Below are positions 1-64,000 of a DNA stretch of 64,000 nt, in pieces. The translations under genes and the position numbers were made by a program. How positions within the stretch are numbered: position 1 is the first letter of the stretch; the number at the start of each line of letters is the position of its first letter. This DNA comes from a bacterium. GTDB lineage: Bacteria; Pseudomonadota; Alphaproteobacteria; SP197. The stretch spans positions 1 to 64,000 of the forward strand of contig JAPPGE010000094.1 of assembly GCA_028821455.1 (NCBI GenBank), read 5' to 3'. Under the pieces are notes generated by a model. The model had not been told where the DNA came from and ran no database searches. It worked only from the letters and a program-made list of their open reading frames with translations.

Positions 1-219
1 CGGGCGACGCAAATCAATCCGGGAATCAGGCGCTGCGATAATCAGAAAACCAACAGCGCGCGGACGCGAAACACCTCGCGAAGCCCAACCCCTACGTGCT
101 CAGGAAGGACGCGGGCGGCCTCTCGGCGGAGCCGCTGCCGCCCCGGGGGGAGCCCGATGCGCAGGGCGCCACGACGAAAACCCACCAGGAGGCGGCCGAG
201 TGAGAGCGAGGGGGAGACC

Positions 220-354
220 ATGAGCGCCCAAAACACTGACCCGCTCCGATCGAGCGACCCCGACACCCTGTTCGGCCTCGTCGAGGAACGCCTCGAAGAC
301 ACCGTCACCCAGGTGAGCGAGCAGGCGAGGATCGCCGCCGCCCCACGTCGGTGA
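220..354 (+). CDS. small hypothetical protein, 44 aa
   Basis: A short open frame follows a strong ribosome binding site (GAGGGGGAGACC, ending just before the ATG). The product is acidic in the middle, with a DPDTLFGLVEERLED stretch that could form an amphipathic helix, and it ends in two arginines. No family is recognised. The stop lies about 30 bases before the end of the convergent DUF3800 pseudogene. It may be an intact micro-protein or the start of a longer gene that has been cut. The 219 bases before it contain only short open stretches interrupted by stops. Confidence 0.3.
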   Translation: MSAQNTDPLRSSDPDTLFGLVEERLEDTVTQVSEQARIAAAPRR

Positions 355-383
355 ACTCCTGGAGAGGGCAAATGCGGAAGGGG

Positions 384-1301
384 TTACTTGACCGATTTGG
401 ACGGGATCCCGGGTTGGTGCGCCAGACAGATGGCGCAATCGCACGATGGCGGGCTGAAGTGACGGACGCCCACAGCGGTGTCTCCGATCCGGTCAGCACG
501 CTCGAAGATGGGCTGGAACAGGTCGGTTTCACCGTTCTCCAAGTAGCGGCGCAGGGCGTAGGCGCAGAGGTCCGCGATCTGGACCATGCGAGTCAGTTCG
601 CTGTCGACGAACATGGGCGTTTCGATGATGCAGTTGACGCTCGTCCAGAGTGTGCCGATCCTGTGAAAGGAGCGCATCATGCGGGTGTGCTTTCGCGAGA
701 CGGTCTCGTTGTTGTCGTGCACAATCAGCCCATGGCTGCGCTGGGCACCGGGGGATCGCGTGTTCTGGAGGAACTGCTCGAATCGGGAAACGACCTGCTC
801 GAACGCCTGTTCGCTGACGGATCGCGCAGACCGCGTAGGATCGAAGTGGGATTTGTCCACGCATTCCGCGAAGAGGCGGGCGAAGCCCCATTTGGACACT
901 TTCTCGGCCACGTTGCGCACAGCCTGCCGACGCTCCTCCCAAGTGAGATGCACATAGGACTCGGTGTGCCGGTGACGCTTACTGACGCGTCTGCGACGAA
1001 TGTCATTCGCCGGCCCCGGAAGGCGTGACAGCTCAATGTTCCTGTGGCGCTGGACCTCTTTGCGCCGATCAGCGGCGCCCAGCTGCTCGAAGTCGGGGAT
1101 TCTCGACTGCTCGAGGTACTTCCTCAGCATCCATGCCGTGTGGAGTTCAGCATCGGCCAACCCGTGCGCTTTCAACACCGTCGACACCTCTCGGTCAGCG
1201 TCCCGCCAATGCCAGATTGGAATGGACAGGCCGGCGAGGACGAAGTGGCTGGTGTCGCCAATGCTGGTACCGGTTGTGCCAGATTCGTCGAGATAGCAGA
1301 G
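384..1301 (-). pseudogene. DUF3800-family gene with a nonsense codon at codon 2
   Basis: The frame encodes a DUF3800 protein: the N-terminal YLDESGTTG motif (about 1295-1270) and the C-terminal IADLCAYALRRYLENGE motif are both present. DUF3800 proteins have an RNase H-like fold and are of unknown role, often found in mobile or defence regions. Reading back from YLDESG, the codons are CTC TGC TAT, preceded directly by an in-frame TAG (1304-1302), which is preceded by GTG (1307-1305). The natural start therefore looks like GTG followed by a codon mutated to stop. The first usable start downstream is a GTG at 1187, which would lose the catalytic N-terminus. The rest of the frame is undamaged, so the mutation is either recent or a sequencing error. 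Confidence 0.6.
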
Positions 1302-1462
1302 CTACACGGCGGGCCAATTCGCCTCGAGCGGACAAAGAGAAAGCGCCTGGGCCTTGGAGCCTTTGGCCCCAGAGGGCGAGCCGCTTGGCGACTCTCCGCA
1401 GACGCTTTGGCAAATGTATTGCAAACTTCAGGCCGGCGTCAACAAGGGGTGGCCACAAGTGA

Positions 1463-1504
1463 CGTCAAGTTGCGAAGATCAAGAAGGATCTGGGGTTGAC
1501 CTGA
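1463..1504 (+). pseudogene. C-terminal remnant of a HicA toxin
   Basis: Thirteen codons read RQVAKIKKDLGLT and end in a TGA that overlaps the ATG of hicB (TGATG). The sequence matches the usual HicA tail (IKKDLGL) and the hicA-hicB spacing. An in-frame TGA lies immediately upstream, and no frame there reads as the dsRNA-binding-like body of HicA. I take this as a toxin remnant left next to a living antitoxin gene. Confidence 0.4.
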
Positions 1505-1962
1505 TGTTGGTGTATCCGGTGCTGCTGGAGGACGACGACGGCACTGTGCTCGTGACGTCCGTCGACTTTCCGGAGCTCACGACGTTCGGTGACGACCGCG
1601 ACGAGGCGCTGAGCCGGGCTGCCGATGCGCTCGAGGAGGCAATCGCGGCGCGGATCGCGGCCAAACAGGATATCCCTGCTCCATCCACGGGCGATATCCG
1701 TGTCGCTGTGCCGACGCTGACGGCGATCAAGGCGCTGCTGTACCAGGGCATGCGGGACCAGGGAGTGGGCAAGGCGGAGTTGGCGCGCCGCTTGGGCTGG
1801 CATCTGCCACAGGTCGATCGGGTGCTCGACGTCCGTCATAGTTCGCGGCTCGACCGGATGGATGCGGCCCTGAACGCGATCGGCCGACAGCTGGAAGTTC
1901 GGGCGCGCACCGAGTCGACCGACCGGTCGAGGCAACCGAAGGCCACACCGCGACCAAGTTGA
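1504..1962 (+). CDS. hicB: HicB-family antitoxin with C-terminal helix-turn-helix
   Basis: This is a 152-residue HicB antitoxin. The N-terminal HicB fold (partial RNase H-like) is seen in the pattern MLVYPVLLEDDDGTVLVTS, then VDFPELTTFGDDRDEAL and a helix of ADALEEAIAARI type. Residues about 85-130 look like an Xre/MetJ-type helix-turn-helix (GVGKAELARRLGWHLPQVDRVL). HicB proteins bind and silence the HicA mRNA interferase and repress their own operon. The start is chosen because it overlaps the stop of the hicA remnant (TGATG) and gives the normal family length. The toxin partner is broken, so this is probably an orphan antitoxin. The basic, serine-rich tail is not part of the family core. 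Confidence 0.72.
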   Translation: MLVYPVLLEDDDGTVLVTSVDFPELTTFGDDRDEALSRAADALEEAIAARIAAKQDIPAPSTGDIRVAVPTLTAIKALLYQGMRDQGVGKAELARRLGWHLPQVDRVLDVRHSSRLDRMDAALNAIGRQLEVRARTESTDRSRQPKATPRPS

Positions 1963-2729
1963 ATTGAGGGCGTATCGTCGCTGGCACGCCGGCGGTTGCG
2001 AGTTGCCTCTGGCACGATGCGGGCCGCCGGGCCGCCGCGGAAAGTCGGATCAAGAGTGCCCGCAGGATGTTTTCTGATTTCAGTCGCCTGGTGCGACGTT
2101 TCGTGGCGGACGCTTTCGCGCTGGAGAGGTTGATCGGCCGTGCATCCCCGCACCGCAGAGGTCCGAAGCGGGACGTCCCGCCTCCAGGCGCCGATGGCTC
2201 GTGGCGACCCCGGCCATCTCGTTCAACGCCGGATCGTGGCGACGGACTCGGCCCGCAGGGTCAGGGTGCAGAACCTCCAGACGTTGTCCGACGGGCGGAC
2301 GATCTCCAACCGGCAGGTCGCCGAGTGCACCGGGAGGAGTGTGGTCACGGCCTGCCGGCGCTTGGCTCCACGGATTCTTCTCAGCGGGTGCAGCATCCCG
2401 GCCAGGCGGTCGCGCTGACGCGGTAGACCGGTTGGTTCCAATCCAGACTTCCGGTGTTTCCTCATAGGAACTGGTTTCGGCCCTCGAGTCGTCGCGAGCC
2501 GGCCTAAAGACGCAGAAACGGTCGATTGAGTTTCCCGTGAGGAACCTCGATCAGAATCAGCCGAATCGGTGCCCGTACGGGGGTCGGTTTCGGCAATTCG
2601 GTTGCGAGGCCGCGTTCCGGCGCGGCGAAAGCGCCACGTCGAGAATCGGGCGCGATCGGGTCGACCTGCCACATTCCAGCCTGACCGGAACGGCAGACTG
2701 CCGGTGAACGACTCAAGGGGAGAAACACG
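1963..2729 (+). other. 767-base stretch without a supported gene
   Basis: Several overlapping open stretches exist on both strands, but none has a ribosome binding site plus a recognisable protein pattern, and their compositions are arginine-rich as expected of GC-rich shadow frames. I see no tRNA, repeat array or clear terminator. It may hold a decayed gene. Confidence 0.4.
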
Positions 2730-3170
2730 ATGAACACGTTGAAGACGCTGAGGCGCTACGCACGATCAATTGCCGGGCTCGTGGCCGTGAGTGCAGTTGC
2801 CGCGTTCTTCGTGGCCGCATGGACACCATCCGGCTCGGACGCAGGGGCCACCGTGTCGATTGCAGCGCCCCACCCGTCGAGCTGCCATGATAGTGACCTC
2901 CTGGCGAAGAGCTATTTTTCAACGGACGTTGAAGATCAGATGTTCCTGCTTCGGTGCGAGGTCCATGCCATGCGCCTGCAGCTGATCGAGCTGATGCGAC
3001 ATGTCGGCATGACGCCGTTGACACCGCCAGCTCCCTGGACGCTTTCGTGGCAGCGCGATCAGCGATGGCAGGATCCGCCGTTGGCTGGCTCAGCAGTGGA
3101 CACGTGGCAATCGCAACCTGCTCCCTGGATCGCGGTCCCGTTCCTCGAGGCGCCTGAAGCCGGGCAGTAG
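2730..3170 (+). CDS. hypothetical exported or membrane-anchored protein, 146 aa
   Basis: A clear Shine-Dalgarno sequence (AAGGGGAG) sits 7 bases before the ATG. The protein starts with a basic stretch (KTLRRYARS) and one hydrophobic segment (about residues 14-31), consistent with a signal peptide or a single anchor. The rest is proline- and tryptophan-rich, with two cysteines (about 53 and 76) that could form a disulfide in the periplasm. No family is recognised. It stands alone, with about 300 bases to the convergent tRNA-Glu. I trust the start and export signal more than any function. Confidence 0.5.
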   Translation: MNTLKTLRRYARSIAGLVAVSAVAAFFVAAWTPSGSDAGATVSIAAPHPSSCHDSDLLAKSYFSTDVEDQMFLLRCEVHAMRLQLIELMRHVGMTPLTPPAPWTLSWQRDQRWQDPPLAGSAVDTWQSQPAPWIAVPFLEAPEAGQ

Positions 3171-3478
3171 GCTGCGGGCCCATAGGCGCGCCGCCGGAGT
3201 GCGACGGTCGGGAGTGTGATGGCTGCGGAGACGTTCCCGTGGGAGGTTGCCCCCGGCGCGTGGCGAAGGCGGACTCGCTCGGGGTCCGTTCGATATCGAA
3301 GATGAGGTCATCTCTCTCGACGGTGCGCAGGTCGTCGTCCATGAGGTCATCGTGATACGAGAACATAGCAAGAACAGGAACGCCGCCGCCATATCGCCCA
3401 TGAACCCTGGCGTGGCCGATTCGTCCACACCCGGATGCGTTGTCCGAATGAGAACCAACTTTCCAACTCTCGTTAAGG

Positions 3479-3553
3479 TGGTGACCCCTAGGGGAATCGA
3501 ACCCCTGTCTCAACCGTGAAAGGGTTGTGTCCTAACCTCTAGACGAAGGGGTC
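3479..3553 (-). tRNA. tRNA-Glu (anticodon TTC)
   Basis: On the minus strand the sequence folds as a full cloverleaf: the acceptor arm GACCCCT pairs with AGGGGTC, the anticodon stem is CAACC/GGTTG around the loop CTTTCAC, and the T-arm has GGTTCGATTCC. Loop positions 34-36 are TTC, which gives glutamate. The 3' CCA is encoded. It lies 61 bases upstream of the recJ stop codon, on the same strand. Confidence 0.96.
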
Positions 3554-3614
3554 GTCCGGGGCCGATGTTGAGATAACGGCCCGTCTCGACAATTTCAAGG
3601 GGCACGGACGGGCG

Positions 3615-5402
3615 TCAGGTCGCCACGGCCGCGTCCTCGATGATAAGCTGCGGGCGCTGTTTGCCCCGCCAGGTGTTGATGGCGAGATGCCCGGCAAGGT
3701 GAAAGGCCCCGGTGTCGCTGGTCAGCAGGGCCTTGCCCAACGGATCGTCCGCGACGCGGAACGCGATGGCATCAAGGCGCGCACCGCCGGCATCCCGGGC
3801 GGTCACCCGGACATGGTGGTCCCCGACCCGTTGCGCCCAGCTGACGCGCGCATCCTTGATGGCGAAACGAGGCCGGGCATTGCCGGTGCCGAAGGGACCG
3901 GCGCGCTCGATTGAACGGATCAGGTCCTCGTTGACGGCGGCAACACTGAGAACGCCATCGATGCCGAGTTCGGGCACGTCCGGCAGCGCTGCAATCTCTC
4001 GCGCCAGCTGGTGATCGAGAAATGAAGCGAGGTCGGAGATCCTGTCTTCCTCGACCGCCAGGCCCGCTGCCGCGGGATGACCGCCGCCCCTGACGAGAAT
4101 ACCCTCCTCCACCGCGCGCCCTACCGCGGCGCCGATGTTGACGCCCCTGACGGAACGGCACGAACCCGTGCCGGGGGTGTCGGCCGTGGAAATGACCACG
4201 GCGGGCCGGGAGAAGCGGTCCACCAGCCTGCTCGCCACAATGCCGAGAACACCGGGGTGCCAGTCCTTTCCCGACACCACGCAGCAGTGGCGTGACGCCT
4301 GGGCCTCGGCCTGGTTCATCGCGGCCGCGAGCACGCCTTTCTCGATGCGCCGGCGCTCCCTGTTGCAGTCATCCAGCCTGACGGCGATACCTGCCACCTC
4401 TTCCTCGTCCCGCGAGGTCAGCAGGCGCACACCCAGTGCCGGATCGCCAACCCGGCCGCCGGCATTGATGCGCGGTCCGAACACGAATACCGCATGGTGG
4501 GCTGTCGGATCCTCTGTCAGACGCGCACAACGGCCAAGGGCCATGAGCCCCTCGTTGCCGCCGCGGCCCAGAACCTTCAGTCCCTGGCGCACCAGCGCCC
4601 GGTTCAGTCCGGTGAGGGGAACGCTGTCGCAGAGCGTGCCCAATGCCACCAGGTCGAGCCACTGCATGAGATCGGGCTCGGGACATTGGTCGAACCGGCC
4701 GCACTGACGCAATTCCCTGTTGATCGCGACGACGGTCATGAACGTGACGCCAACGGCCGCCAGGTGGCCCAGCCCGCTGCCGCAGTCGGATCTGTTCGGA
4801 TTGACCAGCGCCGTGGCCTGCGGCAGGTCGCCCGCCACCTGATGATGATCGAGCACGATGATGTCGATTCCCGCCTGGTGGGCGAGACGCAGAGGCTCAT
4901 GTGCCGTGATGCCGCAATCCACGGTCACCACCGGACCTGCGCCTCTCTCCTTCAGGGATGCAAGGGCGTTGATGCTCGGTCCGTATCCCTCCTTCCTGCG
5001 ATCGGGAATATGGACCACCGTCTTCGCGCCGATGCAGTCCAGGTAACGCACGAGAAGGGCTGCCGAGGTGGCGCCATCGACATCGTAGTCACCGAAGATG
5101 CCGATCGTCTCATCGGCTTCGACGGCATCCGCGATGCGCCGGACAGCGTCCGTCATGTCGACCATGTCGAGAGGATCGGGCATCAGGTGCTTCACGCGCG
5201 GTTCGAGAAATCCGTCGACGCCGTCGGCCTCGATGCCCCTGGCTGCCAGGAGGCGGGCCAGAACCTCCGGCAGGCCGAGACGCTGGGCCAGGTCCGAGAC
5301 GGCCTGATCATCGTCAAGACGGTCATTCCAGTACATCCCGGTACATGACCGCGTCACGCCGAGAACCGCGCCCTTGGTTCTAACTGTCTGTCTCAGAGAC
5401 AC
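3615..5402 (-). CDS. recJ: single-stranded-DNA-specific exonuclease RecJ
   Basis: RecJ degrades single-stranded DNA 5' to 3' in recombination and repair. The 595-residue protein has the DHH phosphoesterase core: FGDYDVDG (about 103-110), VTVDCGI (159-165) and the DHH motif (LDHHQ, 185-188). A DHHA1-like domain with GGHPAAAG follows, then the C-terminal OB fold. The start chosen is a GTG that keeps the VLGVTRSxTG stretch seen in alphaproteobacterial RecJ; an ATG 22 codons later (MYWNDR) is possible. In related genomes recJ usually follows hom and glpX directly. Here those two genes lie 18 kb away, on the other side of an accessory island. Confidence 0.95.
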   Translation of the reverse strand: MSLRQTVRTKGAVLGVTRSCTGMYWNDRLDDDQAVSDLAQRLGLPEVLARLLAARGIEADGVDGFLEPRVKHLMPDPLDMVDMTDAVRRIADAVEADETIGIFGDYDVDGATSAALLVRYLDCIGAKTVVHIPDRRKEGYGPSINALASLKERGAGPVVTVDCGITAHEPLRLAHQAGIDIIVLDHHQVAGDLPQATALVNPNRSDCGSGLGHLAAVGVTFMTVVAINRELRQCGRFDQCPEPDLMQWLDLVALGTLCDSVPLTGLNRALVRQGLKVLGRGGNEGLMALGRCARLTEDPTAHHAVFVFGPRINAGGRVGDPALGVRLLTSRDEEEVAGIAVRLDDCNRERRRIEKGVLAAAMNQAEAQASRHCCVVSGKDWHPGVLGIVASRLVDRFSRPAVVISTADTPGTGSCRSVRGVNIGAAVGRAVEEGILVRGGGHPAAAGLAVEEDRISDLASFLDHQLAREIAALPDVPELGIDGVLSVAAVNEDLIRSIERAGPFGTGNARPRFAIKDARVSWAQRVGDHHVRVTARDAGGARLDAIAFRVADDPLGKALLTSDTGAFHLAGHLAINTWRGKQRPQLIIEDAAVAT

Positions 5403-5485
5403 CTATTTCCTCTCTCGACTGCAATTGCGGGATGACTCCGTGCCGAATCATTCCGCGTCTGCAACCCAAGGCAGGGAGGGAAACC

Positions 5486-5671
5486 ATGGCCACGACACGA
5501 TCAACCAAAGCGCGTATCGCGGCTCTGCGGCCACGCATGGCCACCATAGATATCCGCGATGCCGGCCTCAAGGGCTTCGGCGTCCGCGCCGCGCCCAACA
5601 CGGCACCGGCCGCCGCCGTCAATGGCCGGGACCAGACGTTACCAAAAGCCGTTACCGCCTCGAACTCCTAG
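5486..5671 (+). pseudogene. N-terminal fragment of a tyrosine integrase (arm-binding domain)
   Basis: An ATG with a good ribosome binding site (GGGAGGG) opens a 61-codon frame containing IDIRDAGLKGFGVR, the signature of the arm-DNA-binding domain at the start of phage and island integrases. The frame stops at 5671, long before a catalytic domain could appear, and no other frame downstream continues it. It lies just upstream of recJ, at the edge of the island, as expected for the remains of an integration event. Confidence 0.6.
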
Positions 5672-6054
5672 GGAGGCAAGGTAACGGTAACCGGTAACAC
5701 CCGCCGCCTTCTCCCTGCCAGGCAGACCCTCTCACACAACCTGGCCATGAGCGGCGGCGATGACCGCACGGCACGGCGCTCAACCAGGCGCAGTCCGGGT
5801 ATCTGCCGCACAACGACCATCGAGTAATCTGAAAGCCCCACCATCAAATGCCGTGCGCACACTCATCGGCCCCGACTTTTTCAACAGCCTCCGCCATTTG
5901 CTGACAGTCCCTTGTCGGCGCAGACAAGTTTGGTTTCCCGTAACAGCTTCGCCCGGGATGATCGTCTGGAGCACCCGCTGAACGGCGGTCCGACGTTTGT
6001 ATGGCGACGAAAAGCTGGCATGCTTGCCTGACGTGTCAACGCGGGAGGTGCCGG
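5672..6054 (+). other. 383-base stretch without a supported gene
   Basis: It begins with a GTAAC-rich direct repeat (around 5679-5699) right after the integrase fragment. No coding frame with a ribosome binding site is seen before the gene at 6055. The repeat is too short and simple to call an attachment site. Confidence 0.4.
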
Positions 6055-6567
6055 ATGATATCGGAACAGCAGAAACGGGAAGTGGCCGAAATGTACCAGG
6101 GCGAGGTGTACGGCGAGGCGTTCTATTGCGCCCTGCTGCACCTGTTCCACACCCCGGTTCAGAAACACCTCATCGGCTCACTGCTGCAACTCGAAACCGA
6201 GACCAAGGCGCGCCTGCGCCAGGTCGTCTTCGAGCATGGCGGCGATATCGTCGAGAGCGACGCCAGCCGGAACGATGCCCGGGCCTTCATTCGGCGCGTC
6301 GAACACATGAGCTGGACCGAGGCGACCACCTATATGGTGGCGGCCAGCGTAGAATTTCAGGATCGTTATCGCGAGATTATCGAATCGGTGCCCAAAGCGT
6401 TGAAGCCAGTCATCAACTCCATGATCCAACACGAGGACTTGATCATTGCCGCCATGAAACTCGCATCCGAAGGCGAGGACGAAAAGGCCATCGAACTGGT
6501 GTCCGGCCAGTTGATGCTTCCTCTCCCAGACCCTCCAGCTCACGCCGCTCCGCTTCCGACAAGGTAA
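6055..6567 (+). CDS. hypothetical helical protein, possibly ferritin-like
   Basis: A 170-residue, mostly helical protein. The start is set by GGGAGG six bases before the ATG; an upstream ATG at 6001 lacks such a site. The pattern MYQGEVYGEAFY, then LQLETETKARLR, and later VEFQDRYREI and MIQHEDLII, shows glutamate and histidine residues spaced on helices as in ferritin-like di-iron bundles, but I cannot assign a named family. No signal peptide or membrane segment is present. It lies inside the island between recombinase remnants and could be cargo. The C-terminal tail is proline-rich and probably disordered. Confidence 0.5.
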   Translation: MISEQQKREVAEMYQGEVYGEAFYCALLHLFHTPVQKHLIGSLLQLETETKARLRQVVFEHGGDIVESDASRNDARAFIRRVEHMSWTEATTYMVAASVEFQDRYREIIESVPKALKPVINSMIQHEDLIIAAMKLASEGEDEKAIELVSGQLMLPLPDPPAHAAPLPTR

Positions 6568-7086
6568 TCGTCACCGCTGCTCTGCCCACCGGTCACTCCC
6601 CCAACATTGCCGATGAGAATATTCTGGCAAATTTCTCGATCAAAACACTGGCGACGAGATTGCACCACGGTCTTGCAGTCGATGACAAGGCTGTGAGGAC
6701 TTTGGAGTTTGCAACGACCTGGGCGGAGACAGCCCCTCATGCGTTGGTTACATCCTTGCGAATTACATTTTCGTGGGGCAATGAGGCCCCGATAATCGCC
6801 ATGACCAAGGTGGTTGGGACCATAGAGGAAGCATTCGAAGGTACGGCCAAGGACCCTGCTCATTTCGCAGGAGAGGTCGCAAACCCTGTAGCCGACGAAG
6901 AGCATGATGCCGTCATGAAGGAGGTTGTATCACCGCCAAGAGTACTTTCAGCAATGACGAAAGAGACTTGGGACGCCATAAGGGAAGAGCATCAAGCGCG
7001 TTGTGACTCGGTCATGAATTCATCGAGACCACGCACGTCTATCTGCACGTCGACCTGAAACTGAAGAAAAAAGAGGAACCAGACCG
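6568..7086 (+). other. low-GC stretch with recombinase debris only
   Basis: This 519-base stretch is visibly poorer in GC than its surroundings. Open stretches on both strands give no recognised protein apart from the short recombinase tail at its 3' end, which is annotated separately. It looks like foreign DNA left after rearrangement. Confidence 0.4.
7013..7081 (+). pseudogene. C-terminal remnant of a tyrosine recombinase/transposase
   Basis: This frame reads IETTHVYLHVDLKLKKK followed by DRYR, matching the extreme C-terminus of tyrosine recombinases of the transposon type (ETTQxYLHADLxLKE), including the final catalytic tyrosine. Nothing upstream in the same frame continues the catalytic domain. 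It is a second, unrelated recombinase fragment in the island. Confidence 0.5.
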
Positions 7087-7353
7087 CTATCGAACTATGC
7101 CTTGCTCTCGCGCCATTTGTGTTGCCAAAACTTCTGTCTTGTCGAGAAACGCGAAAAACGCGCTCAGGTCATCGAGATAGTGCTGCCACTGCCTGCCGGC
7201 GGACTGTTCCCACGAACACCTCTTTTTCCACAGCTCCACATCCTCATCCATATACGCTAAGCCGAAGTTCCCTCTGATTTCAGCATCAGAGTCATGCCAA
7301 GCGGGTGATCTTGTTGGCAAAATGGTGTTGTACCGGTGCAAAGATGTTCCCAT
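7087..7353 (-). CDS. hypothetical protein, 88 aa, possibly truncated
   Basis: The minus-strand frame from ATG 7353 gives an 88-residue acidic and aromatic protein (GNFGLAYMDEDVELWKK, then LDDLSAFFAFLDKTE). The composition looks like real protein rather than a shadow frame, but there is no convincing ribosome binding site, and its 5' end lies within 30 bases of the estimated left end of the insertion sequence. It may be the 3' half of a gene cut by that insertion. No family recognised. Confidence 0.35.
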   Translation of the reverse strand: MGTSLHRYNTILPTRSPAWHDSDAEIRGNFGLAYMDEDVELWKKRCSWEQSAGRQWQHYLDDLSAFFAFLDKTEVLATQMAREQGIVR

Positions 7354-7382
7354 GTAACAGTGAAGTTTTCTGTTGAGATGGT

Positions 7383-9150
7383 GCGTGTTGGTGCCTATAT
7401 GTGTTGCCATGTACATCGACATCGTTCCCAACCGCCACTCGCCCCCGGCCGTCCTCTTGCGCGAAGGATGGCGCGAGAACGGCAAGGTCAGGAAGCGCAC
7501 CGTCGCCAACCTCTCGTCCTGGCCCTTGGAGAAGGTCGAGACCCTGCGGCGCCTGTTGAAGAACGAACCCCTCGTCGGCCGTGACGAGGCCTTCGACATC
7601 GTCCGTTCCCTGCCGCACGGCCATGTCGCCGCGGTGCTGGGAACACTGAAGAAGCTGGGCCTCGACAGGCTGATCGACCCGAAGCCCTCTCCAAGGCGCA
7701 ACCAGGTGCTGGCCATGATCGCAGCACGGATCCTGGAACCCGCCTCGAAGCTGGCCACGGCCAGGGGCCTGGCCGAGGCCACGGCGGTGAGCACCCTGGG
7801 GGAGATCCTCGAAGCAGGGCTCGACGAGGACGACCTCTACGACGCCATGGACTGGCTCCTGGAGCGCCAGGAGAGGATCGAGCGGTCTCTGGCGAGGCGG
7901 CACCTCGAAGAGGGCTCCCTGGTGCTTTACGACATGACCTCGGTATGGATGGAGGGGACAAGGTGTCCCCTGGCCAGGCGGGGTCACTCCCGGGACGGCA
8001 GGAAGGGCACGCTGCAGATCACCTTCGGCCTGCTGTGCAATCGGGACGGCTGTCCGGTGTCGGTGGAGGTGTTCCCCGGCAACACGGCGGATCCCAACAC
8101 GGTCGGCTCACAGGTCGCTGCGGTGCGCCAGCGGTTCTCGCTGGCGCGGGTGGTTCTGGTGGGGGACCGGGGGATGCTGACCGCGGCGCGCATCCGCGAG
8201 GAGGTGAAGCCTTCAGGCCTGGACTGGATCAGCGCCTTGCGGGGACCGGCCATCCGCGCCCTGGTCGAGGCCGGCGACGTGGAGATGTCGCTCTTCGACG
8301 AGAGGGACCTGGTGGAGATCACCAGTGACGCCTATCCCGGCGAACGCCTCATGGTGTGCCGCAATCCCCTGCTGGCCGAGGACCGCGCCCGCAAGCGCTC
8401 GGAGCTCCTCGAGGCCACCGAGGCTCTCCTTGAACCCATCGCCGCGGCGACGCGGCGCGACAGGCGCCGTCTCAAGGGCAGGGAGAAGATCGGCGAGCGG
8501 GTCGGCAAGGTCATCGGCAAGTACAAGATGGCGAAGCACATCGCGTGGTCCATCGACGACGACGGTGTCCTCACCTGGTGGCGCGACGAGGCCTCCATCT
8601 CCGCCGAGGCCAGGCTCGACGGTCTCTACGTCATCCGCACCAGCCTGCCGGCAAGCGAACTCGACGGTCCCGGCACGGTGCGCGCCTACAAGCGGCTCAG
8701 CTCGGTGGAGCGGGCCTTCCGCAGCCTGAAGACCGTGGACCTGAAGGTCCGCCCCGTCTTCCACCGCACCGAGCCCCGGGTCCGCGCCCACGTCTTCCTG
8801 TGCATGCTCGCCTACTACGTGGAATGGCACATGCGCCAGAAGCTCAAGCCGGTGCTGTTCGACGACGAGGATGCCGAAGGCGCCGAGGCCCGGCGGCCGT
8901 CCGTGGTGGCCCCGGCGGCGGTCTCGCCGAGCGCCCGGGCCAAGAAGGCCGCGAAGACAACGCCCGACGGCGATCCGGTGCACAGCTTGCGCACCCTCCT
9001 CGACGATCTTGCCACCATCACCCGCAACACCGTGGCGCCCCGCCTGCCGGGCGCCGAACCCTTCCAGGTCACCACACGGCCCACGCCGCTTCAGATGAGG
9101 ATCCTGGATCATCTCGGCGTGCGCCCGTAGCGTTCCCAGTAGCAACACAC
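7383..9150 (+). mobile_element. IS1634-type insertion sequence (ends approximate)
   Basis: The element consists of one transposase gene flanked by short imperfect inverted ends: GCGTGTTGGTGCC at 7383-7395 and, read from the other strand, GTGTGTTGCTACT from 9150 inward (9 of 13 matching). No target-site duplication could be confirmed, so the borders are estimates. Truncated genes lie on both sides: the 88-residue frame to the left and the toxin-antitoxin remnant to the right. Confidence 0.5.
7409..9130 (+). CDS. IS1634-family DDE transposase
   Basis: A full-length 573-residue transposase. The N-terminus MYIDIVPNRHSPPAVLLRE and the following REGxRENGKVRKRTVANLS are hallmarks of the IS1634 group of IS4-like transposases. 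Catalytic residues fit the DDE pattern: Asp in VLYDMTSVW, Asp in VLVGDRGML, and Glu in SSVERAFRSLK. An earlier in-frame ATG at 7373 is possible, but the family start is at 7409. No frameshift or stop is seen, so the gene may still be active. Its GC content matches the host more than the stretch to its left does. Confidence 0.92.
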   Translation: MYIDIVPNRHSPPAVLLREGWRENGKVRKRTVANLSSWPLEKVETLRRLLKNEPLVGRDEAFDIVRSLPHGHVAAVLGTLKKLGLDRLIDPKPSPRRNQVLAMIAARILEPASKLATARGLAEATAVSTLGEILEAGLDEDDLYDAMDWLLERQERIERSLARRHLEEGSLVLYDMTSVWMEGTRCPLARRGHSRDGRKGTLQITFGLLCNRDGCPVSVEVFPGNTADPNTVGSQVAAVRQRFSLARVVLVGDRGMLTAARIREEVKPSGLDWISALRGPAIRALVEAGDVEMSLFDERDLVEITSDAYPGERLMVCRNPLLAEDRARKRSELLEATEALLEPIAAATRRDRRRLKGREKIGERVGKVIGKYKMAKHIAWSIDDDGVLTWWRDEASISAEARLDGLYVIRTSLPASELDGPGTVRAYKRLSSVERAFRSLKTVDLKVRPVFHRTEPRVRAHVFLCMLAYYVEWHMRQKLKPVLFDDEDAEGAEARRPSVVAPAAVSPSARAKKAAKTTPDGDPVHSLRTLLDDLATITRNTVAPRLPGAEPFQVTTRPTPLQMRILDHLGVRP

Positions 9151-9189
9151 TCGATTCAATCGAACGTCAATACATTCACAATGTTACGC

Positions 9190-9279
9190 TCAAGTACGGC
9201 TGGAACTTCGGGCTAAGAAATCTGCCAAGGTGACTAACTTCCGGTCGTCGGGCCCCGCAGGAGCCTTTGACTCAGTCAT
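9190..9279 (-). pseudogene. truncated antitoxin partner of a RelE-type toxin
   Basis: A 29-residue frame starts with an ATG that overlaps the toxin stop (GATGACTGA arrangement) and reads through KLVTLADFLARS before a stop. The overlap and order (toxin then antitoxin) are those of HigBA-like modules, but the product is far shorter than any working antitoxin. It lies about 40 bases from the insertion-sequence end, so truncation by the insertion is likely. Confidence 0.4.
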
Positions 9280-9480
9280 CGTTCCTCTCTTTCACCAGTT
9301 CATGTGCAAGAGCGCGGGCCTTATCGATGTCTTGCCGCTGGGTGGCCTTGTTGCCGCCAAGCAACAGCACCGCCGTTCCTTCGTCGGCAAGAAGGCAATA
9401 CACGCGATAGCCCGGCCCATAGTCGATCCGAAGTTCCGGAATGCCGAAGATTTCGAATGCGAGCCCGTCGCTGGAAAGAA
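9272..9480 (-). pseudogene. C-terminal two thirds of a RelE/HigB-family toxin
   Basis: The minus-strand frame reads GIPELRIDYGPGYRVYCLL, then TAVLLLGGNKATQRQDI and a C-terminal helix. This is the core and end of the RelE/HigB addiction-module toxin family (ELRIxYGPGYRVYF, LLLxGGxKxxQxxDI). The N-terminal helices that should precede it are not recognisable in this frame upstream of about 9480, and no start codon with a ribosome binding site is present. I regard it as a decayed toxin beside the insertion sequence. Confidence 0.55.
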
Positions 9481-9783
9481 GGCCCGGATCTGCTTTCCTT
9501 GGAGAGCGGGCTGTTCGATAGGTCCTGGGACTATGGCTGGAGTGTCCCGAGAGCGCGTGTCATGCAGGGGTGGAGCGTTTGCCGTACGCCGGATGCGAAC
9601 TCCGCAAGGAGCGCCGCACCTGACGCCGGGCGATGGTTCGCCATGCCGTTCCACGGTGTCCTCAGGGCGGGACGCTCCGCCCTGGATGCTCCGTTCGAAC
9701 GCGACCCGGGCGAGAACGGTTCCAGTCATCCTTCCCGTGCCGGTTCCATCCGCAAGCACGTCCGCCGGGAAGGATGTGCCGGC

Positions 9784-10626
9784 TCAGGCCTCGAGGATGA
9801 AGGGATCCACCCGGCCGGATCGTGCGAGGGTCATGCGCCGGGACACGGTCTTGCCGCCCGTCCGCACCTCGATCTCGATCTCGGTGGCCTCGCAAGGCAG
9901 GCCCGTGAACCTGAAGTCGCCGAAGAAATCGGTCCTGGTTTCGATGGTCTTCTCTTCATTCCGCCTGAGGGCGACCTCGGCGCCTTCGACAACATCCAGC
10001 GTGTCAGCGGACTTCACCAGCACGGATCCTGAAACGAAGTTCTCGAAGATCCGGTCCAGGTTTCTGTAGTAGATCCTGGGTTTCGTGCCCAGTTCCGGTT
10101 GCAGCGTGCGCAGGTTCTCGCGCCGTGCACGGGATTCCATTTCGGCATCGGAGCACTTGACGGTCTCGATGGCCAGCGTCGGACAGGCATCGGCCATGCG
10201 GGGTCTCTCCCAGCCCTGGTCCAGGAGGTGCGCATCGAAGGTCCAAATCTGCGGGATCTGCAGCTCTTCGTTCCAGTAGACGCGGCCGAAGGGACAGGCT
10301 TCTGCGATCTGCTTTTGCCCCTTGGACTTGACCGGGTCGATGATCACGATCCCGTCTGGTCTCGTGTAGACGGCACCCTTTTCGGCAGCCTTCATGCAGG
10401 GCGCATCATCGCAGTGGTTGCAGGTGACCGGGACGTAGGTGACGTCCAGGTCCTGGCCGCTGCCCCTTTCGTGGGTATCGATCTCCATCAGGTGCGCGCC
10501 CTTGCGCGGAGTCGGGGCACTGTATCCTGCGTGTTCGTTTTCGGCGTACTCATCGAGAACCGAGAGGAAGCAGTTCCGGCAGTTGTTGCAGCGATCGACG
10601 TCGAGGATCATGTTCCACTTCGTCAT
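9784..10626 (-). CDS. iron-sulfur subunit of a transhydroxylase-like molybdoenzyme
   Basis: A 280-residue electron-transfer subunit. The ferredoxin-type half carries CNNCRNC (about 13-19), CNHCDDAPC (about 69-77), ACPFGR and DACPTLAI, enough ligands for two or three [4Fe-4S] clusters. The last 80 residues form a separate beta-rich domain (DTLDVVEGAEVALRRNEE, FFGDFRFTGLP) like the Cna-B-type domain of the small subunit of pyrogallol-phloroglucinol transhydroxylase. The ATG overlaps the stop of the large subunit (ATGA), which implies coupled translation and a 1:1 complex. There is no twin-arginine or other signal, so the enzyme is probably cytoplasmic. The exact substrate is unknown. Confidence 0.82.
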   Translation of the reverse strand: MTKWNMILDVDRCNNCRNCFLSVLDEYAENEHAGYSAPTPRKGAHLMEIDTHERGSGQDLDVTYVPVTCNHCDDAPCMKAAEKGAVYTRPDGIVIIDPVKSKGQKQIAEACPFGRVYWNEELQIPQIWTFDAHLLDQGWERPRMADACPTLAIETVKCSDAEMESRARRENLRTLQPELGTKPRIYYRNLDRIFENFVSGSVLVKSADTLDVVEGAEVALRRNEEKTIETRTDFFGDFRFTGLPCEATEIEIEVRTGGKTVSRRMTLARSGRVDPFILEA

Positions 10627-13607
10627 TGAAAACCTGCCTTTCCATCCCAGTTCTCAACCTCCACGAGGATCGAGTTGCCGGCGCCGGCATGCGAGTTCCT
10701 GACCTGCATGCGTCCTGACGAGACCTGGTTCGCACCGCCGCCGAGATCGACGGACTTGCCGGGCTCGCCGGCGGATCTGTAGAGCGAAGAGGATTCGTAG
10801 ACGTGGACCGTACCCTTGCGGATCCTCGCCGTGACCTGCGCCACGCAGACCAGGCCTCCGCGGTCGTTGGCGACGCGCACGAGCGCCCGGTCCCTGATGG
10901 CCCGCGCCTCGGCGTCTTCCGGGTGAATCCGCATCTTGGTGTAGGGCCAGCCATCCACCCAGACCCGGTGATCCTCGATCTCGGACAGGAACGAATCGGT
11001 TCCGTCCCCCATCGTGTGGAAGCTGTAGCGAGGGTGAGGCGCAATCATCTGCAGCGGATACTCCTGGCGACGCTCCTCGTCCCAGTAGCCTTCCCAGCCG
11101 CGCTGGTAGGTGTTGACGGCGGGGCGGTCGACCTCGGGCGGATTGCGTCTGAGAGTCTCCGGCACGAATTCGAACCTGCCGCTTTGCGTCTGCAGGCCCT
11201 TCAGCCACTCCGTGTTGTATTCGCTGGCCACGGGTGTTGCGTCGGGCACGTTCTTCTTTTCCTCGTTGGCGAACCAGCTGTAGGCCGTCGGCACGCGCGT
11301 TTTCTCGGAATCCGGCGGCACGACGTAATAGCCCCGCTTGAGGAACGTTCTCCACGGCATGACCTTGGGCATGTCGGAGGATTCGTAGACCCGCTTCACC
11401 CAGTCGTATTCGGTCATGCCCTCGGAATAGTAGTCCGACAGTCCGAGTTTCTTGGAGAGCGCAAAGAAGATCTCGTAGTCCGATCTGGATTCGCCCACCG
11501 GCTCGATGCACTTGTGCTGCATCGCCACGACCCGGTGGTTCAGCTGCGACTGGGCGTGGAAGACCAGCGCTCCGGGATTCGCCCATTCCCCGATATCCCA
11601 GCGCTCGTAGTTGGTGCAGGCGGGCAGGATGACATCGGCGAAGACCGTCTCGTTGTTCTTCCAGATCGACTGGTTGACGATGAACTTCAGCTTCGGCGAG
11701 CGGAACGCCTCGATCAGGCGGTTCGAATCCCCGATCGTCGCGGTGTAGGAGCTGCCGTAGCGATAGAGCATTTCCACCGGCGCATAGCCTTCGGCCGGAT
11801 AGACGTGCTTCTCGAACTGGCCGGTCACGCTGTCGACGGCCATGACGTTGCCTTCGCACCGTCCGTCGAGAATGGCATCGGCCAGCTTGAGGCGCGGGAT
11901 CCTCTGCTTGACGCTGTTCACCGTCATCAGGTGCGGCATGCGCTGATAGTTGCTGACCGCAGCCGCGGTGTATTCCAGATCGCCCGAAATGCCGCCTTCC
12001 ACGTAGCCGGGAAAATAGAAGGTGTAGTCGATCGGTGTGCCGAACTGCAGGTTGCCCATGTTCGAGCCCGGCTTGCCCATGCCCTGCATCGCCGCCAGGC
12101 AGACCATCGAACGCGCCCACTGCACGCCGGTCGACTGGCGATTGGCGCTGCCCACGGAGTTGCCCCAGCCGCCGGCTCCGAGATAGGTCCTGGACTTGCC
12201 CCACTTGCGGGCGAGCGCACGGATCACGTGCGCCTCGACCCCGCATTCCAACTCGGCCCACTCCGGCGTCTTGGGCACCGTGCCGTCCTCGCCCATGATA
12301 TGGGCCTTCCATTCGTCGAAGCCCGTGGTGACGCGTTCGACATAGTCCCTGTCATAGAGGCCCTCGTCGATCCAGACGAAGGCGATGGCGAGCGCCAGTG
12401 CATTGCTGGTGCCGGGACGCGGAGCGATCCATTTGCCGCCGAGAACCTGCGCCGTGTGATTGAAGTAGGGGTCGATGTGAACGAACTCGATCCCCAGTTC
12501 CTTGGCCCATTGACGCCGGATCGATCCTTCGGTGCCGGCGTAGCAACCGCCGGTCGCTTCCGGATCCGAGGACCAGAAGACGATCATGTCGGCATGTCTC
12601 AGGCAATCCTCGACCAGGCCATAGGGATCTCCGGCCCCGGCCCGCGTCGAATGCCCCCAGTGATGCATCGCACCCCAGAACCAGCCTTCCCAGCTTTCGG
12701 GATTGTGTTCGATATAGGTGTGGCCGATCAGGTTCCAGAACCGGTGCGCGGCGCTCAAGTGGTAGCCCACATTGCCCCACAGGTGGTGCGCGGATATGAG
12801 CGTGCCGATCGAGCCCGGACCGGACTGCGTGCGGCAACGGACGATTTCCCCGGCAACGATGTCGAGCGCCTCGTCCCACGAGATGCGCTCGTGTCCGGAG
12901 ACGCCGCGGTTGCCGGGGTTGCGCTCGCCATGTGGATCGAAGTCGACCCGTTTCATCGGGTACATGATGCGGTCTTCGGAATAGACCCGCGACTTCATGC
13001 ACAGGGCATGGGAGGCAATGGCGGCCCGGCGCGGCGGCGTGAACTTCCTGCCCCTGGCCGTGATGGTCCAGGATTTCGCGTCGTCGTCCCGCAGCACGAC
13101 GGGCGTCATGCGAACGATCCTGCCATCCTTCACATCGACGAAAACCGGACCGCCGTTGTTGTTGTTGACGTAGCGGATCTCGCCGCCGGGACGATTCTGG
13201 CCGTAACGTTCACCGATGGTCGTCGAACGCATGAGCAGGCGCTGGAACCAGGCGGTGTCATCCGGCCTGCCGTCCATGGTCAGCCGGAACATTTTCTGGG
13301 CATGGATCTGTTCGGACCAGTCGAAGGGCGGGATCAGCAGTTCCCTGGCGGTGCGCCGGTCGCGGAATCCCAGGGTCACGTCGGGCTTCTCGTGGACCCC
13401 TTTCGAGAGCCTGACCTTCCCGCTTGTGAACTCGAACCAGTATCCGGATTTTTCCTGGTGGATCATGACCTGGGCCACGAGGTCGCGTTCGGCCATCTTG
13501 TGCGCGAATTCAGGATATCTCGCTCTCGTGATGATCAGGTGCTTGTGAAGGCCGAACATGATCATATCGAAGGAGACGAACTTCGAAGCTAGCTTGGCGA
13601 TCCCCAT
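10623..13607 (-). CDS. molybdopterin oxidoreductase large subunit with N-terminal SCP2-like domain
   Basis: A 994-residue DMSO-reductase-superfamily catalytic subunit. From about residue 150 it has the molybdopterin fold: ERISWDEALDIVAGEI, a candidate molybdenum-ligand region FWSSDPEATGG, GGWGNS, and a C-terminal dinucleotide-binding domain (HPRYSFHTMGDG, then ARAIRDRALVRVANDRGG). It lacks the N-terminal cysteine cluster of nitrate and formate enzymes, as in the transhydroxylase group. Unusually, the first 150 residues resemble an SCP2 lipid-binding domain (GYWFEFTSGKVRLSKGV). The start at 13607 is preferred over a longer one at 13694 because an AAGAGA site precedes it. It overlaps the iron-sulfur subunit gene by four bases. 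The substrate is probably an aromatic or hydrophobic compound, by inference only. Confidence 0.82.
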   Translation of the reverse strand: MGIAKLASKFVSFDMIMFGLHKHLIITRARYPEFAHKMAERDLVAQVMIHQEKSGYWFEFTSGKVRLSKGVHEKPDVTLGFRDRRTARELLIPPFDWSEQIHAQKMFRLTMDGRPDDTAWFQRLLMRSTTIGERYGQNRPGGEIRYVNNNNGGPVFVDVKDGRIVRMTPVVLRDDDAKSWTITARGRKFTPPRRAAIASHALCMKSRVYSEDRIMYPMKRVDFDPHGERNPGNRGVSGHERISWDEALDIVAGEIVRCRTQSGPGSIGTLISAHHLWGNVGYHLSAAHRFWNLIGHTYIEHNPESWEGWFWGAMHHWGHSTRAGAGDPYGLVEDCLRHADMIVFWSSDPEATGGCYAGTEGSIRRQWAKELGIEFVHIDPYFNHTAQVLGGKWIAPRPGTSNALALAIAFVWIDEGLYDRDYVERVTTGFDEWKAHIMGEDGTVPKTPEWAELECGVEAHVIRALARKWGKSRTYLGAGGWGNSVGSANRQSTGVQWARSMVCLAAMQGMGKPGSNMGNLQFGTPIDYTFYFPGYVEGGISGDLEYTAAAVSNYQRMPHLMTVNSVKQRIPRLKLADAILDGRCEGNVMAVDSVTGQFEKHVYPAEGYAPVEMLYRYGSSYTATIGDSNRLIEAFRSPKLKFIVNQSIWKNNETVFADVILPACTNYERWDIGEWANPGALVFHAQSQLNHRVVAMQHKCIEPVGESRSDYEIFFALSKKLGLSDYYSEGMTEYDWVKRVYESSDMPKVMPWRTFLKRGYYVVPPDSEKTRVPTAYSWFANEEKKNVPDATPVASEYNTEWLKGLQTQSGRFEFVPETLRRNPPEVDRPAVNTYQRGWEGYWDEERRQEYPLQMIAPHPRYSFHTMGDGTDSFLSEIEDHRVWVDGWPYTKMRIHPEDAEARAIRDRALVRVANDRGGLVCVAQVTARIRKGTVHVYESSSLYRSAGEPGKSVDLGGGANQVSSGRMQVRNSHAGAGNSILVEVENWDGKAGFQ

Positions 13608-13971
13608 GTCATCTCTTCGCTGTACGCGTGCCGCGTACCTGCCCCGGTCATCATATCGCTCCTGCCGGTGCGGAAAAAGGTGATGTTCCGTCAACGGCTC
13701 CCGTGCGGGCCACCGCCGCGAAGCGTAGCAATCCTCCGGGGATGTCGAGTCCGGGACCGCTCCGTCCGGCCCCTTGACGATATCCGGAACACAGCGCGTC
13801 TATCGCCCGATGGTCCGATCGAACCAGGACAGGTGATTCACCGCACCCACCACCGCCTCATGGCAATCGGCACCCCCGGAGTCCGACTCCGAATTACTGG
13901 AGTCAGGCGATCCCGGCCAAAACAAACAGCACCATGGCCGCACCAAACCCCCAGTCCGGCGCCATGTACCG
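13608..13971 (-). other. 364-base stretch without a supported gene
   Basis: It contains the presumed promoter and leader of the molybdoenzyme operon. No frame with a ribosome binding site or recognisable product is seen, and no clear terminator for the PIN gene that ends at 13972. Confidence 0.4.
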
Positions 13972-14496
13972 TTACCGGAGCAGGTCATGGAAACTGTTGA
14001 GTGCAAGTCGGAAGCAGTGCCGGGTAGCCCATTCCTGCTTGATGCGATCGGCCTCTGCGATGATCAGCAAACCTTCGCGAATCATCGAGAGGACGAGGTC
14101 TTGCGTCGCGAGGATGCGCAGGGTTGCGCTGGCACTGCGCGCATGGCTGGTGGCAAGGCGATCGTCGATAGCGAGGATGTAGCCACGGCTGACGGCGAGG
14201 GCGGAACACTCGCCGGCGCCAAGACGCCCGGTCGCCATCACGGATCCGAAGATTTGAAGCTCTGCCAGCGTTGCAACACGGGTTTCCGAGATGGCGCCCG
14301 CACCGACAGCTGCGGCAAAGCGCTGTTGCTGGTCGGGATACCGGTCTGTGACTTCTGCCGCTACGTGATCGGTGACGATGAATTCGTGAGAGAGGCCGGC
14401 GAGCAGGTCCGTCCGGTCGATGCGCAGAAAGTTGATGAGCACTGACGCGTCGGTGACGATGATCGCCGGCCGGTGTTCTCCCACGAGCTGCGTCAT
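13972..14496 (-). CDS. PIN-domain protein (toxin-like RNase)
   Basis: A 174-residue PIN-domain protein. The acidic catalytic positions are visible: Asp in IIVTDASVLINFL (about 15), Glu in GAGECSALA (about 97), and Asp in AIDDRLA (about 113). PIN domains of this type cleave RNA using magnesium or manganese. The gene overlaps the stop of the upstream Xre-ImmA/IrrE gene by four bases (ATGA), so the two are co-translated and probably form a toxin-antitoxin-like pair. The C-terminal half (EADRIKQEWATRHCF) is helical. No frameshifts, so it is probably functional. Confidence 0.78.
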   Translation of the reverse strand: MTQLVGEHRPAIIVTDASVLINFLRIDRTDLLAGLSHEFIVTDHVAAEVTDRYPDQQQRFAAAVGAGAISETRVATLAELQIFGSVMATGRLGAGECSALAVSRGYILAIDDRLATSHARSASATLRILATQDLVLSMIREGLLIIAEADRIKQEWATRHCFRLALNSFHDLLR

Positions 14497-15731
14497 TCAC
14501 TACGAGCCGCCTCGGCAAGGTTGAGGAGAGTGTCTCCAGAGATCCGGAGGGTCTTGCTCAACTCCAGCACCCTGCCACGGGATATCTCCTCGCGGCGATA
14601 GGCTTCGATGGCAAGGTGGGCGATTTCGTTGCGAAGTTCCCGGTCCCAGTAGCGTTGCTTCTCACGAATCCCGACATCGGCGAACATGCTGAGCACCTTG
14701 AGGTACTTGCGCCCGAAGCGCTCCTGATGGAGCAGGCCTCCGCATTCCCGGTCGGAAATGTACCGAAGGCTCTTCAACCGATAGACGGCCGCCTGGTAGC
14801 TCACGCCAAAGTGATGCGCGAGCAGGGCGTTGTCCTTGTAAGTGATGCGTTGCGATCGAGCCGGCGCCCGCTGGGGTGCTTCGATACGGCCGCCGCTGGC
14901 TGCGTCGAAGATCGCGTGGTCCTGGCGGGTCGGCAGGCCCTTGTCGAGGTTCCGGAGGGAGGCGCGGACCCCGCCCCTCGGCATGAGGAACGCGGCTGCG
15001 AAAGCATTCGCGCGCTTTTCGACCAATTCGGACGAATTGTTGGTGCTGGAGACGGAGATGTTGCCGTTTCGATCCAGCAGGGCATGCGCATACTCATGGG
15101 CGTAGGAAAAGCGCTTCCGCCCCTTCGCATGGGACGAGTTTACGAGGATTGCGAGACCGATGCTGGGATGGCGCAAGAACAGCCCTGACACTCCGTCGGG
15201 GAGGGTGACACCGGAAACCCAGATTCCCTGGGAGGCAATGAGCTCGGAAACGTCGGCGATCGGCGCGTTGCCGATACCAAGTCTACGGCGTTCCTGTTCG
15301 GCGGCCTCTTCCCCCTGTGCCACCGCACCACCGGGCGAGCGGGGAGTTCGTATCTGGTAACTGGGCGGACCGGACCGGAGTTCGGTGCCCAACAGACTTT
15401 CCAGGGTGACGCCCTCACGGCAGAGGTGAACGCAGCGGGCGACCTGCTCGCGCGTGGCCGGATCCGTCTCAAGGCCTGGTGCGGCGCGATGGAGGGCAAA
15501 CAAGACATCCCTGTCCTCCTCGCGGGGTTCTTCCCGTAAGAGGTCGGCGACGGAGCGCAGGTAGAGCTCGGAGAGTCGAGTCAGTTCGAGGGTCGAAACG
15601 GAGCGGCTGCCAGCCTCGAGTTGCGTGATCGCGGTGCGCGGAAGGCCAAGTTCCGTCGCCACGGCCTGCTGGCTGAGACCGCGGGTATCCCGGGCCGAGC
15701 GCAATCGTGATCCCAGTTCCCTGGCGTCCAT
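14493..15731 (-). CDS. Xre helix-turn-helix fused to an ImmA/IrrE metallopeptidase
   Basis: A 412-residue protein. Residues about 5-60 form an Xre-type helix-turn-helix (RDTRGLSQQAVATELGLPR). Around residue 230 is the zinc-peptidase motif HEYAH (SYAHEYAHALL) followed by EKRANAFAAAFLMP, typical of ImmA/IrrE proteins that cleave repressors under stress. The start at 15731 has a very strong Shine-Dalgarno site (AGGAGGAAACC); a longer frame from 15809 lacks one. It precedes and overlaps the PIN gene, so I infer it binds the operon promoter and acts as antitoxin or sensor. It could also be an anti-phage regulator. The domain calls are firm; the pairing role is inferred. Confidence 0.83.
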   Translation of the reverse strand: MDARELGSRLRSARDTRGLSQQAVATELGLPRTAITQLEAGSRSVSTLELTRLSELYLRSVADLLREEPREEDRDVLFALHRAAPGLETDPATREQVARCVHLCREGVTLESLLGTELRSGPPSYQIRTPRSPGGAVAQGEEAAEQERRRLGIGNAPIADVSELIASQGIWVSGVTLPDGVSGLFLRHPSIGLAILVNSSHAKGRKRFSYAHEYAHALLDRNGNISVSSTNNSSELVEKRANAFAAAFLMPRGGVRASLRNLDKGLPTRQDHAIFDAASGGRIEAPQRAPARSQRITYKDNALLAHHFGVSYQAAVYRLKSLRYISDRECGGLLHQERFGRKYLKVLSMFADVGIREKQRYWDRELRNEIAHLAIEAYRREEISRGRVLELSKTLRISGDTLLNLAEAARSE

Positions 15732-15939
15732 GGTTTCCTCCTCCTGGTTGAAGCAGTCCTGAATCAGCGATACCGGATCGATTTTCCCAACTCGAACATC
15801 AAATGTCAAAATCGTCCATTGATGGTAGGAAAATCAAACCTATCTGTAGGCTGTATTGACCCAGGTGCGCGCGGTGTAGGCGTGTCGTGGCAGCGGTCTC
15901 AAGAGCCGGATCGGAACCGGCCACGGAAGGAACGAGGAG

Positions 15940-16095
15940 ATGTCGTTGGCAGGAGAAGACGAACAGCCCGGCCAACGGAAGCGTTGCCTTCTGTGCATCG
16001 ATGGCGGCGGCATTCTTGACGCGTTCCAGAGGCCTTCCTGACCGAACTGGAACAGCACCTCGACCGGGGGAATCGAACGCATCATGCGCGCCGCT
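15940..16095 (+). pseudogene. frameshifted N-terminal remnant of a patatin-like phospholipase
   Basis: From ATG 15940 the frame reads RCLLCIDGGGI, the oxyanion-hole glycine motif (DGGGxR/K) at the start of patatin phospholipases, and then runs to a stop near 16041. Shifting one base, the next frame continues with AFLTELEQHLDR, the helix that normally follows that motif. One indel around 16025-16035 therefore broke the gene. The GxSxG serine region and the rest of the enzyme are absent. Patatins of this type include defence effectors, but too little is left to say which group this was. Confidence 0.55.
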
Positions 16096-16193
16096 CCGGG
16101 CGATGAGAGCGGCAGCGTCAGGGGGAGCCCGCATCGGCCGCCCGTGCGTGGTTGAAGAACCCCGGTTCCGATCGTGTGGAGCCGGGCCGGCCG

Positions 16194-17621
16194 CTAATCC
16201 AGCTTCGGTCGGGTCAATGAGTTGCGATAGAGCGGCAGCATCGCTTCGACCGACTGCGCAATCCTGAACACCGTGGGGTCGTCATAGGGATTGGCGACGA
16301 TTTGCACGCCGGTCGGCACACCGTTGGCGGCAAAGCCTGTCGGCACCGAAAGACAGGGCAGGCGGCTGAAGACGTTGAAGAGAGACGTCATCACGACGTC
16401 GTAGATCCCGCAGGCCTTGCCCTCGACGTCGATCGGGTCCTCCCAGTCGCGCCATGCGGCCGGAATCTCCGTCGTGCCCACGGTGGGGCAGAGGAAGGCG
16501 TCGTAACGACTGAGCCGCGGGCCGAATTGCGCCCAGCAGGCACCTATGGTCTTGACGCACTCGTGGAACATGCGGGGCGTTACGGTTTCGTTTTCCCGGG
16601 CGAAGACCGTGGTGTAGTCGCAGACTAGGTCGGGATGACAGTTGGCGGCATCGGAGAATTCGTCGGCGTAGATCAGTCCGCCCCACGCCCCGGCGGCGGC
16701 GAGAGCCTCGCCCGCCCACGGCGTTTCGATCTCCTCGATATCGGCGCCGGCCTCGGCGAGTTTCTCGGTCAGTGCCAGCGTGTTCGCGCGCACCGCGCGG
16801 GAGACCGTATGCACGCCCAGATCCATCGACCATGCGATGCGCATTCCGGTCACGTCGGCAAAGGAATCAGGCAGGATGATCTCTTCGGCCAGTGTAGCGT
16901 GGTCGCGAGGGTGAAGGCCCGACATCACGTTCTGCATCAGCGCGGCCTCTGGGCAGGTGCGCGTCATCGGACCGACATGGAAGAAGACGTCCATGGCGAC
17001 CTCGGGACTTCCCGGGTTTCTGCCGTAGGGCGGCTTGTAGCCCGCGATTCCGCACATCGCCGCCGGCATCCGAATACTGCCGGCGCTGTCGGATCCCGTT
17101 GCCAGCGTTGTCGTACCCGCTGCGGCAGCCGCGGCAGCGCCACCCGATGAGGCGCCGCAGGTCATGTCGAGATTCCAGGGATTGCGCGTCGTACCGTGCA
17201 GCCTGGAGACACAGGTCCAGGGCCAGACGAACTCGGGACAGGTCGTCTGGGCATGAACGATGGCGCCGGCATCGACCAGCCTTTCGACGGACGGATTGGT
17301 GTGGTCGGCGACATTGTCCTTGAAGATGAGCGAGCCGAACGTGCGCGGCCGCCCCTCGACCGCGGTATCCTCCTTGACCGCGACCGTGAGCCCCTCCAGG
17401 GCGCGTGGACGGCCGTCGGTCCTCGCGTAGCGATCCTCGGCCCGTCGCGCCGCGCTCAACGCATCCTCGAAGAACGTGCAGGCGAGCGCATTGACCTTCG
17501 GTTCCACCGCCTCGGCCCGCGCGATCTGGGCCTCGAGAATGTCGACCGGCGAGAGCTCTCGCGTCCTGAACCGCTTCAGTGCGTCGCGAGCGGACAGATA
17601 GCAGAGGTCGAGATCGACCAT
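16194..17621 (-). CDS. amidase-signature family hydrolase
   Basis: A 475-residue amidase-signature enzyme. The catalytic Ser-cisSer-Lys triad is visible: Lys in VAVKED (about 80), the glycine/serine loop CGASSGGAAAA (about 155-165), and the nucleophile region GSDSAGSIR (about 177). Such enzymes hydrolyse carboxamides, carbamates or ureido bonds. The start at 17621 is preceded by GGGGGAGC; a longer frame from 17657 has weaker support. It lies 302 bases downstream of the ATPase gene of a BMP-type ABC importer on the same strand, so the imported compound may be an amide that this enzyme cleaves; that link is inferred. No signal peptide, so it is cytoplasmic. Confidence 0.9.
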   Translation of the reverse strand: MVDLDLCYLSARDALKRFRTRELSPVDILEAQIARAEAVEPKVNALACTFFEDALSAARRAEDRYARTDGRPRALEGLTVAVKEDTAVEGRPRTFGSLIFKDNVADHTNPSVERLVDAGAIVHAQTTCPEFVWPWTCVSRLHGTTRNPWNLDMTCGASSGGAAAAAAAGTTTLATGSDSAGSIRMPAAMCGIAGYKPPYGRNPGSPEVAMDVFFHVGPMTRTCPEAALMQNVMSGLHPRDHATLAEEIILPDSFADVTGMRIAWSMDLGVHTVSRAVRANTLALTEKLAEAGADIEEIETPWAGEALAAAGAWGGLIYADEFSDAANCHPDLVCDYTTVFARENETVTPRMFHECVKTIGACWAQFGPRLSRYDAFLCPTVGTTEIPAAWRDWEDPIDVEGKACGIYDVVMTSLFNVFSRLPCLSVPTGFAANGVPTGVQIVANPYDDPTVFRIAQSVEAMLPLYRNSLTRPKLD

Positions 17622-17923
17622 CGCGGCTCCCCCTGGGGACGGATGAGACCAGTGCACTCGTGTATCACGAAACCGTCGCGCGATTGTAGCAAGATGTGCG
17701 CTCGATCCGCGCCGGACCGAAGACCGGCCGAGGTGCTCGCCGTCGTCTCCGCGCTGGCTTTACCGACCATGGTTGCCGATCACTCATGACCCGTTCGTCC
17801 ACCGTTCACGAAGCGGTCTCCTGATCGACATCGAGCGCCCCGGGCATCGGTCGTCAAAGGCAATGTCGGTGTGCCCACGCGTGTGCTGCAGGCTGTCCGG
17901 TGGATGCCCCCATGCCCGGAAAT
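17622..17923 (-). other. 302-base gap between transporter ATPase and amidase
   Basis: No frame with a ribosome binding site or recognisable product is found. It may hold a separate promoter for the amidase gene, but I cannot point to convincing -35 and -10 boxes. Confidence 0.35.
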
Positions 17924-19456
17924 CTACGATGTGGTGGCATGGTGACCTCCCGTCATGTGCCGGCCAATCACCTGCAGATCCGCATCCGCCGCTGCAACTT
18001 CATGCACAAAGCGGCCTTCAAACATCACGATGATGCGGTCGGAAAGAGCCATCAGCTCGTCGAGGTCCTCGCTGACCATCAGCACGGCGGCCCCACGGTT
18101 TCGAGCGGCCATGATCTGGCTGTGGATTTCGGCCACCGCGCCAACGTCCAAGCCAAAGCAGGGGTTTGAGGCAACGAGCACCTGGACGCCGGCAGACAGC
18201 TCCCGGGCCAGAACCGTGCGCTGAACATTGCCCCCGGACAGCTGCTCGATGGGAACATCAACGTTGGCGGCCTTGATGCGATACCGGGCAACGAGATCAC
18301 GTGCTCGACTCTTCATCCTGTCCCGGCTTAGCACCCACCGCCGCCGACACAGTGGAGGTTGGTCGAAGCCTCTGAACGCGAGGTTCTCGGCCAAGGTCAT
18401 CGATGCCACGCTGGCGGTCCTGAGTGGCTCCTCGGGAAGAAAGAAGACCCCGTGTTCGAGCATCTCGTGCCGCGTTGCGTGATACCGGGCTCCGTGAACC
18501 TCAACAGAACCTGTTGTTGCCTGTCGCTGCCCTGCAAGAACTTCAAGGAGTTCCCTCTGTCCATTGCCGGATACGCCGGCAACTCCGACAATCTCTCCGC
18601 TGCGAACGGTGAGATCCGCACCCTTGACTGCGTCGATTCCCTTGTCGCTGCGGACGACAAGGTCTCGAACCTGTATTCCGGTCCGTCCGGCCGTCTTGTT
18701 CTCTCGTGCCACGACTGTGGGCAGACCCGATTCGCCGACCATGTGATGCGCCAGGTCGTCAGAGGTAAACTCCTGCACCGAACCCCTTGCCACCACCTGG
18801 CCTCGCCTGAGAACGCTCACAACCTCTGCGAACTTGAACACCTCGCGAAGTTTGTGGGTGATAAGAAGGACGCTGAGCTCCCCGCGCTGCGTTCTCTGAC
18901 GCAACATGCCAAAGAGTTCATCGGCCTCTTCCAACGTCAGAACGGACGTGGGTTCATCGAGAATCAAAATGTGATGTCCGAGGAAGAGCTGCTTGAGAAT
19001 CTCGACCTTCTGCTTTTCACCCGCGGCCAACGAACTGACCGGCGCCGAAAGATCGACGGTGAATGGCATGCGCGAACAAAAGTCATCCAGGTCACGGACT
19101 TCACGCCGCCAATCGATGATCCAGGATCCGGTGAACTTCGAGGTGACCAAGTTCTCCGCCACTGTCATGTTGGGGACCAGCGAGAAATGCTGGTGAACCA
19201 TGCCGACACCCCAGTCGTGAGCCTCCTTCGGGCTGCCGATACGCCGTTCGCGAGCGTCGATTTCGATCCGTCCGGCATCCGGCTGAACCAACCCGATGAC
19301 ACACCTGGCCAGCGTGCTCTTGCCGGCGCCATTCTCTCCCAACAACGCATGGAAGCTGCCTGTGGCAAGGTGGAGATCGGCGTCTTTCAGTGCCACCACA
19401 TCACCAAAACGCTTGGAAAGCGCGGAGACTTGGAGTGCGGCTTCGTCACGACCCAT
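17924..19456 (-). CDS. BMP-type ABC importer, ATP-binding protein (two NBDs)
   Basis: A 510-residue ATPase with two fused nucleotide-binding domains, as in nucleoside/simple-sugar importers of the BMP group. First domain: Walker A GENGAGKST, signature SSLAAGEKQK, Walker B ILILDEPTS. Second domain: degenerate Walker A GVSGNGQREL, intact signature LSGGNVQR, and Walker B with Asn in place of Asp-Glu (VASNPCFGLD), as usual for this family. It energises the two permeases encoded upstream (20056-22091). A 599-base gap with a broken VOC gene separates it from them, which is not normal for these operons. Confidence 0.93.
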   Translation of the reverse strand: MGRDEAALQVSALSKRFGDVVALKDADLHLATGSFHALLGENGAGKSTLARCVIGLVQPDAGRIEIDARERRIGSPKEAHDWGVGMVHQHFSLVPNMTVAENLVTSKFTGSWIIDWRREVRDLDDFCSRMPFTVDLSAPVSSLAAGEKQKVEILKQLFLGHHILILDEPTSVLTLEEADELFGMLRQRTQRGELSVLLITHKLREVFKFAEVVSVLRRGQVVARGSVQEFTSDDLAHHMVGESGLPTVVARENKTAGRTGIQVRDLVVRSDKGIDAVKGADLTVRSGEIVGVAGVSGNGQRELLEVLAGQRQATTGSVEVHGARYHATRHEMLEHGVFFLPEEPLRTASVASMTLAENLAFRGFDQPPLCRRRWVLSRDRMKSRARDLVARYRIKAANVDVPIEQLSGGNVQRTVLARELSAGVQVLVASNPCFGLDVGAVAEIHSQIMAARNRGAAVLMVSEDLDELMALSDRIIVMFEGRFVHEVAAADADLQVIGRHMTGGHHATTS

Positions 19457-19529
19457 CAGACAACTCCGGGAATTGCCCGGGGAGGACCGGGGAATCGGAA
19501 TGTCCCACCTTCCGGTTCCCCAACATGCA

Positions 19530-19673
19530 TGATCCGTTCCACTCTATCGTCGCCGGCCGGGGCGTGGTCCGGCACATCGCCAAAGGTTGTGAAAAGCCGC
19601 TAAAGACGGATCGGCAGAACCCGAACGCCTCGCGGCAGTCGCCGTCGAAGTTCAGGTATGTGTTGAGCGTCAT
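19530..19673 (-). pseudogene. frameshifted PhnB/VOC-family fragment
   Basis: The minus strand from ATG 19673 reads MTLNTYLNFDGDCREAFGF, the start of PhnB-like vicinal-oxygen-chelate proteins, for about 30 codons. A one-base shift then continues with FGDVPDHAPAGDDRVERIMH, the next conserved segment of the family. The remainder of the fold is missing. The fragment sits inside the ABC transporter operon, between permease and ATPase genes, so it probably arrived by insertion or marks a rearrangement. Confidence 0.6.
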
Positions 19674-20055
19674 TGACGTTGTCCTTGCGAGGACGCGCCC
19701 GCTGGAAACTACCGGATTCCCCGAGGCTGCAAAAGCCTCCGCACCGAACATCGATGTCCGTTACGTGGTGTCACCCGGCGTCATGGACGGGCGTGTACAG
19801 CGGCCCATGGTGATCGGGGCGGGCCTGCCTGGCCGGGCAACAACCGGTTTGACATGCGGCAGGCTGTTGCGGGCCTCCGTAACGGGGTTGGTCCGCACGA
19901 TGCCGACGTCATCAAGCCGGCCCCAGGCGAGAGTGTTGTCGGTGGCGACCGTCTCCTGTGCCGTAGCGGTCAGTTCAATCTGCCACTCGAAACCAAAGCC
20001 TCCAGGACGAACGAAGGCTCCATCTCGTCTGGCGGTCACGTACTCCGGACAGCGA
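19674..20055 (-). other. 382-base stretch inside the ABC operon without a supported gene
   Basis: No recognisable product on either strand. A 92-codon minus-strand frame exists, but it has no ribosome binding site or family pattern. With the adjacent VOC fragment it makes up the unusual gap in the transporter operon. Confidence 0.35.
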
Positions 20056-20976
20056 TCACCTGAACAACGTCAGTTCGCCGGGCGCACCGCCTATACGGCG
20101 ACCGGGCGAATACTCGAAGAGCATGATTCCCAGCGTCAACAGGTAAGGCGCAGCGTTGAACAGGTGGTAGCCTTCACTGATCCCGATCGACTGAAGCGCC
20201 GGGCCCAAAGCCCCCGCGCCGCCGAACAGCAACGCAGCGTAGATGCATCGCAGCGGATCCCAGCGGGCAAAGATGACCAGCACAACGGCCATGAGGCCCT
20301 GGCCGCTGGACAGGCCCTCGTGCCAGCTTCCAGGATAGAAGAGGGACAGCGAAGCACCGCCCATCCCCGCAAAGAAGCCACCGATGGCCGTCGACAGGGT
20401 GCGCACGGTGTTGATCCGGATACCGAGGGCTGCGGTCGCAGCGCTGCTGTCGCCGACGGCGCGCACGATGAGACCGGGGCGGGTGTTCGCAAAGAACCAC
20501 GCCATTGCCAACGCCAGGGCAATGCCGAACACGAAAAGCGGATTGATTTGCAGGGCTGCCCGGATCTGCGGGACCTCCGTCCACCAGGCCAAATCCACTG
20601 CGGGCAACAAGGGCGCCTGTGGCTGTATGAAGGGCTTTCCCAGAAAGATGCCGAGTCCCGTGCCCAAGATCAGGAGAGCGATACCCACAGCAATGTCGTT
20701 GACGCGCCTGAAGCTGCAGGCAACGCCATGAATCAAGCCCAGGCTGGTTCCCGCGAAACCGGCGGCCATGACGCCGAGCCATGGAGAACCGCTGACATAC
20801 GACACGGCGTATCCGGCCATGGCTCCGGTCACCAGCGTTCCTTCGAGACCGACGTTGATTCGGCCACTCTTCTCCGTCAGGCATTCGCCGAGGCTGATCA
20901 GGAGAAACGGCGTACTCGCCCGGATGGCGCCGGCAAACACGGCCAGAAGGACGCTCAGCCATTCGATGGACATCAT
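20056..20976 (-). CDS. BMP-type ABC importer permease 2
   Basis: A 306-residue integral membrane protein of the branched-chain/nucleoside permease type, with about eight hydrophobic segments. Family motifs include ISLGECLTEKSGRINVGLEG near the N-terminus and RAVGDSSAATAALGI in the cytoplasmic coupling loop. The ATG at 20976 overlaps the stop of the first permease gene (GCATGATG), so the two are co-translated and form a heterodimeric channel. A longer frame starting at 21051 runs back into the upstream gene and is rejected. Confidence 0.9.
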   Translation of the reverse strand: MMSIEWLSVLLAVFAGAIRASTPFLLISLGECLTEKSGRINVGLEGTLVTGAMAGYAVSYVSGSPWLGVMAAGFAGTSLGLIHGVACSFRRVNDIAVGIALLILGTGLGIFLGKPFIQPQAPLLPAVDLAWWTEVPQIRAALQINPLFVFGIALALAMAWFFANTRPGLIVRAVGDSSAATAALGIRINTVRTLSTAIGGFFAGMGGASLSLFYPGSWHEGLSSGQGLMAVVLVIFARWDPLRCIYAALLFGGAGALGPALQSIGISEGYHLFNAAPYLLTLGIMLFEYSPGRRIGGAPGELTLFR

Positions 20977-22091
20977 GCGCGCTCCCGGGATGTCGGACCT
21001 GGCATCATCCATCGGAACAGGGCGCCGGCACGGCCGTAAAGGGTCTCGCACGTCAAGATCGACAGGAACACGATGCCCTGAAGCACGATTGCGGTGGCGT
21101 CGGGCAGATCGTAGACGCGCTGGAGCAGACCGCTGCTGGCCGCGATCCCGCCTGTAAGAATGGCGGCGGCAATCACGGCAAGCGGATTGTGTCTCGCCAG
21201 GAACGCCACCAGAATTCCCATGAAACCGTAGCCGACATGCAGGGCACCACTGGCGCGTCCCTGTACGGCGGCAACTTCAAGCGCCCCCGCCAACCCCGCT
21301 GCGGCGCCTCCGACGAGACAGACAACGATGACCATGCGCCCTACGGGCAGACCCAGCGCCAGCGCGGCACGCGGATTTCCCCCAGCAATCCGCATGGCGA
21401 ATCCCTGTGGTGTGACTCGCATGTACAGCGCTGCGGCCAAGCATGCCAGGCATCCCACAACCAAGCCCCAGTGCATATCGGCGCCGGGAATGTTGCCGAT
21501 CTTGAAGTTCTCGTCGATCGGATGCGTAGAGGGGAAGTTGACGTTGCTCAGGTCACGCAGCGGTCCGTCGACCAGGTGGTCGAAAATCGTAACGGCGAGA
21601 TAAACGAGCAACAGACTCGAAATCGTCTCATTGACGCCCCGGTAACTGCGCATGACACCGCAGAATCCGATCCACAGTCCTCCCACGGTGGCGCCTGCCA
21701 CAAGCAGGGCCGGAGTGCCCACGATCGCCGGTAAGCCGGCAAGATGTATGCCGGCGACGGCGGCGGCGAGACCACCGAGCAGGATCGCGCCTTCACCGCC
21801 AATGATGACAAGGCCGAGACGAGCCGGCAGGGCGACGCAAAGCGCAGCCAGAATCAACGGTGCGGCGCGCGAAAGCGTGTTCTGCCACGAGAACCAACTT
21901 CCGAAAGCGGCCTTGTAGATTGTCGCGAACACCCCGAACGGGTCGACCCCGAGAGACGCCACGAAGGCGCCGAAAATCAGGGCCGAGAGCGAGAGGGCGA
22001 CAGTGGTGACAAACAGTCCGCCGCCGACCGAGAGCGGAACGATGCGCAGAACGGCTGACGCTGCTCGCATTCGACGCGGTAACGACACCAT
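20973..22091 (-). CDS. BMP-type ABC importer permease 1
   Basis: A 372-residue membrane protein, the longer of the two permeases, with about nine hydrophobic segments. Characteristic stretches are SRAAPLILAALCVALPARLG, IGGEGAILLGG and the coupling-loop motif RIAGGNPRAALALGLPV. It lies 18 bases downstream of the binding-protein gene and overlaps the next permease, so it is part of one operon. The substrate is likely a nucleoside-like or related small molecule by family, not shown here. Confidence 0.9.
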   Translation of the reverse strand: MVSLPRRMRAASAVLRIVPLSVGGGLFVTTVALSLSALIFGAFVASLGVDPFGVFATIYKAAFGSWFSWQNTLSRAAPLILAALCVALPARLGLVIIGGEGAILLGGLAAAVAGIHLAGLPAIVGTPALLVAGATVGGLWIGFCGVMRSYRGVNETISSLLLVYLAVTIFDHLVDGPLRDLSNVNFPSTHPIDENFKIGNIPGADMHWGLVVGCLACLAAALYMRVTPQGFAMRIAGGNPRAALALGLPVGRMVIVVCLVGGAAAGLAGALEVAAVQGRASGALHVGYGFMGILVAFLARHNPLAVIAAAILTGGIAASSGLLQRVYDLPDATAIVLQGIVFLSILTCETLYGRAGALFRWMMPGPTSRERA

Positions 22092-22109
22092 CGTCGCGCA
22101 GGCTAGGCA

Positions 22110-23228
22110 TCAGGTGGTGCTGCCGACAATGCCCTCAACCAGCCATTCGGTGAGCTCCAGGGATACATCATCGACCGGCAGCGTCTCGCCTTCCGGGACC
22201 ACGACGTTGCCCTGATTGTCCCGCAACTCGCCAACATAGATTCCCCGTGACCCCGACTTGAGCTCCTCGACCACGGCATCCGCCTCTTGCCGGATATCGT
22301 CGGGGACGGCGTTGCCGTAGGGCGATATCTTGACCATGTCCTGGCCCAGGCCACCGCGCATGTTGTGCTCGTATGGTTCACCCGAAACCACCGCGGAAAT
22401 GAAGCGGTCCACAGGCGTGATCCAGTTCCACTCGGCACCTGTCAGGAACCAGTCCGGCGCCAGGTCGCGCTGGCTCACGTGCATGCCGGTGCAGAACGTC
22501 TGTCTCTTGGCGCAGGTTTCGATAAAGACCTTCGGGATATCGACGTCGCAACCGATCGCCTGAATTCCCTGATCGATCAGACTGTTGGTGGCTTCAGCCT
22601 CGCGCACCGGGTTCGTCCATTCACCGGTGAGCACCAGTTTGGTCGTGATGTCGGGGTTGACGGTTCGGGCGGCGATGGTGAACGAGTTCGCGAACCGCAG
22701 TATCTCGGGTATGGGTTTCGAACCCAGGAAACCGAGTTGGTCGGAAGAGACCATCCTGGCCGCGACAAAACCGGCCGCGTACGCAACCTCGTCGGTATAG
22801 GCGAAGTACGTCGCCACGTTTGGCGGCTGCTCCGGAGTCCAGATACCTCCGCAGTGGAGGAAATGAACGTCGGGATACTCGGCGGCAACTTCGAGGACGT
22901 GCGGATCATAGTAACCCCACGCCGTGGCGACGATCACAGATGCTCCGCTGAGCTCGATCATGCTCTTCATGGCTTTCTGGACCTCGACGCCTTCGGGAAC
23001 CCCCTCTTCCTTCAGGACCGAAACATCCCCTCTCTCGCCGAGGGCGTTCGCGGATTCCAGATGGGACTGCGTGTAGCCGTAGTCGTTCCAGTTGTCCACG
23101 GCCAGGAAACCGACCGTGATCGACTCTTCGGCCAAAACGACGGATTTGATTCCAAATGTCATGACGCCGACGGCGCTGCCGCCCAGACCACGGAGCACGG
23201 TTCGGCGAGTAGGATGATAGGACTTCAT
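22110..23228 (-). CDS. BMP-family (basic membrane protein) substrate-binding protein
   Basis: A 372-residue periplasmic binding protein of the BMP/PnrA family. The N-terminus has a twin-arginine-like signal (RRTVLRGLGGSAVG), followed by the mature fold: VGFLAVDNWNDYGYTQSH, ASVIVATAWGYYDP, HFLHCGGIWTPE and IGCDVDIPKVF. BMP proteins bind nucleosides, betaine-like or other small ligands. The start at 23228 is fixed by GGGAGGT just upstream; a longer frame from 23441 has no signal peptide at its start. It is the first gene of the importer operon. Confidence 0.92.
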   Translation of the reverse strand: MKSYHPTRRTVLRGLGGSAVGVMTFGIKSVVLAEESITVGFLAVDNWNDYGYTQSHLESANALGERGDVSVLKEEGVPEGVEVQKAMKSMIELSGASVIVATAWGYYDPHVLEVAAEYPDVHFLHCGGIWTPEQPPNVATYFAYTDEVAYAAGFVAARMVSSDQLGFLGSKPIPEILRFANSFTIAARTVNPDITTKLVLTGEWTNPVREAEATNSLIDQGIQAIGCDVDIPKVFIETCAKRQTFCTGMHVSQRDLAPDWFLTGAEWNWITPVDRFISAVVSGEPYEHNMRGGLGQDMVKISPYGNAVPDDIRQEADAVVEELKSGSRGIYVGELRDNQGNVVVPEGETLPVDDVSLELTEWLVEGIVGSTT

Positions 23229-23782
23229 CGCGGTACCTCCCAGATTTGGCTCTTCGAACTCTGATGACACCCCAGCGTCGCTCGACGGAGTCATCGGCTC
23301 CGATCGCGTCGCAACTTTGGGGGCGGTTGGATAGACATGATAGTGGGATGAAGCCTGTGCGTCCAACCGTCGACCGAGCACACCGTCCTGGGTCACACCG
23401 TGGACAGGTTGATGGCTGCGATTGAGACGCGGCACCCGCACCTGACGACACAGAAGTGCTGTTGCGTCGAGATCAGCCGGGCGCGGGACAGGGCGGAGCC
23501 GGTCACCGACGATTCGGCGGACCTGAAGGCCCAGCTCCGGGCGGTCACCGGCGAGCGCATCGTCGCGCCAGAAGGGAATGTGGACACCGCTCGGGAGGGG
23601 AGGCCGGGGAGAAGGTCATCGGAGGGGGCAGGGCGTCAACGACTTCTGCTGCACCGACGACATTCTCGACGATCTTGAGATCGTCCTCTCGCGCGAGCCC
23701 CTCGGCACCTATCTCGACGCCGCCCGGAAAGAGGCGGTCCGGCTCCATGTCTGGAACACCCGGAACCGCACCCACTCGCCTT
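23229..23782 (-). other. 554-base gap upstream of the importer operon
   Basis: It contains the presumed promoter of the BMP operon. A plus-strand frame (23578-23820) has protein-like composition (LDAARKEAVRLHVWNT) but no ribosome binding site and no recognised family, and it runs into the end of glpX; it may be a gene remnant at the island edge. Confidence 0.35.
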
Positions 23783-24760
23783 TCAGAAATCTCCATCGTG
23801 TGGCGCATGGTCCGTGGTGATGACGCGCACGGCGCTGGAACTCATGACGAGGGACTGGGTCGTGATCCTGGCGCCGTCATCCTTGACACCTTTCAGCAGC
23901 CAGCCATCAGTCACGCCTGTCGCACAGAACACCACGTCGCCTGACGCCAGTTCGCCGATGGAGAAGATGCGGTCCGGATCCGTGATCCCCATGGCGCGGG
24001 CCCGGTCGCGTTCGCCGTGATCGCGAAAGGCCAGGCGACCCCGGAACTGGCCACCGACACAACGCAGGGCGGCGGCGGCCAGCACGCCTTCCGGAGCACC
24101 GCCGATTCCCAGGTAGATGTCGATCCCGGTCTCCGGCTTGGTCGTGGCAATCACGCCTGCGACATCGCCGTCCTGGATGAGCCGGACGCGCGCACCCGTC
24201 TTCCTCACCTCCCGGATCAGGTCGTCATGACGCGGACGGTTGAGGATCAGGGCGACAAGATCGCCGGTCCTGCGACCCCTCGCCTCGGCGAGGCGCTCAA
24301 TGTTCTCGCCCGCAGACCGGTCGAGTCCGACAACGCCTTCCGGCAGATCCGCCCCCACCGCGATCTTCTCCATGTAGGTGTCCGGGGCATGGAGGAGCCC
24401 TCCGGCACCGGAAAACGCCAGGACAGCCAGCGAATTGGCTCCTCCCGTCGCACAGAGCGTCGTGCCCTCGAGCGGATCAAGGGCGATGTCGATGCGCACA
24501 CCCTTTCCCGTGCCGACCTCCTCGCCGATGTAGAGCATCGGCGCCTCGTCGCGCTCTCCCTCGCCGATCACCACCCGGCCCCGCATGTCGATGCGGTTGA
24601 GAGCGCGTCGCATGGCATCGACAGCCGCCTGGTCTGCGGCCTTTTCGTCGCCGCGTCCGACATGACGGGCAGCGGCGATGGCAGCCGCCTCGCAGACTCG
24701 TGCCGCGTCGAGAACAAGGTGTTCAACGCTCGTCGCGGATGTCGCTCCCGACTGCGTCAT
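23783..24760 (-). CDS. glpX: class II fructose-1,6-bisphosphatase GlpX
   Basis: A 325-residue GlpX-type phosphatase that removes the 1-phosphate of fructose 1,6-bisphosphate in gluconeogenesis. The lithium-sensitive phosphatase motifs are visible: GEGERDEAPML (about 66-76), DPLEGTTLCATGGANS (about 93-108), and GGAPEGVLAAAAL with FRGRL in the C-terminal half. The ATG overlaps the stop of hom (ATGA), so the two are co-translated, as in many alphaproteobacteria. The stop at 23783 marks the island boundary; recJ, which normally follows, is 18 kb further on. Confidence 0.95.
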   Translation of the reverse strand: MTQSGATSATSVEHLVLDAARVCEAAAIAAARHVGRGDEKAADQAAVDAMRRALNRIDMRGRVVIGEGERDEAPMLYIGEEVGTGKGVRIDIALDPLEGTTLCATGGANSLAVLAFSGAGGLLHAPDTYMEKIAVGADLPEGVVGLDRSAGENIERLAEARGRRTGDLVALILNRPRHDDLIREVRKTGARVRLIQDGDVAGVIATTKPETGIDIYLGIGGAPEGVLAAAALRCVGGQFRGRLAFRDHGERDRARAMGITDPDRIFSIGELASGDVVFCATGVTDGWLLKGVKDDGARITTQSLVMSSSAVRVITTDHAPHDGDF

Positions 24761-26046
24761 ACCCGCTCGATGCGGATGGTGACCGGTGGCTCAGTCACCG
24801 TGTCCAGAGCGGCGATGCGATCGCAGGCCCGGCGCATCGACGCCTCCTCCGCTTCATGGGTCGTCATCACCACCGGCACGGTCTCTCCGGGGTCCCGGCC
24901 TCGCTGCAGAAGGCTGCCAAGCGAGATCTGCTCATCGCGCAGAATGGCGGAGATGTCCGCCATGACACCGGGCTGGTCGATCACCATCAGACGCACGTAG
25001 TACTCGCCCTGTCGCTGGTCGATTGTCACCGGCGGATGATGGACCAGTTCGGCACCAGGGGCGGCGAACATGGCGTGACGGACACCCCGGGCGATGTCTG
25101 CAAGGTCGGCGACCACGGCCGTCGCCGTCGGGCCCGCCCCCGCTCCCTGACCGATCAGTGTTGTCACCGGGGCCGCATCACCCTCGATGACGACGGCATT
25201 GAAGACACCATCGATGTGCGCGATCGCGCCATCTTCGGGCACCATCGTGGGATGCACCCGCTGTTCGATGCCGCCGTTGCCAGCCTGGGCGATGGCAAGC
25301 AGCTTGATGCGGTAACCGAATTCGCGGGCGAAGGCGATATCCATCGGCGTGAGGTCGCCTATCCCCTCGACATGAACTCCCGAAAAATCCACCGGTCGAC
25401 GGAACGCAAGGGCGGCAAGGATCGCAAGCTTGTGAGCCGCATCGCCGCCGCCAATGTCGAGGGTGGGATCAAGCTCGGCATAGCCCAGACGCTGCGCCTC
25501 GCCGAGGACGTCGTCGAAAGCCGCGCCGTGTTCGCGCATGGCTGTGAGAATGTAGTTCGATGTGCCGTTGAGGATGCCATGAACACGCCGGACCCGGTTC
25601 GCCGCCAGTCCTTCGCGGAGCGTCTTGATCACCGGGATGCCACCAGCGACCGCCGCCTCGTAGCCGACATGGACGCCGGCATTGTCGGCAGCTGTCGCGA
25701 GCTCCGTTCCGTGAATGGCCAGGAGCGCCTTGTTGGCCGTCACCAGGTGCTTGCCGGCGGCAATGGCGCGCCTGGCAAGATCGAGAGCCACGCCGTCCTC
25801 GCCACCGATGAGTTCGACGACAACTTCGATCTCGGGATCATCCGCGAGATCCCGCGCATCATCGAACCAGCGGCAGTCGCCAAGGTCGAGTCCCCGGTCG
25901 CGACTGCGATCCCTCGCCGACACTCCGGCGATTGCGATCCTGCGGCCGCACCCGGCCTGGATGAGGCCGGCGTTCCTTCGCAGCAGCCCGATCACACCTG
26001 AGCCGACCGTCCCCAGCCCGGCAATTCCGATTCCGAGAGTCGCCAT
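24757..26046 (-). CDS. hom: homoserine dehydrogenase with ACT domain
   Basis: A 429-residue enzyme reducing aspartate semialdehyde to homoserine for threonine and methionine synthesis. The NAD(P)-binding motif GLGTVGSGV is at about 8-16, followed by the family stretch VTANKALLAIHG and GILNGTSNYIL. Residues about 345-425 are an ACT regulatory domain (YYVRLMVIDQPGVMADIS) that senses threonine. The start is placed at 26046 (MATLGIGIAG); it shares a base with the stop of the small lipoprotein gene (TGATG). The gene overlaps glpX by four bases. Confidence 0.96.
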   Translation of the reverse strand: MATLGIGIAGLGTVGSGVIGLLRRNAGLIQAGCGRRIAIAGVSARDRSRDRGLDLGDCRWFDDARDLADDPEIEVVVELIGGEDGVALDLARRAIAAGKHLVTANKALLAIHGTELATAADNAGVHVGYEAAVAGGIPVIKTLREGLAANRVRRVHGILNGTSNYILTAMREHGAAFDDVLGEAQRLGYAELDPTLDIGGGDAAHKLAILAALAFRRPVDFSGVHVEGIGDLTPMDIAFAREFGYRIKLLAIAQAGNGGIEQRVHPTMVPEDGAIAHIDGVFNAVVIEGDAAPVTTLIGQGAGAGPTATAVVADLADIARGVRHAMFAAPGAELVHHPPVTIDQRQGEYYVRLMVIDQPGVMADISAILRDEQISLGSLLQRGRDPGETVPVVMTTHEAEEASMRRACDRIAALDTVTEPPVTIRIERV

Positions 26047-26291
26047 CAGTTCCCGGTTTCCGGGTAGGGCCACGATTCCAGTTCTTGCCGGACCGCTTCC
26101 CTGACCCCGAGAAGCGCGTCAACGGCGCCATCGAACTCCTCCTGGGTCACGGTTTCGGGAGGAGTCTGCGGAACGGACGCCAGACGGGGCCAGGAATCGT
26201 CGCTGCAGCCGGACAGCATCGACAATGCGACGGCAAGCGCCAGGACAACACGTCCCGGCAACATCACGCTTGAGGTGGCCTGATGAGCCAT
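26046..26291 (-). CDS. small lipoprotein, 81 aa
   Basis: The N-terminus has a signal peptide with a lipobox (LSMLSGC, cysteine at about 29), so the mature protein is a short lipid-anchored peptide of about 50 residues. No family is recognised. The stop overlaps the start of hom by one base (TGATG), placing it first in a lipoprotein-hom-glpX operon. Upstream it faces phaC across about 105 bases, which must hold both promoters. Confidence 0.65.
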   Translation of the reverse strand: MAHQATSSVMLPGRVVLALAVALSMLSGCSDDSWPRLASVPQTPPETVTQEEFDGAVDALLGVREAVRQELESWPYPETGN

Positions 26292-26396
26292 TGTATACCC
26301 TGATCTCGCACGGTTGCCGATCGCGCAAAGGTAACCTATCGCGTCCGGGGCGGTCGCTCAACCGGCCTTGAACTCCCGAAAACGGAACCGCAGACG

Positions 26397-28160
26397 ATGA
26401 CCGAGACCGACTTCAGTGCCCGGGACTGGCAGGCTGTCGCCGAGCGCAGCAGCCGGCTTGTTCAGGAGTTTCTGTCCCACCAGGACCACTCCATGGAGGA
26501 CATGAGGCGCATGAACGAGGTGTTCATGGACGCCTTCACCCGCCTGATGAAGGACCCGGAGAAGCTGGTCGAGGCGCAGGCCGGACTGTGGCGCGACTAC
26601 ATGAACCTGTGGCAGACGACCACCCGGAGAATGATGGGAGAGGACGTCGGGCCGGTCATCGAGCCGGAGGCCGGCGACAAGCGGTTCCGCGATGACCAGT
26701 GGTCCAGCGATGCCGTGTTCGATCACATCAAGCAATCCTACCTGCTGTGCTCCAACTGGCTGCAGTCCCTGATGGGCGCTGTCGACGGGCTCGACTCGCG
26801 GGAAAAACGGAAGCTCGACTTCTACACGCGGCTCTTCATCGATGGCGTGTCACCGACCAACTTCGCCGCGACCAATCCGGAAGTGCTGAGGGCCACGGCC
26901 GACAGCAAGGGCGAAAATCTCGTCAGGGGCCTTGCCAACCTTCTCGAGGATCTCGAGAGGGGCAAGGGTCGCCTCGCCATCCGCACGGTCGACGAGGACG
27001 CCTTCGAGGTGGGCGGCAACATCGCCGTCACACCGGGCAAGGTCGTCTTCCGCAACGATCTCATGGAGCTCATCCAGTACGCGCCGACGACCGAGAAGGT
27101 CCGTCGGCGACCCCTGCTGATCATCCCGCCTTGGATCAACAAGTACTACATCCTGGATCTCAGCCCGCAGAACTCCTTCGTGCGCTGGGTGGTCGACCAG
27201 GGACACACGGTGTTCGTCATCTCCTGGGTCAATCCCGATGCCTCCCTCGCCGACAAGACCTTCGGAGACTACATGATCGAGGGGCCCGTGGCCGCACTCG
27301 ATGCCATCGGCGAAGCCACCGGAGAGGACAGGGTCAACGCCCTGGGATACTGCATCGGCGGCACCCTGCTCGCCTGCACACTGGCTCACCTGGCGGCGAA
27401 GGACGACCGGCGTGTCGCCTCGGCGACCTTCCTGACGACACTGGTCGAATTCGAGGACGTCGGCAACGTCGAGATCTTCATCGACGATGACCAGATCAGC
27501 AGTCTCGAGAGCACCATGAACGAACGCGGCTTTCTCGACGGTTCGGACATGGCGGCGGTGTTCTCCACCCTGCGCGCCAACGATCTCATCTGGTCCTTCG
27601 TCATCAACAACTATCTGCTCGGAAAGGATCCCTTCCCCTTCGACATTCTCTACTGGAACAGCGATTCGACCCGTCTTCCCGCCGCCATGCACAGCTACTA
27701 CCTGCGCCGCATGTATCTCGAGAACCTGCTCGTCCAGCCTGGCGCCCTGGAGCTCGGCGGCACACCGATCGACCTCTCGGCCATCGAGGTGCCGGCCTAT
27801 CTGCTGTCGACGCAGGACGACCACATCGCACCCTGGATGTCGACCTACCGTGCCACCGGCCACTTCAAGGGCAAGACCGTCTTCACGCTGGCGAAGTCCG
27901 GGCATGTCGCAGGCGTCGTCAATCCGCCGGCGAAGAAGAAGTACGGGTACTGGACCAGCCGCACGACACCCTCCGACCCTCAAGCCTGGCTCGACAGCGC
28001 ACAGAACCACGAGGGTTCCTGGTGGCCCCACTGGCAGACATGGCTTGCCAGGAGAGGCGGCAGCATGGTCGAGGCCCGCCAGCCCGGCGCCGGCAAGCTC
28101 CCCGCCCTCGCCGATGCCCCCGGCACCTACGTCAAGGTGGACCTCCGCCACCAGGCCTGA
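26397..28160 (+). CDS. phaC: class I polyhydroxyalkanoate synthase PhaC
   Basis: A 587-residue PHA synthase, which polymerises (R)-3-hydroxyacyl-CoA into storage granules. The lipase-like box GYCIGG contains the catalytic cysteine at residue 319, and the alpha/beta-hydrolase Asp and His are in STQDDHIAPW and AKSGHVAGV. The N-terminal helical domain (about 1-190) and overall length fit class I enzymes. It is transcribed away from the lipoprotein-hom-glpX operon. A MaoC-type (R)-hydratase further along (37909) could supply substrate, but it is not linked in an operon. Confidence 0.96.
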   Translation: MTETDFSARDWQAVAERSSRLVQEFLSHQDHSMEDMRRMNEVFMDAFTRLMKDPEKLVEAQAGLWRDYMNLWQTTTRRMMGEDVGPVIEPEAGDKRFRDDQWSSDAVFDHIKQSYLLCSNWLQSLMGAVDGLDSREKRKLDFYTRLFIDGVSPTNFAATNPEVLRATADSKGENLVRGLANLLEDLERGKGRLAIRTVDEDAFEVGGNIAVTPGKVVFRNDLMELIQYAPTTEKVRRRPLLIIPPWINKYYILDLSPQNSFVRWVVDQGHTVFVISWVNPDASLADKTFGDYMIEGPVAALDAIGEATGEDRVNALGYCIGGTLLACTLAHLAAKDDRRVASATFLTTLVEFEDVGNVEIFIDDDQISSLESTMNERGFLDGSDMAAVFSTLRANDLIWSFVINNYLLGKDPFPFDILYWNSDSTRLPAAMHSYYLRRMYLENLLVQPGALELGGTPIDLSAIEVPAYLLSTQDDHIAPWMSTYRATGHFKGKTVFTLAKSGHVAGVVNPPAKKKYGYWTSRTTPSDPQAWLDSAQNHEGSWWPHWQTWLARRGGSMVEARQPGAGKLPALADAPGTYVKVDLRHQA

Positions 28161-28337
28161 GCTGCTTCCGCCCGGATGACTGGCGGACCCTGTCAGGAAC
28201 CATGAGGCCACGCTCGTCTTGGAGAACCGCTTTCATTCATGCCGAAGATCGCGGCGCAGCTGTACCGTGCCCAAGATACAACCGATTGTATTCAAAAAGA
28301 TATCTTTCCCTACCTGCCGGAAGTGAGAGAGAGTCCC

Positions 28338-29492
28338 ATGCCCAATGCTCCGGTTGACCGTGTTGCAGATCTCCAGCGCCGGATGGCCGACGACGGCATT
28401 GACCTCTTCGTCGTCGCTGACCCCGACTCCGTCTACTACTTTTCCGGATTCTGCGGCTACCTCGGGATGGAGTTCGACCGGGCGACCATGGTCGTCGTGC
28501 CCCGTGCCGGCGATCCCACACTCGTGACCCCGGCGATGGAAGCCGAAATGGCCCGTGCCATGAGCTGGATTGCAGATGTGCGCGAGTGGACGGACGGTGT
28601 TGACGGTGAGTGGACGGGGCACCTCGCGAGCCTGGCGGGCCATCCAGCATGCCGGGCCATCGCAGTTGAAGCCGACAAGACTCATCCGCGCATCGTCGAG
28701 GTCTTGCGGCGCGAGGCGAAGCAGGCGCCGATCAGGGACGGCACTGCAATTCTGGCCGACATGCGCATGATCAAGAGCCCGGACGAGATCGCCGTCATGC
28801 GTCAGGCTGGCGAGGTCGCGGTCGCCATGTGCCAGGCCGGACGGGAGGCGCTCGCCGTGGGCGTGCCGGAGTTCGAAGTGGCGCTCGCCGTGATCGGCGG
28901 GGGGACGCGCAAGGCGGCGGAGTTTCTCGACGGCAGCGGAGCGGACCAATTCATCTCGCCGACGATCCACAACCTGCAGATCATGCAGTCCGGCCGCCAT
29001 ACCTGCATGGTCCATCGCCGGTCGACGGTCAAGAAACTGGAGAAGGGCGATCCCATCTATCTCTGTTTCTGCGGAATCGCCAACTTCAAGCAGTTCAAGC
29101 TCGGTTTCGATCGCGAGTTCTTCCTGGGCTCGGTCACGGACAACCACGCGCGGGTCTACGAGACTGCCGTCAGGGCGCAGCAGGCGGCGCTCTCGATGAT
29201 CCGGCCAGGCGCGATTGCCGACGAAGTCCATGCCGCCGCCGAGGAGGTCTATCGGTCGGCAGGATACAGTCCCGGCTACAGGACCGGGCGGGGCATCGGC
29301 TACTCCTTCCTCGAGCAGCCCCAGCTCAAGAGGGGCGACAGGACCCGCATTCAGGCCGGCATGACCTTCGCGGTGGATGGCGGCATCACGGTGCCGGGCG
29401 ATTTCGGAGGCCGGATCGGCGACTCGATTGTCGTGACCGAGAACGGCTTCGACTACCTGACAGAGTACCCGCGCGAGCTGACCATCGTGTAA
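28338..29492 (+). CDS. M24 (pita-bread fold) protein lacking metal ligands
   Basis: A 384-residue protein with the creatinase-like N-terminal domain and a C-terminal pita-bread fold. The five metal ligands of aminopeptidase P are mostly gone: the DxG Asp region reads LCFCG (242-246), the conserved GHG His is Arg318 (TGRGIG), the first Glu is Asp347 (AVDGG), and the second Glu is Gly361 (RIGDS). Creatinase-type members work without metal, so it may act on a C-N bond in a small amidine or guanidine rather than on peptides. The start at 28338 follows GAGAGAGTCCC; a frame from 28239 is longer but has no better signal. It is a single gene downstream of phaC. Confidence 0.8.
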   Translation: MPNAPVDRVADLQRRMADDGIDLFVVADPDSVYYFSGFCGYLGMEFDRATMVVVPRAGDPTLVTPAMEAEMARAMSWIADVREWTDGVDGEWTGHLASLAGHPACRAIAVEADKTHPRIVEVLRREAKQAPIRDGTAILADMRMIKSPDEIAVMRQAGEVAVAMCQAGREALAVGVPEFEVALAVIGGGTRKAAEFLDGSGADQFISPTIHNLQIMQSGRHTCMVHRRSTVKKLEKGDPIYLCFCGIANFKQFKLGFDREFFLGSVTDNHARVYETAVRAQQAALSMIRPGAIADEVHAAAEEVYRSAGYSPGYRTGRGIGYSFLEQPQLKRGDRTRIQAGMTFAVDGGITVPGDFGGRIGDSIVVTENGFDYLTEYPRELTIV

Positions 29493-29908
29493 GCCATTCG
29501 CGCCGACCCATGCGTTGCCGACAGGAAACCTGACGAACTCCCGCGAGCAAGCCGATGCTGCGCCACGTTGGCGGGACGCATCTCTCCCTTCCATGGACCC
29601 CGACAGGGATCCTGTTGATGCCCGCGAGACGGTTTCAGGACATCGACAAGTCGAGCGGCAACGCCGCTTCGACGGCGAGCATTCACGCGCCCGCAAGCAA
29701 CCCGGCGTCCCCAGACCTGGAGGGCGCTGTCCCTGGTGAAGCGTTGCCGCTCACTTCGGTCACCGTGGTCCTTGCCTGCGTCCAGAGTCGAAATCGGGAC
29801 TATCAGGCACCTTGGCGTCAAGTGCGTGCGCACCAGCGTCATTGCAAGGGCTGCCAATCCCGTCGACATTCGTTCGCCGATGGGAGCGGAATGTGATAGC
29901 TTCGGCGC
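29493..29908 (+). other. 416-base stretch without a supported gene
   Basis: Overlapping open stretches on both strands lack ribosome binding sites and recognisable products. It ends in the promoter region of the Fic module, where I see no boxes worth naming. Confidence 0.4.
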
Positions 29909-30049
29909 ATGATCAGGATACAGCGCAATCCTCCTCAAGCCGCCGCGGACCGATTGTTGGCCGAGGCCGTCCATTTGCAGGCGATCGAGGGCAATCCCCT
30001 CACGGAGGAAGAGATCGCCATGTTCGAGATTTTCGAGCGAGAAAGATAG
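29909..30049 (+). CDS. small antitoxin for a Fic protein, 46 aa
   Basis: A 46-residue protein from ATG 29909 carries the stretch AVHLQAIEGNPLTEEE and then an acidic helix (IAMFEIFERE). This matches the inhibitory-helix region of VbhA-like Fic antitoxins, whose EGN motif blocks ATP binding in the partner. The serine/threonine expected four residues before EGN is a leucine here, so the fit is incomplete. It lies 68 bases upstream of the Fic gene on the same strand. Confidence 0.65.
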   Translation: MIRIQRNPPQAAADRLLAEAVHLQAIEGNPLTEEEIAMFEIFERER

Positions 30050-30117
30050 TCACCCGAACGGCGCCGCGCGCATATCCGCCACCGGGTCAAAGGCCGAGGC
30101 CGCGTTGCCGCGGCAGA

Positions 30118-30684
30118 ATGAGCGACCGCTACGACTGTTATCCTCCGGACTACACCGTACTCCGAATCAAGCTGGACATTCGGGACGGCCCGGCGCCGAA
30201 GGCGGCGGAACGAGAGTTCGTCGCCCAGCGTCTCCTTGAGCCTGTGCCGATGGGCGAGTTCGACCTCGCCCACCTGAAGGCGATTCACCACCACCTGTTC
30301 CAGGAGGTCTATATCTGGGCTGGCGAGGTCCGCGCGGTGGAGATCGCAAAGGGCGAAAGCAGATTCCAGCCACCGCGTTTCATTGAAACCGGCATGGCGG
30401 ACATTCATCGCCGCATCGTGGCTGCGGGGTGTTTCCGGGGTTCAGGGGCGGATGGCTTCGCAGCGGGCGCGGGGCCGGTGATGGGAGACGTCAACCATGT
30501 GCATCCGTTCCGCGAGGGTAACGGGCGCACGCAACTCCAGTATCTGAAGCAGCTTGCAGCGCGCGCCGGACACACCATTGACCTCACGCGGATCGACCGC
30601 TCCGCCTGGCTGGACGCCTCGTGGCGATCCAACGCGGGGGACCACGCAGCGATCACACGCTGCATCCGCCGTGCGCTCATCTAG
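30118..30684 (+). CDS. fic: Fic-domain AMPylase-type toxin
   Basis: A 188-residue Fic protein. The catalytic loop HPFREGNGRTQ (about 125-135) is complete apart from the last arginine, which is glutamine in this protein. The flap segment (GEVRAVEIAKGESRFQPP) that positions the target is also present. Fic toxins AMPylate or otherwise modify proteins such as DNA gyrase and topoisomerase IV. The upstream 46-residue protein is the presumed inhibitor. The start at 30118 has no strong Shine-Dalgarno site, but it gives the normal family length. Confidence 0.85.
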   Translation: MSDRYDCYPPDYTVLRIKLDIRDGPAPKAAEREFVAQRLLEPVPMGEFDLAHLKAIHHHLFQEVYIWAGEVRAVEIAKGESRFQPPRFIETGMADIHRRIVAAGCFRGSGADGFAAGAGPVMGDVNHVHPFREGNGRTQLQYLKQLAARAGHTIDLTRIDRSAWLDASWRSNAGDHAAITRCIRRALI

Positions 30685-30750
30685 GCATCAAGGCTTGGCC
30701 TGTCCTCCTCGATACGGCTTTTGATGCGATCGTGTCGACAGGTCTGATGA

Positions 30751-31911
30751 CTACCGGATCCAGCGAGCAAGCGCGGCTTCGTCGATCTCGACGCCAAGAC
30801 CGGGCGCGTCCGACGGCATGGAGAATCCCTGGTCGATGGTGATCGCCGGGTGCGTGACGATCTCGTCGCGCCATGGAAGCGGGTCAATCTCGCGTTCGAA
30901 CCAGCGCCCGTTCGGTACAGCGTAGAGCAGCGACAGTGCCGCAGCCTGGCTGATGACGGTCGAATAGTTCTTCGAGGTGAAGGGGAGATGGCACATCTGC
31001 GCGTAGGCCGCAATCTTGCGGGCCTCCGTCAGTCCCCCGACCTGCACGACATCGGGCTGAACGATCTGCATCGCGCCGGCGTCGATCAGGTGCTTGAAGG
31101 TGAACTTGTTGGTCTCGGTCTCGAAGCCTGCGATCGGAATTCGCGTCCGCTCAGCGACCTGCACCGCCCCGGCGATGTTCTCGGGCTCGACCGGCTCCTC
31201 GAACCAGCCGACGTCCAGGGCTTCCAGACGGTCGGCATAGCGCATCGCCTGTGCGGCGTCGAGCGAGGTGTTGGCATCGACGAACAGTCGTCCTTCGCCC
31301 GTGGCGGCACGCGCGGTGGCAATCCGCGCGATGTCATCCTCGAAGCTCCGGCGCAACGGTATCTCGCCGGTCACCCCGGCATGGATCACCTCGGAGGTGT
31401 TGCCGATCTTCATCTTGTAGCCCTTGAAACCCCGCGCGATCCAGCCGGAGATTTCGTTCGCGAAATCGTCCATCGTCCGGTCGGCGCGGTAGTAGCCGCT
31501 GCTTGCGTAGCTTTCGACCGGTCGGCCAAAACCGCCGAATATCTGCCAGAGAGGCTTGCCCGCAGCTTTGCCGAGTATGTCCCAGATGGCGATATCCACT
31601 CCGGAAAGACAAGCCAGAAGAATGCCCTTGCGACCGTGGTAGTAGGTCTCCTGGTAGACTTTTTCCCAAAGATATTCCGGACGCAGCGGACTTTCGCCTT
31701 CGATCAGCGGAAAGATCTCCTTTTCGATGACGACCTGCGACACCGAAGGAGGACCGCCCCACAGTGCCGATTCCCCCCAGCCGACAATTCCGTCGTCGGT
31801 GGTGATCTTGACCAGCAACGCCTCGCGCTCCGAATAGCTTCCGCGCGCAAATGCCAGCGTGTAGGGCATCGTGTGGTGGAGCGCGAATGTCTCAATGGCA
31901 GCGATCTTCAT
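30751..31911 (-). CDS. enolase-superfamily enzyme (mandelate racemase/muconate lactonising type)
   Basis: A 386-residue member of the MR/MLE group, which abstracts the alpha proton of carboxylate substrates. Visible active-site parts are the KxK base (GYKMKIG, about 167-173), metal ligands Asp in FVDANTS, Glu in FEEPVEPEN and Glu in AGFETETNKF, and the next strand QPDVVQVGG. The usual His-Asp dyad position reads FTSKNYS, so the second acid/base is not the mandelate-racemase histidine. The start is at 31911 (MKIAAIETF). It is convergent with the Fic gene. The exact substrate cannot be told. Confidence 0.9.
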   Translation of the reverse strand: MKIAAIETFALHHTMPYTLAFARGSYSEREALLVKITTDDGIVGWGESALWGGPPSVSQVVIEKEIFPLIEGESPLRPEYLWEKVYQETYYHGRKGILLACLSGVDIAIWDILGKAAGKPLWQIFGGFGRPVESYASSGYYRADRTMDDFANEISGWIARGFKGYKMKIGNTSEVIHAGVTGEIPLRRSFEDDIARIATARAATGEGRLFVDANTSLDAAQAMRYADRLEALDVGWFEEPVEPENIAGAVQVAERTRIPIAGFETETNKFTFKHLIDAGAMQIVQPDVVQVGGLTEARKIAAYAQMCHLPFTSKNYSTVISQAAALSLLYAVPNGRWFEREIDPLPWRDEIVTHPAITIDQGFSMPSDAPGLGVEIDEAALARWIR

Positions 31912-32036
31912 GGCGTCCTGTTCCTGTTCATCCGCGCCGCTGGTAGTCCCATGGCAACAGGCCAAGGTCCTCGCGAAGCGTGCTCGTTGGCGCTCGTTTC
32001 ACAGGCTACGGCGATGATTGTCGGGCTGACCAAGGC

Positions 32037-32249
32037 CTATGCCCAATCGATTCCGGCCTTGCGGACAGCCCCTGCGACGTGAACGCCGATGGTGGCGACT
32101 GCCTCGGTAACGCGGTTGCCGCCGGCAAGCAAGAGGCCAACGAGGCCGATGCTGATCCCGTCAGCGTTCACTTCTGGAGCGGTGCTCCTGATCACAATGA
32201 AGCCAGGCCAAGGAGTGTGAAGGCGTCGGCCTGAGCAGTGTGGAAGCAC
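32037..32249 (-). pseudogene. C-terminal fragment of an unrecognised gene upstream of the enolase
   Basis: A 70-codon minus-strand frame gives protein-like sequence (DGISIGLVGLLLAGGNRVTE) and a natural-looking end (RKAGIDWA, then stop), but its 5' part is unclear and a neighbouring frame (32161-32490) also has coding character, suggesting a frameshift. It lies 125 bases upstream of the enolase-superfamily gene in the same direction. It may be a decayed first gene of that operon. No family is named with confidence. Confidence 0.35.
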
Positions 32250-32453
32250 AAACCTTGCCGGATGCCTGCAGCCCCGTCACTGCATAGACATCGAGGTCAC
32301 TCTGCGGATGGATCACATCGAGTCCGTCGAGCGTCGCATCGATCGACGCGGCGCTCCATCTTGGTCCACGGATTGACATTTTTCCCGCAAGCCACTGAAG
32401 TGGTTTCAATTGGCTACGCAACGGAGAGCCTGACAATCTGGGAGGATGAATCA

Positions 32454-33542
32454 ATGAGAAGCAGTCGTGTTTCGGTCGATCGCCGAACAACTATGGGATT
32501 CGCTGCTGCCGGTGTAGTCCCCTTCGTCCTGGGAACGCGTCCGGCAGGCGCCGCCCCCGGACTCCTGGTGTTCGACTGGACGGGCTACGAAATCCCCGAG
32601 CTTCACCAGGAGTACATCGACGCACACGGCAGCTCACCCGATGTCGCTGTCTATGCGGACGTGCACGAAGCGTTCAACAAGATTCAGGCGGGTTTTCGCT
32701 GTGACACGGTTCATCCCAACATCTGGGACGTCAGGCGCTTCTACGATGCAGGTCTCCTGCAGCCCTGGGACACCTCGCGCCTTGATCACTGGCCCGATGT
32801 TTTTGCGGAATTCCCGACCATGGCGGGTGCGCAATACGACGGCCAGCAGTATCTCGTGCCCACGGACTGGGGCATCAACGCCCTGATCGTCCGATCGGAC
32901 ATGGTCGATGTCGACGCCATCGAGCCAAGCTGGTCGCTGCTCTGGGACGAGCAGTACGAAGGCCGCCTCTCCATGAACGCCGAAATGGAGTCGGCAGTGA
33001 AGACCGCCGCACTCGTCCTCGGCATTGACGATCCCTACAATGCGACCGAGGCAGAGTTTGAGGCGATCCGGGAGAGCCTCACCGAGCAACGTCGGCTCAT
33101 CCGGTATTACTGGTCAGATCCGACCCAGCTCGGTCAGTCAATTGCCGCCGGTGAGGTTGTGGCGGCGTGGGCCTGGCCCCAGGTGTACGGCGATCTCCTC
33201 AAGGAAGGCGTCTCGGTGGCCTATCTCACGCCGAGGGAGGGCGTGAACAGCTGGGTCACGGGATTTGTGCGGCTGGCCGAAGCGCCGGGAGACGAACAGC
33301 TTGCCTATGACTATGTCGATGCCTGGCTCGCGCCCGGTACCGGCAAGTGGCTGATCGAGAACTATGGCTATGGGCACACCAACCGGAAGTCGTTCGACCT
33401 GGTAGCGGCCGACGTTCTCGATGAGAAGGGGCTTGCTGATCCCGCCGCCATGATTGCGGGAGCACGTGCTTCGAAGGAGTTCGAAACAACCCTGCGCGAC
33501 CGCCTCGTCAACATGTACGAGGAAGTCAAGGCGGGGTACTGA
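32454..33542 (+). CDS. PotD-like extracellular binding protein 1
   Basis: A 362-residue periplasmic binding protein of the spermidine/putrescine-binding type. A twin-arginine-like leader (VDRRTTMGFAAAGVV) precedes the mature fold, in which VFDWTGYEIPELHQEYI and the later GYGHTNRKSF parallel the two other PotD-like proteins in this window (51620-53929). The start has GGGAGG eight bases upstream. No ABC permease or ATPase gene lies beside it. It may serve a transporter encoded elsewhere or act as a sensor component. Confidence 0.85.
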   Translation: MRSSRVSVDRRTTMGFAAAGVVPFVLGTRPAGAAPGLLVFDWTGYEIPELHQEYIDAHGSSPDVAVYADVHEAFNKIQAGFRCDTVHPNIWDVRRFYDAGLLQPWDTSRLDHWPDVFAEFPTMAGAQYDGQQYLVPTDWGINALIVRSDMVDVDAIEPSWSLLWDEQYEGRLSMNAEMESAVKTAALVLGIDDPYNATEAEFEAIRESLTEQRRLIRYYWSDPTQLGQSIAAGEVVAAWAWPQVYGDLLKEGVSVAYLTPREGVNSWVTGFVRLAEAPGDEQLAYDYVDAWLAPGTGKWLIENYGYGHTNRKSFDLVAADVLDEKGLADPAAMIAGARASKEFETTLRDRLVNMYEEVKAGY

Positions 33543-33729
33543 CCGGACGTCCGGCGAGGCACATGGGTATCGCGAACTCGTCGCGCACAGGCCAGGCACC
33601 GGAACCCGGCACGGCCGCTCAGCCGTAGTTCGGCCTTCCCTGGAGCCACGACGGATTGACGCCTGGTCGGGGCGTCTTCAACCTCCTTGTCGTCGCATGA
33701 CATGGGCGCCCGGCTCCACGCCCCGGGAA

Positions 33730-34779
33730 TCAGGGGAAGACGGCGATTTGCGGAAGGCCCCGGGTCTCGTCCTGGCCGGTCATGACGTTCATGTTCTGGA
33801 GCGCCTGCCCCGATGCGCCCTTGACCAGGTTGTCGAGGGCCGAGACGAGGATGGCCCGTCCGGGAACGCGGTCCGCGAAGACCCCGATAAGGCACAGGTT
33901 CGAACCCCTCACGTCCTGTGTCGACGGAGCCTTTCCCTCCCGGGTCAGGCGAACGAAGGGTTCGTCCCGGTAGCGCCGGGCGAGGGCGGCTCGCAGGTCT
34001 TCAGGTGCCGCGCCGGATTTGAGCGACACGTAGATCGTCGCCAGGATGCCCCGGTTCATGGGCACGAGGTGCGGCGTGAAGGTGCAGGTCACCGTCTCGC
34101 CGGCGGCCCGTGACAACTCCTGGTCGATCTCGGGGGCATGCCGGTGGCGGGCAATCCCGTAGGCCCGGAAACCTTCCGATACCTCGGTATGAAGACTGGA
34201 TTCCCGGGCTTCCCTGCCGGCGCCGCTGACGCCGGACTTGGCGTCGATCACGATTCCAGAGGTCTTGATCAGTCCTTCTTCAAGGCAGGGAACGAGCGCC
34301 AGTTCCGAGGTCGTGGTGTAGCAGCCGGGGTTGGCGACAAGCCGCGCCGCGGCAACCTCGTCGCGCCTGATCTCGGTCAGGCCGTAGACGGCATCTTGCT
34401 GCAGGTCGGGAGCGACGTGCTCCTTGCCGTACCATGCGGCATAGACACCTGGATCGCTGAGCCGGTAATCGGCGGACAGATCCACCACCTTCAGGTGACC
34501 GGGAAGGCTGGCGATGGTGGCCTGCGCCGTGCCATGGGGAAGACAGCTGAAGACGGCATCGACCGCCGAGAAGTCAACGTCATCGACCGCCACGAGGTCC
34601 GGCAGCATGAGGCCGTCTAGGTGGGGGTGGACGTCGCCCAGCGGTGAACCGGCGCGCCTCGCTGCGGTCAGGGCCACCACCTCGATGCCACCGTGAGCCG
34701 CCACGAGACGCAGGAGTTCCGCACCCGTGTAGCCGCTGGCGCCAAGCACCACGACCCTGAGCCTGTCGTTCGTCTTCAT
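33730..34779 (-). CDS. argC: N-acetyl-gamma-glutamyl-phosphate reductase
   Basis: A 349-residue ArgC, the third enzyme of arginine synthesis. The Rossmann motif GASGYTGAELLRL is at about 13-25 and the catalytic cysteine is Cys153 in NPGCYTTTSEL. The C-terminal GPNLCLIG-type region reads GSNLCLIGVF. Length and start agree with the type 1 family. It is a stand-alone gene followed by non-coding sequence; the 45 bases upstream separate it from the small membrane protein. Confidence 0.96.
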   Translation of the reverse strand: MKTNDRLRVVVLGASGYTGAELLRLVAAHGGIEVVALTAARRAGSPLGDVHPHLDGLMLPDLVAVDDVDFSAVDAVFSCLPHGTAQATIASLPGHLKVVDLSADYRLSDPGVYAAWYGKEHVAPDLQQDAVYGLTEIRRDEVAAARLVANPGCYTTTSELALVPCLEEGLIKTSGIVIDAKSGVSGAGREARESSLHTEVSEGFRAYGIARHRHAPEIDQELSRAAGETVTCTFTPHLVPMNRGILATIYVSLKSGAAPEDLRAALARRYRDEPFVRLTREGKAPSTQDVRGSNLCLIGVFADRVPGRAILVSALDNLVKGASGQALQNMNVMTGQDETRGLPQIAVFP

Positions 34780-34823
34780 CGCTGGTTTCCTCCCGGGAGA
34801 CCTCCGCCCGCCGGGACGGACCC

Positions 34824-34988
34824 CTATTCTTCGGGGACGGGAGGCTCGATGCCGAACCAGCCGGCAATGTCGACGCCAAGCAGCAGCAGGACGATGAGCA
34901 GCCCCATGACGAATGTTCCCGCCAGGAGGGCGCGTTCGGTTCTGACGAGGCCGTCTTCTTCGCGAACCAGATCAACCAGCATACGCAT
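34824..34988 (-). CDS. small membrane protein, possibly Flp-pilin-like
   Basis: A 54-residue protein. After a charged N-terminus (LVREEDGLVRTER) it has one hydrophobic segment (about residues 23-42) and a short acidic tail. The layout charged stretch, Glu, then hydrophobic helix recalls Flp/type IVb pilins, but there is no clear prepilin cleavage glycine and no pilus gene nearby. The start at 34988 is chosen because GGGGAG lies five to ten bases before it; further upstream ATGs overlap that site. It may be transcribed with argC, which starts 45 bases downstream. Confidence 0.5.
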   Translation of the reverse strand: MRMLVDLVREEDGLVRTERALLAGTFVMGLLIVLLLLGVDIAGWFGIEPPVPEE

Positions 34989-35055
34989 GATACGGCTCCC
35001 CATCACCGACCGAAGTCCTCACGAAACGCGCCCATGATACTCGCGCCCGCACCGA

Positions 35056-35967
35056 TCACAACCGGTGGATGGCATCATCGGCCTCTCGTGCCGCCTCGAT
35101 CAACCAGTCGCGAAAGGCGCTGACGTTCGGTTTCCGCGCACTGCCCCTGGTATAGACGAGCCAGTAGGACAGGTCCTCGTCGGTCAGATCGCCAAAGGGC
35201 ATGACGAGTCGGCCGTAGTCGACATCGGACTGCACGACGATCCGGCTGCCGAGGGCCACGCCGAGACCCGCGGCCGCAGCCTCGAGCGCAAGGTCACTGT
35301 TTTCGAATGTCATTCCTCCCGCGCTGTCGACACCCTCGATGTGAAGTGCGGCAAGCCAGTAGCGCCAGTCCTCGTCATCCTGTTCGTGAAGAAGCGTGTG
35401 ATGGCGCAGATCGGCCGGCGCCGCCAGTGGCCGCTCGCCGGAGAGGAGATCGGGACTGCACACCGCAACATAGCGGTCCTCGAAGAGCTTTACCGCGTCG
35501 AGACCCGGCCAGGACCCGGTGCCGTAGCGAATGCCGCAATCGATGTCCTCGCGGAAGAAATCGACCATGCGATCCGTGGTCACCATGCGCACCTCGACAT
35601 CGGGGTGAAGCCGGTGAAACTCCCGCAGCCGGGGAATGAACCACCTGACGGCGAAGGTCGCCAGCATGGTGACGGACAGCGGGCCATGGGTGTCCTGACT
35701 GATGATGAGGTTCGTGCCGTCGGCAATCATGTCGAAGGCCTGACGCAGGAACGGAAGGTACATGCCGCCCGTGTCCGTGAGTTCAAGGCCACGTCCATGG
35801 CGCTCGAAGAGACGTGTTTCCAGACGATCCTCGAGCTTCCTCACCTGGTGACTGATGGCGGCCTGGGTCACGTTGAGCTCCTCTGCCGCGCGGGTGAAGG
35901 AGAGGTGACGGGCGGCAGCCTCGAAAGCCCTCAGGGCGTTGAGCGGCGGCAGGCGGCGTGATGACAT
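35056..35967 (-). CDS. LysR-family regulator, GcvA type
   Basis: A 303-residue LysR regulator. The helix-turn-helix is at about residues 9-50 (LNALRAFEAAARHLSFTRAA, then VTQAAISHQVRKLE), followed by the effector-binding domain with VRWFIPRLREFHR and the conserved GVALGS. The sequence is of GcvA style. The start at 35967 (MSSRRLPPL) matches family length. It is divergent from a 40-residue ORF at 36087, and a decayed second copy of its first 63 codons lies at 36240-36428, so this promoter region has been duplicated. Confidence 0.9.
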   Translation of the reverse strand: MSSRRLPPLNALRAFEAAARHLSFTRAAEELNVTQAAISHQVRKLEDRLETRLFERHGRGLELTDTGGMYLPFLRQAFDMIADGTNLIISQDTHGPLSVTMLATFAVRWFIPRLREFHRLHPDVEVRMVTTDRMVDFFREDIDCGIRYGTGSWPGLDAVKLFEDRYVAVCSPDLLSGERPLAAPADLRHHTLLHEQDDEDWRYWLAALHIEGVDSAGGMTFENSDLALEAAAAGLGVALGSRIVVQSDVDYGRLVMPFGDLTDEDLSYWLVYTRGSARKPNVSAFRDWLIEAAREADDAIHRL

Positions 35968-36039
35968 ATGTGTTTCCCTCATGCCTGGGGCGATCAATCG
36001 TCGCTGGTCATGTGCCTTCGGCAAACCTCAGGCTGGAAG

Positions 36040-36061
36040 CCGGAACAGGGCATGGTTCCGG
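36040..36061. promoter_or_regulatory. inverted repeat in the LysR/small-ORF divergent promoter
   Basis: Arms CCGGAAC (36040-36046) and GTTCCGG (36055-36061) are perfect complements around the 8-base centre AGGGCATG. The same element recurs 460 bases away, and the distance to the small-ORF start is nearly the same in each copy (25 and 26 bases). I infer an operator or an mRNA hairpin for the small gene. Confidence 0.5.
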
Positions 36062-36086
36062 AACGTTGGTACCAGGGAGAATTGCC

Positions 36087-36209
36087 ATGCTCTTCAAGAG
36101 AAGCGTTCGTGACGAGAACCGCCGTGACGCGAACAGGACCCGGCGTCCGGCTCTCCCGCCGTTCGCCAGCCGGATGAACAGGCTCAAACTGCTCATTCCG
36201 CCGTGGTGA
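36087..36209 (+). CDS. 40-residue small protein, copy A
   Basis: A 40-codon frame follows CAGGGAGAATTGCC, a good ribosome binding site. The product is basic, starting MLFKRSV and ending in KLLIPPW. It shares length, start context and about half of its residues with copy B at 36546 (common core RRD..RTRR..P..ASR.N.LK.LIP). Because the two copies differ in DNA but keep frame and pattern, translation is likely. It is transcribed away from the intact LysR gene, which may control it. No known family recognised. Confidence 0.55.
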   Translation: MLFKRSVRDENRRDANRTRRPALPPFASRMNRLKLLIPPW

Positions 36210-36239
36210 CGGCAAGGCGGGACAATCCTCCGAAATCAT

Positions 36240-36428
36240 GCCGCCGGTGTTCCGTGAGCTGCAGACCACGGGACACCGGCGGTCGACATGACGTGTGCCC
36301 GGACGCTCCTCGGGTTTCTTCGTCTGACGACTGATGAGGCCACGGGTCGCGCGCGTGACGAAGAGCTGGCGGCCGGCAGCATCGGAGGCCCTCCAGGCGT
36401 TGAGCGGCGGGGGACGGCGCGATGACAT
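36240..36428 (-). pseudogene. decayed second copy of the LysR N-terminus
   Basis: From ATG 36428 the frame reads MSSRRPPPLNAWRASDAAG and continues to NTGGM, aligning with the first 69 residues of the intact LysR protein but with a six-codon in-frame loss inside the recognition helix (VTQAAISHQ is absent). Downstream of this the protein no longer matches. The upstream leader (MRETH, then the ATG) is duplicated too. It cannot bind DNA as a LysR and is a remnant of a local duplication. Confidence 0.65.
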
Positions 36429-36501
36429 ATGAGTTTCTCTCATGCCTGGCGTGAATAATCGTCGCTGGTCAAATGCCACGGAAAACCCTAGATTACAACC
36501 A

Positions 36502-36519
36502 GGAACAGAGCATGGTTCC
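36502..36519. promoter_or_regulatory. second copy of the inverted repeat upstream of small ORF B
   Basis: GGAAC (36502-36506) and GTTCC (36515-36519) flank the centre AGAGCATG, matching the copy at 36040-36061 in core, spacing and distance to the start codon. The outer two pairs of the first copy have been lost, leaving a shorter palindrome. Confidence 0.5.
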
Positions 36520-36545
36520 GCAACATCTTGACAGGGAGAATTGCC

Positions 36546-36668
36546 ATGCTTTTCAGAAAATTCACTCATGATGTCTATCGCCGTGACACGATCCGTACCC
36601 GGCGTGACGCTTCCCCATCACTCGCCAGCCGGATCAATGCGCTCAAGCCGCTCATTCCGCTGTCGTGA
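36546..36668 (+). CDS. 40-residue small protein, copy B
   Basis: This frame has the same length and start signal as copy A (CAGGGAGAATTGCC before ATG). It begins MLFRKFTHD and ends KPLIPLS, with the shared core RRD..RTRR..P..ASR.N.LK.LIP. It sits divergent from the decayed LysR copy. Stops are at equivalent places in both copies, so no drift in frame has occurred since the duplication. It could be a short regulatory peptide or membrane-associated basic protein; function unknown. Confidence 0.55.
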   Translation: MLFRKFTHDVYRRDTIRTRRDASPSLASRINALKPLIPLS

Positions 36669-36688
36669 TGGACGGACGGGAACATCAC

Positions 36689-36747
36689 CCGGGCCGGAGC
36701 GGTGTGACTGAAGCACGAAAAGTGCCTGTCACGCCGCTTCCGCCCGG
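36689..36747 (+). other. 59-base hairpin upstream of the methyltransferase gene
   Basis: Arms of 20 bases (36689-36708 and 36728-36747) pair with two mismatches and one G-U pair, and an inner stem GCAC/GTGC (36713-36716, 36722-36725) closes a GAAAA loop. It lies 21 bases after the stop of small ORF B and 66 bases before the methyltransferase start. No T-run follows, so it is not a standard intrinsic terminator. It may be an RNA processing or stability element. Confidence 0.5.
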
Positions 36748-36812
36748 ACAGTCCTTGCGCGGCAGCGAGGCCGTGCGACACAATTGCAGGGGCCAGCGGG
36801 CATACCGGAACC

Positions 36813-37829
36813 TTGGACTTCCACGCAGTGCCTCACGCCGAACGATTCAGGCGCCTCCTCCAGACAAGGGGCGTGCTCGTCGCTGACGGCGCCACCGGCA
36901 CCAATCTCTTCCGTGCCGGACTCGAGTCGGGAAGCTCCCCGGAACTCCTGAACATCGACAATCCTGAAGGCGTCATGGCCAATCACGAGGCCATGGTCAT
37001 GGCCGGCGCCGATATCATCCTCACAAACAGCTTTGGCGGAACCGCCAACCGGCTGAAACTGCACGGTGCCGCAGACCGGGTCCGCGAACTCAACCGGGAG
37101 GCCGCAAGGCTGGCCCGGGCGGTGGCCGACCGGTCAGAGCGCAATATCCTGGTCGCGGGGTCCATGGGTCCGACCGGCGACATCATGCAGCCCGTCGGCG
37201 ACCTCGCACACGATGATGCGGTCCTGGCCTTCCGGGAACAGGCCCTGGGACTCGCCTCGGGCGGTGCCGACGTGATCTGGATCGAGACGATGTCCTCCAT
37301 CGAGGAAACCGAGGCCGCCATCGAGGGCGCCGCCCCGGCGGGTCTGCCCCTGGTGTGCACCATGACGTTCGACACAAACGGGCGGACGATGATGGGTGTC
37401 ACGCCCGAACATGCAGCGGATCACTTTGCGACAGCGCCACTGGCGGGGTTCGGCGCCAATTGCGGCAACGGCTTTGGCGAACTCGTTGCCGCGGTCGCCG
37501 CCATGAACACCTCGCAGACCTGCCGCCATCCCCTTGTCGCCAAGGCCAACTGCGGCATTCCGGAATACGTGGATGGCAGGATCCGTTACTCCGGGACTCC
37601 GGAAATCATGGGAGTCTACGCCCGCCTGGCACGGGACGCCGGCGCCTCGATCATCGGTGGTTGCTGCGGTTCGGCGCCTGAGCACATTACCGCCATCCGT
37701 GAATCTCTCCAAGACTACAGCCCGGGGCCGGCGCCGGAACTTGCGGACATCGAGGCGATCCTCGGTCTTTCCCGTGTGGCGCCGGCACATGGCAGGAAGC
37801 GAGTCCGCCGGTCCCGCAGGCACCGGTGA
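36813..37829 (+). CDS. betaine/homocysteine S-methyltransferase family protein
   Basis: A 338-residue zinc-dependent methyltransferase that moves a methyl group to homocysteine. The barrel start VADGATGTNLF is typical. The zinc cysteines are Cys in GANCGNG (about 213) and the pair in GGCCGSAPEH (about 290-291). Glycine betaine or a related methylated amine or sulfur compound is the likely donor. The start is the first ATG, about 60 bases after a large hairpin. No riboswitch could be recognised upstream. It is probably monocistronic. Confidence 0.9.
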   Translation: MDFHAVPHAERFRRLLQTRGVLVADGATGTNLFRAGLESGSSPELLNIDNPEGVMANHEAMVMAGADIILTNSFGGTANRLKLHGAADRVRELNREAARLARAVADRSERNILVAGSMGPTGDIMQPVGDLAHDDAVLAFREQALGLASGGADVIWIETMSSIEETEAAIEGAAPAGLPLVCTMTFDTNGRTMMGVTPEHAADHFATAPLAGFGANCGNGFGELVAAVAAMNTSQTCRHPLVAKANCGIPEYVDGRIRYSGTPEIMGVYARLARDAGASIIGGCCGSAPEHITAIRESLQDYSPGPAPELADIEAILGLSRVAPAHGRKRVRRSRRHR

Positions 37830-37908
37830 CGGCGGCAGATTGCGCTTGCGCCACGCGTGACCGGCGGTATTGTGCATCGCACAATGACCGGCCCGGGAGC
37901 TGCTTTTC

Positions 37909-38343
37909 ATGTCCCTTCCCCCTTCCGCGATAGCCCTTTCGGATATCCACATCGGACAAACAGACCACTACGAGCGGACGATCACCGAAGCGGATATCGA
38001 ACAATTCGCGGACGTGTCGGGTGACGACAACCCGGTTCACTTTGACGATGAATGGGCCGCGGCAACCATGTTCAAGGGACGCATTACCCATGGCATGCTG
38101 TCGGCGAGCTACATTTCTGCCGTCATCGGGACCAGGCTTCCCGGACCCGGAACGATCTACATGGGACAGACCCTCAAGTTCCGCGCTCCCGTGCGGATCG
38201 GCGATACCGTGTGCGCGAAGGTGACCGTGCGCGCCATCGACGAAGAGAAACGCCGCCTTACGCTCGATACCGTGTGTACCGTGGGCGAAACGACGGTCAT
38301 CGAAGGTGAAGCACTCGTCATGGTGCCCGGCTGCGAGGAGTGA
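37909..38343 (+). CDS. MaoC-like (R)-specific enoyl-CoA hydratase
   Basis: A 144-residue hot-dog-fold protein. The hydratase motif is seen in VSGDDNPVHFDDEWAAATMF (Asp and His as catalytic pair), followed by ITHGMLSASYISAVIGTRLPG. Such enzymes hydrate trans-2-enoyl-CoA to (R)-3-hydroxyacyl-CoA and can feed the PHA synthase encoded at 26397. The start follows GGGAGCTGC. It lies 24 bases before ribF, so both may be in one operon. Confidence 0.9.
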   Translation: MSLPPSAIALSDIHIGQTDHYERTITEADIEQFADVSGDDNPVHFDDEWAAATMFKGRITHGMLSASYISAVIGTRLPGPGTIYMGQTLKFRAPVRIGDTVCAKVTVRAIDEEKRRLTLDTVCTVGETTVIEGEALVMVPGCEE

Positions 38344-38367
38344 GACCCGGGCAGGCATGAGGGGTTC

Positions 38368-39303
38368 ATGCGGATTTTTCGTCACCCTGGACCGCTGCCT
38401 TGCGAACTTGCCCGCCCGGTGATCGCGCTGGGCAACTTCGACGGTATCCACCTGGGTCACCACAGCGTGATCGCGAGGGCTCTCGAACTCGCCCGTGACG
38501 CCGGTCAGCCAGCGGGTGTTCTCACGTTCGAGCCGCATCCCCGCAGCTTCTTTCACGGAGCCGGGGCGCCCTTCCGCCTCACGACCTTCCGCCAGAAATG
38601 CCGGGTGCTGGCCGACGCCGGCGTCGACCTCATGGTCAACCTCGCCTTCGGGCCGAAGATGGCGGCGCTGACAGCCCAGGACTTCGTCATCGACATCCTG
38701 GTCGGGGGACTTGATATCCACCACGTCCTGACCGGCCCCGGTTTCGTGTTCGGCAAGAATCGTCACGGCAACACCCACATTCTCGCCCGCATGGCCGAGC
38801 GGGAGGGGTTCGGCTACACCGAGGTGCCCGGGTTTTCTCTCGGCTCCAGGGGAGTGTCCTCGACCGACATCCGCCTCTTCGTGCGCCGGGGACAGGTCGA
38901 ACAGGCGGCCGAACGTCTCGGTCGGCTGTGGGAATTCGAGGAGAGGGTGCGCACCGGCGACAGGCGGGGGCGCGAAATGGGATTTCCGACCGCCAACCTG
39001 CCGCTCGAGGGTGTCCTTCATCCGGCCCCGGGCATCTATGCGGTACGGGCCGGGCTTGGTCATGGCGCTTCCACCACGTGGCATGACGGCGCCGCCTACA
39101 TCGGCACCCGCCCAACCTTCAAGGGCACGACAATGGTTCTGGAGGTTCACCTCTTCGATTTTTCCGGCGACCTCTACGGCCAGCGCATGAGGGTCGCGTT
39201 CGCGGCGCGTGTCCGCAAGGACATGACCTTCGACAGCGCCGATGACCTGGCCCGCAAGATCGCCGACGACTGTGATCGGGCGAGAGCCATCCTCGCCACG
39301 TGA
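38368..39303 (+). CDS. ribF: bifunctional riboflavin kinase/FAD synthetase
   Basis: A 311-residue RibF. The nucleotidyl-transferase half has ALGNFDGIHLGHH (about 23-35) and GPGFVFGKNRHGN; the kinase half begins near residue 185 with GDRRGREMGFPTANL, its flavin-binding PTAN motif. It makes FMN and FAD from riboflavin. It is followed by ileS and lspA, an order common in proteobacteria. Start at ATG 38368 with AGGGG upstream. Confidence 0.95.
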   Translation: MRIFRHPGPLPCELARPVIALGNFDGIHLGHHSVIARALELARDAGQPAGVLTFEPHPRSFFHGAGAPFRLTTFRQKCRVLADAGVDLMVNLAFGPKMAALTAQDFVIDILVGGLDIHHVLTGPGFVFGKNRHGNTHILARMAEREGFGYTEVPGFSLGSRGVSSTDIRLFVRRGQVEQAAERLGRLWEFEERVRTGDRRGREMGFPTANLPLEGVLHPAPGIYAVRAGLGHGASTTWHDGAAYIGTRPTFKGTTMVLEVHLFDFSGDLYGQRMRVAFAARVRKDMTFDSADDLARKIADDCDRARAILAT

Positions 39304-39488
39304 CGTTCACCGTCGACCGGCGCCGCGATGCCGGTCTCGACAATGGGCTATGCCGGTGATAGAGGGGGCTGATGTCAATGAAACGCGGGACAGGCATGCT
39401 GCTGCCAGGTCCGGTTCCGTGTGCAGATGACGTTCGTGACGTCCCCCACCCCTTCCCGTTTGTCTGGATCCCGACGGATACCACCTGA

Positions 39489-42323
39489 ATGACTGCCGAC
39501 TACAGGCAGACGCTGTTTCTGCCGAAGACCGCCTTTCCCATGCGCGCCGGATTGCCGAAACGCGAACCGGAGATCCTGGAGCGCTGGGAAGAGATCGACC
39601 TCTTCGCGACACTGCGCGAGGATGCTTGCGGCCGGGAGCCATTCATCCTTCATGACGGCCCGCCCTATGCCAACGGCCACCTGCACATCGGCCATGCCCT
39701 CAACAAGATTCTCAAGGACGTGATCAACCGCTCGCAGCAGATGCTGGGCCGGGACGCGAACTATGTTCCCGGCTGGGACTGTCACGGCCTGCCGATCGAA
39801 TGGAAGATCGAGGAAGAGTACCGGGCAACGGGCCGCAACAAGGACGATGTCGACATCGTCGAGTTCCGCCGTGAATGCCGCGAGTTCGCCGACAAGTGGA
39901 TCGACGTCCAGCGCCGCGAGTTCAAGCGCCTGGGCGTGATCGGCAACTGGGACGATCCCTATACGACGATGAGCCATGCCGCCGAGGCACAGATCGTCCG
40001 CGAACTCGGCAAGTTCGTCATGTCGGGCCAGCTCTATCGCGGCTCGAAACCGGTCATGTGGTCCTGTGTCGAAAGGACGGCGCTGGCAGAGGCCGAGGTC
40101 GAGTACAACGACCACACGTCGCCGATGATCGATGTCGCCTTTCCGGTCACAAGGTCCCCGCTGGAGGAACTGCGGGACGCCGCCATCGTCATCTGGACCA
40201 CGACACCCTGGACGCTGCCGGGCAACCGGGCCATCGCCTACGGCGAGACCCTCGACTACACCGTCATCGAGGTCGAGAGCACCGGTGACAAATCCGGCGC
40301 GGTCGCCGGACAGAGGATTGTCGTTCTCGATGCTCTTGTGGCCGCCACCCTGGAGCGCTGCTCGATCACCGGTCACAGGGTCATCGGCCGCGTGACCGGG
40401 GCCATGCTTGCCGGCACGCTCGCCCGTCATCCGCTGCGTGGCCACGGCTATGACTTCGACGTCCCGTTGCTGGCAGGCCATCACGTGACCACCGACCAGG
40501 GCACGGGCTTCGTCCACATCGCCCCCGGCCATGGTGCCGACGACTGGATTCTCGGCACCGCCAACGGCATCGAGGTTCCCGATACCATCGGTGAGGACGG
40601 TGCCTTTCTCGACCATGTTCCGCTGTTTGCCGGCGCGCGCGTGCTGACGGACGATGGCCGCCAGGGAGACGCCAACGGTCGCGTCATCCGCGAACTGGCC
40701 CGGCAGGGTGCCTTGCTTGGCGCCGGCAAGCTCGTTCACAGCTATCCCCATTCCTGGCGTTCGAAGGCGCCGCTCATCTTCCGCAATACGGCCCAGTGGT
40801 TCATATCCATGGAAGCCGCAGGGCTGCGCGCCAGGGCCCTGGAGGCGATCGACGCAACCCGATGGGTTCCGTCATCGGGACGCGAGAGAATCCGCGGCAT
40901 GATCGAGACGCGCCCCGACTGGGTGCTCTCCCGGCAGCGCGCATGGGGAGTCCCGATCACGGTGTTCGTCAACCGCAGCAGCGGCGAGCTGCTGCGCGAT
41001 CAGGCGGTGATCGACCGCGTCGCCGATGCGGTCGAGGTCGAGGGCGCCGATGTCTGGTTCACCACCGATCCGCAGGTCTTTCTTGGCAACGACCACGACG
41101 CCGGGGACTACGAGCAGGTGACCGACATCCTCGACGTATGGTTCGATTCGGGTTCCACGCACAGCTTCGTTCTCGAGGCGCGCAAGGACCTCGTCTGGCC
41201 GGCGTCGCTCTATCTCGAAGGGTCCGACCAGCATCGGGGCTGGTTCCACTCGTCCCTGCTCGAATCGTCAGGAACCCGCAACCGGGCGCCCTACGATGCC
41301 GTTCTCACCCACGGCTTCGTCATGGACGGCAACGGTCGCAAGATGTCGAAATCGCTGGGCAACGTCATCTCTCCCCAGGAGGTGATCGACCGGTACGGTG
41401 CCGATATCCTGAGAATCTGGGTGGTGTCGGCCGACTACAGCGAGGATCTGCGCATTTCGCGGGAAATCCTCGACTACCAGGCTCACAGCTACCGCCGTCT
41501 GCGGAACACCTTTCGATTCCTGCTCGGGAACCTTGACGGGTTCCGGGAAGAGGAACGTCTCGATGTGGCCGACATGCCGGAACTCGAGCGCTGGGTCCTG
41601 CACCGTCTCCAGGAGATCGACGGCATCGTCCGCAAGGCCTGCGACGACTTCGACTTCCACACGTTGTTTGTCGTTCTGCACGGATTCTGCGCAACGGACC
41701 TTTCAGCCTTCTACTTCGACATCCGCAAGGACACGCTCTACTGCGACACCGCCGATTCGTCCCGCCGGCGGGCTTGCCGGACGGTACTCGATACCCTGTT
41801 CTCATGCCTCACGGCATGGCTGGCGCCCATCCTGTGCTTCACAGCCGAAGAGGCGTGGCTGCTCCGTTTTCCGGGGGAGAGGGCGAGCGTCCATCGCCGG
41901 CTGTTCCCGGATGTGCCGCCAGGCTGGCGCAACGACGAACTGGCTCGACGCTGGGAGTCCGTGCGGCGTGTGCGGCGCGTGGTGACCGGGGCCATGGAGG
42001 TTGAACGCCGCGACAAGCGCATCGGTTCCAGTCTCCAGGCACACCCGGTCATCCACGTTTCGTCCAATGACCTGGCCATCGTCGACAGCGTGGACATGGC
42101 AGAAATCTCCATTGCATCCCGGGTCACGCTGCAGGAAGGCCAGGTCCCCGGCGACGCCTTCCGCCTCGAGGATGTTGCCGATGTCGCCGTCGAGGTCGGA
42201 CTGGCGACGGGCGAGCGTTGCGAACGCTGCTGGAAGGTCCTGGACGAGGTGGGAAGCGATCCGGCTCATCCGGACCTGTGCGGACGGTGTGCAGATGCCG
42301 TGACCGGGAGCGGTGGCTGTTGA
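39489..42323 (+). CDS. ileS: isoleucyl-tRNA synthetase
   Basis: A 944-residue class I synthetase with HIGH in GHLHIGHALNK (about 65) and KMSKS in GRKMSKSLGN (about 620), the editing domain between them (TTPWTLPGNRAIA), and a C-terminal zinc finger (CERCWKVLDE, then CGRCAD). It charges tRNA-Ile. The stop and the start of lspA share one base (TGATG), coupling them. It lies 185 bases after ribF, within the same transcriptional direction. Confidence 0.97.
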   Translation: MTADYRQTLFLPKTAFPMRAGLPKREPEILERWEEIDLFATLREDACGREPFILHDGPPYANGHLHIGHALNKILKDVINRSQQMLGRDANYVPGWDCHGLPIEWKIEEEYRATGRNKDDVDIVEFRRECREFADKWIDVQRREFKRLGVIGNWDDPYTTMSHAAEAQIVRELGKFVMSGQLYRGSKPVMWSCVERTALAEAEVEYNDHTSPMIDVAFPVTRSPLEELRDAAIVIWTTTPWTLPGNRAIAYGETLDYTVIEVESTGDKSGAVAGQRIVVLDALVAATLERCSITGHRVIGRVTGAMLAGTLARHPLRGHGYDFDVPLLAGHHVTTDQGTGFVHIAPGHGADDWILGTANGIEVPDTIGEDGAFLDHVPLFAGARVLTDDGRQGDANGRVIRELARQGALLGAGKLVHSYPHSWRSKAPLIFRNTAQWFISMEAAGLRARALEAIDATRWVPSSGRERIRGMIETRPDWVLSRQRAWGVPITVFVNRSSGELLRDQAVIDRVADAVEVEGADVWFTTDPQVFLGNDHDAGDYEQVTDILDVWFDSGSTHSFVLEARKDLVWPASLYLEGSDQHRGWFHSSLLESSGTRNRAPYDAVLTHGFVMDGNGRKMSKSLGNVISPQEVIDRYGADILRIWVVSADYSEDLRISREILDYQAHSYRRLRNTFRFLLGNLDGFREEERLDVADMPELERWVLHRLQEIDGIVRKACDDFDFHTLFVVLHGFCATDLSAFYFDIRKDTLYCDTADSSRRRACRTVLDTLFSCLTAWLAPILCFTAEEAWLLRFPGERASVHRRLFPDVPPGWRNDELARRWESVRRVRRVVTGAMEVERRDKRIGSSLQAHPVIHVSSNDLAIVDSVDMAEISIASRVTLQEGQVPGDAFRLEDVADVAVEVGLATGERCERCWKVLDEVGSDPAHPDLCGRCADAVTGSGGC

Positions 42324-42808
42324 TGAGATGGACCCCGGGAATCGCGGTGGGCCTTTCCACGCTCTTCGCGGTTCTCGTCGCCGATCAGGTGAGCAAGGCC
42401 TTCATCATCGACTTCATGGCGGAACGCGGGTTTCACCCCCTCGACGTCATGCCGCATGTCCGTCTCGTGATGGTATGGAACCGGGGCATCAGCTTCGGCA
42501 TGCTCGCGCAGGACAGCGGCATCCTGCGCTGGGGGCTGAGCGCCATCGCCTTCGCCATCGCCACTGGCCTGATGGTGTGGGTGGCCCGCCAGAACGATCT
42601 CTGGACGATCCTGGGCGGCGGTCTCGTCGCAGGAGGTGCCATTGGCAACGCGGTCGACCGCGTCATCCACGGAGCGGTCGCGGATTTCATCGATCTCCAT
42701 GCCGGCGGATGGAGCTGGCCTGCCTTCAACGTTGCCGATTCGGCCATCACGGTCGGCGTCGGCGTTCTTGTCCTAAATGCCCTGTTGCGTCCGGACCGCA
42801 GACGTTAA
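42323..42808 (+). CDS. lspA: prolipoprotein signal peptidase II
   Basis: A 161-residue inner-membrane aspartic peptidase that removes signal peptides from lipoproteins. Four hydrophobic segments are present, with the catalytic aspartates in GNAVDRVIHGAVADF and NVADSAIT. The ATG overlaps the ileS stop by one base, so the longer frame from 42218 is not the real start. The two lipoproteins encoded directly downstream are among its likely substrates. Confidence 0.96.
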   Translation: MRWTPGIAVGLSTLFAVLVADQVSKAFIIDFMAERGFHPLDVMPHVRLVMVWNRGISFGMLAQDSGILRWGLSAIAFAIATGLMVWVARQNDLWTILGGGLVAGGAIGNAVDRVIHGAVADFIDLHAGGWSWPAFNVADSAITVGVGVLVLNALLRPDRRR

Positions 42809-42817
42809 GATGTCGCC

Positions 42818-43360
42818 ATGATCAAGCGCCTTTCCGTGGTAGTAGCCGGTGCCCTCATGATCGCCGGATGCGGAGACATACGGGAGTCCCTCGGACTCAT
42901 TCACAACCCGCCCGACGAGTTCAGGGTGGTCTCCCACGAGCCCCTGGAGATTCCCGAAACCCTCGACTCCCTGCCGGAACCGAGCAGCGGAGCGTCGAGG
43001 CCCCAGGAAATGCTGCCGCAGGAAGCCGCAGAGGAACTCCTTGGCGGAGCCATCGAATCCGCAGGCGCCACCGTTGCCGAACGTCACCTCATGGAAGCCG
43101 CGGGCACGTCGGCTGCCGAACCCGGAATCCGGGCGCTCGTCAATGCCGAACACCGGGCCCTCCTTGACGACATCACCTGGCTGGACCATCTCAACGTCTT
43201 TCGTCCGCCCGGGGACCGCACGGCAGTCCTCATCGATCCGGAAAAGGAAAGACGGCGCATCCAGGCGGTGGCCGCCCTTGGCCTGCCGATCAACTCCGGG
43301 AACTTCACGGAGTCAATTCTCGAAGAACAGGAAAAAGCTCTCCTCGAGGGCATCTTCTGA
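42818..43360 (+). CDS. DUF3035-family lipoprotein
   Basis: A 180-residue lipoprotein: signal peptide with lipobox MIAGC (cysteine at about 18), then PPDEFRVVSHEPLEIPE and LPEPSSGASRPQE, the pattern of DUF3035 proteins found after lspA in alphaproteobacteria. These are linked to outer-membrane assembly in some species, but the function is not settled. It lies nine bases after lspA and three bases before a second gene of the same kind. Confidence 0.85.
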   Translation: MIKRLSVVVAGALMIAGCGDIRESLGLIHNPPDEFRVVSHEPLEIPETLDSLPEPSSGASRPQEMLPQEAAEELLGGAIESAGATVAERHLMEAAGTSAAEPGIRALVNAEHRALLDDITWLDHLNVFRPPGDRTAVLIDPEKERRRIQAVAALGLPINSGNFTESILEEQEKALLEGIF

Positions 43361-43363
43361 GCG

Positions 43364-43840
43364 ATGCTGACACGCGCCATGATCTTCGTGGCTGCCACCC
43401 TGATGGCAGCCGCATGCGACAGGGAAGAGGTTCTGGCGGGGAACGTCGACCGCACCGTCAACGTCTCCACCGTGCCGCAGATCGTCTCCCTGATCGTCCC
43501 TCCGCCCTACCCCTTGCGTCCTGAACTGGAGCCCCGCGAGGAGTCGGCCTCGCTCGTCGAACGCCAGGAGGAGACAGGCACCGACCTCGAGGCCCTGAAG
43601 ACGACGGCCGGAGAGCTCGATCTTCTCCGGCAGGCCGGTGCCGGAACCGCGGATCCAGGCATCCGCACGACGATTGCCCGTGACAACAGCGTGCTGTCGG
43701 ACGATCCCGAATTCGTCGATGCCCTGCTCTTCGGCGAGTACCCGACAACGCCACCCGTTCCGGAGATCATCGAGGAGGACGCCGCCGAGGACGAGTCCGG
43801 AACATCGGATGACGAGGGCGGTTTCTGGGACTGGTTCTAG
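43364..43840 (+). CDS. second DUF3035-like lipoprotein
   Basis: A 158-residue paralogue of the preceding protein. The lipobox is MAAAC (cysteine at about 18). PPPYPLRPELEP and AGAGTADPGIRTTIARDN match the corresponding stretches of DUF3035, and the C-terminal part is acidic and ends FWDWF, unlike its neighbour. A tandem pair suggests duplication and divergence, or two subunits of one assembly. Start follows by three bases the stop of the first. Confidence 0.75.
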   Translation: MLTRAMIFVAATLMAAACDREEVLAGNVDRTVNVSTVPQIVSLIVPPPYPLRPELEPREESASLVERQEETGTDLEALKTTAGELDLLRQAGAGTADPGIRTTIARDNSVLSDDPEFVDALLFGEYPTTPPVPEIIEEDAAEDESGTSDDEGGFWDWF

Positions 43841-43962
43841 GCCGCGCCGTTGCCGAGATTCGGATGTGTCCACAACCCGCCGGTTGTGGCGGGCAGGACA
43901 CAGAGGCACCCTGTGCGGGGTAGCGGGCACGGTCGGCTGGCCCGGCCTCGGGACACGACGCG

Positions 43963-45777
43963 ATGAGCGTGATCAGACGCCTGAACGAAACAACGGTCAA
44001 TCGCATCGCCGCGGGCGAGGTGATCGAAAGACCGTCGTCGGTTGTCAAGGAACTGGTCGAGAATGCCATCGATGCCGGCGCCACACGGATCGACATCGCC
44101 GTCAACGGCGGCGGCAGGGAGTCGATCATGGTGGCGGATGACGGCGCCGGGATGGATGCCGACGACCTCTCCCTCTCGGTGGAACGCCACGCCACCTCCA
44201 AGCTGCCAGGCGATGATCTGACAGAGATCGAGACACTGGGATTCCGCGGTGAAGCCCTGCCGTCAATCGGCGCCGTCTCGCGCATGCGCATCGTCACCCG
44301 TCAACACGTGGAGGCGGCCGGCCTGATGATCGCCGTCGAGGGAGGACGTGTCGGTGCCCCCGCCCCCGCTGTGCGCAACCCGGGAACGACCGTCGAGGTC
44401 CGGGACCTCTTCTTTGCCACTCCGGCGCGGTTGAAGTTCCTCAAGTCCGAACGGGCGGAGAACGCCGCCGTCGCTGACGTTGTGAAGCGCCTTGCGATGG
44501 TGCGTCATGACATCGCGATGACGCTGACATTCAACGCCAGGAAGAGTCTCGTCGCCCGCAGCGAGCCCGGTGACGGAGCGGATGGTCAGCTGGCCCGCCT
44601 CGCCACCGTGCTGGGCAACGACTTCCGGGAGAATGCGGTGCCCGTCGACCGCGAACGCGACGGCATTCGCATCACCGGCTTCGCCGGTCTTCCAACGTTC
44701 AACCGGGCCAATACCCAGGGCCAGTTCCTGTTCGTCAACGCACGCCCGGTTCGCGACCGCCTACTTCTGGGTGCCGTCAAGGGGGCCTACCAGGGCGTTC
44801 TGGCGCCCCAGCGCTATCCCGTGGTGGCGCTCTTCATCCACATCCCGGCCGCGGCCGTCGATGTCAACGTCCATCCGGCCAAGGCCGAGGTGCGGTTCCG
44901 CGACAGTCAGCAGGTGCGCGGTCTCGTGGTGTCCGCCATCCATCGCGCCATCGAACAGCACGGGCATCGCACGTCGACAACCGCATCGCGCGAAGCCCTT
45001 GCGGCCATGCGTCCCGGCGACACGCAGTTCCCGGGGCGCCTCTTCGACCATGCCCAGGCAGGTTGGACACCCCAGGCGGCCTGGCGGAGTCCATCCGGCG
45101 GCAGTTTCCCGCGGTCCGGAGTACGACCGGCGGGCGACAGCACGGCAGACACCCATCCGCCACCCACAGTCGCGTCAGCCCCGGAAGACATCGAAGCGGG
45201 GCCCCTCGGCATCGCCCGCGCGCAGCTCCACGACACCTACGTCGTTGCCCAGACCGGGGACGGTATCGTCATCGTTGATCAGCACGCGGCACATGAACGC
45301 CTCGTTCTCGAGCGCATGAAGGCCGAGATGGCCGAGGAGGGCGTCACACGCCAGGTGCTGCTGTTGCCCGAAGTGGTGGAACTCGACGAGGTTGCAGCCA
45401 GCCGCCTTGCGGAACGACGCGATGAACTGAAGCAAGCGGGACTGGTCCTCGAGCAGTTCGGACCCGGTGCCGTGGTGGTCCGTGAGGTTCCTGCCATCCT
45501 CGGCGATGCCGACATCCAGGGTCTGGTCCGTGACCTGGCCGACGAACTGGCCGAGTCCGGCCAGGCCATGGCGCTCTCTCAACGCATCGAGCACGTGTGC
45601 AGCACCATGGCCTGCCACGGCAGCGTGCGCGCCGGGCGCAGGCTCAGGGAGGCCGAGATGAACGCGTTGCTGCGCGACATGGAGACGACTCCCAACTCCG
45701 GGCAGTGCAATCACGGCCGGCCAACATTCATCGAACTCAAGCTCGCCGACATCGAGCGCCTGTTCGGCCGCCGCTGA
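43963..45777 (+). CDS. mutL: DNA mismatch repair protein MutL
   Basis: A 604-residue MutL with the GHKL ATPase motifs NAIDAGATRIDI (about 38-49), DDGAGM and GFRGEALPSIGAVS, and the C-terminal endonuclease motif DQHAAHERLVLE, which marks the nicking type found outside Escherichia coli. ACHGSVRAGR and CNHGRPTFIEL complete the metal site. It starts about 120 bases after the second DUF3035 gene. In related genomes rsmD usually follows; here a 3.2-kb insert intervenes. Confidence 0.97.
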   Translation: MSVIRRLNETTVNRIAAGEVIERPSSVVKELVENAIDAGATRIDIAVNGGGRESIMVADDGAGMDADDLSLSVERHATSKLPGDDLTEIETLGFRGEALPSIGAVSRMRIVTRQHVEAAGLMIAVEGGRVGAPAPAVRNPGTTVEVRDLFFATPARLKFLKSERAENAAVADVVKRLAMVRHDIAMTLTFNARKSLVARSEPGDGADGQLARLATVLGNDFRENAVPVDRERDGIRITGFAGLPTFNRANTQGQFLFVNARPVRDRLLLGAVKGAYQGVLAPQRYPVVALFIHIPAAAVDVNVHPAKAEVRFRDSQQVRGLVVSAIHRAIEQHGHRTSTTASREALAAMRPGDTQFPGRLFDHAQAGWTPQAAWRSPSGGSFPRSGVRPAGDSTADTHPPPTVASAPEDIEAGPLGIARAQLHDTYVVAQTGDGIVIVDQHAAHERLVLERMKAEMAEEGVTRQVLLLPEVVELDEVAASRLAERRDELKQAGLVLEQFGPGAVVVREVPAILGDADIQGLVRDLADELAESGQAMALSQRIEHVCSTMACHGSVRAGRRLREAEMNALLRDMETTPNSGQCNHGRPTFIELKLADIERLFGRR

Positions 45778-45970
45778 ACCAGTGATCCGAAACCCGCGCC
45801 ACGTCGGTATGCTCCCGGTTGGAACAACCCGGGACACACGCCCGAACTGAAGACGTGACAGGTGCGGAACGCGGGTAGCCGGTGGGGAGAACCCCCGGCT
45901 CCACAGCGGATCTTGCATGTCCCGCGACAGCTTGATAGCGATTTGATCATCGGCATCCGGAGGCAACCCC

Positions 45971-46231
45971 ATGGTGACGATCAATGTGCGGCGGCTCGGC
46001 GAGGACGTGGTGGACCGCCTCAAGCAACGCGCCTCGCGGAACAACCGCTCCCTGGAGGGCGAGGCGCGCCACATCCTCGAATGCGCCGCCGACGACGACA
46101 TGGCGGCGAAGCGCGCGGCATTTGCGGAGACCATCAAGCAGCGGCGCCCCCTGACCGAAGGACGCAAGCACACACCTGCGGAAACTCTGATCCGCGAGGA
46201 CCGCGACCGCGGCCATCGCGACGACTACTGA
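45971..46231 (+). CDS. FitA-like ribbon-helix-helix antitoxin
   Basis: An 86-residue protein. The N-terminal ribbon-helix-helix domain (VTINVRRLGEDVVDRLKQRA, then NNRSLEGEARHIL) is of the Arc/FitA type, with a charged C-terminal tail that would wrap the toxin. The start follows CGGAGG. Its stop overlaps the start of a vapC-like gene (TGATG), the usual toxin-antitoxin layout. The partner toxin is broken, so this is probably an orphan antitoxin. Confidence 0.8.
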   Translation: MVTINVRRLGEDVVDRLKQRASRNNRSLEGEARHILECAADDDMAAKRAAFAETIKQRRPLTEGRKHTPAETLIREDRDRGHRDDY

Positions 46232-46488
46232 TGCGCTTCGTGGTCGACGCGAGCGTGGCGGTCAAGTGGCTGGTCGCCGAAGATGATGCGGATGTTGCCG
46301 AAGAGCTGGCGACGAGCGGCCACGACCTGCATGCGCCGCGCCTGATGGCTTCGGAGATTGCCGGTGCGCTGGGGCGTCGACCAGACCGTCTCCGCCGATG
46401 CGGTGCGTCTGGCGCTGGCGCTCGACTGTCCGATCGACGACTGCGTCTATCTTGCGCTCGCCCATCGCATCGGCGCGACGACAATCGA
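46231..46488 (+). pseudogene. VapC-type PIN toxin with internal deletion and lost end
   Basis: The frame begins as an intact VapC toxin (MRFVVDASVAVKWLVAE, then HAPRLMASEIAGALG). After about 46374 the sequence jumps one frame and about 50 residues ahead to TVSADAVRLALALDCPIDD and CVYLALAHRIGA, and breaks off near 46488, where the normal TADxRF end should come. The last part is then continuous with the truncated nuclease gene on the other strand. A single deletion may have removed the middle of the toxin; the final residues were lost at the recombination joint. Confidence 0.7.
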
Positions 46489-46968
46489 AGTTTTCCAGAG
46501 CATTTCGTCGGTCTTCTGGTCATCCGAGAACCGCTCGGCCAGCGGACCGCCGGTCGCCAGACTGTTCGATCTTTCTCCGATGGGAGGCATGCCGGCCACG
46601 TTCCGTTCGAGAATGATCCCCAGTCGGTCGGGGACCCGGGAAGACCCACGCCCGCGAGCCCAAAGTTCCTCTACGTAGCGGGCAGCATCGCCTACGGGAT
46701 AGTCGCCGAGATGCTCGCTCCGGCTCTTGACCTGTATGAAAGTGGTCTCCTCCCCTCGCAGTTCGACGTCGTCGCCGCCTTCTGGAATCACGGTTGCCGG
46801 GGACCGCAGGTGCGCCCATGTTGCAATCGCCAGCCGTGCCGAGACTGCGTCCTGATAGCGGAAGCCCCGGCCGGCGTTGGACCCGGACCTGGACGCTCGT
46901 TTGGCCGCAGGCGGATGTTTCTTGGGATCAGGGCACCGCTTACGGGCTCTTGCCTTTCTCTTGGCCAT
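46447..46968 (-). pseudogene. truncated DUF4297-like nuclease (N-terminal part)
   Basis: From ATG 46968 the frame encodes GSNAGRGFRYQDAVSARLA and then EGGDDVELRGEETTFIQVKSR, the GxxFxYQ and D...QVK nuclease motifs of DUF4297/Cap4-like defence nucleases. After about 160 residues the frame enters the reverse of the vapC remnant and stops at 46447, so the effector part is missing. It overlaps the end of the AbiEii gene by 29 bases, so it was probably the third gene of that operon. Confidence 0.6.
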
Positions 46969-48046
46969 GCCCGGACCGAGCAGCGTCCGAAACGCCGTCC
47001 TCCGGAGGTGCATTCAGTGCCGTTTCCAGATCGGCGACGGCGGTGATGATCGCTTCGAACCCGGGAGCCTTGCCGAAGATCATGCCCGCCATCGCGCGAT
47101 AGTCGCGCCGCAGATCGTCGTGCATGTCACCCTCGGGACAGATCGAAAACGTGGGCGCAACGGCTGTTGCGAGATCAAAGTCAGGCCGATTGAAGAACAT
47201 GCGGGCATGGGCAACGCAATCTGCGCCAAGTTCGCGGTTCTTGAGCGCTCTGATGCCCGCCTCCGATGCGAGCAATTGGTATGTGTCGTAGTAATGCCGC
47301 GAGACACGCTGACCGTTGCCCTTGAGTTCGCCGCGAATGTCAAACCAGCGGCGCAGCCCGTGCAAGATCACAATCTTGTCCCAGAAGGTGCGCTCCGCAT
47401 CGACGACGGTGACGTTGCCGACGCCAAGGTCGATATCGGGAACATCGTCTTCCACATAGGGCCGAACGACACGGACCGAGTTTGGATCGAGTGCTGATTT
47501 CGCACCTGACTCGATCTTCACGATCTTGGTGATATAGGCATCGACGGGCGTCGCCGTCGGGTAGCGCAGACAGAGGGCCTGATTGTCCTGGGGGTCTGCT
47601 TCGACAACGAACTGCTTCGGGTCGAGCCCGTTGCGAGCGGCTGTTTCAGAGACAATCTTCGAAAGACCTTCAAGACATGATCCATTGATGTATGCTTCGC
47701 AAGCTTCCCTGATGGCGTCGAGAGCCTTGATGCGCTTCTTGCCGCTCAGCGCCTCAAGTTGCTCGATTGTCACCGCTTCTCCGAGGTCGTTCCGAAACAC
47801 GGTCACGTCGATGTCTTCCGAGAATCGCCTTATCAAACCGAACCCCTTGGAAAGGGACGTGCCGCCTTTGAACAGCAGCCGGGGCTTGGCCGGCAATCCG
47901 TTGAAGAGCGCGTCGAGGGTCCAGCAGACCCAGAAGTCCTTCTCCGCATTTTGGGGGGTGGTCCCCAGCCGCTGCGCCGTTGTCGTGAACAGGCCACGGC
48001 GAGCCTCGTCGTCGGCCGCCATGATGCGACCATAGGAGGAGTTCAC
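46940..48046 (-). CDS. AbiEii-type nucleotidyltransferase toxin
   Basis: A 368-residue toxin of the type IV AbiE system. The nucleotidyltransferase motif is seen in LLFKGGTSLSKGFGLIRRF followed by SEDIDVTV (Gly-Ser and Asp-x-Asp). The AbiEii N-terminus AEKDFWVCWTLDALF is present. A GTG at 48046 that overlaps the antitoxin stop (GTGA) gives full length and coupled translation; an ATG at 48022 is an alternative. No damage is seen. Two direct-inverted operators lie upstream of the operon. Confidence 0.88.
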   Translation of the reverse strand: MNSSYGRIMAADDEARRGLFTTTAQRLGTTPQNAEKDFWVCWTLDALFNGLPAKPRLLFKGGTSLSKGFGLIRRFSEDIDVTVFRNDLGEAVTIEQLEALSGKKRIKALDAIREACEAYINGSCLEGLSKIVSETAARNGLDPKQFVVEADPQDNQALCLRYPTATPVDAYITKIVKIESGAKSALDPNSVRVVRPYVEDDVPDIDLGVGNVTVVDAERTFWDKIVILHGLRRWFDIRGELKGNGQRVSRHYYDTYQLLASEAGIRALKNRELGADCVAHARMFFNRPDFDLATAVAPTFSICPEGDMHDDLRRDYRAMAGMIFGKAPGFEAIITAVADLETALNAPPEDGVSDAARSGHGQEKGKSP

Positions 48047-48699
48047 GACGCGCTCTTCGCTTCGTTCAGCATGGGGCGCAGGAGGGTCTGCATCCATGCC
48101 GGCAACGTCGATAGCCCCTCTGTCAGATCGTCGCGAAGCCTCTGGCCTTGTCTTGGGTCATGGAGAAGTGCGGTCAGGCGCTGCGTTGTCGCCCGATCAT
48201 CGTCCACTTCTCCCATCGTATCCCGCAGCCAGTGCAGTGCTTGCACGACACGCATGGCAGGCCTTCCAGCCCAGTAGAGCTTGCTGGCGGCCGTTGGCTT
48301 GAACGTGATGTCGAGCCGTCCAAGAGAGACCGGTTTCAGACGCGCATCTGTATGCACCACGATCCTGGCCGGAATGGCATTGGTGAGCCCAAGGTCGTTC
48401 GCCGCGGTCATGCCGTCGACGAGCACGCGCACTTGATCTCTCCGCGCGATTGCGTCGATGACTTCTCGAAGGTCCGGCGGGCTATCCTTCCGGGTGAGGC
48501 TGTTGAGCGAAGGCCTGTCGTAGAGGCCGCGGTCGATGCGCCGCAAGGTCCCAGCACTGGTCAGGCGTTGCAATACCTTGTCCACGGCATCGCGCGCACC
48601 GAGATCAAGGAAATCGCGCGGCGTCCAAACCCCCTGTGACACGCCTTGGTCGATCCGTGTCAGGATATCGGTCTTCAGACTGGATGAGGTCTTGTTCAT
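48043..48699 (-). CDS. AbiEi-type antitoxin/repressor
   Basis: A 218-residue AbiEi antitoxin (DUF6088 type). An N-terminal winged helix is followed by LQRLTSAGTLRRIDRGLYD and a C-terminal domain (RLDITFKPTAASKLYWAGRP). In known systems it represses the operon by binding inverted repeats and does not need to touch the toxin. The ATG at 48699 lies directly at the edge of the first palindrome; a second ATG at 48717 is inside it, so the later one is preferred. Its stop overlaps the toxin start. Confidence 0.85.
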   Translation of the reverse strand: MNKTSSSLKTDILTRIDQGVSQGVWTPRDFLDLGARDAVDKVLQRLTSAGTLRRIDRGLYDRPSLNSLTRKDSPPDLREVIDAIARRDQVRVLVDGMTAANDLGLTNAIPARIVVHTDARLKPVSLGRLDITFKPTAASKLYWAGRPAMRVVQALHWLRDTMGEVDDDRATTQRLTALLHDPRQGQRLRDDLTEGLSTLPAWMQTLLRPMLNEAKSAS

Positions 48700-48770
48700 G
48701 TCCGAAATCTGTAGCATGATTTCGGACGGATTGAAAGTCGGAGTCCGAAGAATGTATACAATTTTCGGAC
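48700..48770. promoter_or_regulatory. two identical-format palindromic operators of the AbiE operon
   Basis: Four copies of the 7-base half-site GTCCGAA/TTCGGAC occur: 48700-48706 with 48721-48727, and 48743-48749 with 48764-48770. Both palindromes are 28 bases long with 14-base centres, and they are 15 bases apart. They lie directly before the abiEi start. They are very likely the binding sites of AbiEi, giving cooperative autorepression. The promoter must overlap them; TATACA near 48755 could be a -10 box. Confidence 0.75.
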
Positions 48771-49011
48771 GAGCCGATCCTCAGAATTCGAGCCGGGTAG
48801 TTGGGCTGGTCACCAGATCGTATCAGGCCGATCAACATCAACTCTGGGCGGAGTGCCGGCACCGATGGCAAAGGCGCGTGACGGCTTTGGCGATGCTTGC
48901 CACACATCGGCTTGGTTGAGGCGTGCATGCTCACGCGAGGCTGAGTATTGACGCCGTAATATGAGAGACGATGCGTTGCTTGTTCAGTGGTGAGGCTACC
49001 TTAACCGGACC

Positions 49012-49581
49012 TCATTGAGTGTACGCCACGGCAAGGCGCAGAAAGACCAGGCGAGCCCGGCCCACGATCCTCTCATCAATGTGCGTGAAACCGTCCGGGA
49101 CGTGAAGGGCTGCGGCCTTCGGCTGCTCGACGACGGCCAGGGCACCGGATCCGAGCCAGCCGCAGGAACGCAGGTTCTCCAGTGCCGTGCCCGCAAGGCG
49201 CGAGCGCCAGGGCGGATCGAGATAGGCGAGATCAACAGGGCGAGGAATGTCGGGCAGTTGTCTCGTTGCGTCGCAGCGCACAAGCATGGTGCGGCGCTCT
49301 TCACCGAGTGCGGCGATGTTCCTCGAGGCTGCGTCCAGAGCGGCCGGAGCATTGTCGACAAGCACGGCGTGGCTTGCGCCCCGGGAGAGCGCTTCCAGGG
49401 CGATCGCTCCGGTACCACAGAAGACATCGGCCACATGGGCGCCATCGAGCCCGCGCCATGATCTGCTGTTGACCAGGATGTTGAAGAGCGCCTCTCTCAC
49501 CCTGTCGGCGGTGGGGCGGACACCGGTGCCCTCGGGAGCGACCAGGCGACGGCGTCTATGACGGCCGGCAACGATGCGCAT
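49012..49581 (-). CDS. rsmD: 16S rRNA (guanine966-N2)-methyltransferase
   Basis: A 189-residue RsmD. The start MRIVAGRHRRRRLVAPEG and PTADRVREALFNIL are typical, the SAM-binding loop is VFCGTGAIALEALSRGA, and the catalytic motif is LDPPW (normally DPPY). It modifies 16S rRNA at guanine 966. The first 26 bases overlap the 3' end of the preceding gene. It follows rluB and a glutamine amidotransferase in one operon. Confidence 0.95.
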   Translation of the reverse strand: MRIVAGRHRRRRLVAPEGTGVRPTADRVREALFNILVNSRSWRGLDGAHVADVFCGTGAIALEALSRGASHAVLVDNAPAALDAASRNIAALGEERRTMLVRCDATRQLPDIPRPVDLAYLDPPWRSRLAGTALENLRSCGWLGSGALAVVEQPKAAALHVPDGFTHIDERIVGRARLVFLRLAVAYTQ

Positions 49582-50311
49582 CGAGCCTCGGTCTCCAGTC
49601 CCCCGGGAGCTGCTCTCTCAACACCTTGACGGGCACCTCCTCGACGGCTCCCCTGGCGAGCTTGCCAAGCTGGAACGGACCGTAGGAGGTTCTGATGAGA
49701 CGGTTGACGGTGAGACCGAGCGATCCCAGGACACGGCGAATCTCCCGGTTGCGTCCCTCGCGAAGGGTCATCGTGAGCCAGGCGTTGGCGCCGGTGCGGC
49801 CATCAAGGCGGGCGGTGATGGAACCGTAGCGGACGCCATCGACGGTCACCCCCCTCTCCAGGGTCTCGAGTGCATCCTTCGCCGGGACCCCGTAGACACG
49901 CACGCGGTATCGCCGGGCCCAGCCTGTCAGTGGCAACTCCATCCAGCGGGCGAGATCCCCGTCATTGGTGACGAGCAGAAGGCCTTCCGATGCAATGTCG
50001 AGCCGCCCGACGCTCATCAGGTGGGGATGCGAGTCTCCGAAGAGGTCGAAGACGGTCCTGCGGCCTCTTTCGTCCTGTCTCGACACCACGAGGCCGGGCG
50101 GCTTGTTGAGTCGCCACAGCCGCAGACGCGGTCGATCCGGAATGCGCATGCCATCGACGGTCACGATGTCGTCCGCCGTCACCGTCACGCCGGGCGAGGT
50201 CAGCACCTCGCCGTTGACCGCAACCCTTCCTTGCGCGATCAGGCGTTCCGCTTCGCGCCTCGAAGCAATGCCGGCATGGGCGATGCGCCTGGCAACCCGC
50301 TCGGCCATCAC
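49556..50311 (-). CDS. rluB: RsuA/RluB-family pseudouridine synthase
   Basis: A 251-residue enzyme with an S4 RNA-binding domain (RIAHAGIASRREAERLIAQG) and the catalytic loop GRLDIASEGLLLVTNDGD, whose Asp isomerises uridine in 23S rRNA. The length fits RluB. Its start overlaps the stop of the upstream amidotransferase gene (ATGA), and its end overlaps rsmD by 26 bases. RsuA cannot be fully excluded, but the neighbours favour RluB. Confidence 0.9.
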   Translation of the reverse strand: MMAERVARRIAHAGIASRREAERLIAQGRVAVNGEVLTSPGVTVTADDIVTVDGMRIPDRPRLRLWRLNKPPGLVVSRQDERGRRTVFDLFGDSHPHLMSVGRLDIASEGLLLVTNDGDLARWMELPLTGWARRYRVRVYGVPAKDALETLERGVTVDGVRYGSITARLDGRTGANAWLTMTLREGRNREIRRVLGSLGLTVNRLIRTSYGPFQLGKLARGAVEEVPVKVLREQLPGDWRPRLDAHRCRPS

Positions 50312-51024
50312 CCGCGGCAGGCTTCCACGAAGGCCCTGAAGAGATGCCGGTCACCCTGTGATATGGCGTACTCGGGGTGCCACTGGACACCCAGGCAGAA
50401 GCGGTATCCCGTGTGCTCGATACCTTCGATGACGCCGTCGGGCGCCACCGCGTTGACCGCCACATCATCTCCCACCGCGTCCGCCGCCTGGTGATGGGCG
50501 CTGTTGACCGGAAGCTCCGCGACGCCAACGATGTCATAGAGGAGGGTGTTCTGCTTCACGGTCACGGTATGTCCCGCCCGGGTACGTGGCCCCTGCTGCT
50601 CGTGCGCGAGACAGTCGGGAATCGAATCCGGAATATGCTGGATCAGGGTGCCACCAAGCACCACATTGAGCAGTTGCTGTCCGCCACAAATTCCGAGAAC
50701 GGGGCGGTCGCGCAGCAGGGCGTCCTCGGTGACAGCCCACTCGAACCGGGTTCGTCTGTCCTTGGTGGTCACCAACTGGTGGCGCGTCGACGCCCCGAAC
50801 AGCGCCGGATCGATATCGAAGGCGCCTCCCGTGACCACCACCCCGTCGAGAGCCTTGACATAGGCCCCTGCGAGGCCGGATTCGTGGCCGATGGCCACCG
50901 GAAGTCCGCCCGCTTCGACAATGGCGGACATGTAGTTTTGCCGGATGGCGTACCACGGCATGTTCGAATAGTGACCGGGCTCCTCGCAGTCCAGCGTCAG
51001 GCCGATCAGGGGACGTCCTGGCAT
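50308..51024 (-). CDS. class I glutamine amidotransferase (peptidase C26 type)
   Basis: A 238-residue gamma-glutamyl-hydrolase-like enzyme of the PuuD group. The nucleophile elbow is GICGGQQLLN (Cys about 115) and the His-Glu pair is in GVQWHPEYA. Such enzymes hydrolyse gamma-glutamyl derivatives of amines, for example gamma-glutamyl-GABA in putrescine use. The start at 51024 (MPGRPLIGLTLD) is chosen by family. It overlaps rluB, so it is first in that operon. A polyamine role would agree with the many PotD-like genes here, by inference. Confidence 0.9.
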   Translation of the reverse strand: MPGRPLIGLTLDCEEPGHYSNMPWYAIRQNYMSAIVEAGGLPVAIGHESGLAGAYVKALDGVVVTGGAFDIDPALFGASTRHQLVTTKDRRTRFEWAVTEDALLRDRPVLGICGGQQLLNVVLGGTLIQHIPDSIPDCLAHEQQGPRTRAGHTVTVKQNTLLYDIVGVAELPVNSAHHQAADAVGDDVAVNAVAPDGVIEGIEHTGYRFCLGVQWHPEYAISQGDRHLFRAFVEACRG

Positions 51025-51092
51025 GGTATCCTTCGCGGTGCTTGGCCACCTCACTGTGGCGATTCGCCGCGCCACGTGCAAGAAGGCTGACC

Positions 51093-51545
51093 ATGGACCG
51101 GACGGCAACATTCATGGAGATGGCACTCGCCGAGGCCGAGGCCGCCGCCGGGCGGGGCGAGCCTCCGGTGGGGGCCGTCGTCGTGCTGGATGGGAAGATT
51201 GTCGCGGCGGCAGGCAACCGCGCGCGCGAGGACGCCGACCCCACCGCCCATGCGGAAATCCTCGCCCTGCGGCAGGCCTGCGGCATACTGGGAAGCCACC
51301 GTCTCGACGGCGCCGATCTCCATGTCACCCTGGAGCCCTGCCCCATGTGCGCCGGTGCCATCGCCGAAGCCCGCATCCGGCGTCTCTACTACGGAGCCGA
51401 GGACCCCAAGGGAGGCGCTGTCGACAACGGTGTGCGCCTCTTCGATCAACCAACCTGCCACCACCGGCCGGAGGTCTACGGCGGCATCCTCGAAACCCGC
51501 TGCAGCGAACTCCTCAAGACCTTCTTTGCCGCCAGGAGAACATGA
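51093..51545 (+). CDS. tadA: tRNA adenosine deaminase
   Basis: A 150-residue deaminase that makes inosine at the wobble position of tRNA-Arg(ACG). The zinc motif is HAEILALRQA (His and catalytic Glu) with PCPMCAGAI about 30 residues later. It is divergent from the amidotransferase-rluB-rsmD operon. The start at 51093 is preferred over an earlier ATG because the family begins with a methionine close to the first helix. Confidence 0.95.
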   Translation: MDRTATFMEMALAEAEAAAGRGEPPVGAVVVLDGKIVAAAGNRAREDADPTAHAEILALRQACGILGSHRLDGADLHVTLEPCPMCAGAIAEARIRRLYYGAEDPKGGAVDNGVRLFDQPTCHHRPEVYGGILETRCSELLKTFFAARRT

Positions 51546-51619
51546 CGCCGCTCCGCAACACCCGTTGATCAGGCGTGTTGCGGAGCGGTCGTCAGGGAAC
51601 GTCTGTGTGTCGCTGACCT

Positions 51620-52744
51620 CTACAGGCCGGCGATGATATCTTCCCAGGTCTCCAGCATCAGTTCGTCAATCGCCGGATCCATGGGAACCCAGAAGGCGGT
51701 CCCTTCCATCAGGCGCACGGGATCGTCGTAACCGAGCGCCACGAGGGTCTCGGTGTCCACGAGGTCGAAGGACTTGATGTTGCCGTGACCATAGCCGTAG
51801 GCCTCGATGAGAAACTTGCCGGTTTCCGGCGCCAGCCACGCATCGATGAAGTCGTAGGCCATCTGTTCGTCGTTCTCGGCCGCGGCCAGGCGTACGAGAC
51901 CACAGGCCCAGCCAAAGGCGCCTTCCTTCGGCGCCGCGAAGGCAACCGGAATCCCCTGATCGAGGAGATTGACGAGAGCCTCGTTCCAGGCGTAGGCCAC
52001 GACGCACTCGCCGGAAGCGATAGCCTGTTCCATGTCGGTCTGGCTGTCCCAGTAGAACCTGACGAGGTCACGCTGCTTGCGTGCCATGTCAGCGGCTTCC
52101 ATGACCTGTTCGGGCGTGGGATTCATCGGGTCATAACCCAGAATCTTGAGTGGAACGAAGATGCTGGCCGTGGTGTTCCTGGCACAGATGCGGCCCGCGT
52201 ACTTCTCGTCATACATGTACATCCAGGACTCCTCGCCCTCGATGATATCGGTGCGATAGATCATCGATGACAGACCGAAGTCCGTGATGACCATGTAGAC
52301 GTCGCCGTCGATCACGGCGCCGTTCATGGTATGAAGGGCGGGGAACATGTCGTCCCAATAGCTGACACGCGACGTGTCGATCGGCTGCACGACTCCCGCA
52401 TCATGCCAGCGCGGCACACCATCGACGCAGGGGTGGGCGAGATCGGCGACAAACCCGGCCCGGATCTTCTGCAATCCGTCCTCCGCCGAGGCGAAGATCG
52501 ACCAGTCCGGCGACCGACCGTGCTTGTCGAAGAAGGGCTGGTGAAGTTCCACCGGTTCGTAACCCGACCAGGTGAAGTAGTGGATCATGTCGCCCTCGGC
52601 CGCCATCGCAGGCGATACCAGCGACGAGGCGACCGGAGCCACCCCCGCCGCGGCGGCGGCAGCCATGAAGTCACGGCGGTCGATTTCGCGGTTGATCAGC
52701 TTCTTCTGCAACTGCTCGACACGCGGTTTTCTCAACACATGCAT
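51620..52744 (-). CDS. PotD-like extracellular binding protein 2
   Basis: A 374-residue binding protein. A twin-arginine leader (IDRRDFMAAAAAAG) precedes the mature domain (DMIHYFTWSGYEPVELHQ, later AFAAPKEGAFGWACGLV). It is a close paralogue of the gene just upstream, with most residues the same. AAGGAG lies ten bases before the ATG. The two form a tandem without an adjacent permease or ATPase. It probably binds polyamine-like or small cationic ligands by family. Confidence 0.88.
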   Translation of the reverse strand: MHVLRKPRVEQLQKKLINREIDRRDFMAAAAAAGVAPVASSLVSPAMAAEGDMIHYFTWSGYEPVELHQPFFDKHGRSPDWSIFASAEDGLQKIRAGFVADLAHPCVDGVPRWHDAGVVQPIDTSRVSYWDDMFPALHTMNGAVIDGDVYMVITDFGLSSMIYRTDIIEGEESWMYMYDEKYAGRICARNTTASIFVPLKILGYDPMNPTPEQVMEAADMARKQRDLVRFYWDSQTDMEQAIASGECVVAYAWNEALVNLLDQGIPVAFAAPKEGAFGWACGLVRLAAAENDEQMAYDFIDAWLAPETGKFLIEAYGYGHGNIKSFDLVDTETLVALGYDDPVRLMEGTAFWVPMDPAIDELMLETWEDIIAGL

Positions 52745-52801
52745 TGTCTAGTCACTCCTTTGTATTGTTTCAAAGATGACGGGCTGATGACTGATCCGGC
52801 T

Positions 52802-53929
52802 CTACAGACCGGCCATGACATCCTCCCAGATCTCGTACATGAGCTGGGTGATATCCGGATCGACCGGAATCCAGAAGTTGGTGCCCTCCATCAAACGCAC
52901 GGGGTCGTCATAGCCAAGTGCCACGAGGGTGGCGCGATCCACCAGATCGAACGACTTGATGTTGCCGTGACCGTATCCGTATGTCTCGATGAGGTACTTT
53001 CCGGTCTCCGGCGTGAGCCACGCGTTGATGAAATCGTAGGCCATCTGTTCGTCATTCGGGGCCGAGGCAAGGTACACGAGACCGCAGGCCCAGCCGAAGG
53101 CTCCCTCCTTGGGCGCGGCAAAGGCTACCGGAATGCCCTGGTCGAGGAGATTGACGAGGGCTTCGTTCCAGGCATAGGCGACGACGCACTCGCCCGTGGC
53201 CACCGCCTGTTCCATGTCGGTCTGACTCTCCCAGTAGAAGCGGGCCAGCGGACGCTGCTTGCGGCCCATGTCGGCGGCTTCCCTGACCTGCTCGGCCGTC
53301 GGGTTCATGGGATCGTAACCCAGCAGCTTGAGTGCGATGGAGAGGTTCGCCGTCCCGGCATTGGGGCAGATGCGACCGGCATACCGCTCGTCGAACAGCA
53401 TGTTCCAGGTCTCCTCGCCCTCGTAGATGTCGGTGCGGTAGATGACCGACGAAAGCCCGAAGTCCGAGATCGCCATGTAGACTTCGCCGTTGATCGTCGC
53501 GCCGTTCATGGTGTGAAGCGCCGGGAACATGTCGTCCCAGTGATCGATGCGCGAGGTATCCAGCGGCTGCAGAACGCCCGCATCGTGCCAGCGCGGCACA
53601 CTGTCGACGCAGGGATGCGCAAGATCGGCTTCGAAACCAGCCCGGATCTTCTGCAGGCCATCCTCCGACGAGGCGAAGAGCGACCAGTTCGGCGATTGGC
53701 CATACTTGTCGACAAAGGACTGGTGCAGCTCCGGCACCTCGTAGGCTGACCACGTGAAGTAGTGGATCATGTCGCCCTGGGCGGCCCCGGCGGAAGGAAC
53801 AACCGACGAGGCGACTGGCGCCAGCCCCGCCGTTGCGGCGGCCGCCAGGAAATCGCGGCGTCCGATTTCGCCGTTGAGCAACTTCCTCTGCAACTGCTCG
53901 ACGCGCGGTTTTCTCAACACATGCACCAC
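52802..53929 (-). CDS. PotD-like extracellular binding protein 3
   Basis: A 375-residue paralogue of the next gene downstream (57 bases apart, same operon). The leader is IGRRDFLAAAATAG and the mature part has DMIHYFTWSAYEVPELHQ. The GTG at 53929 is preceded by GGGGAGG at the right distance; the following GTG (53926) would also fit. Paralogues of this kind diverge in ligand preference while sharing a transporter. The third member is at 32454. Confidence 0.88.
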   Translation of the reverse strand: MVHVLRKPRVEQLQRKLLNGEIGRRDFLAAAATAGLAPVASSVVPSAGAAQGDMIHYFTWSAYEVPELHQSFVDKYGQSPNWSLFASSEDGLQKIRAGFEADLAHPCVDSVPRWHDAGVLQPLDTSRIDHWDDMFPALHTMNGATINGEVYMAISDFGLSSVIYRTDIYEGEETWNMLFDERYAGRICPNAGTANLSIALKLLGYDPMNPTAEQVREAADMGRKQRPLARFYWESQTDMEQAVATGECVVAYAWNEALVNLLDQGIPVAFAAPKEGAFGWACGLVYLASAPNDEQMAYDFINAWLTPETGKYLIETYGYGHGNIKSFDLVDRATLVALGYDDPVRLMEGTNFWIPVDPDITQLMYEIWEDVMAGL

Positions 53930-54184
53930 CCAGTTCCTCCCCTACGTCATTCGTATGGGTCAAGAATGCGCCCCTTCAACCCTGTCTGCAAGCGTTCCAC
54001 GCCGGTTCCCCGGCATCAGGATTTCCCACGCTATGGCTGATCCTTCGGGGGCTGACGAATGGAGGCCAGATCGGCAAGTTCTGGCCGAATTCCGTTGCTG
54101 TGCCGACACCGGCACCGTTTCGGGTCCGGTTGTTTCGTTCTTGATGTCGGGCGTCTTTCCGGCGATCCCGGATGCAGTGGCGCC
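53930..54184 (-). other. 255-base region upstream of the binding-protein pair
   Basis: No gene is seen. It presumably holds the promoter of the two PotD-like genes. The sequence is joined to a transposase remnant, so part of it may be insertion-sequence debris. Confidence 0.35.
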
Positions 54185-54470
54185 TCAGGGCCGGATCAGA
54201 GCGGCGATGACCTTGCGGCGGCCCAGCTGCAGCCGCAGCCGGGTTTCGGCGGTTGGCGAAGATCACCGCGAGCGCGATGTTGTTGAGGCTGGACCGGTTC
54301 GCCGGGCCGTTACCCGTGCGGGCCAGGCAGGCGTCCTTGCCGAAGACGCAGTCCCTTGGTCGATGGTTCAGGTTTTCCACGGCCAAGCGGCCGCTGTTCA
54401 GCCGGAGCAGCTCTTCGGGCGACGCAGCCCGCGCATCGAGGGACGTGTCAGGGAATTGCGCGTTGGCCAC
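54185..54470 (-). pseudogene. C-terminal transposase remnant (ISAs1/IS4-like)
   Basis: The minus strand reads SPEELLRLNSGRLAVENLNH, then DACLARTGNGPANRSSLNN and IALAVIFANRR, the end of DDE transposases of the ISAs1 type (GHWxVEN, FGEDxxxxRTGNGP). A one-base shift near 54255 is needed to reach the natural end RLRLQLGRRKVIAALIRP and stop at 54185. Nothing of the catalytic N-terminal part remains. It lies next to the end of the citryl-CoA-lyase-like gene and marks a past insertion at this border. Confidence 0.65.
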
Positions 54471-54563
54471 GTGTCAGATCTCATTCTACCCAACCTCAGC
54501 GGCGACAGGGCAATGCCCTGCCCGAGCAACTCCAGCTGCTCCCGGGGCCACCGTGCAACTGGA

Positions 54564-55349
54564 TCAGCCGATTGGGCCGGGTCCGTCATAAGTCCAACGA
54601 TATCGCGGAGGTGTGGGCCCCTTGTTTCTCCCGCCCTGCTGCGCCTGCTCCCAGGCGTGGGCCAGCACGCCAACCGACCGCGAAAGGCAGAACAGGCCGT
54701 GCGCCAGCGGTGGATCGAAGCCGAGTTCGGCGTAGATGACCGCTGTTGCCCCGTCGATGTTCATCGGCACCGGCGTGCCCTTGGCCGCATTCAGCACCCG
54801 CTGCACTGCCCGGCCAATGGTGGCGTAGCGCCCGGAAACCGTGCCCTCCTCAGCCGCCTCGTCTACCAGTGTCAGCAGTCGAGGCGCACGCGGGTCCTCG
54901 GGCTTGTGGAATCGGTGACCGAAGCCCGGCACGAAGCGCGACCGCTCCGACCGCCATCGCTCGACTACCGCTCCTGCTTTCTCCGGCCCGCCCGCGGCCT
55001 CGATCATGTGGTACAGTTCGACCGCCTGCTCACCGGCGCCGCCATGCACGTCGTCGAGCATGTTCACCGTCGAGGCCAGAGCCCCGTTCAGTCCCAGCCC
55101 GCAGGTCACCGCCATCCGCGCCGCGGCGATTGAGGGCGCCTGCGGCCCGTGATCCACCGCCGCCGCCAGGGCCGCCTCCAGAAGTCGTGACTGTGCTTGC
55201 GAGGGCAGCTCACCCCGCAGCATCAGCCAGATCATCTGCGGAAAGCTCACGTTCCCGATCAAGTCCTGGATATGATGCCCGCGAACTTTTATGACCCCTG
55301 GCGCCATGTCGATGATCGAGGTGCGCCACCAGTCCGATACATCGTTCAT
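54564..55349 (-). CDS. citryl-CoA lyase-like protein (citrate synthase fold)
   Basis: A 261-residue short citrate-synthase-type protein. Citrate synthase active-site His and Asp equivalents are in PGFGHRFHK and the later VLAHAWEQAQQGG region; the sequence resembles stand-alone citryl-CoA lyases, which split a citryl-CoA-like thioester into acetyl-CoA and an oxoacid. It ends in a natural tail (NKGPTPPRYRWTYDG). Its ATG overlaps the stop of the CoA-transferase gene (ATGA), so the two act in series. It is the last gene of the eight-gene operon. Confidence 0.85.
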   Translation of the reverse strand: MNDVSDWWRTSIIDMAPGVIKVRGHHIQDLIGNVSFPQMIWLMLRGELPSQAQSRLLEAALAAAVDHGPQAPSIAAARMAVTCGLGLNGALASTVNMLDDVHGGAGEQAVELYHMIEAAGGPEKAGAVVERWRSERSRFVPGFGHRFHKPEDPRAPRLLTLVDEAAEEGTVSGRYATIGRAVQRVLNAAKGTPVPMNIDGATAVIYAELGFDPPLAHGLFCLSRSVGVLAHAWEQAQQGGRNKGPTPPRYRWTYDGPGPIG

Positions 55350-56536
55350 AGCGCCCCCTCTTTCCGCAGCCGTTCGATGTCCGATGAGCTCAGCCCAAGG
55401 GCGCCATAGACTTCTTCATTGTGCTCCCCGAGACGGGGCGGCGGAGTCTCGACGGAAGGGGCTTCACCGTCCAGCTTCACACCCGTCCGCACGATCCGAA
55501 TTCCGCGCCCCACCCCCGGAGCATCGCCAAACTCCGCCAGCATGTCGCGTTCGGCGATCTGCGGATGGGCGAGGATGTCCGGCACCGTGAACACCGCGCC
55601 CGCCGGGACGCCAGCCGCATTCAGCTCCCGCGCCCAGTTGCGTGCCGGGCGGATGGTCAGGACCTTTTCAAGTTCCGCCTTCAGTTGCCGTCGGTTCGTC
55701 TTGCGGTCCTCGCGCGCATGGTAGTCGGGATGCGTCTTCAGTTCGGGGCGACCCAGGTGGTCGCAAAGTGTTTCCCATTGCTCCTGTTTGTTGGCGGAGA
55801 TGTTCAACAAACCGTCTGAACATTGGAATGAGCCTGAAGGCGCGGCGGTGACATTCTCGTTGCCCTGAGGCTCCGGCTCGACCCCTGCGATGAGCCAGTT
55901 CGACACCACCCAGCCCATTGTCGCCAGCATCGCCTCCAGCATCGAAACGTCGATGAACCGGCCCCGCTCACGATCGTTCAGAGCCGCTGCAATCGCGAAG
56001 GCTGCGCTGATGCCGCCGATCGTGTCGGCGACCGGATAGCCCGCCCGCAACGGCGCGCTCTCGCTGTCTCCGGTGATCGACATCATCCCCGAAGCGCCCT
56101 GCACAATCTGATCATAAGCCGGGCGTTCGCGCCACGGCCCGGTCTGGCCGAACCCGGAGATGGCGCAGTAGATCAGGCGGGGGTTGACCTCACGCAGCAC
56201 CTCCCAACCGAGTTCCAGCCGATCCATCACGCCCGGCCGGAAGTTCTCGACCAGTACATCTGCCCCCGCAACCAGCCTCTTCAGCAATGCCTTGCCCTGA
56301 GCGTGCTTGAGATTGAGCGTGATAGACTTCTTGCCCGCGTTCTGGGCCAGAAATGAAACCCCCATCAGTCGCCGGTTCAGCTCCGCGTCTGCACCAAGCT
56401 GTCGGGCCAGATCGCCTCGTCCCGGAACCTCGACCTTGATCACCTCGGCTCCGAGATGCGCGAGCTGGTGACAGCAGAAGGGTCCGGCCAGCACGTTGGT
56501 GAGGTCGAGCACCCGAACATCCCGTAGCGGCGCCAC
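55346..56536 (-). CDS. class III CoA-transferase (CaiB/BaiF type)
   Basis: A 396-residue class III CoA-transferase. Family motifs are LDLTNVLAGPFCCHQLAHLG, VENFRPGVMDRLELG, and the catalytic Asp region in PAYDQIVQGASG. The GTG at 56536 has AAGGAGG at the right distance. It would activate a carboxylate to its CoA thioester, which the downstream lyase could split. It starts 11 bases after the aldehyde dehydrogenase stop. Confidence 0.9.
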   Translation of the reverse strand: MAPLRDVRVLDLTNVLAGPFCCHQLAHLGAEVIKVEVPGRGDLARQLGADAELNRRLMGVSFLAQNAGKKSITLNLKHAQGKALLKRLVAGADVLVENFRPGVMDRLELGWEVLREVNPRLIYCAISGFGQTGPWRERPAYDQIVQGASGMMSITGDSESAPLRAGYPVADTIGGISAAFAIAAALNDRERGRFIDVSMLEAMLATMGWVVSNWLIAGVEPEPQGNENVTAAPSGSFQCSDGLLNISANKQEQWETLCDHLGRPELKTHPDYHAREDRKTNRRQLKAELEKVLTIRPARNWARELNAAGVPAGAVFTVPDILAHPQIAERDMLAEFGDAPGVGRGIRIVRTGVKLDGEAPSVETPPPRLGEHNEEVYGALGLSSSDIERLRKEGAL

Positions 56537-56547
56537 GCTCCCCTCCT

Positions 56548-58041
56548 TCAGCCGCCATAAGCAGCGTGGACGACCTTGGCCACGGTGAAGAACTCCCGGC
56601 ATTCGCTGCCCTTCTCGGGCGGCCCAAAGGACGAATGCTTGCGGCCCGTGAAGGGCGCGTGGAAGTCCATACCAGCGGTCGGCAGGTTGACCTGCGCCAT
56701 CCCCGCCTGGACAGAGGCGAGGAAGTGGTCGATGCGTGCGCGGTTCTTTGTCACGATTCCAGCCGACAGTCCGAAGTCTGTGTCGTTGGCGACAGCGAGG
56801 GCTTCCTCATAAGTCCCGGCACGGATCACCGCGGCGATAGGGCCGAAAATCTCCTCGCGGCAAATTCGCATGTCTGGGCGTGCAGAGGTGAACAAGGCGG
56901 GCGAAAGATACCAGCCCGGTGTTGCCCGAGCGAGGATATCGCCGCCAATGGCACGGACGGCACCCTCCCGCTCCCCGACATGGACGTAGTCAAGGTGAAT
57001 GGCGCGTTGGGGCTCACTCACCACGGGTCCGATATCAGTTCCGGACTTTCGGGCATCATCCACGCGAAGCCTGGCCATTTTCTCGACCATCTGCTCGACA
57101 AAAGTGTCGTGAATGCCGCCAGTAACGATGAGTCGCGACGAGGCGGTACACCTTTGCCCGGCCGAGTGAAAGGCCCCCGCAATCGCCAAATCCGTCGCTT
57201 CGTCCGGATCGGCGTCATCGAGCACAATGAGCGGATTCTTGCCCCCCATCTCGAGCTGCATCCTGCCGCCGCGCGCAAAGATCTCGGCACCCATTCGGCG
57301 ACCGACGTCCGTCGATCCGGTGAAGGTCACGCCTGCAACGTCCGGATGCGCCGCCAGAGCCGCTCCCACGTCTGCGCCTTGCCCCATCAAGAGGTTGAAC
57401 GCCCCCGCTGGCAGCCCCGCACGCGCGATGATCTCGGCAAGCGCCCAAGCGGACCCCGGCACAAGCCCGGCGGGTTTGAAGACCACCGTATTCCCGAAGG
57501 CAAGCGCCGGCGCGATCTTCCAGGCCGGAATAGCGAGCGGAAAATTCCATGGCGTGATCGCGCCGACGACGCCCAGAGGCTCCCGGCGAACCTCCAACGT
57601 CACGCCTGGGCGTAGCGACCTGTAGGTGGCGCCCTCGGCGCGATAGGACTCCGCCGAAAAATACTTGAAGATCTGGCCCGCGCGCAGCGCTTCAGCAACC
57701 GCCTCGGGAAGGGTTTTTCCCTCCTCCCGAGCCAACAGGTCGCCCAGTTCATCCTTGCGTGCAATGATTTCGGTCCCGATGGCATCCAGGACCTCAGCTC
57801 GAGTCCCTGCCGGGCCTTGTGCCCAGTGCGGAAACGCAGCCTTGGCCGCGGAAACAGCGTCCTCCACGTCGTGAGCGGATGCACGCGCATAGGTGCCTAC
57901 GATGTCCCGTGTGTCGGACGGGTTCACGTTCTCCAACGCGTCGGCGCCCTCGCGCCAGCTGCCCGCAATGAAGTTCGGTCGTACTCCAGTGACATGGGGG
58001 TGAGGCGCACTCAAAGCGGACACTCCAGAACAGGACGCCAT
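56548..58041 (-). CDS. NAD(P)-dependent aldehyde dehydrogenase
   Basis: A 497-residue ALDH of the 2-oxoglutarate-semialdehyde/gamma-aminobutyraldehyde type. The catalytic Cys is in GQRCTASSR and Glu in LEMGGKNPL, with the cofactor loop GSTDVG. It would oxidise an aldehyde to the carboxylic acid used by the downstream CoA-transferase. The start at 58041 has GAGGA seven bases before it and overlaps the preceding gene by 31 bases; a GTG at 58023 is possible. Confidence 0.93.
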   Translation of the reverse strand: MASCSGVSALSAPHPHVTGVRPNFIAGSWREGADALENVNPSDTRDIVGTYARASAHDVEDAVSAAKAAFPHWAQGPAGTRAEVLDAIGTEIIARKDELGDLLAREEGKTLPEAVAEALRAGQIFKYFSAESYRAEGATYRSLRPGVTLEVRREPLGVVGAITPWNFPLAIPAWKIAPALAFGNTVVFKPAGLVPGSAWALAEIIARAGLPAGAFNLLMGQGADVGAALAAHPDVAGVTFTGSTDVGRRMGAEIFARGGRMQLEMGGKNPLIVLDDADPDEATDLAIAGAFHSAGQRCTASSRLIVTGGIHDTFVEQMVEKMARLRVDDARKSGTDIGPVVSEPQRAIHLDYVHVGEREGAVRAIGGDILARATPGWYLSPALFTSARPDMRICREEIFGPIAAVIRAGTYEEALAVANDTDFGLSAGIVTKNRARIDHFLASVQAGMAQVNLPTAGMDFHAPFTGRKHSSFGPPEKGSECREFFTVAKVVHAAYGG

Positions 58042-58718
58042 CCAATGTCCTCATGCCGATGGTCGACCGTGTTCAGGTAAAAGAAGTTGGCGGCAGCATA
58101 GCCGCGACAGCAACGCGCCGACGCACGCCGTGCAAAGGGCGTCGCGGTCCAGCTATGCGCACCCACCCAATTCCAGAAGCCGTTGTGACTGCCCAATCGT
58201 TGCGCCTCACCAAGGGGCTCAGCCAGGTCGCTATTCGAAGGCAGCGGCAATCCCGCGACCGCTTCCTCCGCGACGACGAAGCGGTCCCATTCGTTGTCGT
58301 TGGGCGCCCCGCCGGAATGGCCGTCTTCGCCCGTTCTGAAATTACAGCCGCCGGAAAGGAGCCGACACGTATACGTGCCACCGTCCAGAACCACTGGCAC
58401 GCCGCTCACGAGGCCCGCCTCATCCAGGTCCTGCCAGCTCACTCGGACCAGGATCACCCGATCGCAAATGAGAAGGCGCAGTTTCTCCGTCCGCAGTGCA
58501 ATCCAGCGAAGCCGAAATGCAGGGTCGGCAGGAGTGTCCGCCAGCGCCCATCGGGACCAATCCGGCGTCGCCTCAAATTCTGCAATATTGCCTGGCTCGA
58601 GGCCCGGGTATGGTTGCAGAACAGACAGATCGACGATCCAGGGCCTGGTTGGGCGCGGCAGCGGCACGCCATCGTGATTCAGCGCACCAAGCTCGACCGT
58701 GCCGTCGAATGTGGTCAT
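58011..58718 (-). CDS. unrecognised 235-residue protein with GWRPVLE end
   Basis: The protein has RLLSGGCNFRTGEDGHSGG followed by NEWDRFVVAEE and, near the C-terminus, NGFWNWVGAHSW and GWRPVLE. The NEWD and G-RPVLE pattern occurs in scattered bacterial proteins of unknown function with a lectin- or formylglycine-enzyme-like fold. No signal peptide is present. Its ATG overlaps the active ureohydrolase stop (ATGA), and its end overlaps the aldehyde dehydrogenase start, so it is translated with both. It might be a scaffold or chaperone of the ureohydrolase complex; this is a guess. Confidence 0.7.
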   Translation of the reverse strand: MTTFDGTVELGALNHDGVPLPRPTRPWIVDLSVLQPYPGLEPGNIAEFEATPDWSRWALADTPADPAFRLRWIALRTEKLRLLICDRVILVRVSWQDLDEAGLVSGVPVVLDGGTYTCRLLSGGCNFRTGEDGHSGGAPNDNEWDRFVVAEEAVAGLPLPSNSDLAEPLGEAQRLGSHNGFWNWVGAHSWTATPFARRASARCCRGYAAANFFYLNTVDHRHEDIGWRPVLECPL

Positions 58719-59734
58719 ACGGACTGCGCCGGGGATGACACGAACATCCGGTTCCGCAGGACACGAAACAGCATGTGAGCGGCGATTCGCTCGGTTCTGC
58801 CGGAGGGGTCAAGAGACGGCGCCACCTCAGCTATGTCGAGTCCGTCTATAGGTGCGACACCGATGATGTCGAGCATACGGCAGTACTGGCTCGGTGTGAT
58901 CCCGCTATGCACGATAGAGCCCGTTCCGGGGAGGAAACCCGCATCCATCGCATCGATGTCAATGGAAAGGTACAAGCGATCCACACCACGCATGGCATGG
59001 GAGACGGCTTGCCTGGCGACGGTTTCCGCACCCAGTCGATGGACATCGCCGGAGGAGAAAACTCGACCGCCCATGTTCTCGATGAGCTCCAAATCGCCGC
59101 CATCGACCCAGCCGGTAATTCCGATCCAGACCATGTTGGCTTGAACGACGTTGGGCAATTCGGAAATTCGCCGACCGTTCGTCGCGTGGTTCAAGGCGCC
59201 CCAGGCCCCAAGCTCGTCGGAGAAATCCAGATGACCGTCCATTTGAATGTATCCGAACCGAGCCTCAGGTTCCTTCTCCGCAAGAGCCCGCGAATAGCCA
59301 AGGCAGGCTGGATAGCTGTTGTAGTGGTCCCCGCCCAAGGACAAGGGTATGCCGCCTCTGGCGCGTACAGTGCATGTCATCTTGGCAATCGCCTCGGTCG
59401 TATGTTCGACGGAGGCCGGATCGATCTTTGCGTCACCGCAGTCGACGATCCACCTGCCGCGCCTCATCGAAAGCTGCGCTCCCGAATCCGGATCGACACA
59501 GTCAGTCGACGCCAAGTCGAATGAAGCTGCCAAAAGCTCCGTCGTTGCCCGGCGCAGCGCCCGAGGACCGAGCCGCGCGCCAATTCGGCTTGAGTGGGTC
59601 CAATCCGACGGCATGCCGACGACGCCGATCTGGTTTCCGGCCACATCTTCGGGCCGGACGAAAGGCGCATCGAACAGTGTTGCTGACGGAGCCTTGAGCG
59701 CAGGTACCAGTCCTGGATCTCGAACCTCGGGCAT
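58715..59734 (-). CDS. ureohydrolase (arginase/agmatinase family) with complete metal site
   Basis: A 339-residue ureohydrolase. All six manganese ligands are present: His137 (GGDH), Asp166, His168 and Asp170 (DGHLD, with Gly in place of the usual Ala), and Asp259 and Asp261 (SIDID). It should hydrolyse a guanidino or amidino group to urea and an amine. It is the only one of four paralogues in this operon with an intact site. Three bases separate it from the upstream paralogue, and it overlaps the 235-residue gene. The start is the first ATG. Confidence 0.92.
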   Translation of the reverse strand: MPEVRDPGLVPALKAPSATLFDAPFVRPEDVAGNQIGVVGMPSDWTHSSRIGARLGPRALRRATTELLAASFDLASTDCVDPDSGAQLSMRRGRWIVDCGDAKIDPASVEHTTEAIAKMTCTVRARGGIPLSLGGDHYNSYPACLGYSRALAEKEPEARFGYIQMDGHLDFSDELGAWGALNHATNGRRISELPNVVQANMVWIGITGWVDGGDLELIENMGGRVFSSGDVHRLGAETVARQAVSHAMRGVDRLYLSIDIDAMDAGFLPGTGSIVHSGITPSQYCRMLDIIGVAPIDGLDIAEVAPSLDPSGRTERIAAHMLFRVLRNRMFVSSPAQSV

Positions 59735-59737
59735 TTC

Positions 59738-60727
59738 CTACGCACTTTCTCTTTCAAGGGACGACAGCACCCTCAATCGGCCGTAGATGAAACCAAGCAG
59801 GAGGGTCACCAGAAGGCGCTGCCCGGTTTTGACAATGCTCAGGCCGCTGAGTGTGGGATTAAGTCCGGTCATGATGAAGCAATCGACCGGCGCCTGGCCG
59901 ATAGCGGCAAGGGCATTCTGAAGGACAGCGACGGACAGACCGTCAAACCTTGGCGTATTGCTCATGCCGTGCAATGGCGCCGAGAGAGCCGTCAGATCGA
60001 GATGCACCGCAAGCGCTCCCTTTCCGGCAGCCAGGCGCTTGGATATGTCCGCGATCTTCCCAGAACTCATACCGGGAAGGTGCCTTGCTTCAATCAACTG
60101 GCCGCCGGCCTTGGCCAGGTCGGTGCAAAACTCGGCCGTTGGGACCTGCGCCGGCGCGATGAACAGCGTCGACGCCAGCGCGACGTCCCCGGCAGCGACT
60201 GGCCGCGAAGCCGAGGATCTGTCGTCCCCGATATCCCGTCCGCATGACGGGACAATTCCGCCAATCTGAATCAGTGAACATGGATTTTCGGTTCGCAGAC
60301 CGGACAAGGCGGGGGCGACTACTTCGTCGTCACCGCCCAGCAGAATGCTTGCGGCACCGCGCGTTCTTATCGCCGCAATGGTCATCCCTATTGCCTGTTT
60401 GCCACGGCTGCCCTCGGCGTTGTTCAACGCCACATCACCGATATCGACGAGGCGGTCGTGAATCGATGATGTATCGATTCGCTTCCTGGCGTCGACGTCA
60501 ACAGGTTGACTGAATTGCGGATTTGCGTGCCATCCAAAATAAACCGACGTTTCGCGGAGCGCACGGGGACCGAACCGGCAACCGCTCTTCGGGCCCCAGT
60601 TCCGCTCCAGCGGAGCACCGAGCACCGCCAGATTGTCTGGACCCAGCTCCTCGATCGTCGCCCGCCTTGCGCGCATGAATGTCAGGTCGCCGGCCATTCT
60701 CGGCAGGGGCGTGGTCCTTACCGACAT
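59738..60727 (-). CDS. degenerate ureohydrolase paralogue B
   Basis: A 329-residue arginase-fold protein that keeps the frame (NWGPKSGCRFGPRALRET) but lacks the metal site: GGDH is GGDD (131-134), the DxHxD motif is GGIVP (156-160), and SxDxD is HLDLT (242-246), so at most one ligand (Asp244) remains. It cannot be a normal hydrolase. Intact length and a tight operon position suggest it is kept for structure, for example as a non-catalytic subunit. It overlaps the next upstream gene by ten bases. Confidence 0.85.
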   Translation of the reverse strand: MSVRTTPLPRMAGDLTFMRARRATIEELGPDNLAVLGAPLERNWGPKSGCRFGPRALRETSVYFGWHANPQFSQPVDVDARKRIDTSSIHDRLVDIGDVALNNAEGSRGKQAIGMTIAAIRTRGAASILLGGDDEVVAPALSGLRTENPCSLIQIGGIVPSCGRDIGDDRSSASRPVAAGDVALASTLFIAPAQVPTAEFCTDLAKAGGQLIEARHLPGMSSGKIADISKRLAAGKGALAVHLDLTALSAPLHGMSNTPRFDGLSVAVLQNALAAIGQAPVDCFIMTGLNPTLSGLSIVKTGQRLLVTLLLGFIYGRLRVLSSLERESA

Positions 60728-61656
60728 GGCCCATGCCCGGGCAACATGGCCTCTATCAGTTCAAGTCCAATTGCCGCCACGGCCTCGGTCGCGGATCGCC
60801 CGGTCAGATCGAAGTCCGGCCGATGTCCGGCAAGATGTGCGATCGGGATCGCGAGGTTGTGCAAGGAACGCAAGACGCACACAACCGTTTCCGCAGGAAG
60901 GCCCGGGCTTTCCGGCAAGGTCGCTTGCTCCACCGCCGCCCCCGCCAAGACATCGGCGTCGATGCTCAGGAAAATTGCCGAGAAGCCGTTTGCCCAACAC
61001 AAGAGCCGATCGATGATCCGGGATCTGCCATCCCCACGGAGTTGGCCCGCGGTCACAAGCAGCGTACCGGCGGCGCAGTTGCTTTCCTCGGTCGTGACCA
61101 GGCCTCTCACACCCAACAAAGCAACATCATGCACTCCACCTGCGAGCATTGATGCGATTCTTGACGTTGTGATCCGCCGTTCAGGCAAGTTGGTTCGCTC
61201 GCCATCAAACGATTGCAGATCCATGTTGCTGGAGAGACGCAACAATCCATAGGAGGCCCCGGGCTGCGCTCTCAATGCGCCCCCCAACAGAGCGGGCGCC
61301 AGGCTGTAGTCACCGCCCAGAATCAGCAGCCGTGCGCCGGTATCGATGACCCTTGCGCATTGCTCGCTGATGACATCTTCGGTTCGCACCGGTTCAAGCG
61401 GGAACACCTTCAGATCGTCAATGTCCACCAAATGCTCTCTGCGCAAATTGCGTCCGACCGAAGAGTGCAATTCCGTGCCACAGTACCGAATCTGCCTGGC
61501 GGCAAAACGAGCCGCCGGTGGCCGGCCTCCAAAATGGTCGCAGTGCAGACCGGTCATCGCCACGTGGTTCGATGTAAGATCCTGCAACGTGCCTGTTCTG
61601 GCCCCAAAAAAGGTCGCGACCGGTATCGTGCGCATGCGGTCCGGAGGTGCCGTCAT
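60718..61656 (-). CDS. degenerate ureohydrolase paralogue C
   Basis: A 312-residue paralogue. GGDH reads GGDY (114-117), DxHxD reads SSNMD (142-146), while SIDAD (231-235) is intact, so three of six ligands remain (Asp146, Asp233, Asp235). It may bind a single metal or none. Its start overlaps the stop of the first gene (ATGA) and its end overlaps paralogue B. There are no stop codons or frameshifts, so it is not a decayed pseudogene. Confidence 0.85.
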   Translation of the reverse strand: MTAPPDRMRTIPVATFFGARTGTLQDLTSNHVAMTGLHCDHFGGRPPAARFAARQIRYCGTELHSSVGRNLRREHLVDIDDLKVFPLEPVRTEDVISEQCARVIDTGARLLILGGDYSLAPALLGGALRAQPGASYGLLRLSSNMDLQSFDGERTNLPERRITTSRIASMLAGGVHDVALLGVRGLVTTEESNCAAGTLLVTAGQLRGDGRSRIIDRLLCWANGFSAIFLSIDADVLAGAAVEQATLPESPGLPAETVVCVLRSLHNLAIPIAHLAGHRPDFDLTGRSATEAVAAIGLELIEAMLPGHGPCR

Positions 61657-62573
61657 AGCCGCATCTCTTCATGCAAATGCCCGCCAATTGCCGCGAGCAG
61701 ACCGGCAGCGGCTGCGTGTTCCGTAATTCCCCGAGCGTCCAGCCCAGGTGCGGTATTCGTAATGACGACTCCGGCCAATTCGTGTCCGCTGACGGCACCA
61801 AGCAGTTCCACGAACTGCTCAGGCGTTAACCCACCAATGTTGACAATGGGTGTCCCGGCGGCGTGCCCGGTATCCAGTACTCCCATGTCGATATGCAGGG
61901 TCGTCGCACCCTGCTTGTCCAGGAATGATCGGATTTCGTCCTTTGCTGTCTCCACGCCTCGGTCATCGATACTCGTTGAGGTGCGAATCGAGTGATTTCC
62001 AGACTCTACTGATCTCCAGGCTGGCATTGGCTGGAGCCCATTGACTCCAATGCAAAGAAGAGCACCGCGCTTGACCATCGCCGTCTGATCCGGAGAAGGA
62101 ACCTGGGGCGCGAAACGGATGAGCGCAGTCTCTGGTGCTGCCTGGAAAATCGCTCGCAACATGCTGTCCGCCGCAAGGCCGTCACCGCCGAGCACGACAG
62201 GCACTGCGCCACGATCAAGGATCTGGGTCGTCAGGACGGCTACCGATTTCCTGGCGGTCTCGCGCCGTGTCTCCACCAAACCAATATCGCCGAGATCGAA
62301 ACCGATATCGCCTGAGCGAAGTTTGCGCGTAATGCGGCGATGCAGATCAACCACCGAACCGGATGGAGATTCGAAATAGGGTTGCAATTGTTCAACTGAA
62401 GCTTCTCTCAGGGCTGCAGGACCGTCTGCTGTCCCAGATCGACCCGGGGGCAAGGGGTTGGATGATACGCCGAATACCACCAGAGATCCGGATTTCACGC
62501 TTTCAACAGGCGAAAGCCGAAAGGCCGCGAAACCGGGCGTCATGCCCCCTAAACCGTCAGAGCGCGGGTACAA
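61653..62573 (-). CDS. degenerate ureohydrolase paralogue D
   Basis: A 306-residue arginase-fold protein and first gene of the operon. GGDH is GGDG (129-132), DxHxD is APQVP (155-159), and SxDxD is HIDMG (227-231), leaving one ligand (Asp229). The start is probably a TTG at 62573, because GGAGGGG lies six bases upstream; ATG codons at 62612 and 62543 are alternatives with poor ribosome binding sites. It faces the IclR gene across about 165 bases. Confidence 0.75.
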   Translation of the reverse strand: MYPRSDGLGGMTPGFAAFRLSPVESVKSGSLVVFGVSSNPLPPGRSGTADGPAALREASVEQLQPYFESPSGSVVDLHRRITRKLRSGDIGFDLGDIGLVETRRETARKSVAVLTTQILDRGAVPVVLGGDGLAADSMLRAIFQAAPETALIRFAPQVPSPDQTAMVKRGALLCIGVNGLQPMPAWRSVESGNHSIRTSTSIDDRGVETAKDEIRSFLDKQGATTLHIDMGVLDTGHAAGTPIVNIGGLTPEQFVELLGAVSGHELAGVVITNTAPGLDARGITEHAAAAGLLAAIGGHLHEEMRL

Positions 62574-62739
62574 TTGTTGCCCCTCCAAAATTGAGAGAGT
62601 CGGCACCGCCATCCTGGTTCTGATCGCTTGCCTTATCGGGGTGACTAACGGTATGAGTGTCCCGCGTACCGGGCTGAATCGGGCGCCGAGCGGCTGTCGA
62701 TCCAGCCCACACACGAGATGAGCGACGTGGAGGAGAATC
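62574..62739. promoter_or_regulatory. divergent promoter region between operon and IclR gene
   Basis: This 166-base space must hold the promoter of the ureohydrolase operon and that of the IclR gene. IclR proteins usually bind palindromes here and repress the operon until the substrate is present. I cannot mark a palindrome or -10/-35 box with confidence. Confidence 0.45.
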
Positions 62740-63495
62740 GTGGCCAAGAGGGAGAGCGACAGTGGCGCCACCCATACCGAGCGACGCCCGAATGACGGTT
62801 TCTCCGGGGTCGAATCTGTCGAGCGTGCCCTCACCCTGCTGAACGTCTTTCATGACAGTCCAGCCGCCCTTCCACTCAAGGACATGGCAATACGAAGCGG
62901 GCTTACCAAATCCACGATACTGCGGCTTGCTGTCTCGCTGGAACGCTTTGGGTATCTTGCGCGGGACAAGGACGGCCTCTATCACCTCGGGCCCATGCTG
63001 TGGCGTCTTGGTTCGGTATTTCGGCAGAACTTGAATCTGGGCGTCGTTGTAAGGCCCGTCCTTCTCGACCTTGTGAACAAAACCGGAGAAAGCGCGTCGT
63101 TCTACGTACCGCGTGGTGACATTGGCGTGTGCCTTTACCGCGTCAACTCGAACCGACTGGCGCGGGACCACGTCGAGGAGGGTGACGTGATCCCGTTCGG
63201 TCTCGGCTCGTCCGGGCAGATCCTGAGAGCCTTCAGCGGGGGTAAGGGCGCAGCGGCCAGCAGAATTCGACAACAGCGGGTCTATGTCAGTCTGGGCGAG
63301 AGGGATCCGGATGTTGCCGGAATCTCCGCTGCGGTCCTCGGGCCGGAGGAGGAACTCATAGGTGCCGTCAGCCTCTCCGGGCTTTTGACCAGATTTACGA
63401 AGGATACAACTCCGAACTACCGCAAGACCGTAATCAGAACAGCAAGAGAGATCGAAGAACGGATAGGTGCGCGCGACAGACTCACCGGACGTTAA
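62740..63495 (+). CDS. IclR-family transcriptional regulator
   Basis: A 251-residue IclR regulator. The winged helix-turn-helix is at about residues 25-85 (ERALTLLNVF, then LPLKDMAIRSGLTKSTILRL) and the effector domain begins near 105 (VRPVLLDLVNKTGESASFYV). The GTG start follows GGAGGAGA. It is divergent from the ureohydrolase operon and is its likely regulator. It ends 44 bases before the convergent permease gene. Confidence 0.92.
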   Translation: MAKRESDSGATHTERRPNDGFSGVESVERALTLLNVFHDSPAALPLKDMAIRSGLTKSTILRLAVSLERFGYLARDKDGLYHLGPMLWRLGSVFRQNLNLGVVVRPVLLDLVNKTGESASFYVPRGDIGVCLYRVNSNRLARDHVEEGDVIPFGLGSSGQILRAFSGGKGAAASRIRQQRVYVSLGERDPDVAGISAAVLGPEEELIGAVSLSGLLTRFTKDTTPNYRKTVIRTAREIEERIGARDRLTGR

Positions 63496-63539
63496 TCCTT
63501 GAGGTGACGATATCAGCAAGCGTGAGTCGGCCATGATTC

Positions 63540-64000
63540 CTATCGCTCCCCTCTTCCCCGACGGCCGATCAGCTGTATGCCGATCAACGCCAGAACAGAG
63601 ATCGCGATCAGGCAAGTCGAGATTGCCGCGACAGTCGGTTCGATCTGATCACGCAATGCGTTGAACATGCGCCGAGTGATGGTCGCGTACTCGCCGCCCG
63701 AGATCAGCATCGCAACCACGACTTCGTCGAGAGAGGTAATGAAGGCCAGGAACGCTCCCGCCTGCACCGAGAATTTTACCTGCGGCAGCGTCACGTCAAG
63801 CATGGCTCGTGGCCGAGAAGCGCCCATGCTGCGCGCTGCAAGTTCTTGATTGAAATCGTAGCTCTTGAGCCCCGAAAGCACCGTAATAATCACGAAGGGC
63901 AACGCCAATGCGACATGGGCAATGACAACACCTGCCAGTGTGTAGTTCAGCCCGAGCTTGGCATAGAGGTGGAATACGCCGACCGCAATGAGAATGATCG
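63540..64000 (-). CDS. PotC-type ABC permease, partial (5' end beyond the window)
   Basis: The frame continues unbroken to the window edge and is the C-terminal 152 residues of a spermidine/putrescine-type permease. The coupling-loop signature AARSMGASRPRAMLDVTLPQ and the segments VALALPFVIITVLSGLKSYD and VQAGAFLAFITSLDEVVVAM are characteristic of PotC. It is convergent with the IclR gene. Its partner genes lie outside the window, possibly in an import operon linked to the ureohydrolase pathway. Confidence 0.88.
   Translation of the reverse strand, partial: IILIAVGVFHLYAKLGLNYTLAGVVIAHVALALPFVIITVLSGLKSYDFNQELAARSMGASRPRAMLDVTLPQVKFSVQAGAFLAFITSLDEVVVAMLISGGEYATITRRMFNALRDQIEPTVAAISTCLIAISVLALIGIQLIGRRGRGER

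Follow-up and report, generated by a model that had tools for sequence, protein, structure and literature searches.

A small gene duplicated beside a GcvA-type regulator

The window, a 64,000 nt stretch of contig JAPPGE010000094.1 from an alphaproteobacterium, includes a tandem duplication of approximately 460 nt at 35.9–36.7 kb. The duplicated unit consists of the 5′ end of a minus-strand lysR gene, a divergent promoter region and a plus-strand ORF (Table 1). Two pairs of repeats, 35887–36016/36348–36477 and 36073–36232/36532–36691, share 82% and 73% nucleotide identity, respectively, at a spacing of 459–461 nt, which bears out the proposal in an earlier note on this DNA that a LysR promoter region with a 40-residue protein family is duplicated here. 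The two ORFs, A and B, are each exactly 40 codons long, and 22 of the 40 residues are identical, in line with the estimate that about half differ. The common start context and the palindrome at matching distance that had been pointed out were also confirmed: both ORFs begin CAGGGAGAATTGCC-ATG, and the GGAACAGnGCATGGTTCC palindrome lies 27 nt upstream of the ATG of ORF A and 26 nt upstream of that of ORF B.

The NF008352 match to the LysR protein spans residues 3–298 and is thus full length, and LysR orthologues within the family are 70–92% identical. Judged by its sequence, the lysR piece between A and B, here called lysR′, is a truncated, decaying remnant. It retains only approximately the first 70 codons and has an 18 nt in-frame gap together with many further changes, so the earlier description of a LysR copy that had lost its recognition helix in frame was misleading. 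Within this lysR-derived sequence, 3′ of copy A, is a near-perfect 42 nt palindrome with 21 bp arms that is absent from G004 and G007 and arose only in the window's genome. Downstream of lysR, a 60 aa minus-strand ORF (34824–35006) includes one hydrophobic segment and looks like a Flp pilin by eye, with no Pfam match; true Flp pilins are found near the locus in G009.

Table 1. Features of the duplicated region in the window
Feature	Position	Strand	Details
GcvA-type LysR regulator	35056–35967	-	303 aa, intact; NCBIfam NF008352 (GcvA), 371.5 bits, cut-off 288
GcvA-like inverted repeat, copy 1, putative operator	35968–35982		ATGTG-TTTCC-CTCAT; 7/10 to ATTAG-n5-CTAAT; adjoins LysR start codon
TCGCTGG motif, copy 1	36001–36007	+	window version of TCGTTTG
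5′ leader palindrome, copy 1	36042–36059		GGAACAGGGCATGGTTCC; kept in all four duplicated-clade genomes
Small protein, copy A	36087–36209	+	40 aa, pI 12, 22% Arg
lysR′ fragment, decayed	about 36237–36428	-	approximately codons 1–70; initial part forms a strong hairpin (36241–36282)
GcvA-like inverted repeat, copy 2	36429–36443		ATGAG-TTTCT-CTCAT; 8/10
TCGCTGG motif, copy 2	36462–36468	+
5′ leader palindrome, copy 2	36502–36519		GGAACAGAGCATGGTTCC
Small protein, copy B	36546–36668	+	40 aa, pI 11.6, 18% Arg
3′ hairpin after copy B	36688–36748		no U-run; z = -4.8; also in G004, G007 and G001

An undescribed family of arginine-rich proteins

When the window's own genome was queried in a tblastn-style search, only copies A and B matched with a good E-value. 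A profile search returned the family from 14 of 16 examined genomes of the family and order, at one locus each, and did not find it in the sampled genomes outside the order. G000, G004 and G007 have two copies each, and G001 has a single copy. Wherever the small ORF is present (14 genomes), it is divergent from the LysR orthologue and lies 120–155 nt from the LysR start, and the ORFs of the relatives (40–45 codons) can be aligned with both window copies. A search for the family beside GcvA-type LysR genes, suggested in the earlier note, thus located it next to the same LysR throughout, and the frame, whose absence from related genomes would have counted against the idea, is conserved in them. 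ORFs A and B are thus not chance frames, as they have homologues in each of these 14 genomes. A search for spread of the family on plasmids gave no match.

The proteins are 40–45 aa in length and basic, with a pI of 10.4–12 and 12–22% arginine, and no Pfam or NCBIfam model matches them. A structure model (AlphaFold2) predicts two helices with low confidence (pLDDT 62). In being very small, arginine-rich and basic with two tentatively predicted helices, they resemble the DUF1127 or YjiS-like proteins (PF06568), but this is a resemblance only. Four members of the family matched no Pfam family up to E = 1, and a profile–profile comparison with DUF1127 (hhalign) gave a probability of 0.1 on a shallow alignment. 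Membership of DUF1127 was rejected, as Pfam, NCBIfam and hhalign all failed to indicate it. Nor was there an NCBIfam profile match to the RSP_7527 family (NF046098) up to E = 1. On this sequence evidence, the family is an undescribed one, and the window carries a real gene of it in two diverged copies.

Selection on the coding frame

In codon models of the single-copy members of the family, which are 43 aa, ω was 0.32 with a core set of six sequences and 0.41 with eight sequences, and the log-likelihood exceeded that for ω = 1 by 11.6 and 9.5, respectively (2ΔlnL 19–23). Purifying selection thus acts on the single-copy members at the protein level and, from this signal, they are very probably translated. 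For the duplicated clade ω was 0.73 (0.54 for A alone and 0.83 for B alone), which is not significantly below 1, and hence by these models constraint is relaxed there and weaker than on the single-copy gene.

The earlier note had looked to the ratio of synonymous to nonsynonymous change between the two copies as a check, but for A against B in the window ω was 0.79, again not significantly below 1, and the pair alone is no proof of selection. Selection is indicated by the single-copy relatives and by the rate of nonsynonymous change in the A and B orthologues, which is 0.33–0.55 of the rate of synonymous change in the adjacent lysR (P = 0.0001–0.01, where sites are taken as independent and the compared pairs share branches). 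All six copies in the three genomes with both ORFs have kept the ATG, frame, length and stop while the flanking sequence gained indels. In a neutral simulation start, frame and stop were all retained in 0.2% of runs; the absence of internal stops alone, seen in 19% of runs, is the weak part of this result. The suggestion that equal length pointed to translated, selected proteins is supported in part: these do look like conserved, translated small proteins, but common descent suffices to account for their equal length.

History of the duplication

The orthologues from G000, G004 and G007 group by copy (A or B), and the duplication is thus older than the split of these genomes. In G001 a single B-type copy lies directly beside lysR. 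Copy A has apparently been lost there, in an arrangement that is as expected for a deletion between repeats. The lysR′ fragment is 60 codons long and intact in G004, degraded in the window and reduced to approximately 25 codons in G007. Between lysR′ of G004 (L047:5300–5479) and lysR of the same genome dS is 0.19 and dN 0.015. These two sequences are far more alike than A and B are, suggesting that local gene conversion has taken place between them.

Candidate operators and transcript architecture

In Escherichia coli, GcvA acts via ATTAG-n5-CTAAT repeats both to repress its own gene and to activate the divergent gcvB gene, and the inverted repeat overlaps the promoter of the regulator gene (PMC5002191). 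The window resembles this system in having a GcvA-type LysR and a predicted divergent short transcript, and its candidate repeats match the E. coli repeat at 7/10 and 8/10 positions (Table 1). The copy 1 repeat is by itself within chance expectation. Exact matches (10/10) are present in L013 and L018, and 9/10 matches in L011, L016, L017, L019 and L021. However, gcvB is a non-coding RNA, whereas the family described here has a conserved coding frame.

A second motif is TCGTTTG. Of 28 related loci (the LysR upstream regions L018–L023 and L096–L117), 21 have an exact match to it 40–70 nt upstream of LysR, compared with 1.3% of random control stretches of the same loci. It was chosen after part of the regions had been viewed and the first set is not independent, but the loci added later, L096–L117, show it too. 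Of the 14 regions of the small-protein family, 12 have TCGTTTG, TCGTTGG or TCGCTGG at the corresponding position, against a mean of 1.4 after shuffling, and the window motif has drifted from TCGTTTG to TCGCTGG. A consensus scan for a σ70-like promoter found none. From the layout and motifs, we infer that the divergent small mRNA is probably controlled by LysR.

Ten relatives have an invariant strong Shine–Dalgarno sequence, TAAGGAGAAGT, followed by the ORF, a stem–loop with the element GCGGCGGCGG and an intrinsic terminator in which compensatory changes are seen. The GCGGCGGCGG element, 3′ of the small ORF in the stem–loop of the 3′ UTR, is present in 9 of these 10 (L009, L010 and L011–L017). 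The window copies have neither GCGGCGGCGG nor a U-run terminator; strong 3′ hairpins are present. The 3′ UTRs fold at lower energies than shuffled sequences do, with z from -2.5 to -4.8 overall and from -2.5 to -4.5 in the relatives. Rfam gave no gathering-level match and only three sub-threshold matches, none to GcvB.

The sRNA UdsC derives from the 3′ UTR of the RSP_7527 mRNA (PMC9779115), and the CcsR1–4 sRNAs lie downstream of the DUF1127 gene ccaF1 (PMC12501420). Given these precedents and the structured 3′ UTRs, it is plausible that the small-gene transcript also yields an sRNA from its 3′ UTR.

Occupants of the divergent position

The 28 related GcvA-type LysR loci belong to other genomes of the Alphaproteobacteria, and 22 of them have a divergent gene for a DUF1127 protein. 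An RSP_7527-like protein (NF046098) takes its place in three, L103, L107 and L114, two of them above the NCBIfam cut-off and one below it. After these, the new family looks like the third tenant of a regulatory slot of a kind that is already known. The DUF1127 loci share with the window the LysR subfamily, the divergent layout, the TCGTTTG motif, the GcvA-like repeat and a short arginine-rich product, but the product in the window belongs to a different family. RSP_7527, with UdsC, likewise has a short mRNA and a structured 3′ UTR in the same slot, but sequence comparison revealed no similarity to the window family. The RSP_7527 promoter in Rhodobacter sphaeroides was reported to depend on RpoHII (PMC8625941).

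Activation of DUF1127 small-protein genes is known for VtlR, a LysR-type regulator other than GcvA, in Brucella and Agrobacterium (PMC12595884, PMC7486931). The VtlR/LsrB regulon (BAB1_0914, BAB2_0512, BAB2_0574, Atu1667 and the AbcR sRNAs) is similar in that very small arginine-rich proteins are activated. However, VtlR has its own box, GCAT-N3-TG-N3-T, vtlR is described beside the abcR sRNAs and not beside DUF1127 genes, and the product family is another. A literature search of incomplete coverage found no paper joining DUF1127 with GcvA, and the general pairing of a GcvA-type LysR with a divergent DUF1127 gene, mostly with TCGTTTG, may itself be unreported.

Several relatives (L081, L082, L083 and L084) have a second divergent LysR–DUF1127 module 1–4 kb from the module with the new family. 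Origin of the latter by duplication of the adjacent LysR–DUF1127 module was considered for G012, G015, G010 and G002 and rejected, as those LysRs and the orthologues do not cluster together in the LysR tree, which has weak support near its root.

A proposed mechanism and its alternatives

On balance, we favour a model in which a GcvA-type LysR activates a divergent gene for a small arginine-rich protein, the tenant being different in this order and duplicated in the window. LysR would bind the intergenic region, limit its own expression and activate a short transcript that encodes the 40–45-residue basic protein. DUF1127 proteins, which are rich in arginine, bind to either RNA or proteins (PMC12501420), and by analogy the small protein might act as a regulator by binding RNA or a partner protein, a mode of action that we put forward tentatively. 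Tandem duplication of lysR′, the promoter and the small gene would have produced two LysR-responsive copies in the window's clade. Both persist as 40-codon frames in three genomes, under weaker constraint than the single-copy gene, while lysR′ decays.

The transcript could instead act mainly as RNA, either like gcvB or as the source of a 3′-UTR sRNA of the UdsC or CcsR1–4 type (PMC9779115, PMC12501420), with the ORF secondary or with both functions coexisting. The structured 3′ UTRs of the relatives, with the GCGGCGGCGG stem–loop, a covarying intrinsic terminator and low fold energies, and the two precedents are what such a role would lead one to expect. We nevertheless consider it unlikely, as the coding signal in single-copy members is strong, the window copies are without GCGGCGGCGG and the U-run terminator, and there is no Rfam family at gathering level. 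The position of copy B just upstream of a homocysteine methyltransferase gene on the same strand (36813–37829), repeated in G001, G007 and G008, brings to mind a leader peptide or attenuator for that gene, and attenuation by a uORF is known for a DUF1127 gene (PMC12218461). This role was rejected as very unlikely because the downstream gene varies among genomes (in G009, for example, it encodes a Flp pilin); moreover, the transcript of relatives stops at an intrinsic terminator, and no methionine-specific run of regulatory codons was seen.

It is also improbable, if less so, that A and B are simply a decaying duplicate that no longer has a function. The ω of the duplicated clade, which does not differ from 1, the apparent loss of copy A from G001 and the decay of lysR′ fit with this. 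Against it are the survival of six complete frames in three genomes, for which the neutral expectation is 0.002, amid flanks that gain indels, and nonsynonymous change well under the synonymous rate of lysR. Activation of a small protein gene by LysR is the reading that we retain.

Implications

These results add a family of unannotated small proteins whose translation is supported statistically and which is tied to a type of regulator otherwise neighboured by genes for DUF1127, a large family whose function is still uncertain. A broader generalization, which at present seems rather less likely than the model for this locus, is that a GcvA-type LysR conserved throughout the Alphaproteobacteria drives, together with its operator, one of several interchangeable dual-function mRNAs, each encoding a small basic protein and yielding a regulatory RNA from its 3′ UTR, such that the slot is kept while the product (DUF1127, RSP_7527-like or the new family) is swapped. 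If the slot is common to unrelated small basic proteins, their comparison could reveal the property that the LysR regulon needs, be it charge, RNA binding or the 3′ UTR. Copies A and B in the window would provide an example from nature of how a very small regulated gene diverges once it has been duplicated.

Follow-up and report, generated by a model that had tools for sequence, protein, structure and literature searches.

The citryl-CoA lyase of Hydrogenobacter thermophilus functions in the reductive TCA cycle alongside an ATP-dependent citryl-CoA synthetase. A citryl-CoA lyase structure presumably from this organism (6hxp) was the nearest solved structure (E 1e-39) to a lyase-like protein, CCL, encoded in the 64,000-nucleotide stretch of DNA analysed here (the window). 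Like 6hxp and family NF004864, CCL is a short lyase of the citrate synthase fold, and it shares their His/His/Asp set and pair of Arg; unlike 6hxp it has another C-terminus, and its partner is a CoA-transferase in a catabolic-looking setting, whereas the known citryl-CoA lyase is paired with citryl-CoA synthetase. This partner, CaiB, is of the same family as the class III CoA-transferases of the succinate-glutarate, succinyl-CoA:mesaconate and oxalate types and its top NCBIfam scores were to dicarboxylate transferases, but they lay far under the equivalog cut-offs and no named substrate fits. The CaiB-CCL pair with its overlap also occurs in roseobacter TctDE/TctCBA-CaiB-CCL loci (e.g. Ruegeria sp. 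THAF33), which unlike the window have a tricarboxylate-type transporter instead of an ABC transporter and are without ureohydrolase genes, the orphan gene X235 or an aldehyde dehydrogenase (ALDH) gene.

PMC11399263 describes metformin hydrolase as an alpha2beta4 assembly whose beta subunits lack metal but are required for activity, and metformin hydrolase and dimethylguanidine hydrolase (MefH, DmgH) resemble the window's cluster in having intact and degenerate ureohydrolase paralogues side by side. The cluster differs from them in having four paralogues, three of them degenerate, and in that ALDH, CaiB and CCL come after. We modestly favour the reading that the cluster is a catabolic operon that would break down a guanidino compound taken up by the cell, with CaiB and CCL catalysing the two final steps; its reactions, substrate and products we infer. 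The pair is laid out as follows:

54564–55349, minus strand: CCL, citryl-CoA lyase-like protein of the citrate synthase fold, 261 aa (435.5 bits for NCBIfam NF004864, 'citryl-CoA lyase', with its cut-off at 261; Pfam Citrate_synt, E 4e-36, its sole Pfam match; 6hxp match)
55346–56536, minus strand: CaiB/BaiF (class III) CoA-transferase, CaiB, 396 aa, from a GTG start at 56536 to a stop at 55346 (Pfam CoA_transf_3, E 4e-122, profile positions 1–366 of 366 covered)
55346–55349, minus strand: ATGA overlap of the CaiB stop and the CCL start, read from the sequence

The initial annotation described an ATGA overlap coupling a CaiB/BaiF transferase to a short citrate-synthase-fold lyase, and the overlap is real, the plus strand reading TCAT at 55346–55349; the span it gave to both genes, 55346–56536, holds the transferase only. 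An alternative, longer ORF of CaiB starts from ATG at 56602. CaiB scored under all NCBIfam equivalog cut-offs, the top one being succinate-glutarate CoA-transferase (283.9 bits against 750). Its translation contains a YDxxxQ motif, the Asp of which may be the catalytic aspartate of class III CoA-transferases. The full-length domain places CaiB in this family, and CoA transfer is predicted. Two tandem genes for PotD-type solute-binding proteins (51620–53929) lie downstream of the lyase gene, outside the 13 conserved genes described below.

When CCL was aligned with 6hxp, the DHG, HGGA, PGFGHR, DPR, NIDG and SR positions matched. Residues His67, His102, His145, Asp152-Pro-Arg154, Asp199 and Arg224 were retained in 104–105 of 105 aligned rows from 112 lyase loci, seven of which yielded no row. 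The His, His, Asp and two Arg line up with 6hxp and with citrate synthases, and from what is known of citrate synthases the conserved residues are presumably the catalytic and carboxylate-binding ones. The third citrate synthase arginine could not be placed in the CCL family, which has a near-invariant Arg241-x-Lys243-Gly-Pro instead; the C-terminus of 6hxp differs from this ending. By score and residues CCL falls within the citryl-CoA lyase family, and cleavage of citryl-CoA is predicted. The HpcH/HpaI-type TIM barrel of CitE-type citramalyl/malyl-CoA lyases was not matched by CCL in Pfam.

The 112 loci comprised the best 80 genome contigs, eight plasmid regions (of 29 plasmid matches), 22 sampled genomes, the window and locus L117; the contig search, which gave at least 80 loci, was taken best first and is hence biased toward close relatives. 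CaiB ended directly upstream of the lyase gene in 98 of the 112, best 80 contigs included (14 were without it), and in 93 of these 98 adjacent pairs the lyase start overlapped the CaiB stop by four bases (92 of 97 distinct pairs, since L014 and L159 share the same lyase DNA), which exceeds chance. Among the 110 loci that remain without the window and L117 (threshold E ≤ 1e-15), CaiB was found in 102, TctA in 44, TctC in 45 (TctC-type labels being set by similarity to one annotated locus) and IclR in 42; the best 80 contigs within this set gave CaiB in 79, IclR in 28 and ALDH in three. In a draw from the phylum, the lyase family was present in 23 of 398 genomes at E ≤ 1e-60, the window's included, and 22 of these were over the cut-off. 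CaiB and CCL form a widespread proteobacterial module, often beside TctABC transporters. It apparently lacks prior characterisation: in the literature outside most subscription journals, no paper was found on the CaiB/citryl-CoA-lyase pair, alone, with Tct or with ureohydrolases.

The neighbours of the module bear on its substrate. Aconitase-like, PrpF-like and RraA-like genes lay on the Tct side in five loci (L019, L025, L041, L045 and L068), four of the five aconitases being cut by the locus edge. In L068 the aconitase was over its NCBIfam cut-off and PrpF under it (308 bits against 441). With Tct-CaiB-CCL downstream, these five are possible loci for aconitate or methylaconitate degradation. 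In Azospirillum and Agrobacterium the arrangement was IclR / ALDH-CCL-CaiB-TcuA-like, the Agrobacterium TcuA-like protein scoring 350.5 bits against a cut-off of 369 for tricarballylate dehydrogenase; such a gene occurred in two of the 110 loci. In Roseibium aggregatum and in L171 the order was CaiB-transporter-ALDH-iron alcohol dehydrogenase-CCL. ALDH adjoins CaiB/CCL in all three genera, with ALDHs only 34–39% identical to that of the window, and an ALDH gene beside the lyase or the pair was recorded in L122, L125, L126 and L171.

TPP enzymes were encoded downstream on the same strand in Azoarcus, Methylobacterium and the sampled genomes L160, L161 and L166. CaiB was not found beside the lyase in L160, L161 and L166, and these loci encode a CoA-acylating-type, SauS-like aldehyde dehydrogenase (425 bits against a cut-off of 600), of which no match was obtained in the otherwise similar L164. 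Because the CoA-acylating-type enzyme and the TPP enzyme replace CaiB there, a CoA ester formed from an aldehyde may precede the lyase step in these three loci too. These contexts suggest that the lyase acts after formation of a CoA ester from a tricarboxylate-type aldehyde or acid, and we infer 'citrate semialdehyde' as the aldehyde of the TPP loci. In L160, L161 and L166 a TRAP transporter, a dehydroshikimate dehydratase-like gene, the lyase, the CoA-acylating-type aldehyde dehydrogenase and the TPP enzyme are grouped; the set may serve to turn dehydroshikimate or protocatechuate into citryl-CoA.

The acid had been expected to be a dicarboxylate, and a substituted succinate needs a 3-hydroxyl to be cleaved by a lyase of the citrate synthase fold. 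A citrate-type hydroxy-tricarboxylate is more likely than a succinate, plain or substituted, because CCL keeps the residues of citryl-CoA lyase and citrate synthase and because its neighbours elsewhere (TctABC, aconitase, PrpF and TcuA-like) are of the tricarboxylate type. Plain citrate, however, could go to aconitase, which makes CaiB and CCL seem needless, so that the acid may in reality be an analogue of citrate; a superfluous CoA route speaks for such an analogue or for a demand for oxaloacetate. The acid would be citramalate or another 2-alkylmalate, split to acetyl-CoA and pyruvate (or another 2-oxoacid), in a reading that we regard as unlikely: it accounts for the use of a CoA route, given that the TCA cycle could take up citrate directly, and the Arg241-x-Lys243-Gly-Pro C-terminus does not match that of the solved lyase, but both citrate synthase arginines that could be aligned (154 and 224) are retained, the module's contexts (Tct, AcnA/PrpF, TcuA-like) are tricarboxylate-like and, to our knowledge, citramalyl-CoA lyases described so far belong to the CitE type, with a fold other than that of citrate synthase.

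The citrate-type reading is taken up again below with the genes upstream of the pair, which are these:

56548–58041, minus strand: aldehyde dehydrogenase (ALDH), ketoglutarate-semialdehyde-dehydrogenase-like (Pfam Aldedh, E 8e-150; NF042993, 484.8 bits, under the cut-off of 770)
58011–58718, minus strand: X235, an orphan protein, conserved but of no family (nothing matched in NCBIfam or, at E ≤ 1, in Pfam)
58715–59734, minus strand: UH4, ureohydrolase with intact metal site (Pfam Arginase, E 5e-55)
59738–60727, minus strand: UH3, degenerate ureohydrolase paralogue (Pfam Arginase, E 2e-13)
60718–61656, minus strand: UH2, degenerate ureohydrolase paralogue (Pfam Arginase, E 5e-20)
61653–62834, minus strand: UH1, degenerate ureohydrolase paralogue (Pfam Arginase, E 2e-23)
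62740–63495, plus strand: divergent IclR-family regulator (Pfam HTH_IclR, IclR_C)
63540–64000, minus strand: permease of the ABC transporter, whose other three genes lie past the window end (from the ORFs)

The UH1 ORF overlaps the IclR gene, and its real start is probably further downstream. On L118 the transporter genes were permease (541–1353), permease (1357–2247), ATPase (2244–3380) and substrate-binding protein (SBP, 3576–4769), and the window's four transporter proteins were 67–77% identical to their L117 counterparts. A second gene like that of the SBP lies upstream of the transporter genes (L118:5585–6844).

In six of six UH4 sequences all seven positions of ligand type (H, D, H, D, D, D and E) were retained, and UH1, UH2 and UH3 had lost the GGDH His and most other ligands in all 18 (six each; the identical L182 was omitted and the window's UH1 was read from 62615). 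The top PDB matches of UH4 were two 'agmatinase 2' entries (9fek and 7esr/7oi1), which we take to be guanidine hydrolases, followed by others and by metformin hydrolase subunits (8ryi/8snf). UH1–UH4 in the seven genomes described below possibly form a predicted four-part heteromeric ureohydrolase. Unlike in the metformin hydrolase operon type, no nickel-chaperone genes were found among the 13 conserved genes. Genome G000 gave 18 arginase-family matches, some of them split matches of one gene; among the 18 are two domains that lie in a single open frame of 788 aa at G000:C6:3816–5705.

Neither Pfam nor NCBIfam gave a match to X235, and the PDB gave no convincing one; viral contigs had no relative, and there were weak partial matches on three plasmids. 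X235 was 50–52% identical to the copies in the clusters compared, and its single-sequence AlphaFold2 model, with a pLDDT of 29.5, was uninformative. A C-terminal motif around HRHEDIGWRP was retained in six of six aligned copies, and X235 serves as a marker of the cluster. It was found in one of 16 genomes in the window's order and one of 398 in the phylum draw (the window genome itself in both). The orders of G299, G037 and G642 yielded it in one of 15 genomes (G299 itself), five of 390 and none of 297, respectively, some genomes occurring in more than one of all these draws. G299 was the one further genome from a UH2 search of 385 genomes of the class. In seven of seven X235-bearing genomes found, the genes for SBP, ATPase, two permeases, IclR, UH1–UH4, X235, ALDH, CaiB and CCL were in identical order; L181 and L182 were identical in the genes compared, giving six distinct clusters including that of the window. 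Two orders other than that of the window were found to contain the cluster; within the window's order, X235 and the window-type lyase were missing from the other 15 genomes. Between the window and the other clusters, UH1 and UH2 were 32–36%, UH4 65–66% and ALDH 63–66% identical.

The initial annotation had suggested looking for a tie between the pair and arginase-type genes. It exists in the seven X235 genomes, the cluster of each ending in CaiB/CCL, but not in general, UH1–UH4 and X235 being found in none of the 110 other lyase loci, best 80 contigs included (E ≤ 1e-15). A general bond of the pair to arginases was accordingly rejected, and the idea of an accidental link was also rejected after six further complete clusters were found.

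Across 13 pairs compared among L117 and L179–L183, the eleven upstream genes were 66–96% identical (100% for L181/L182). CaiB was 90–94% identical within {L117, L179, L180} and within {L181–L183} and 60–61% between these groups; CCL was 91–94% identical within {L117, L179} and within {L180–L183} and 58–60% between. Downstream of the intact lyase, four loci held a C-terminal lyase fragment of 65–70 residues, in each case closest to the L117 lyase:

L180, 13783–13995: lyase fragment, 91% identical to the L117 lyase
L181, about 5869–6057: lyase fragment, 52%
L182, about 5736–5930: lyase fragment, 52%
L183, about 14247–14456: lyase fragment, 81%

No fragment was found in L179, and the L117 contig stops shortly past its lyase. 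The fragments look like the scar of a displaced lyase.

Trees were built, most of them by quick searches, from 39–54 rows that were hand-chosen among the 112 loci and the newly found clusters. A single CaiB clade was rejected for six ureohydrolase clusters (AU p 1.5e-10) and for seven (9.5e-51), L037 and L067, with distant CaiB, being dropped from these tests and from the second CCL test. The window and L117 as a clade gave AU p 0.0022 for CaiB alone and 0.00125 for CaiB and CCL concatenated (L027 dropped), two-row tests that were run after the identities had been seen. For CCL alone a single clade was not rejected (AU p 0.38, from a tree that was not a quick search, and 0.21). The IclR proteins of the window and L117 were sisters with support 100. 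These results show that CaiB in the ureohydrolase clusters stems from at least three lineages behind congruent upstream genes, i.e. gene replacement. CCL was probably replaced too, as supported by CaiB, the concatenation and the leftover fragments and not by its tree alone. Since CaiB was exchanged while the upstream genes stayed congruent and IclR sister, the step seems needed and its parts look interchangeable.

That the pair serves an unrelated tricarboxylate and lies downstream of the ureohydrolase genes by chance would agree with its usual occurrence without them, but we rate this as very improbable, the pair standing at the cluster end in seven of seven genomes despite divergence of UH1 and UH2 to 32–36% (window against the others) and being re-supplied after replacement.

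In the catabolic reading preferred here, the ABC transporter would import a guanidino compound, and a hetero-oligomeric ureohydrolase, with UH4 catalytic and UH1–UH3 as metal-less partners, would strip its guanidine group. The remaining skeleton might become an aldehyde through hemiaminal or enamine hydrolysis, X235 or an enzyme outside the cluster, the cluster having no aminotransferase or amine oxidase to make it. ALDH would then oxidise the aldehyde to a citrate-type acid, a 3-hydroxy acid whose hydroxyl carbon also bears a carboxylate, and CaiB would transfer CoA onto it from another thioester. CCL would split the 3-hydroxyacyl-CoA, releasing acetyl-CoA and an oxoacid for which oxaloacetate is the likeliest candidate; acetyl-CoA plus an oxoacid are the best-fitting end products. 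CaiB and CCL would in this way be a portable module that may also serve behind TctABC tricarboxylate uptake. The reverse direction, in which CCL would condense acetyl-CoA with the oxoacid of the guanidino compound and CaiB would then recover the CoA, draws on the fold common to citrate synthases and the reversibility of CoA-transferase reactions, but is the least probable alternative, as CCL is short, over the lyase cut-off and far under all synthase cut-offs in NCBIfam, and often stands beside uptake transporters in catabolic-looking loci.

A new route of guanidino catabolism, running from a four-paralogue ureohydrolase through an ALDH-made citrate-type acid and an exchanged, Tct-shared CaiB/CCL module to acetyl-CoA and an oxoacid, is put forward tentatively. 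The cluster predicts a four-paralogue ureohydrolase, which would go past the two-subunit metformin hydrolase. Annotations in many heterotrophic bacteria name members of this lyase family citryl-CoA lyase, its pair with a CoA-transferase being without a paper that we found, and the Tct, aconitase/PrpF and ureohydrolase contexts of the pair, together with its swapped genes, offer direct ways toward its substrate. If the proposed route is true, the module would be a general citryl-CoA-type exit in many proteobacterial pathways, one of which would follow a dehydroshikimate dehydratase and involve both a TPP enzyme and an aldehyde dehydrogenase of the CoA-acylating kind.
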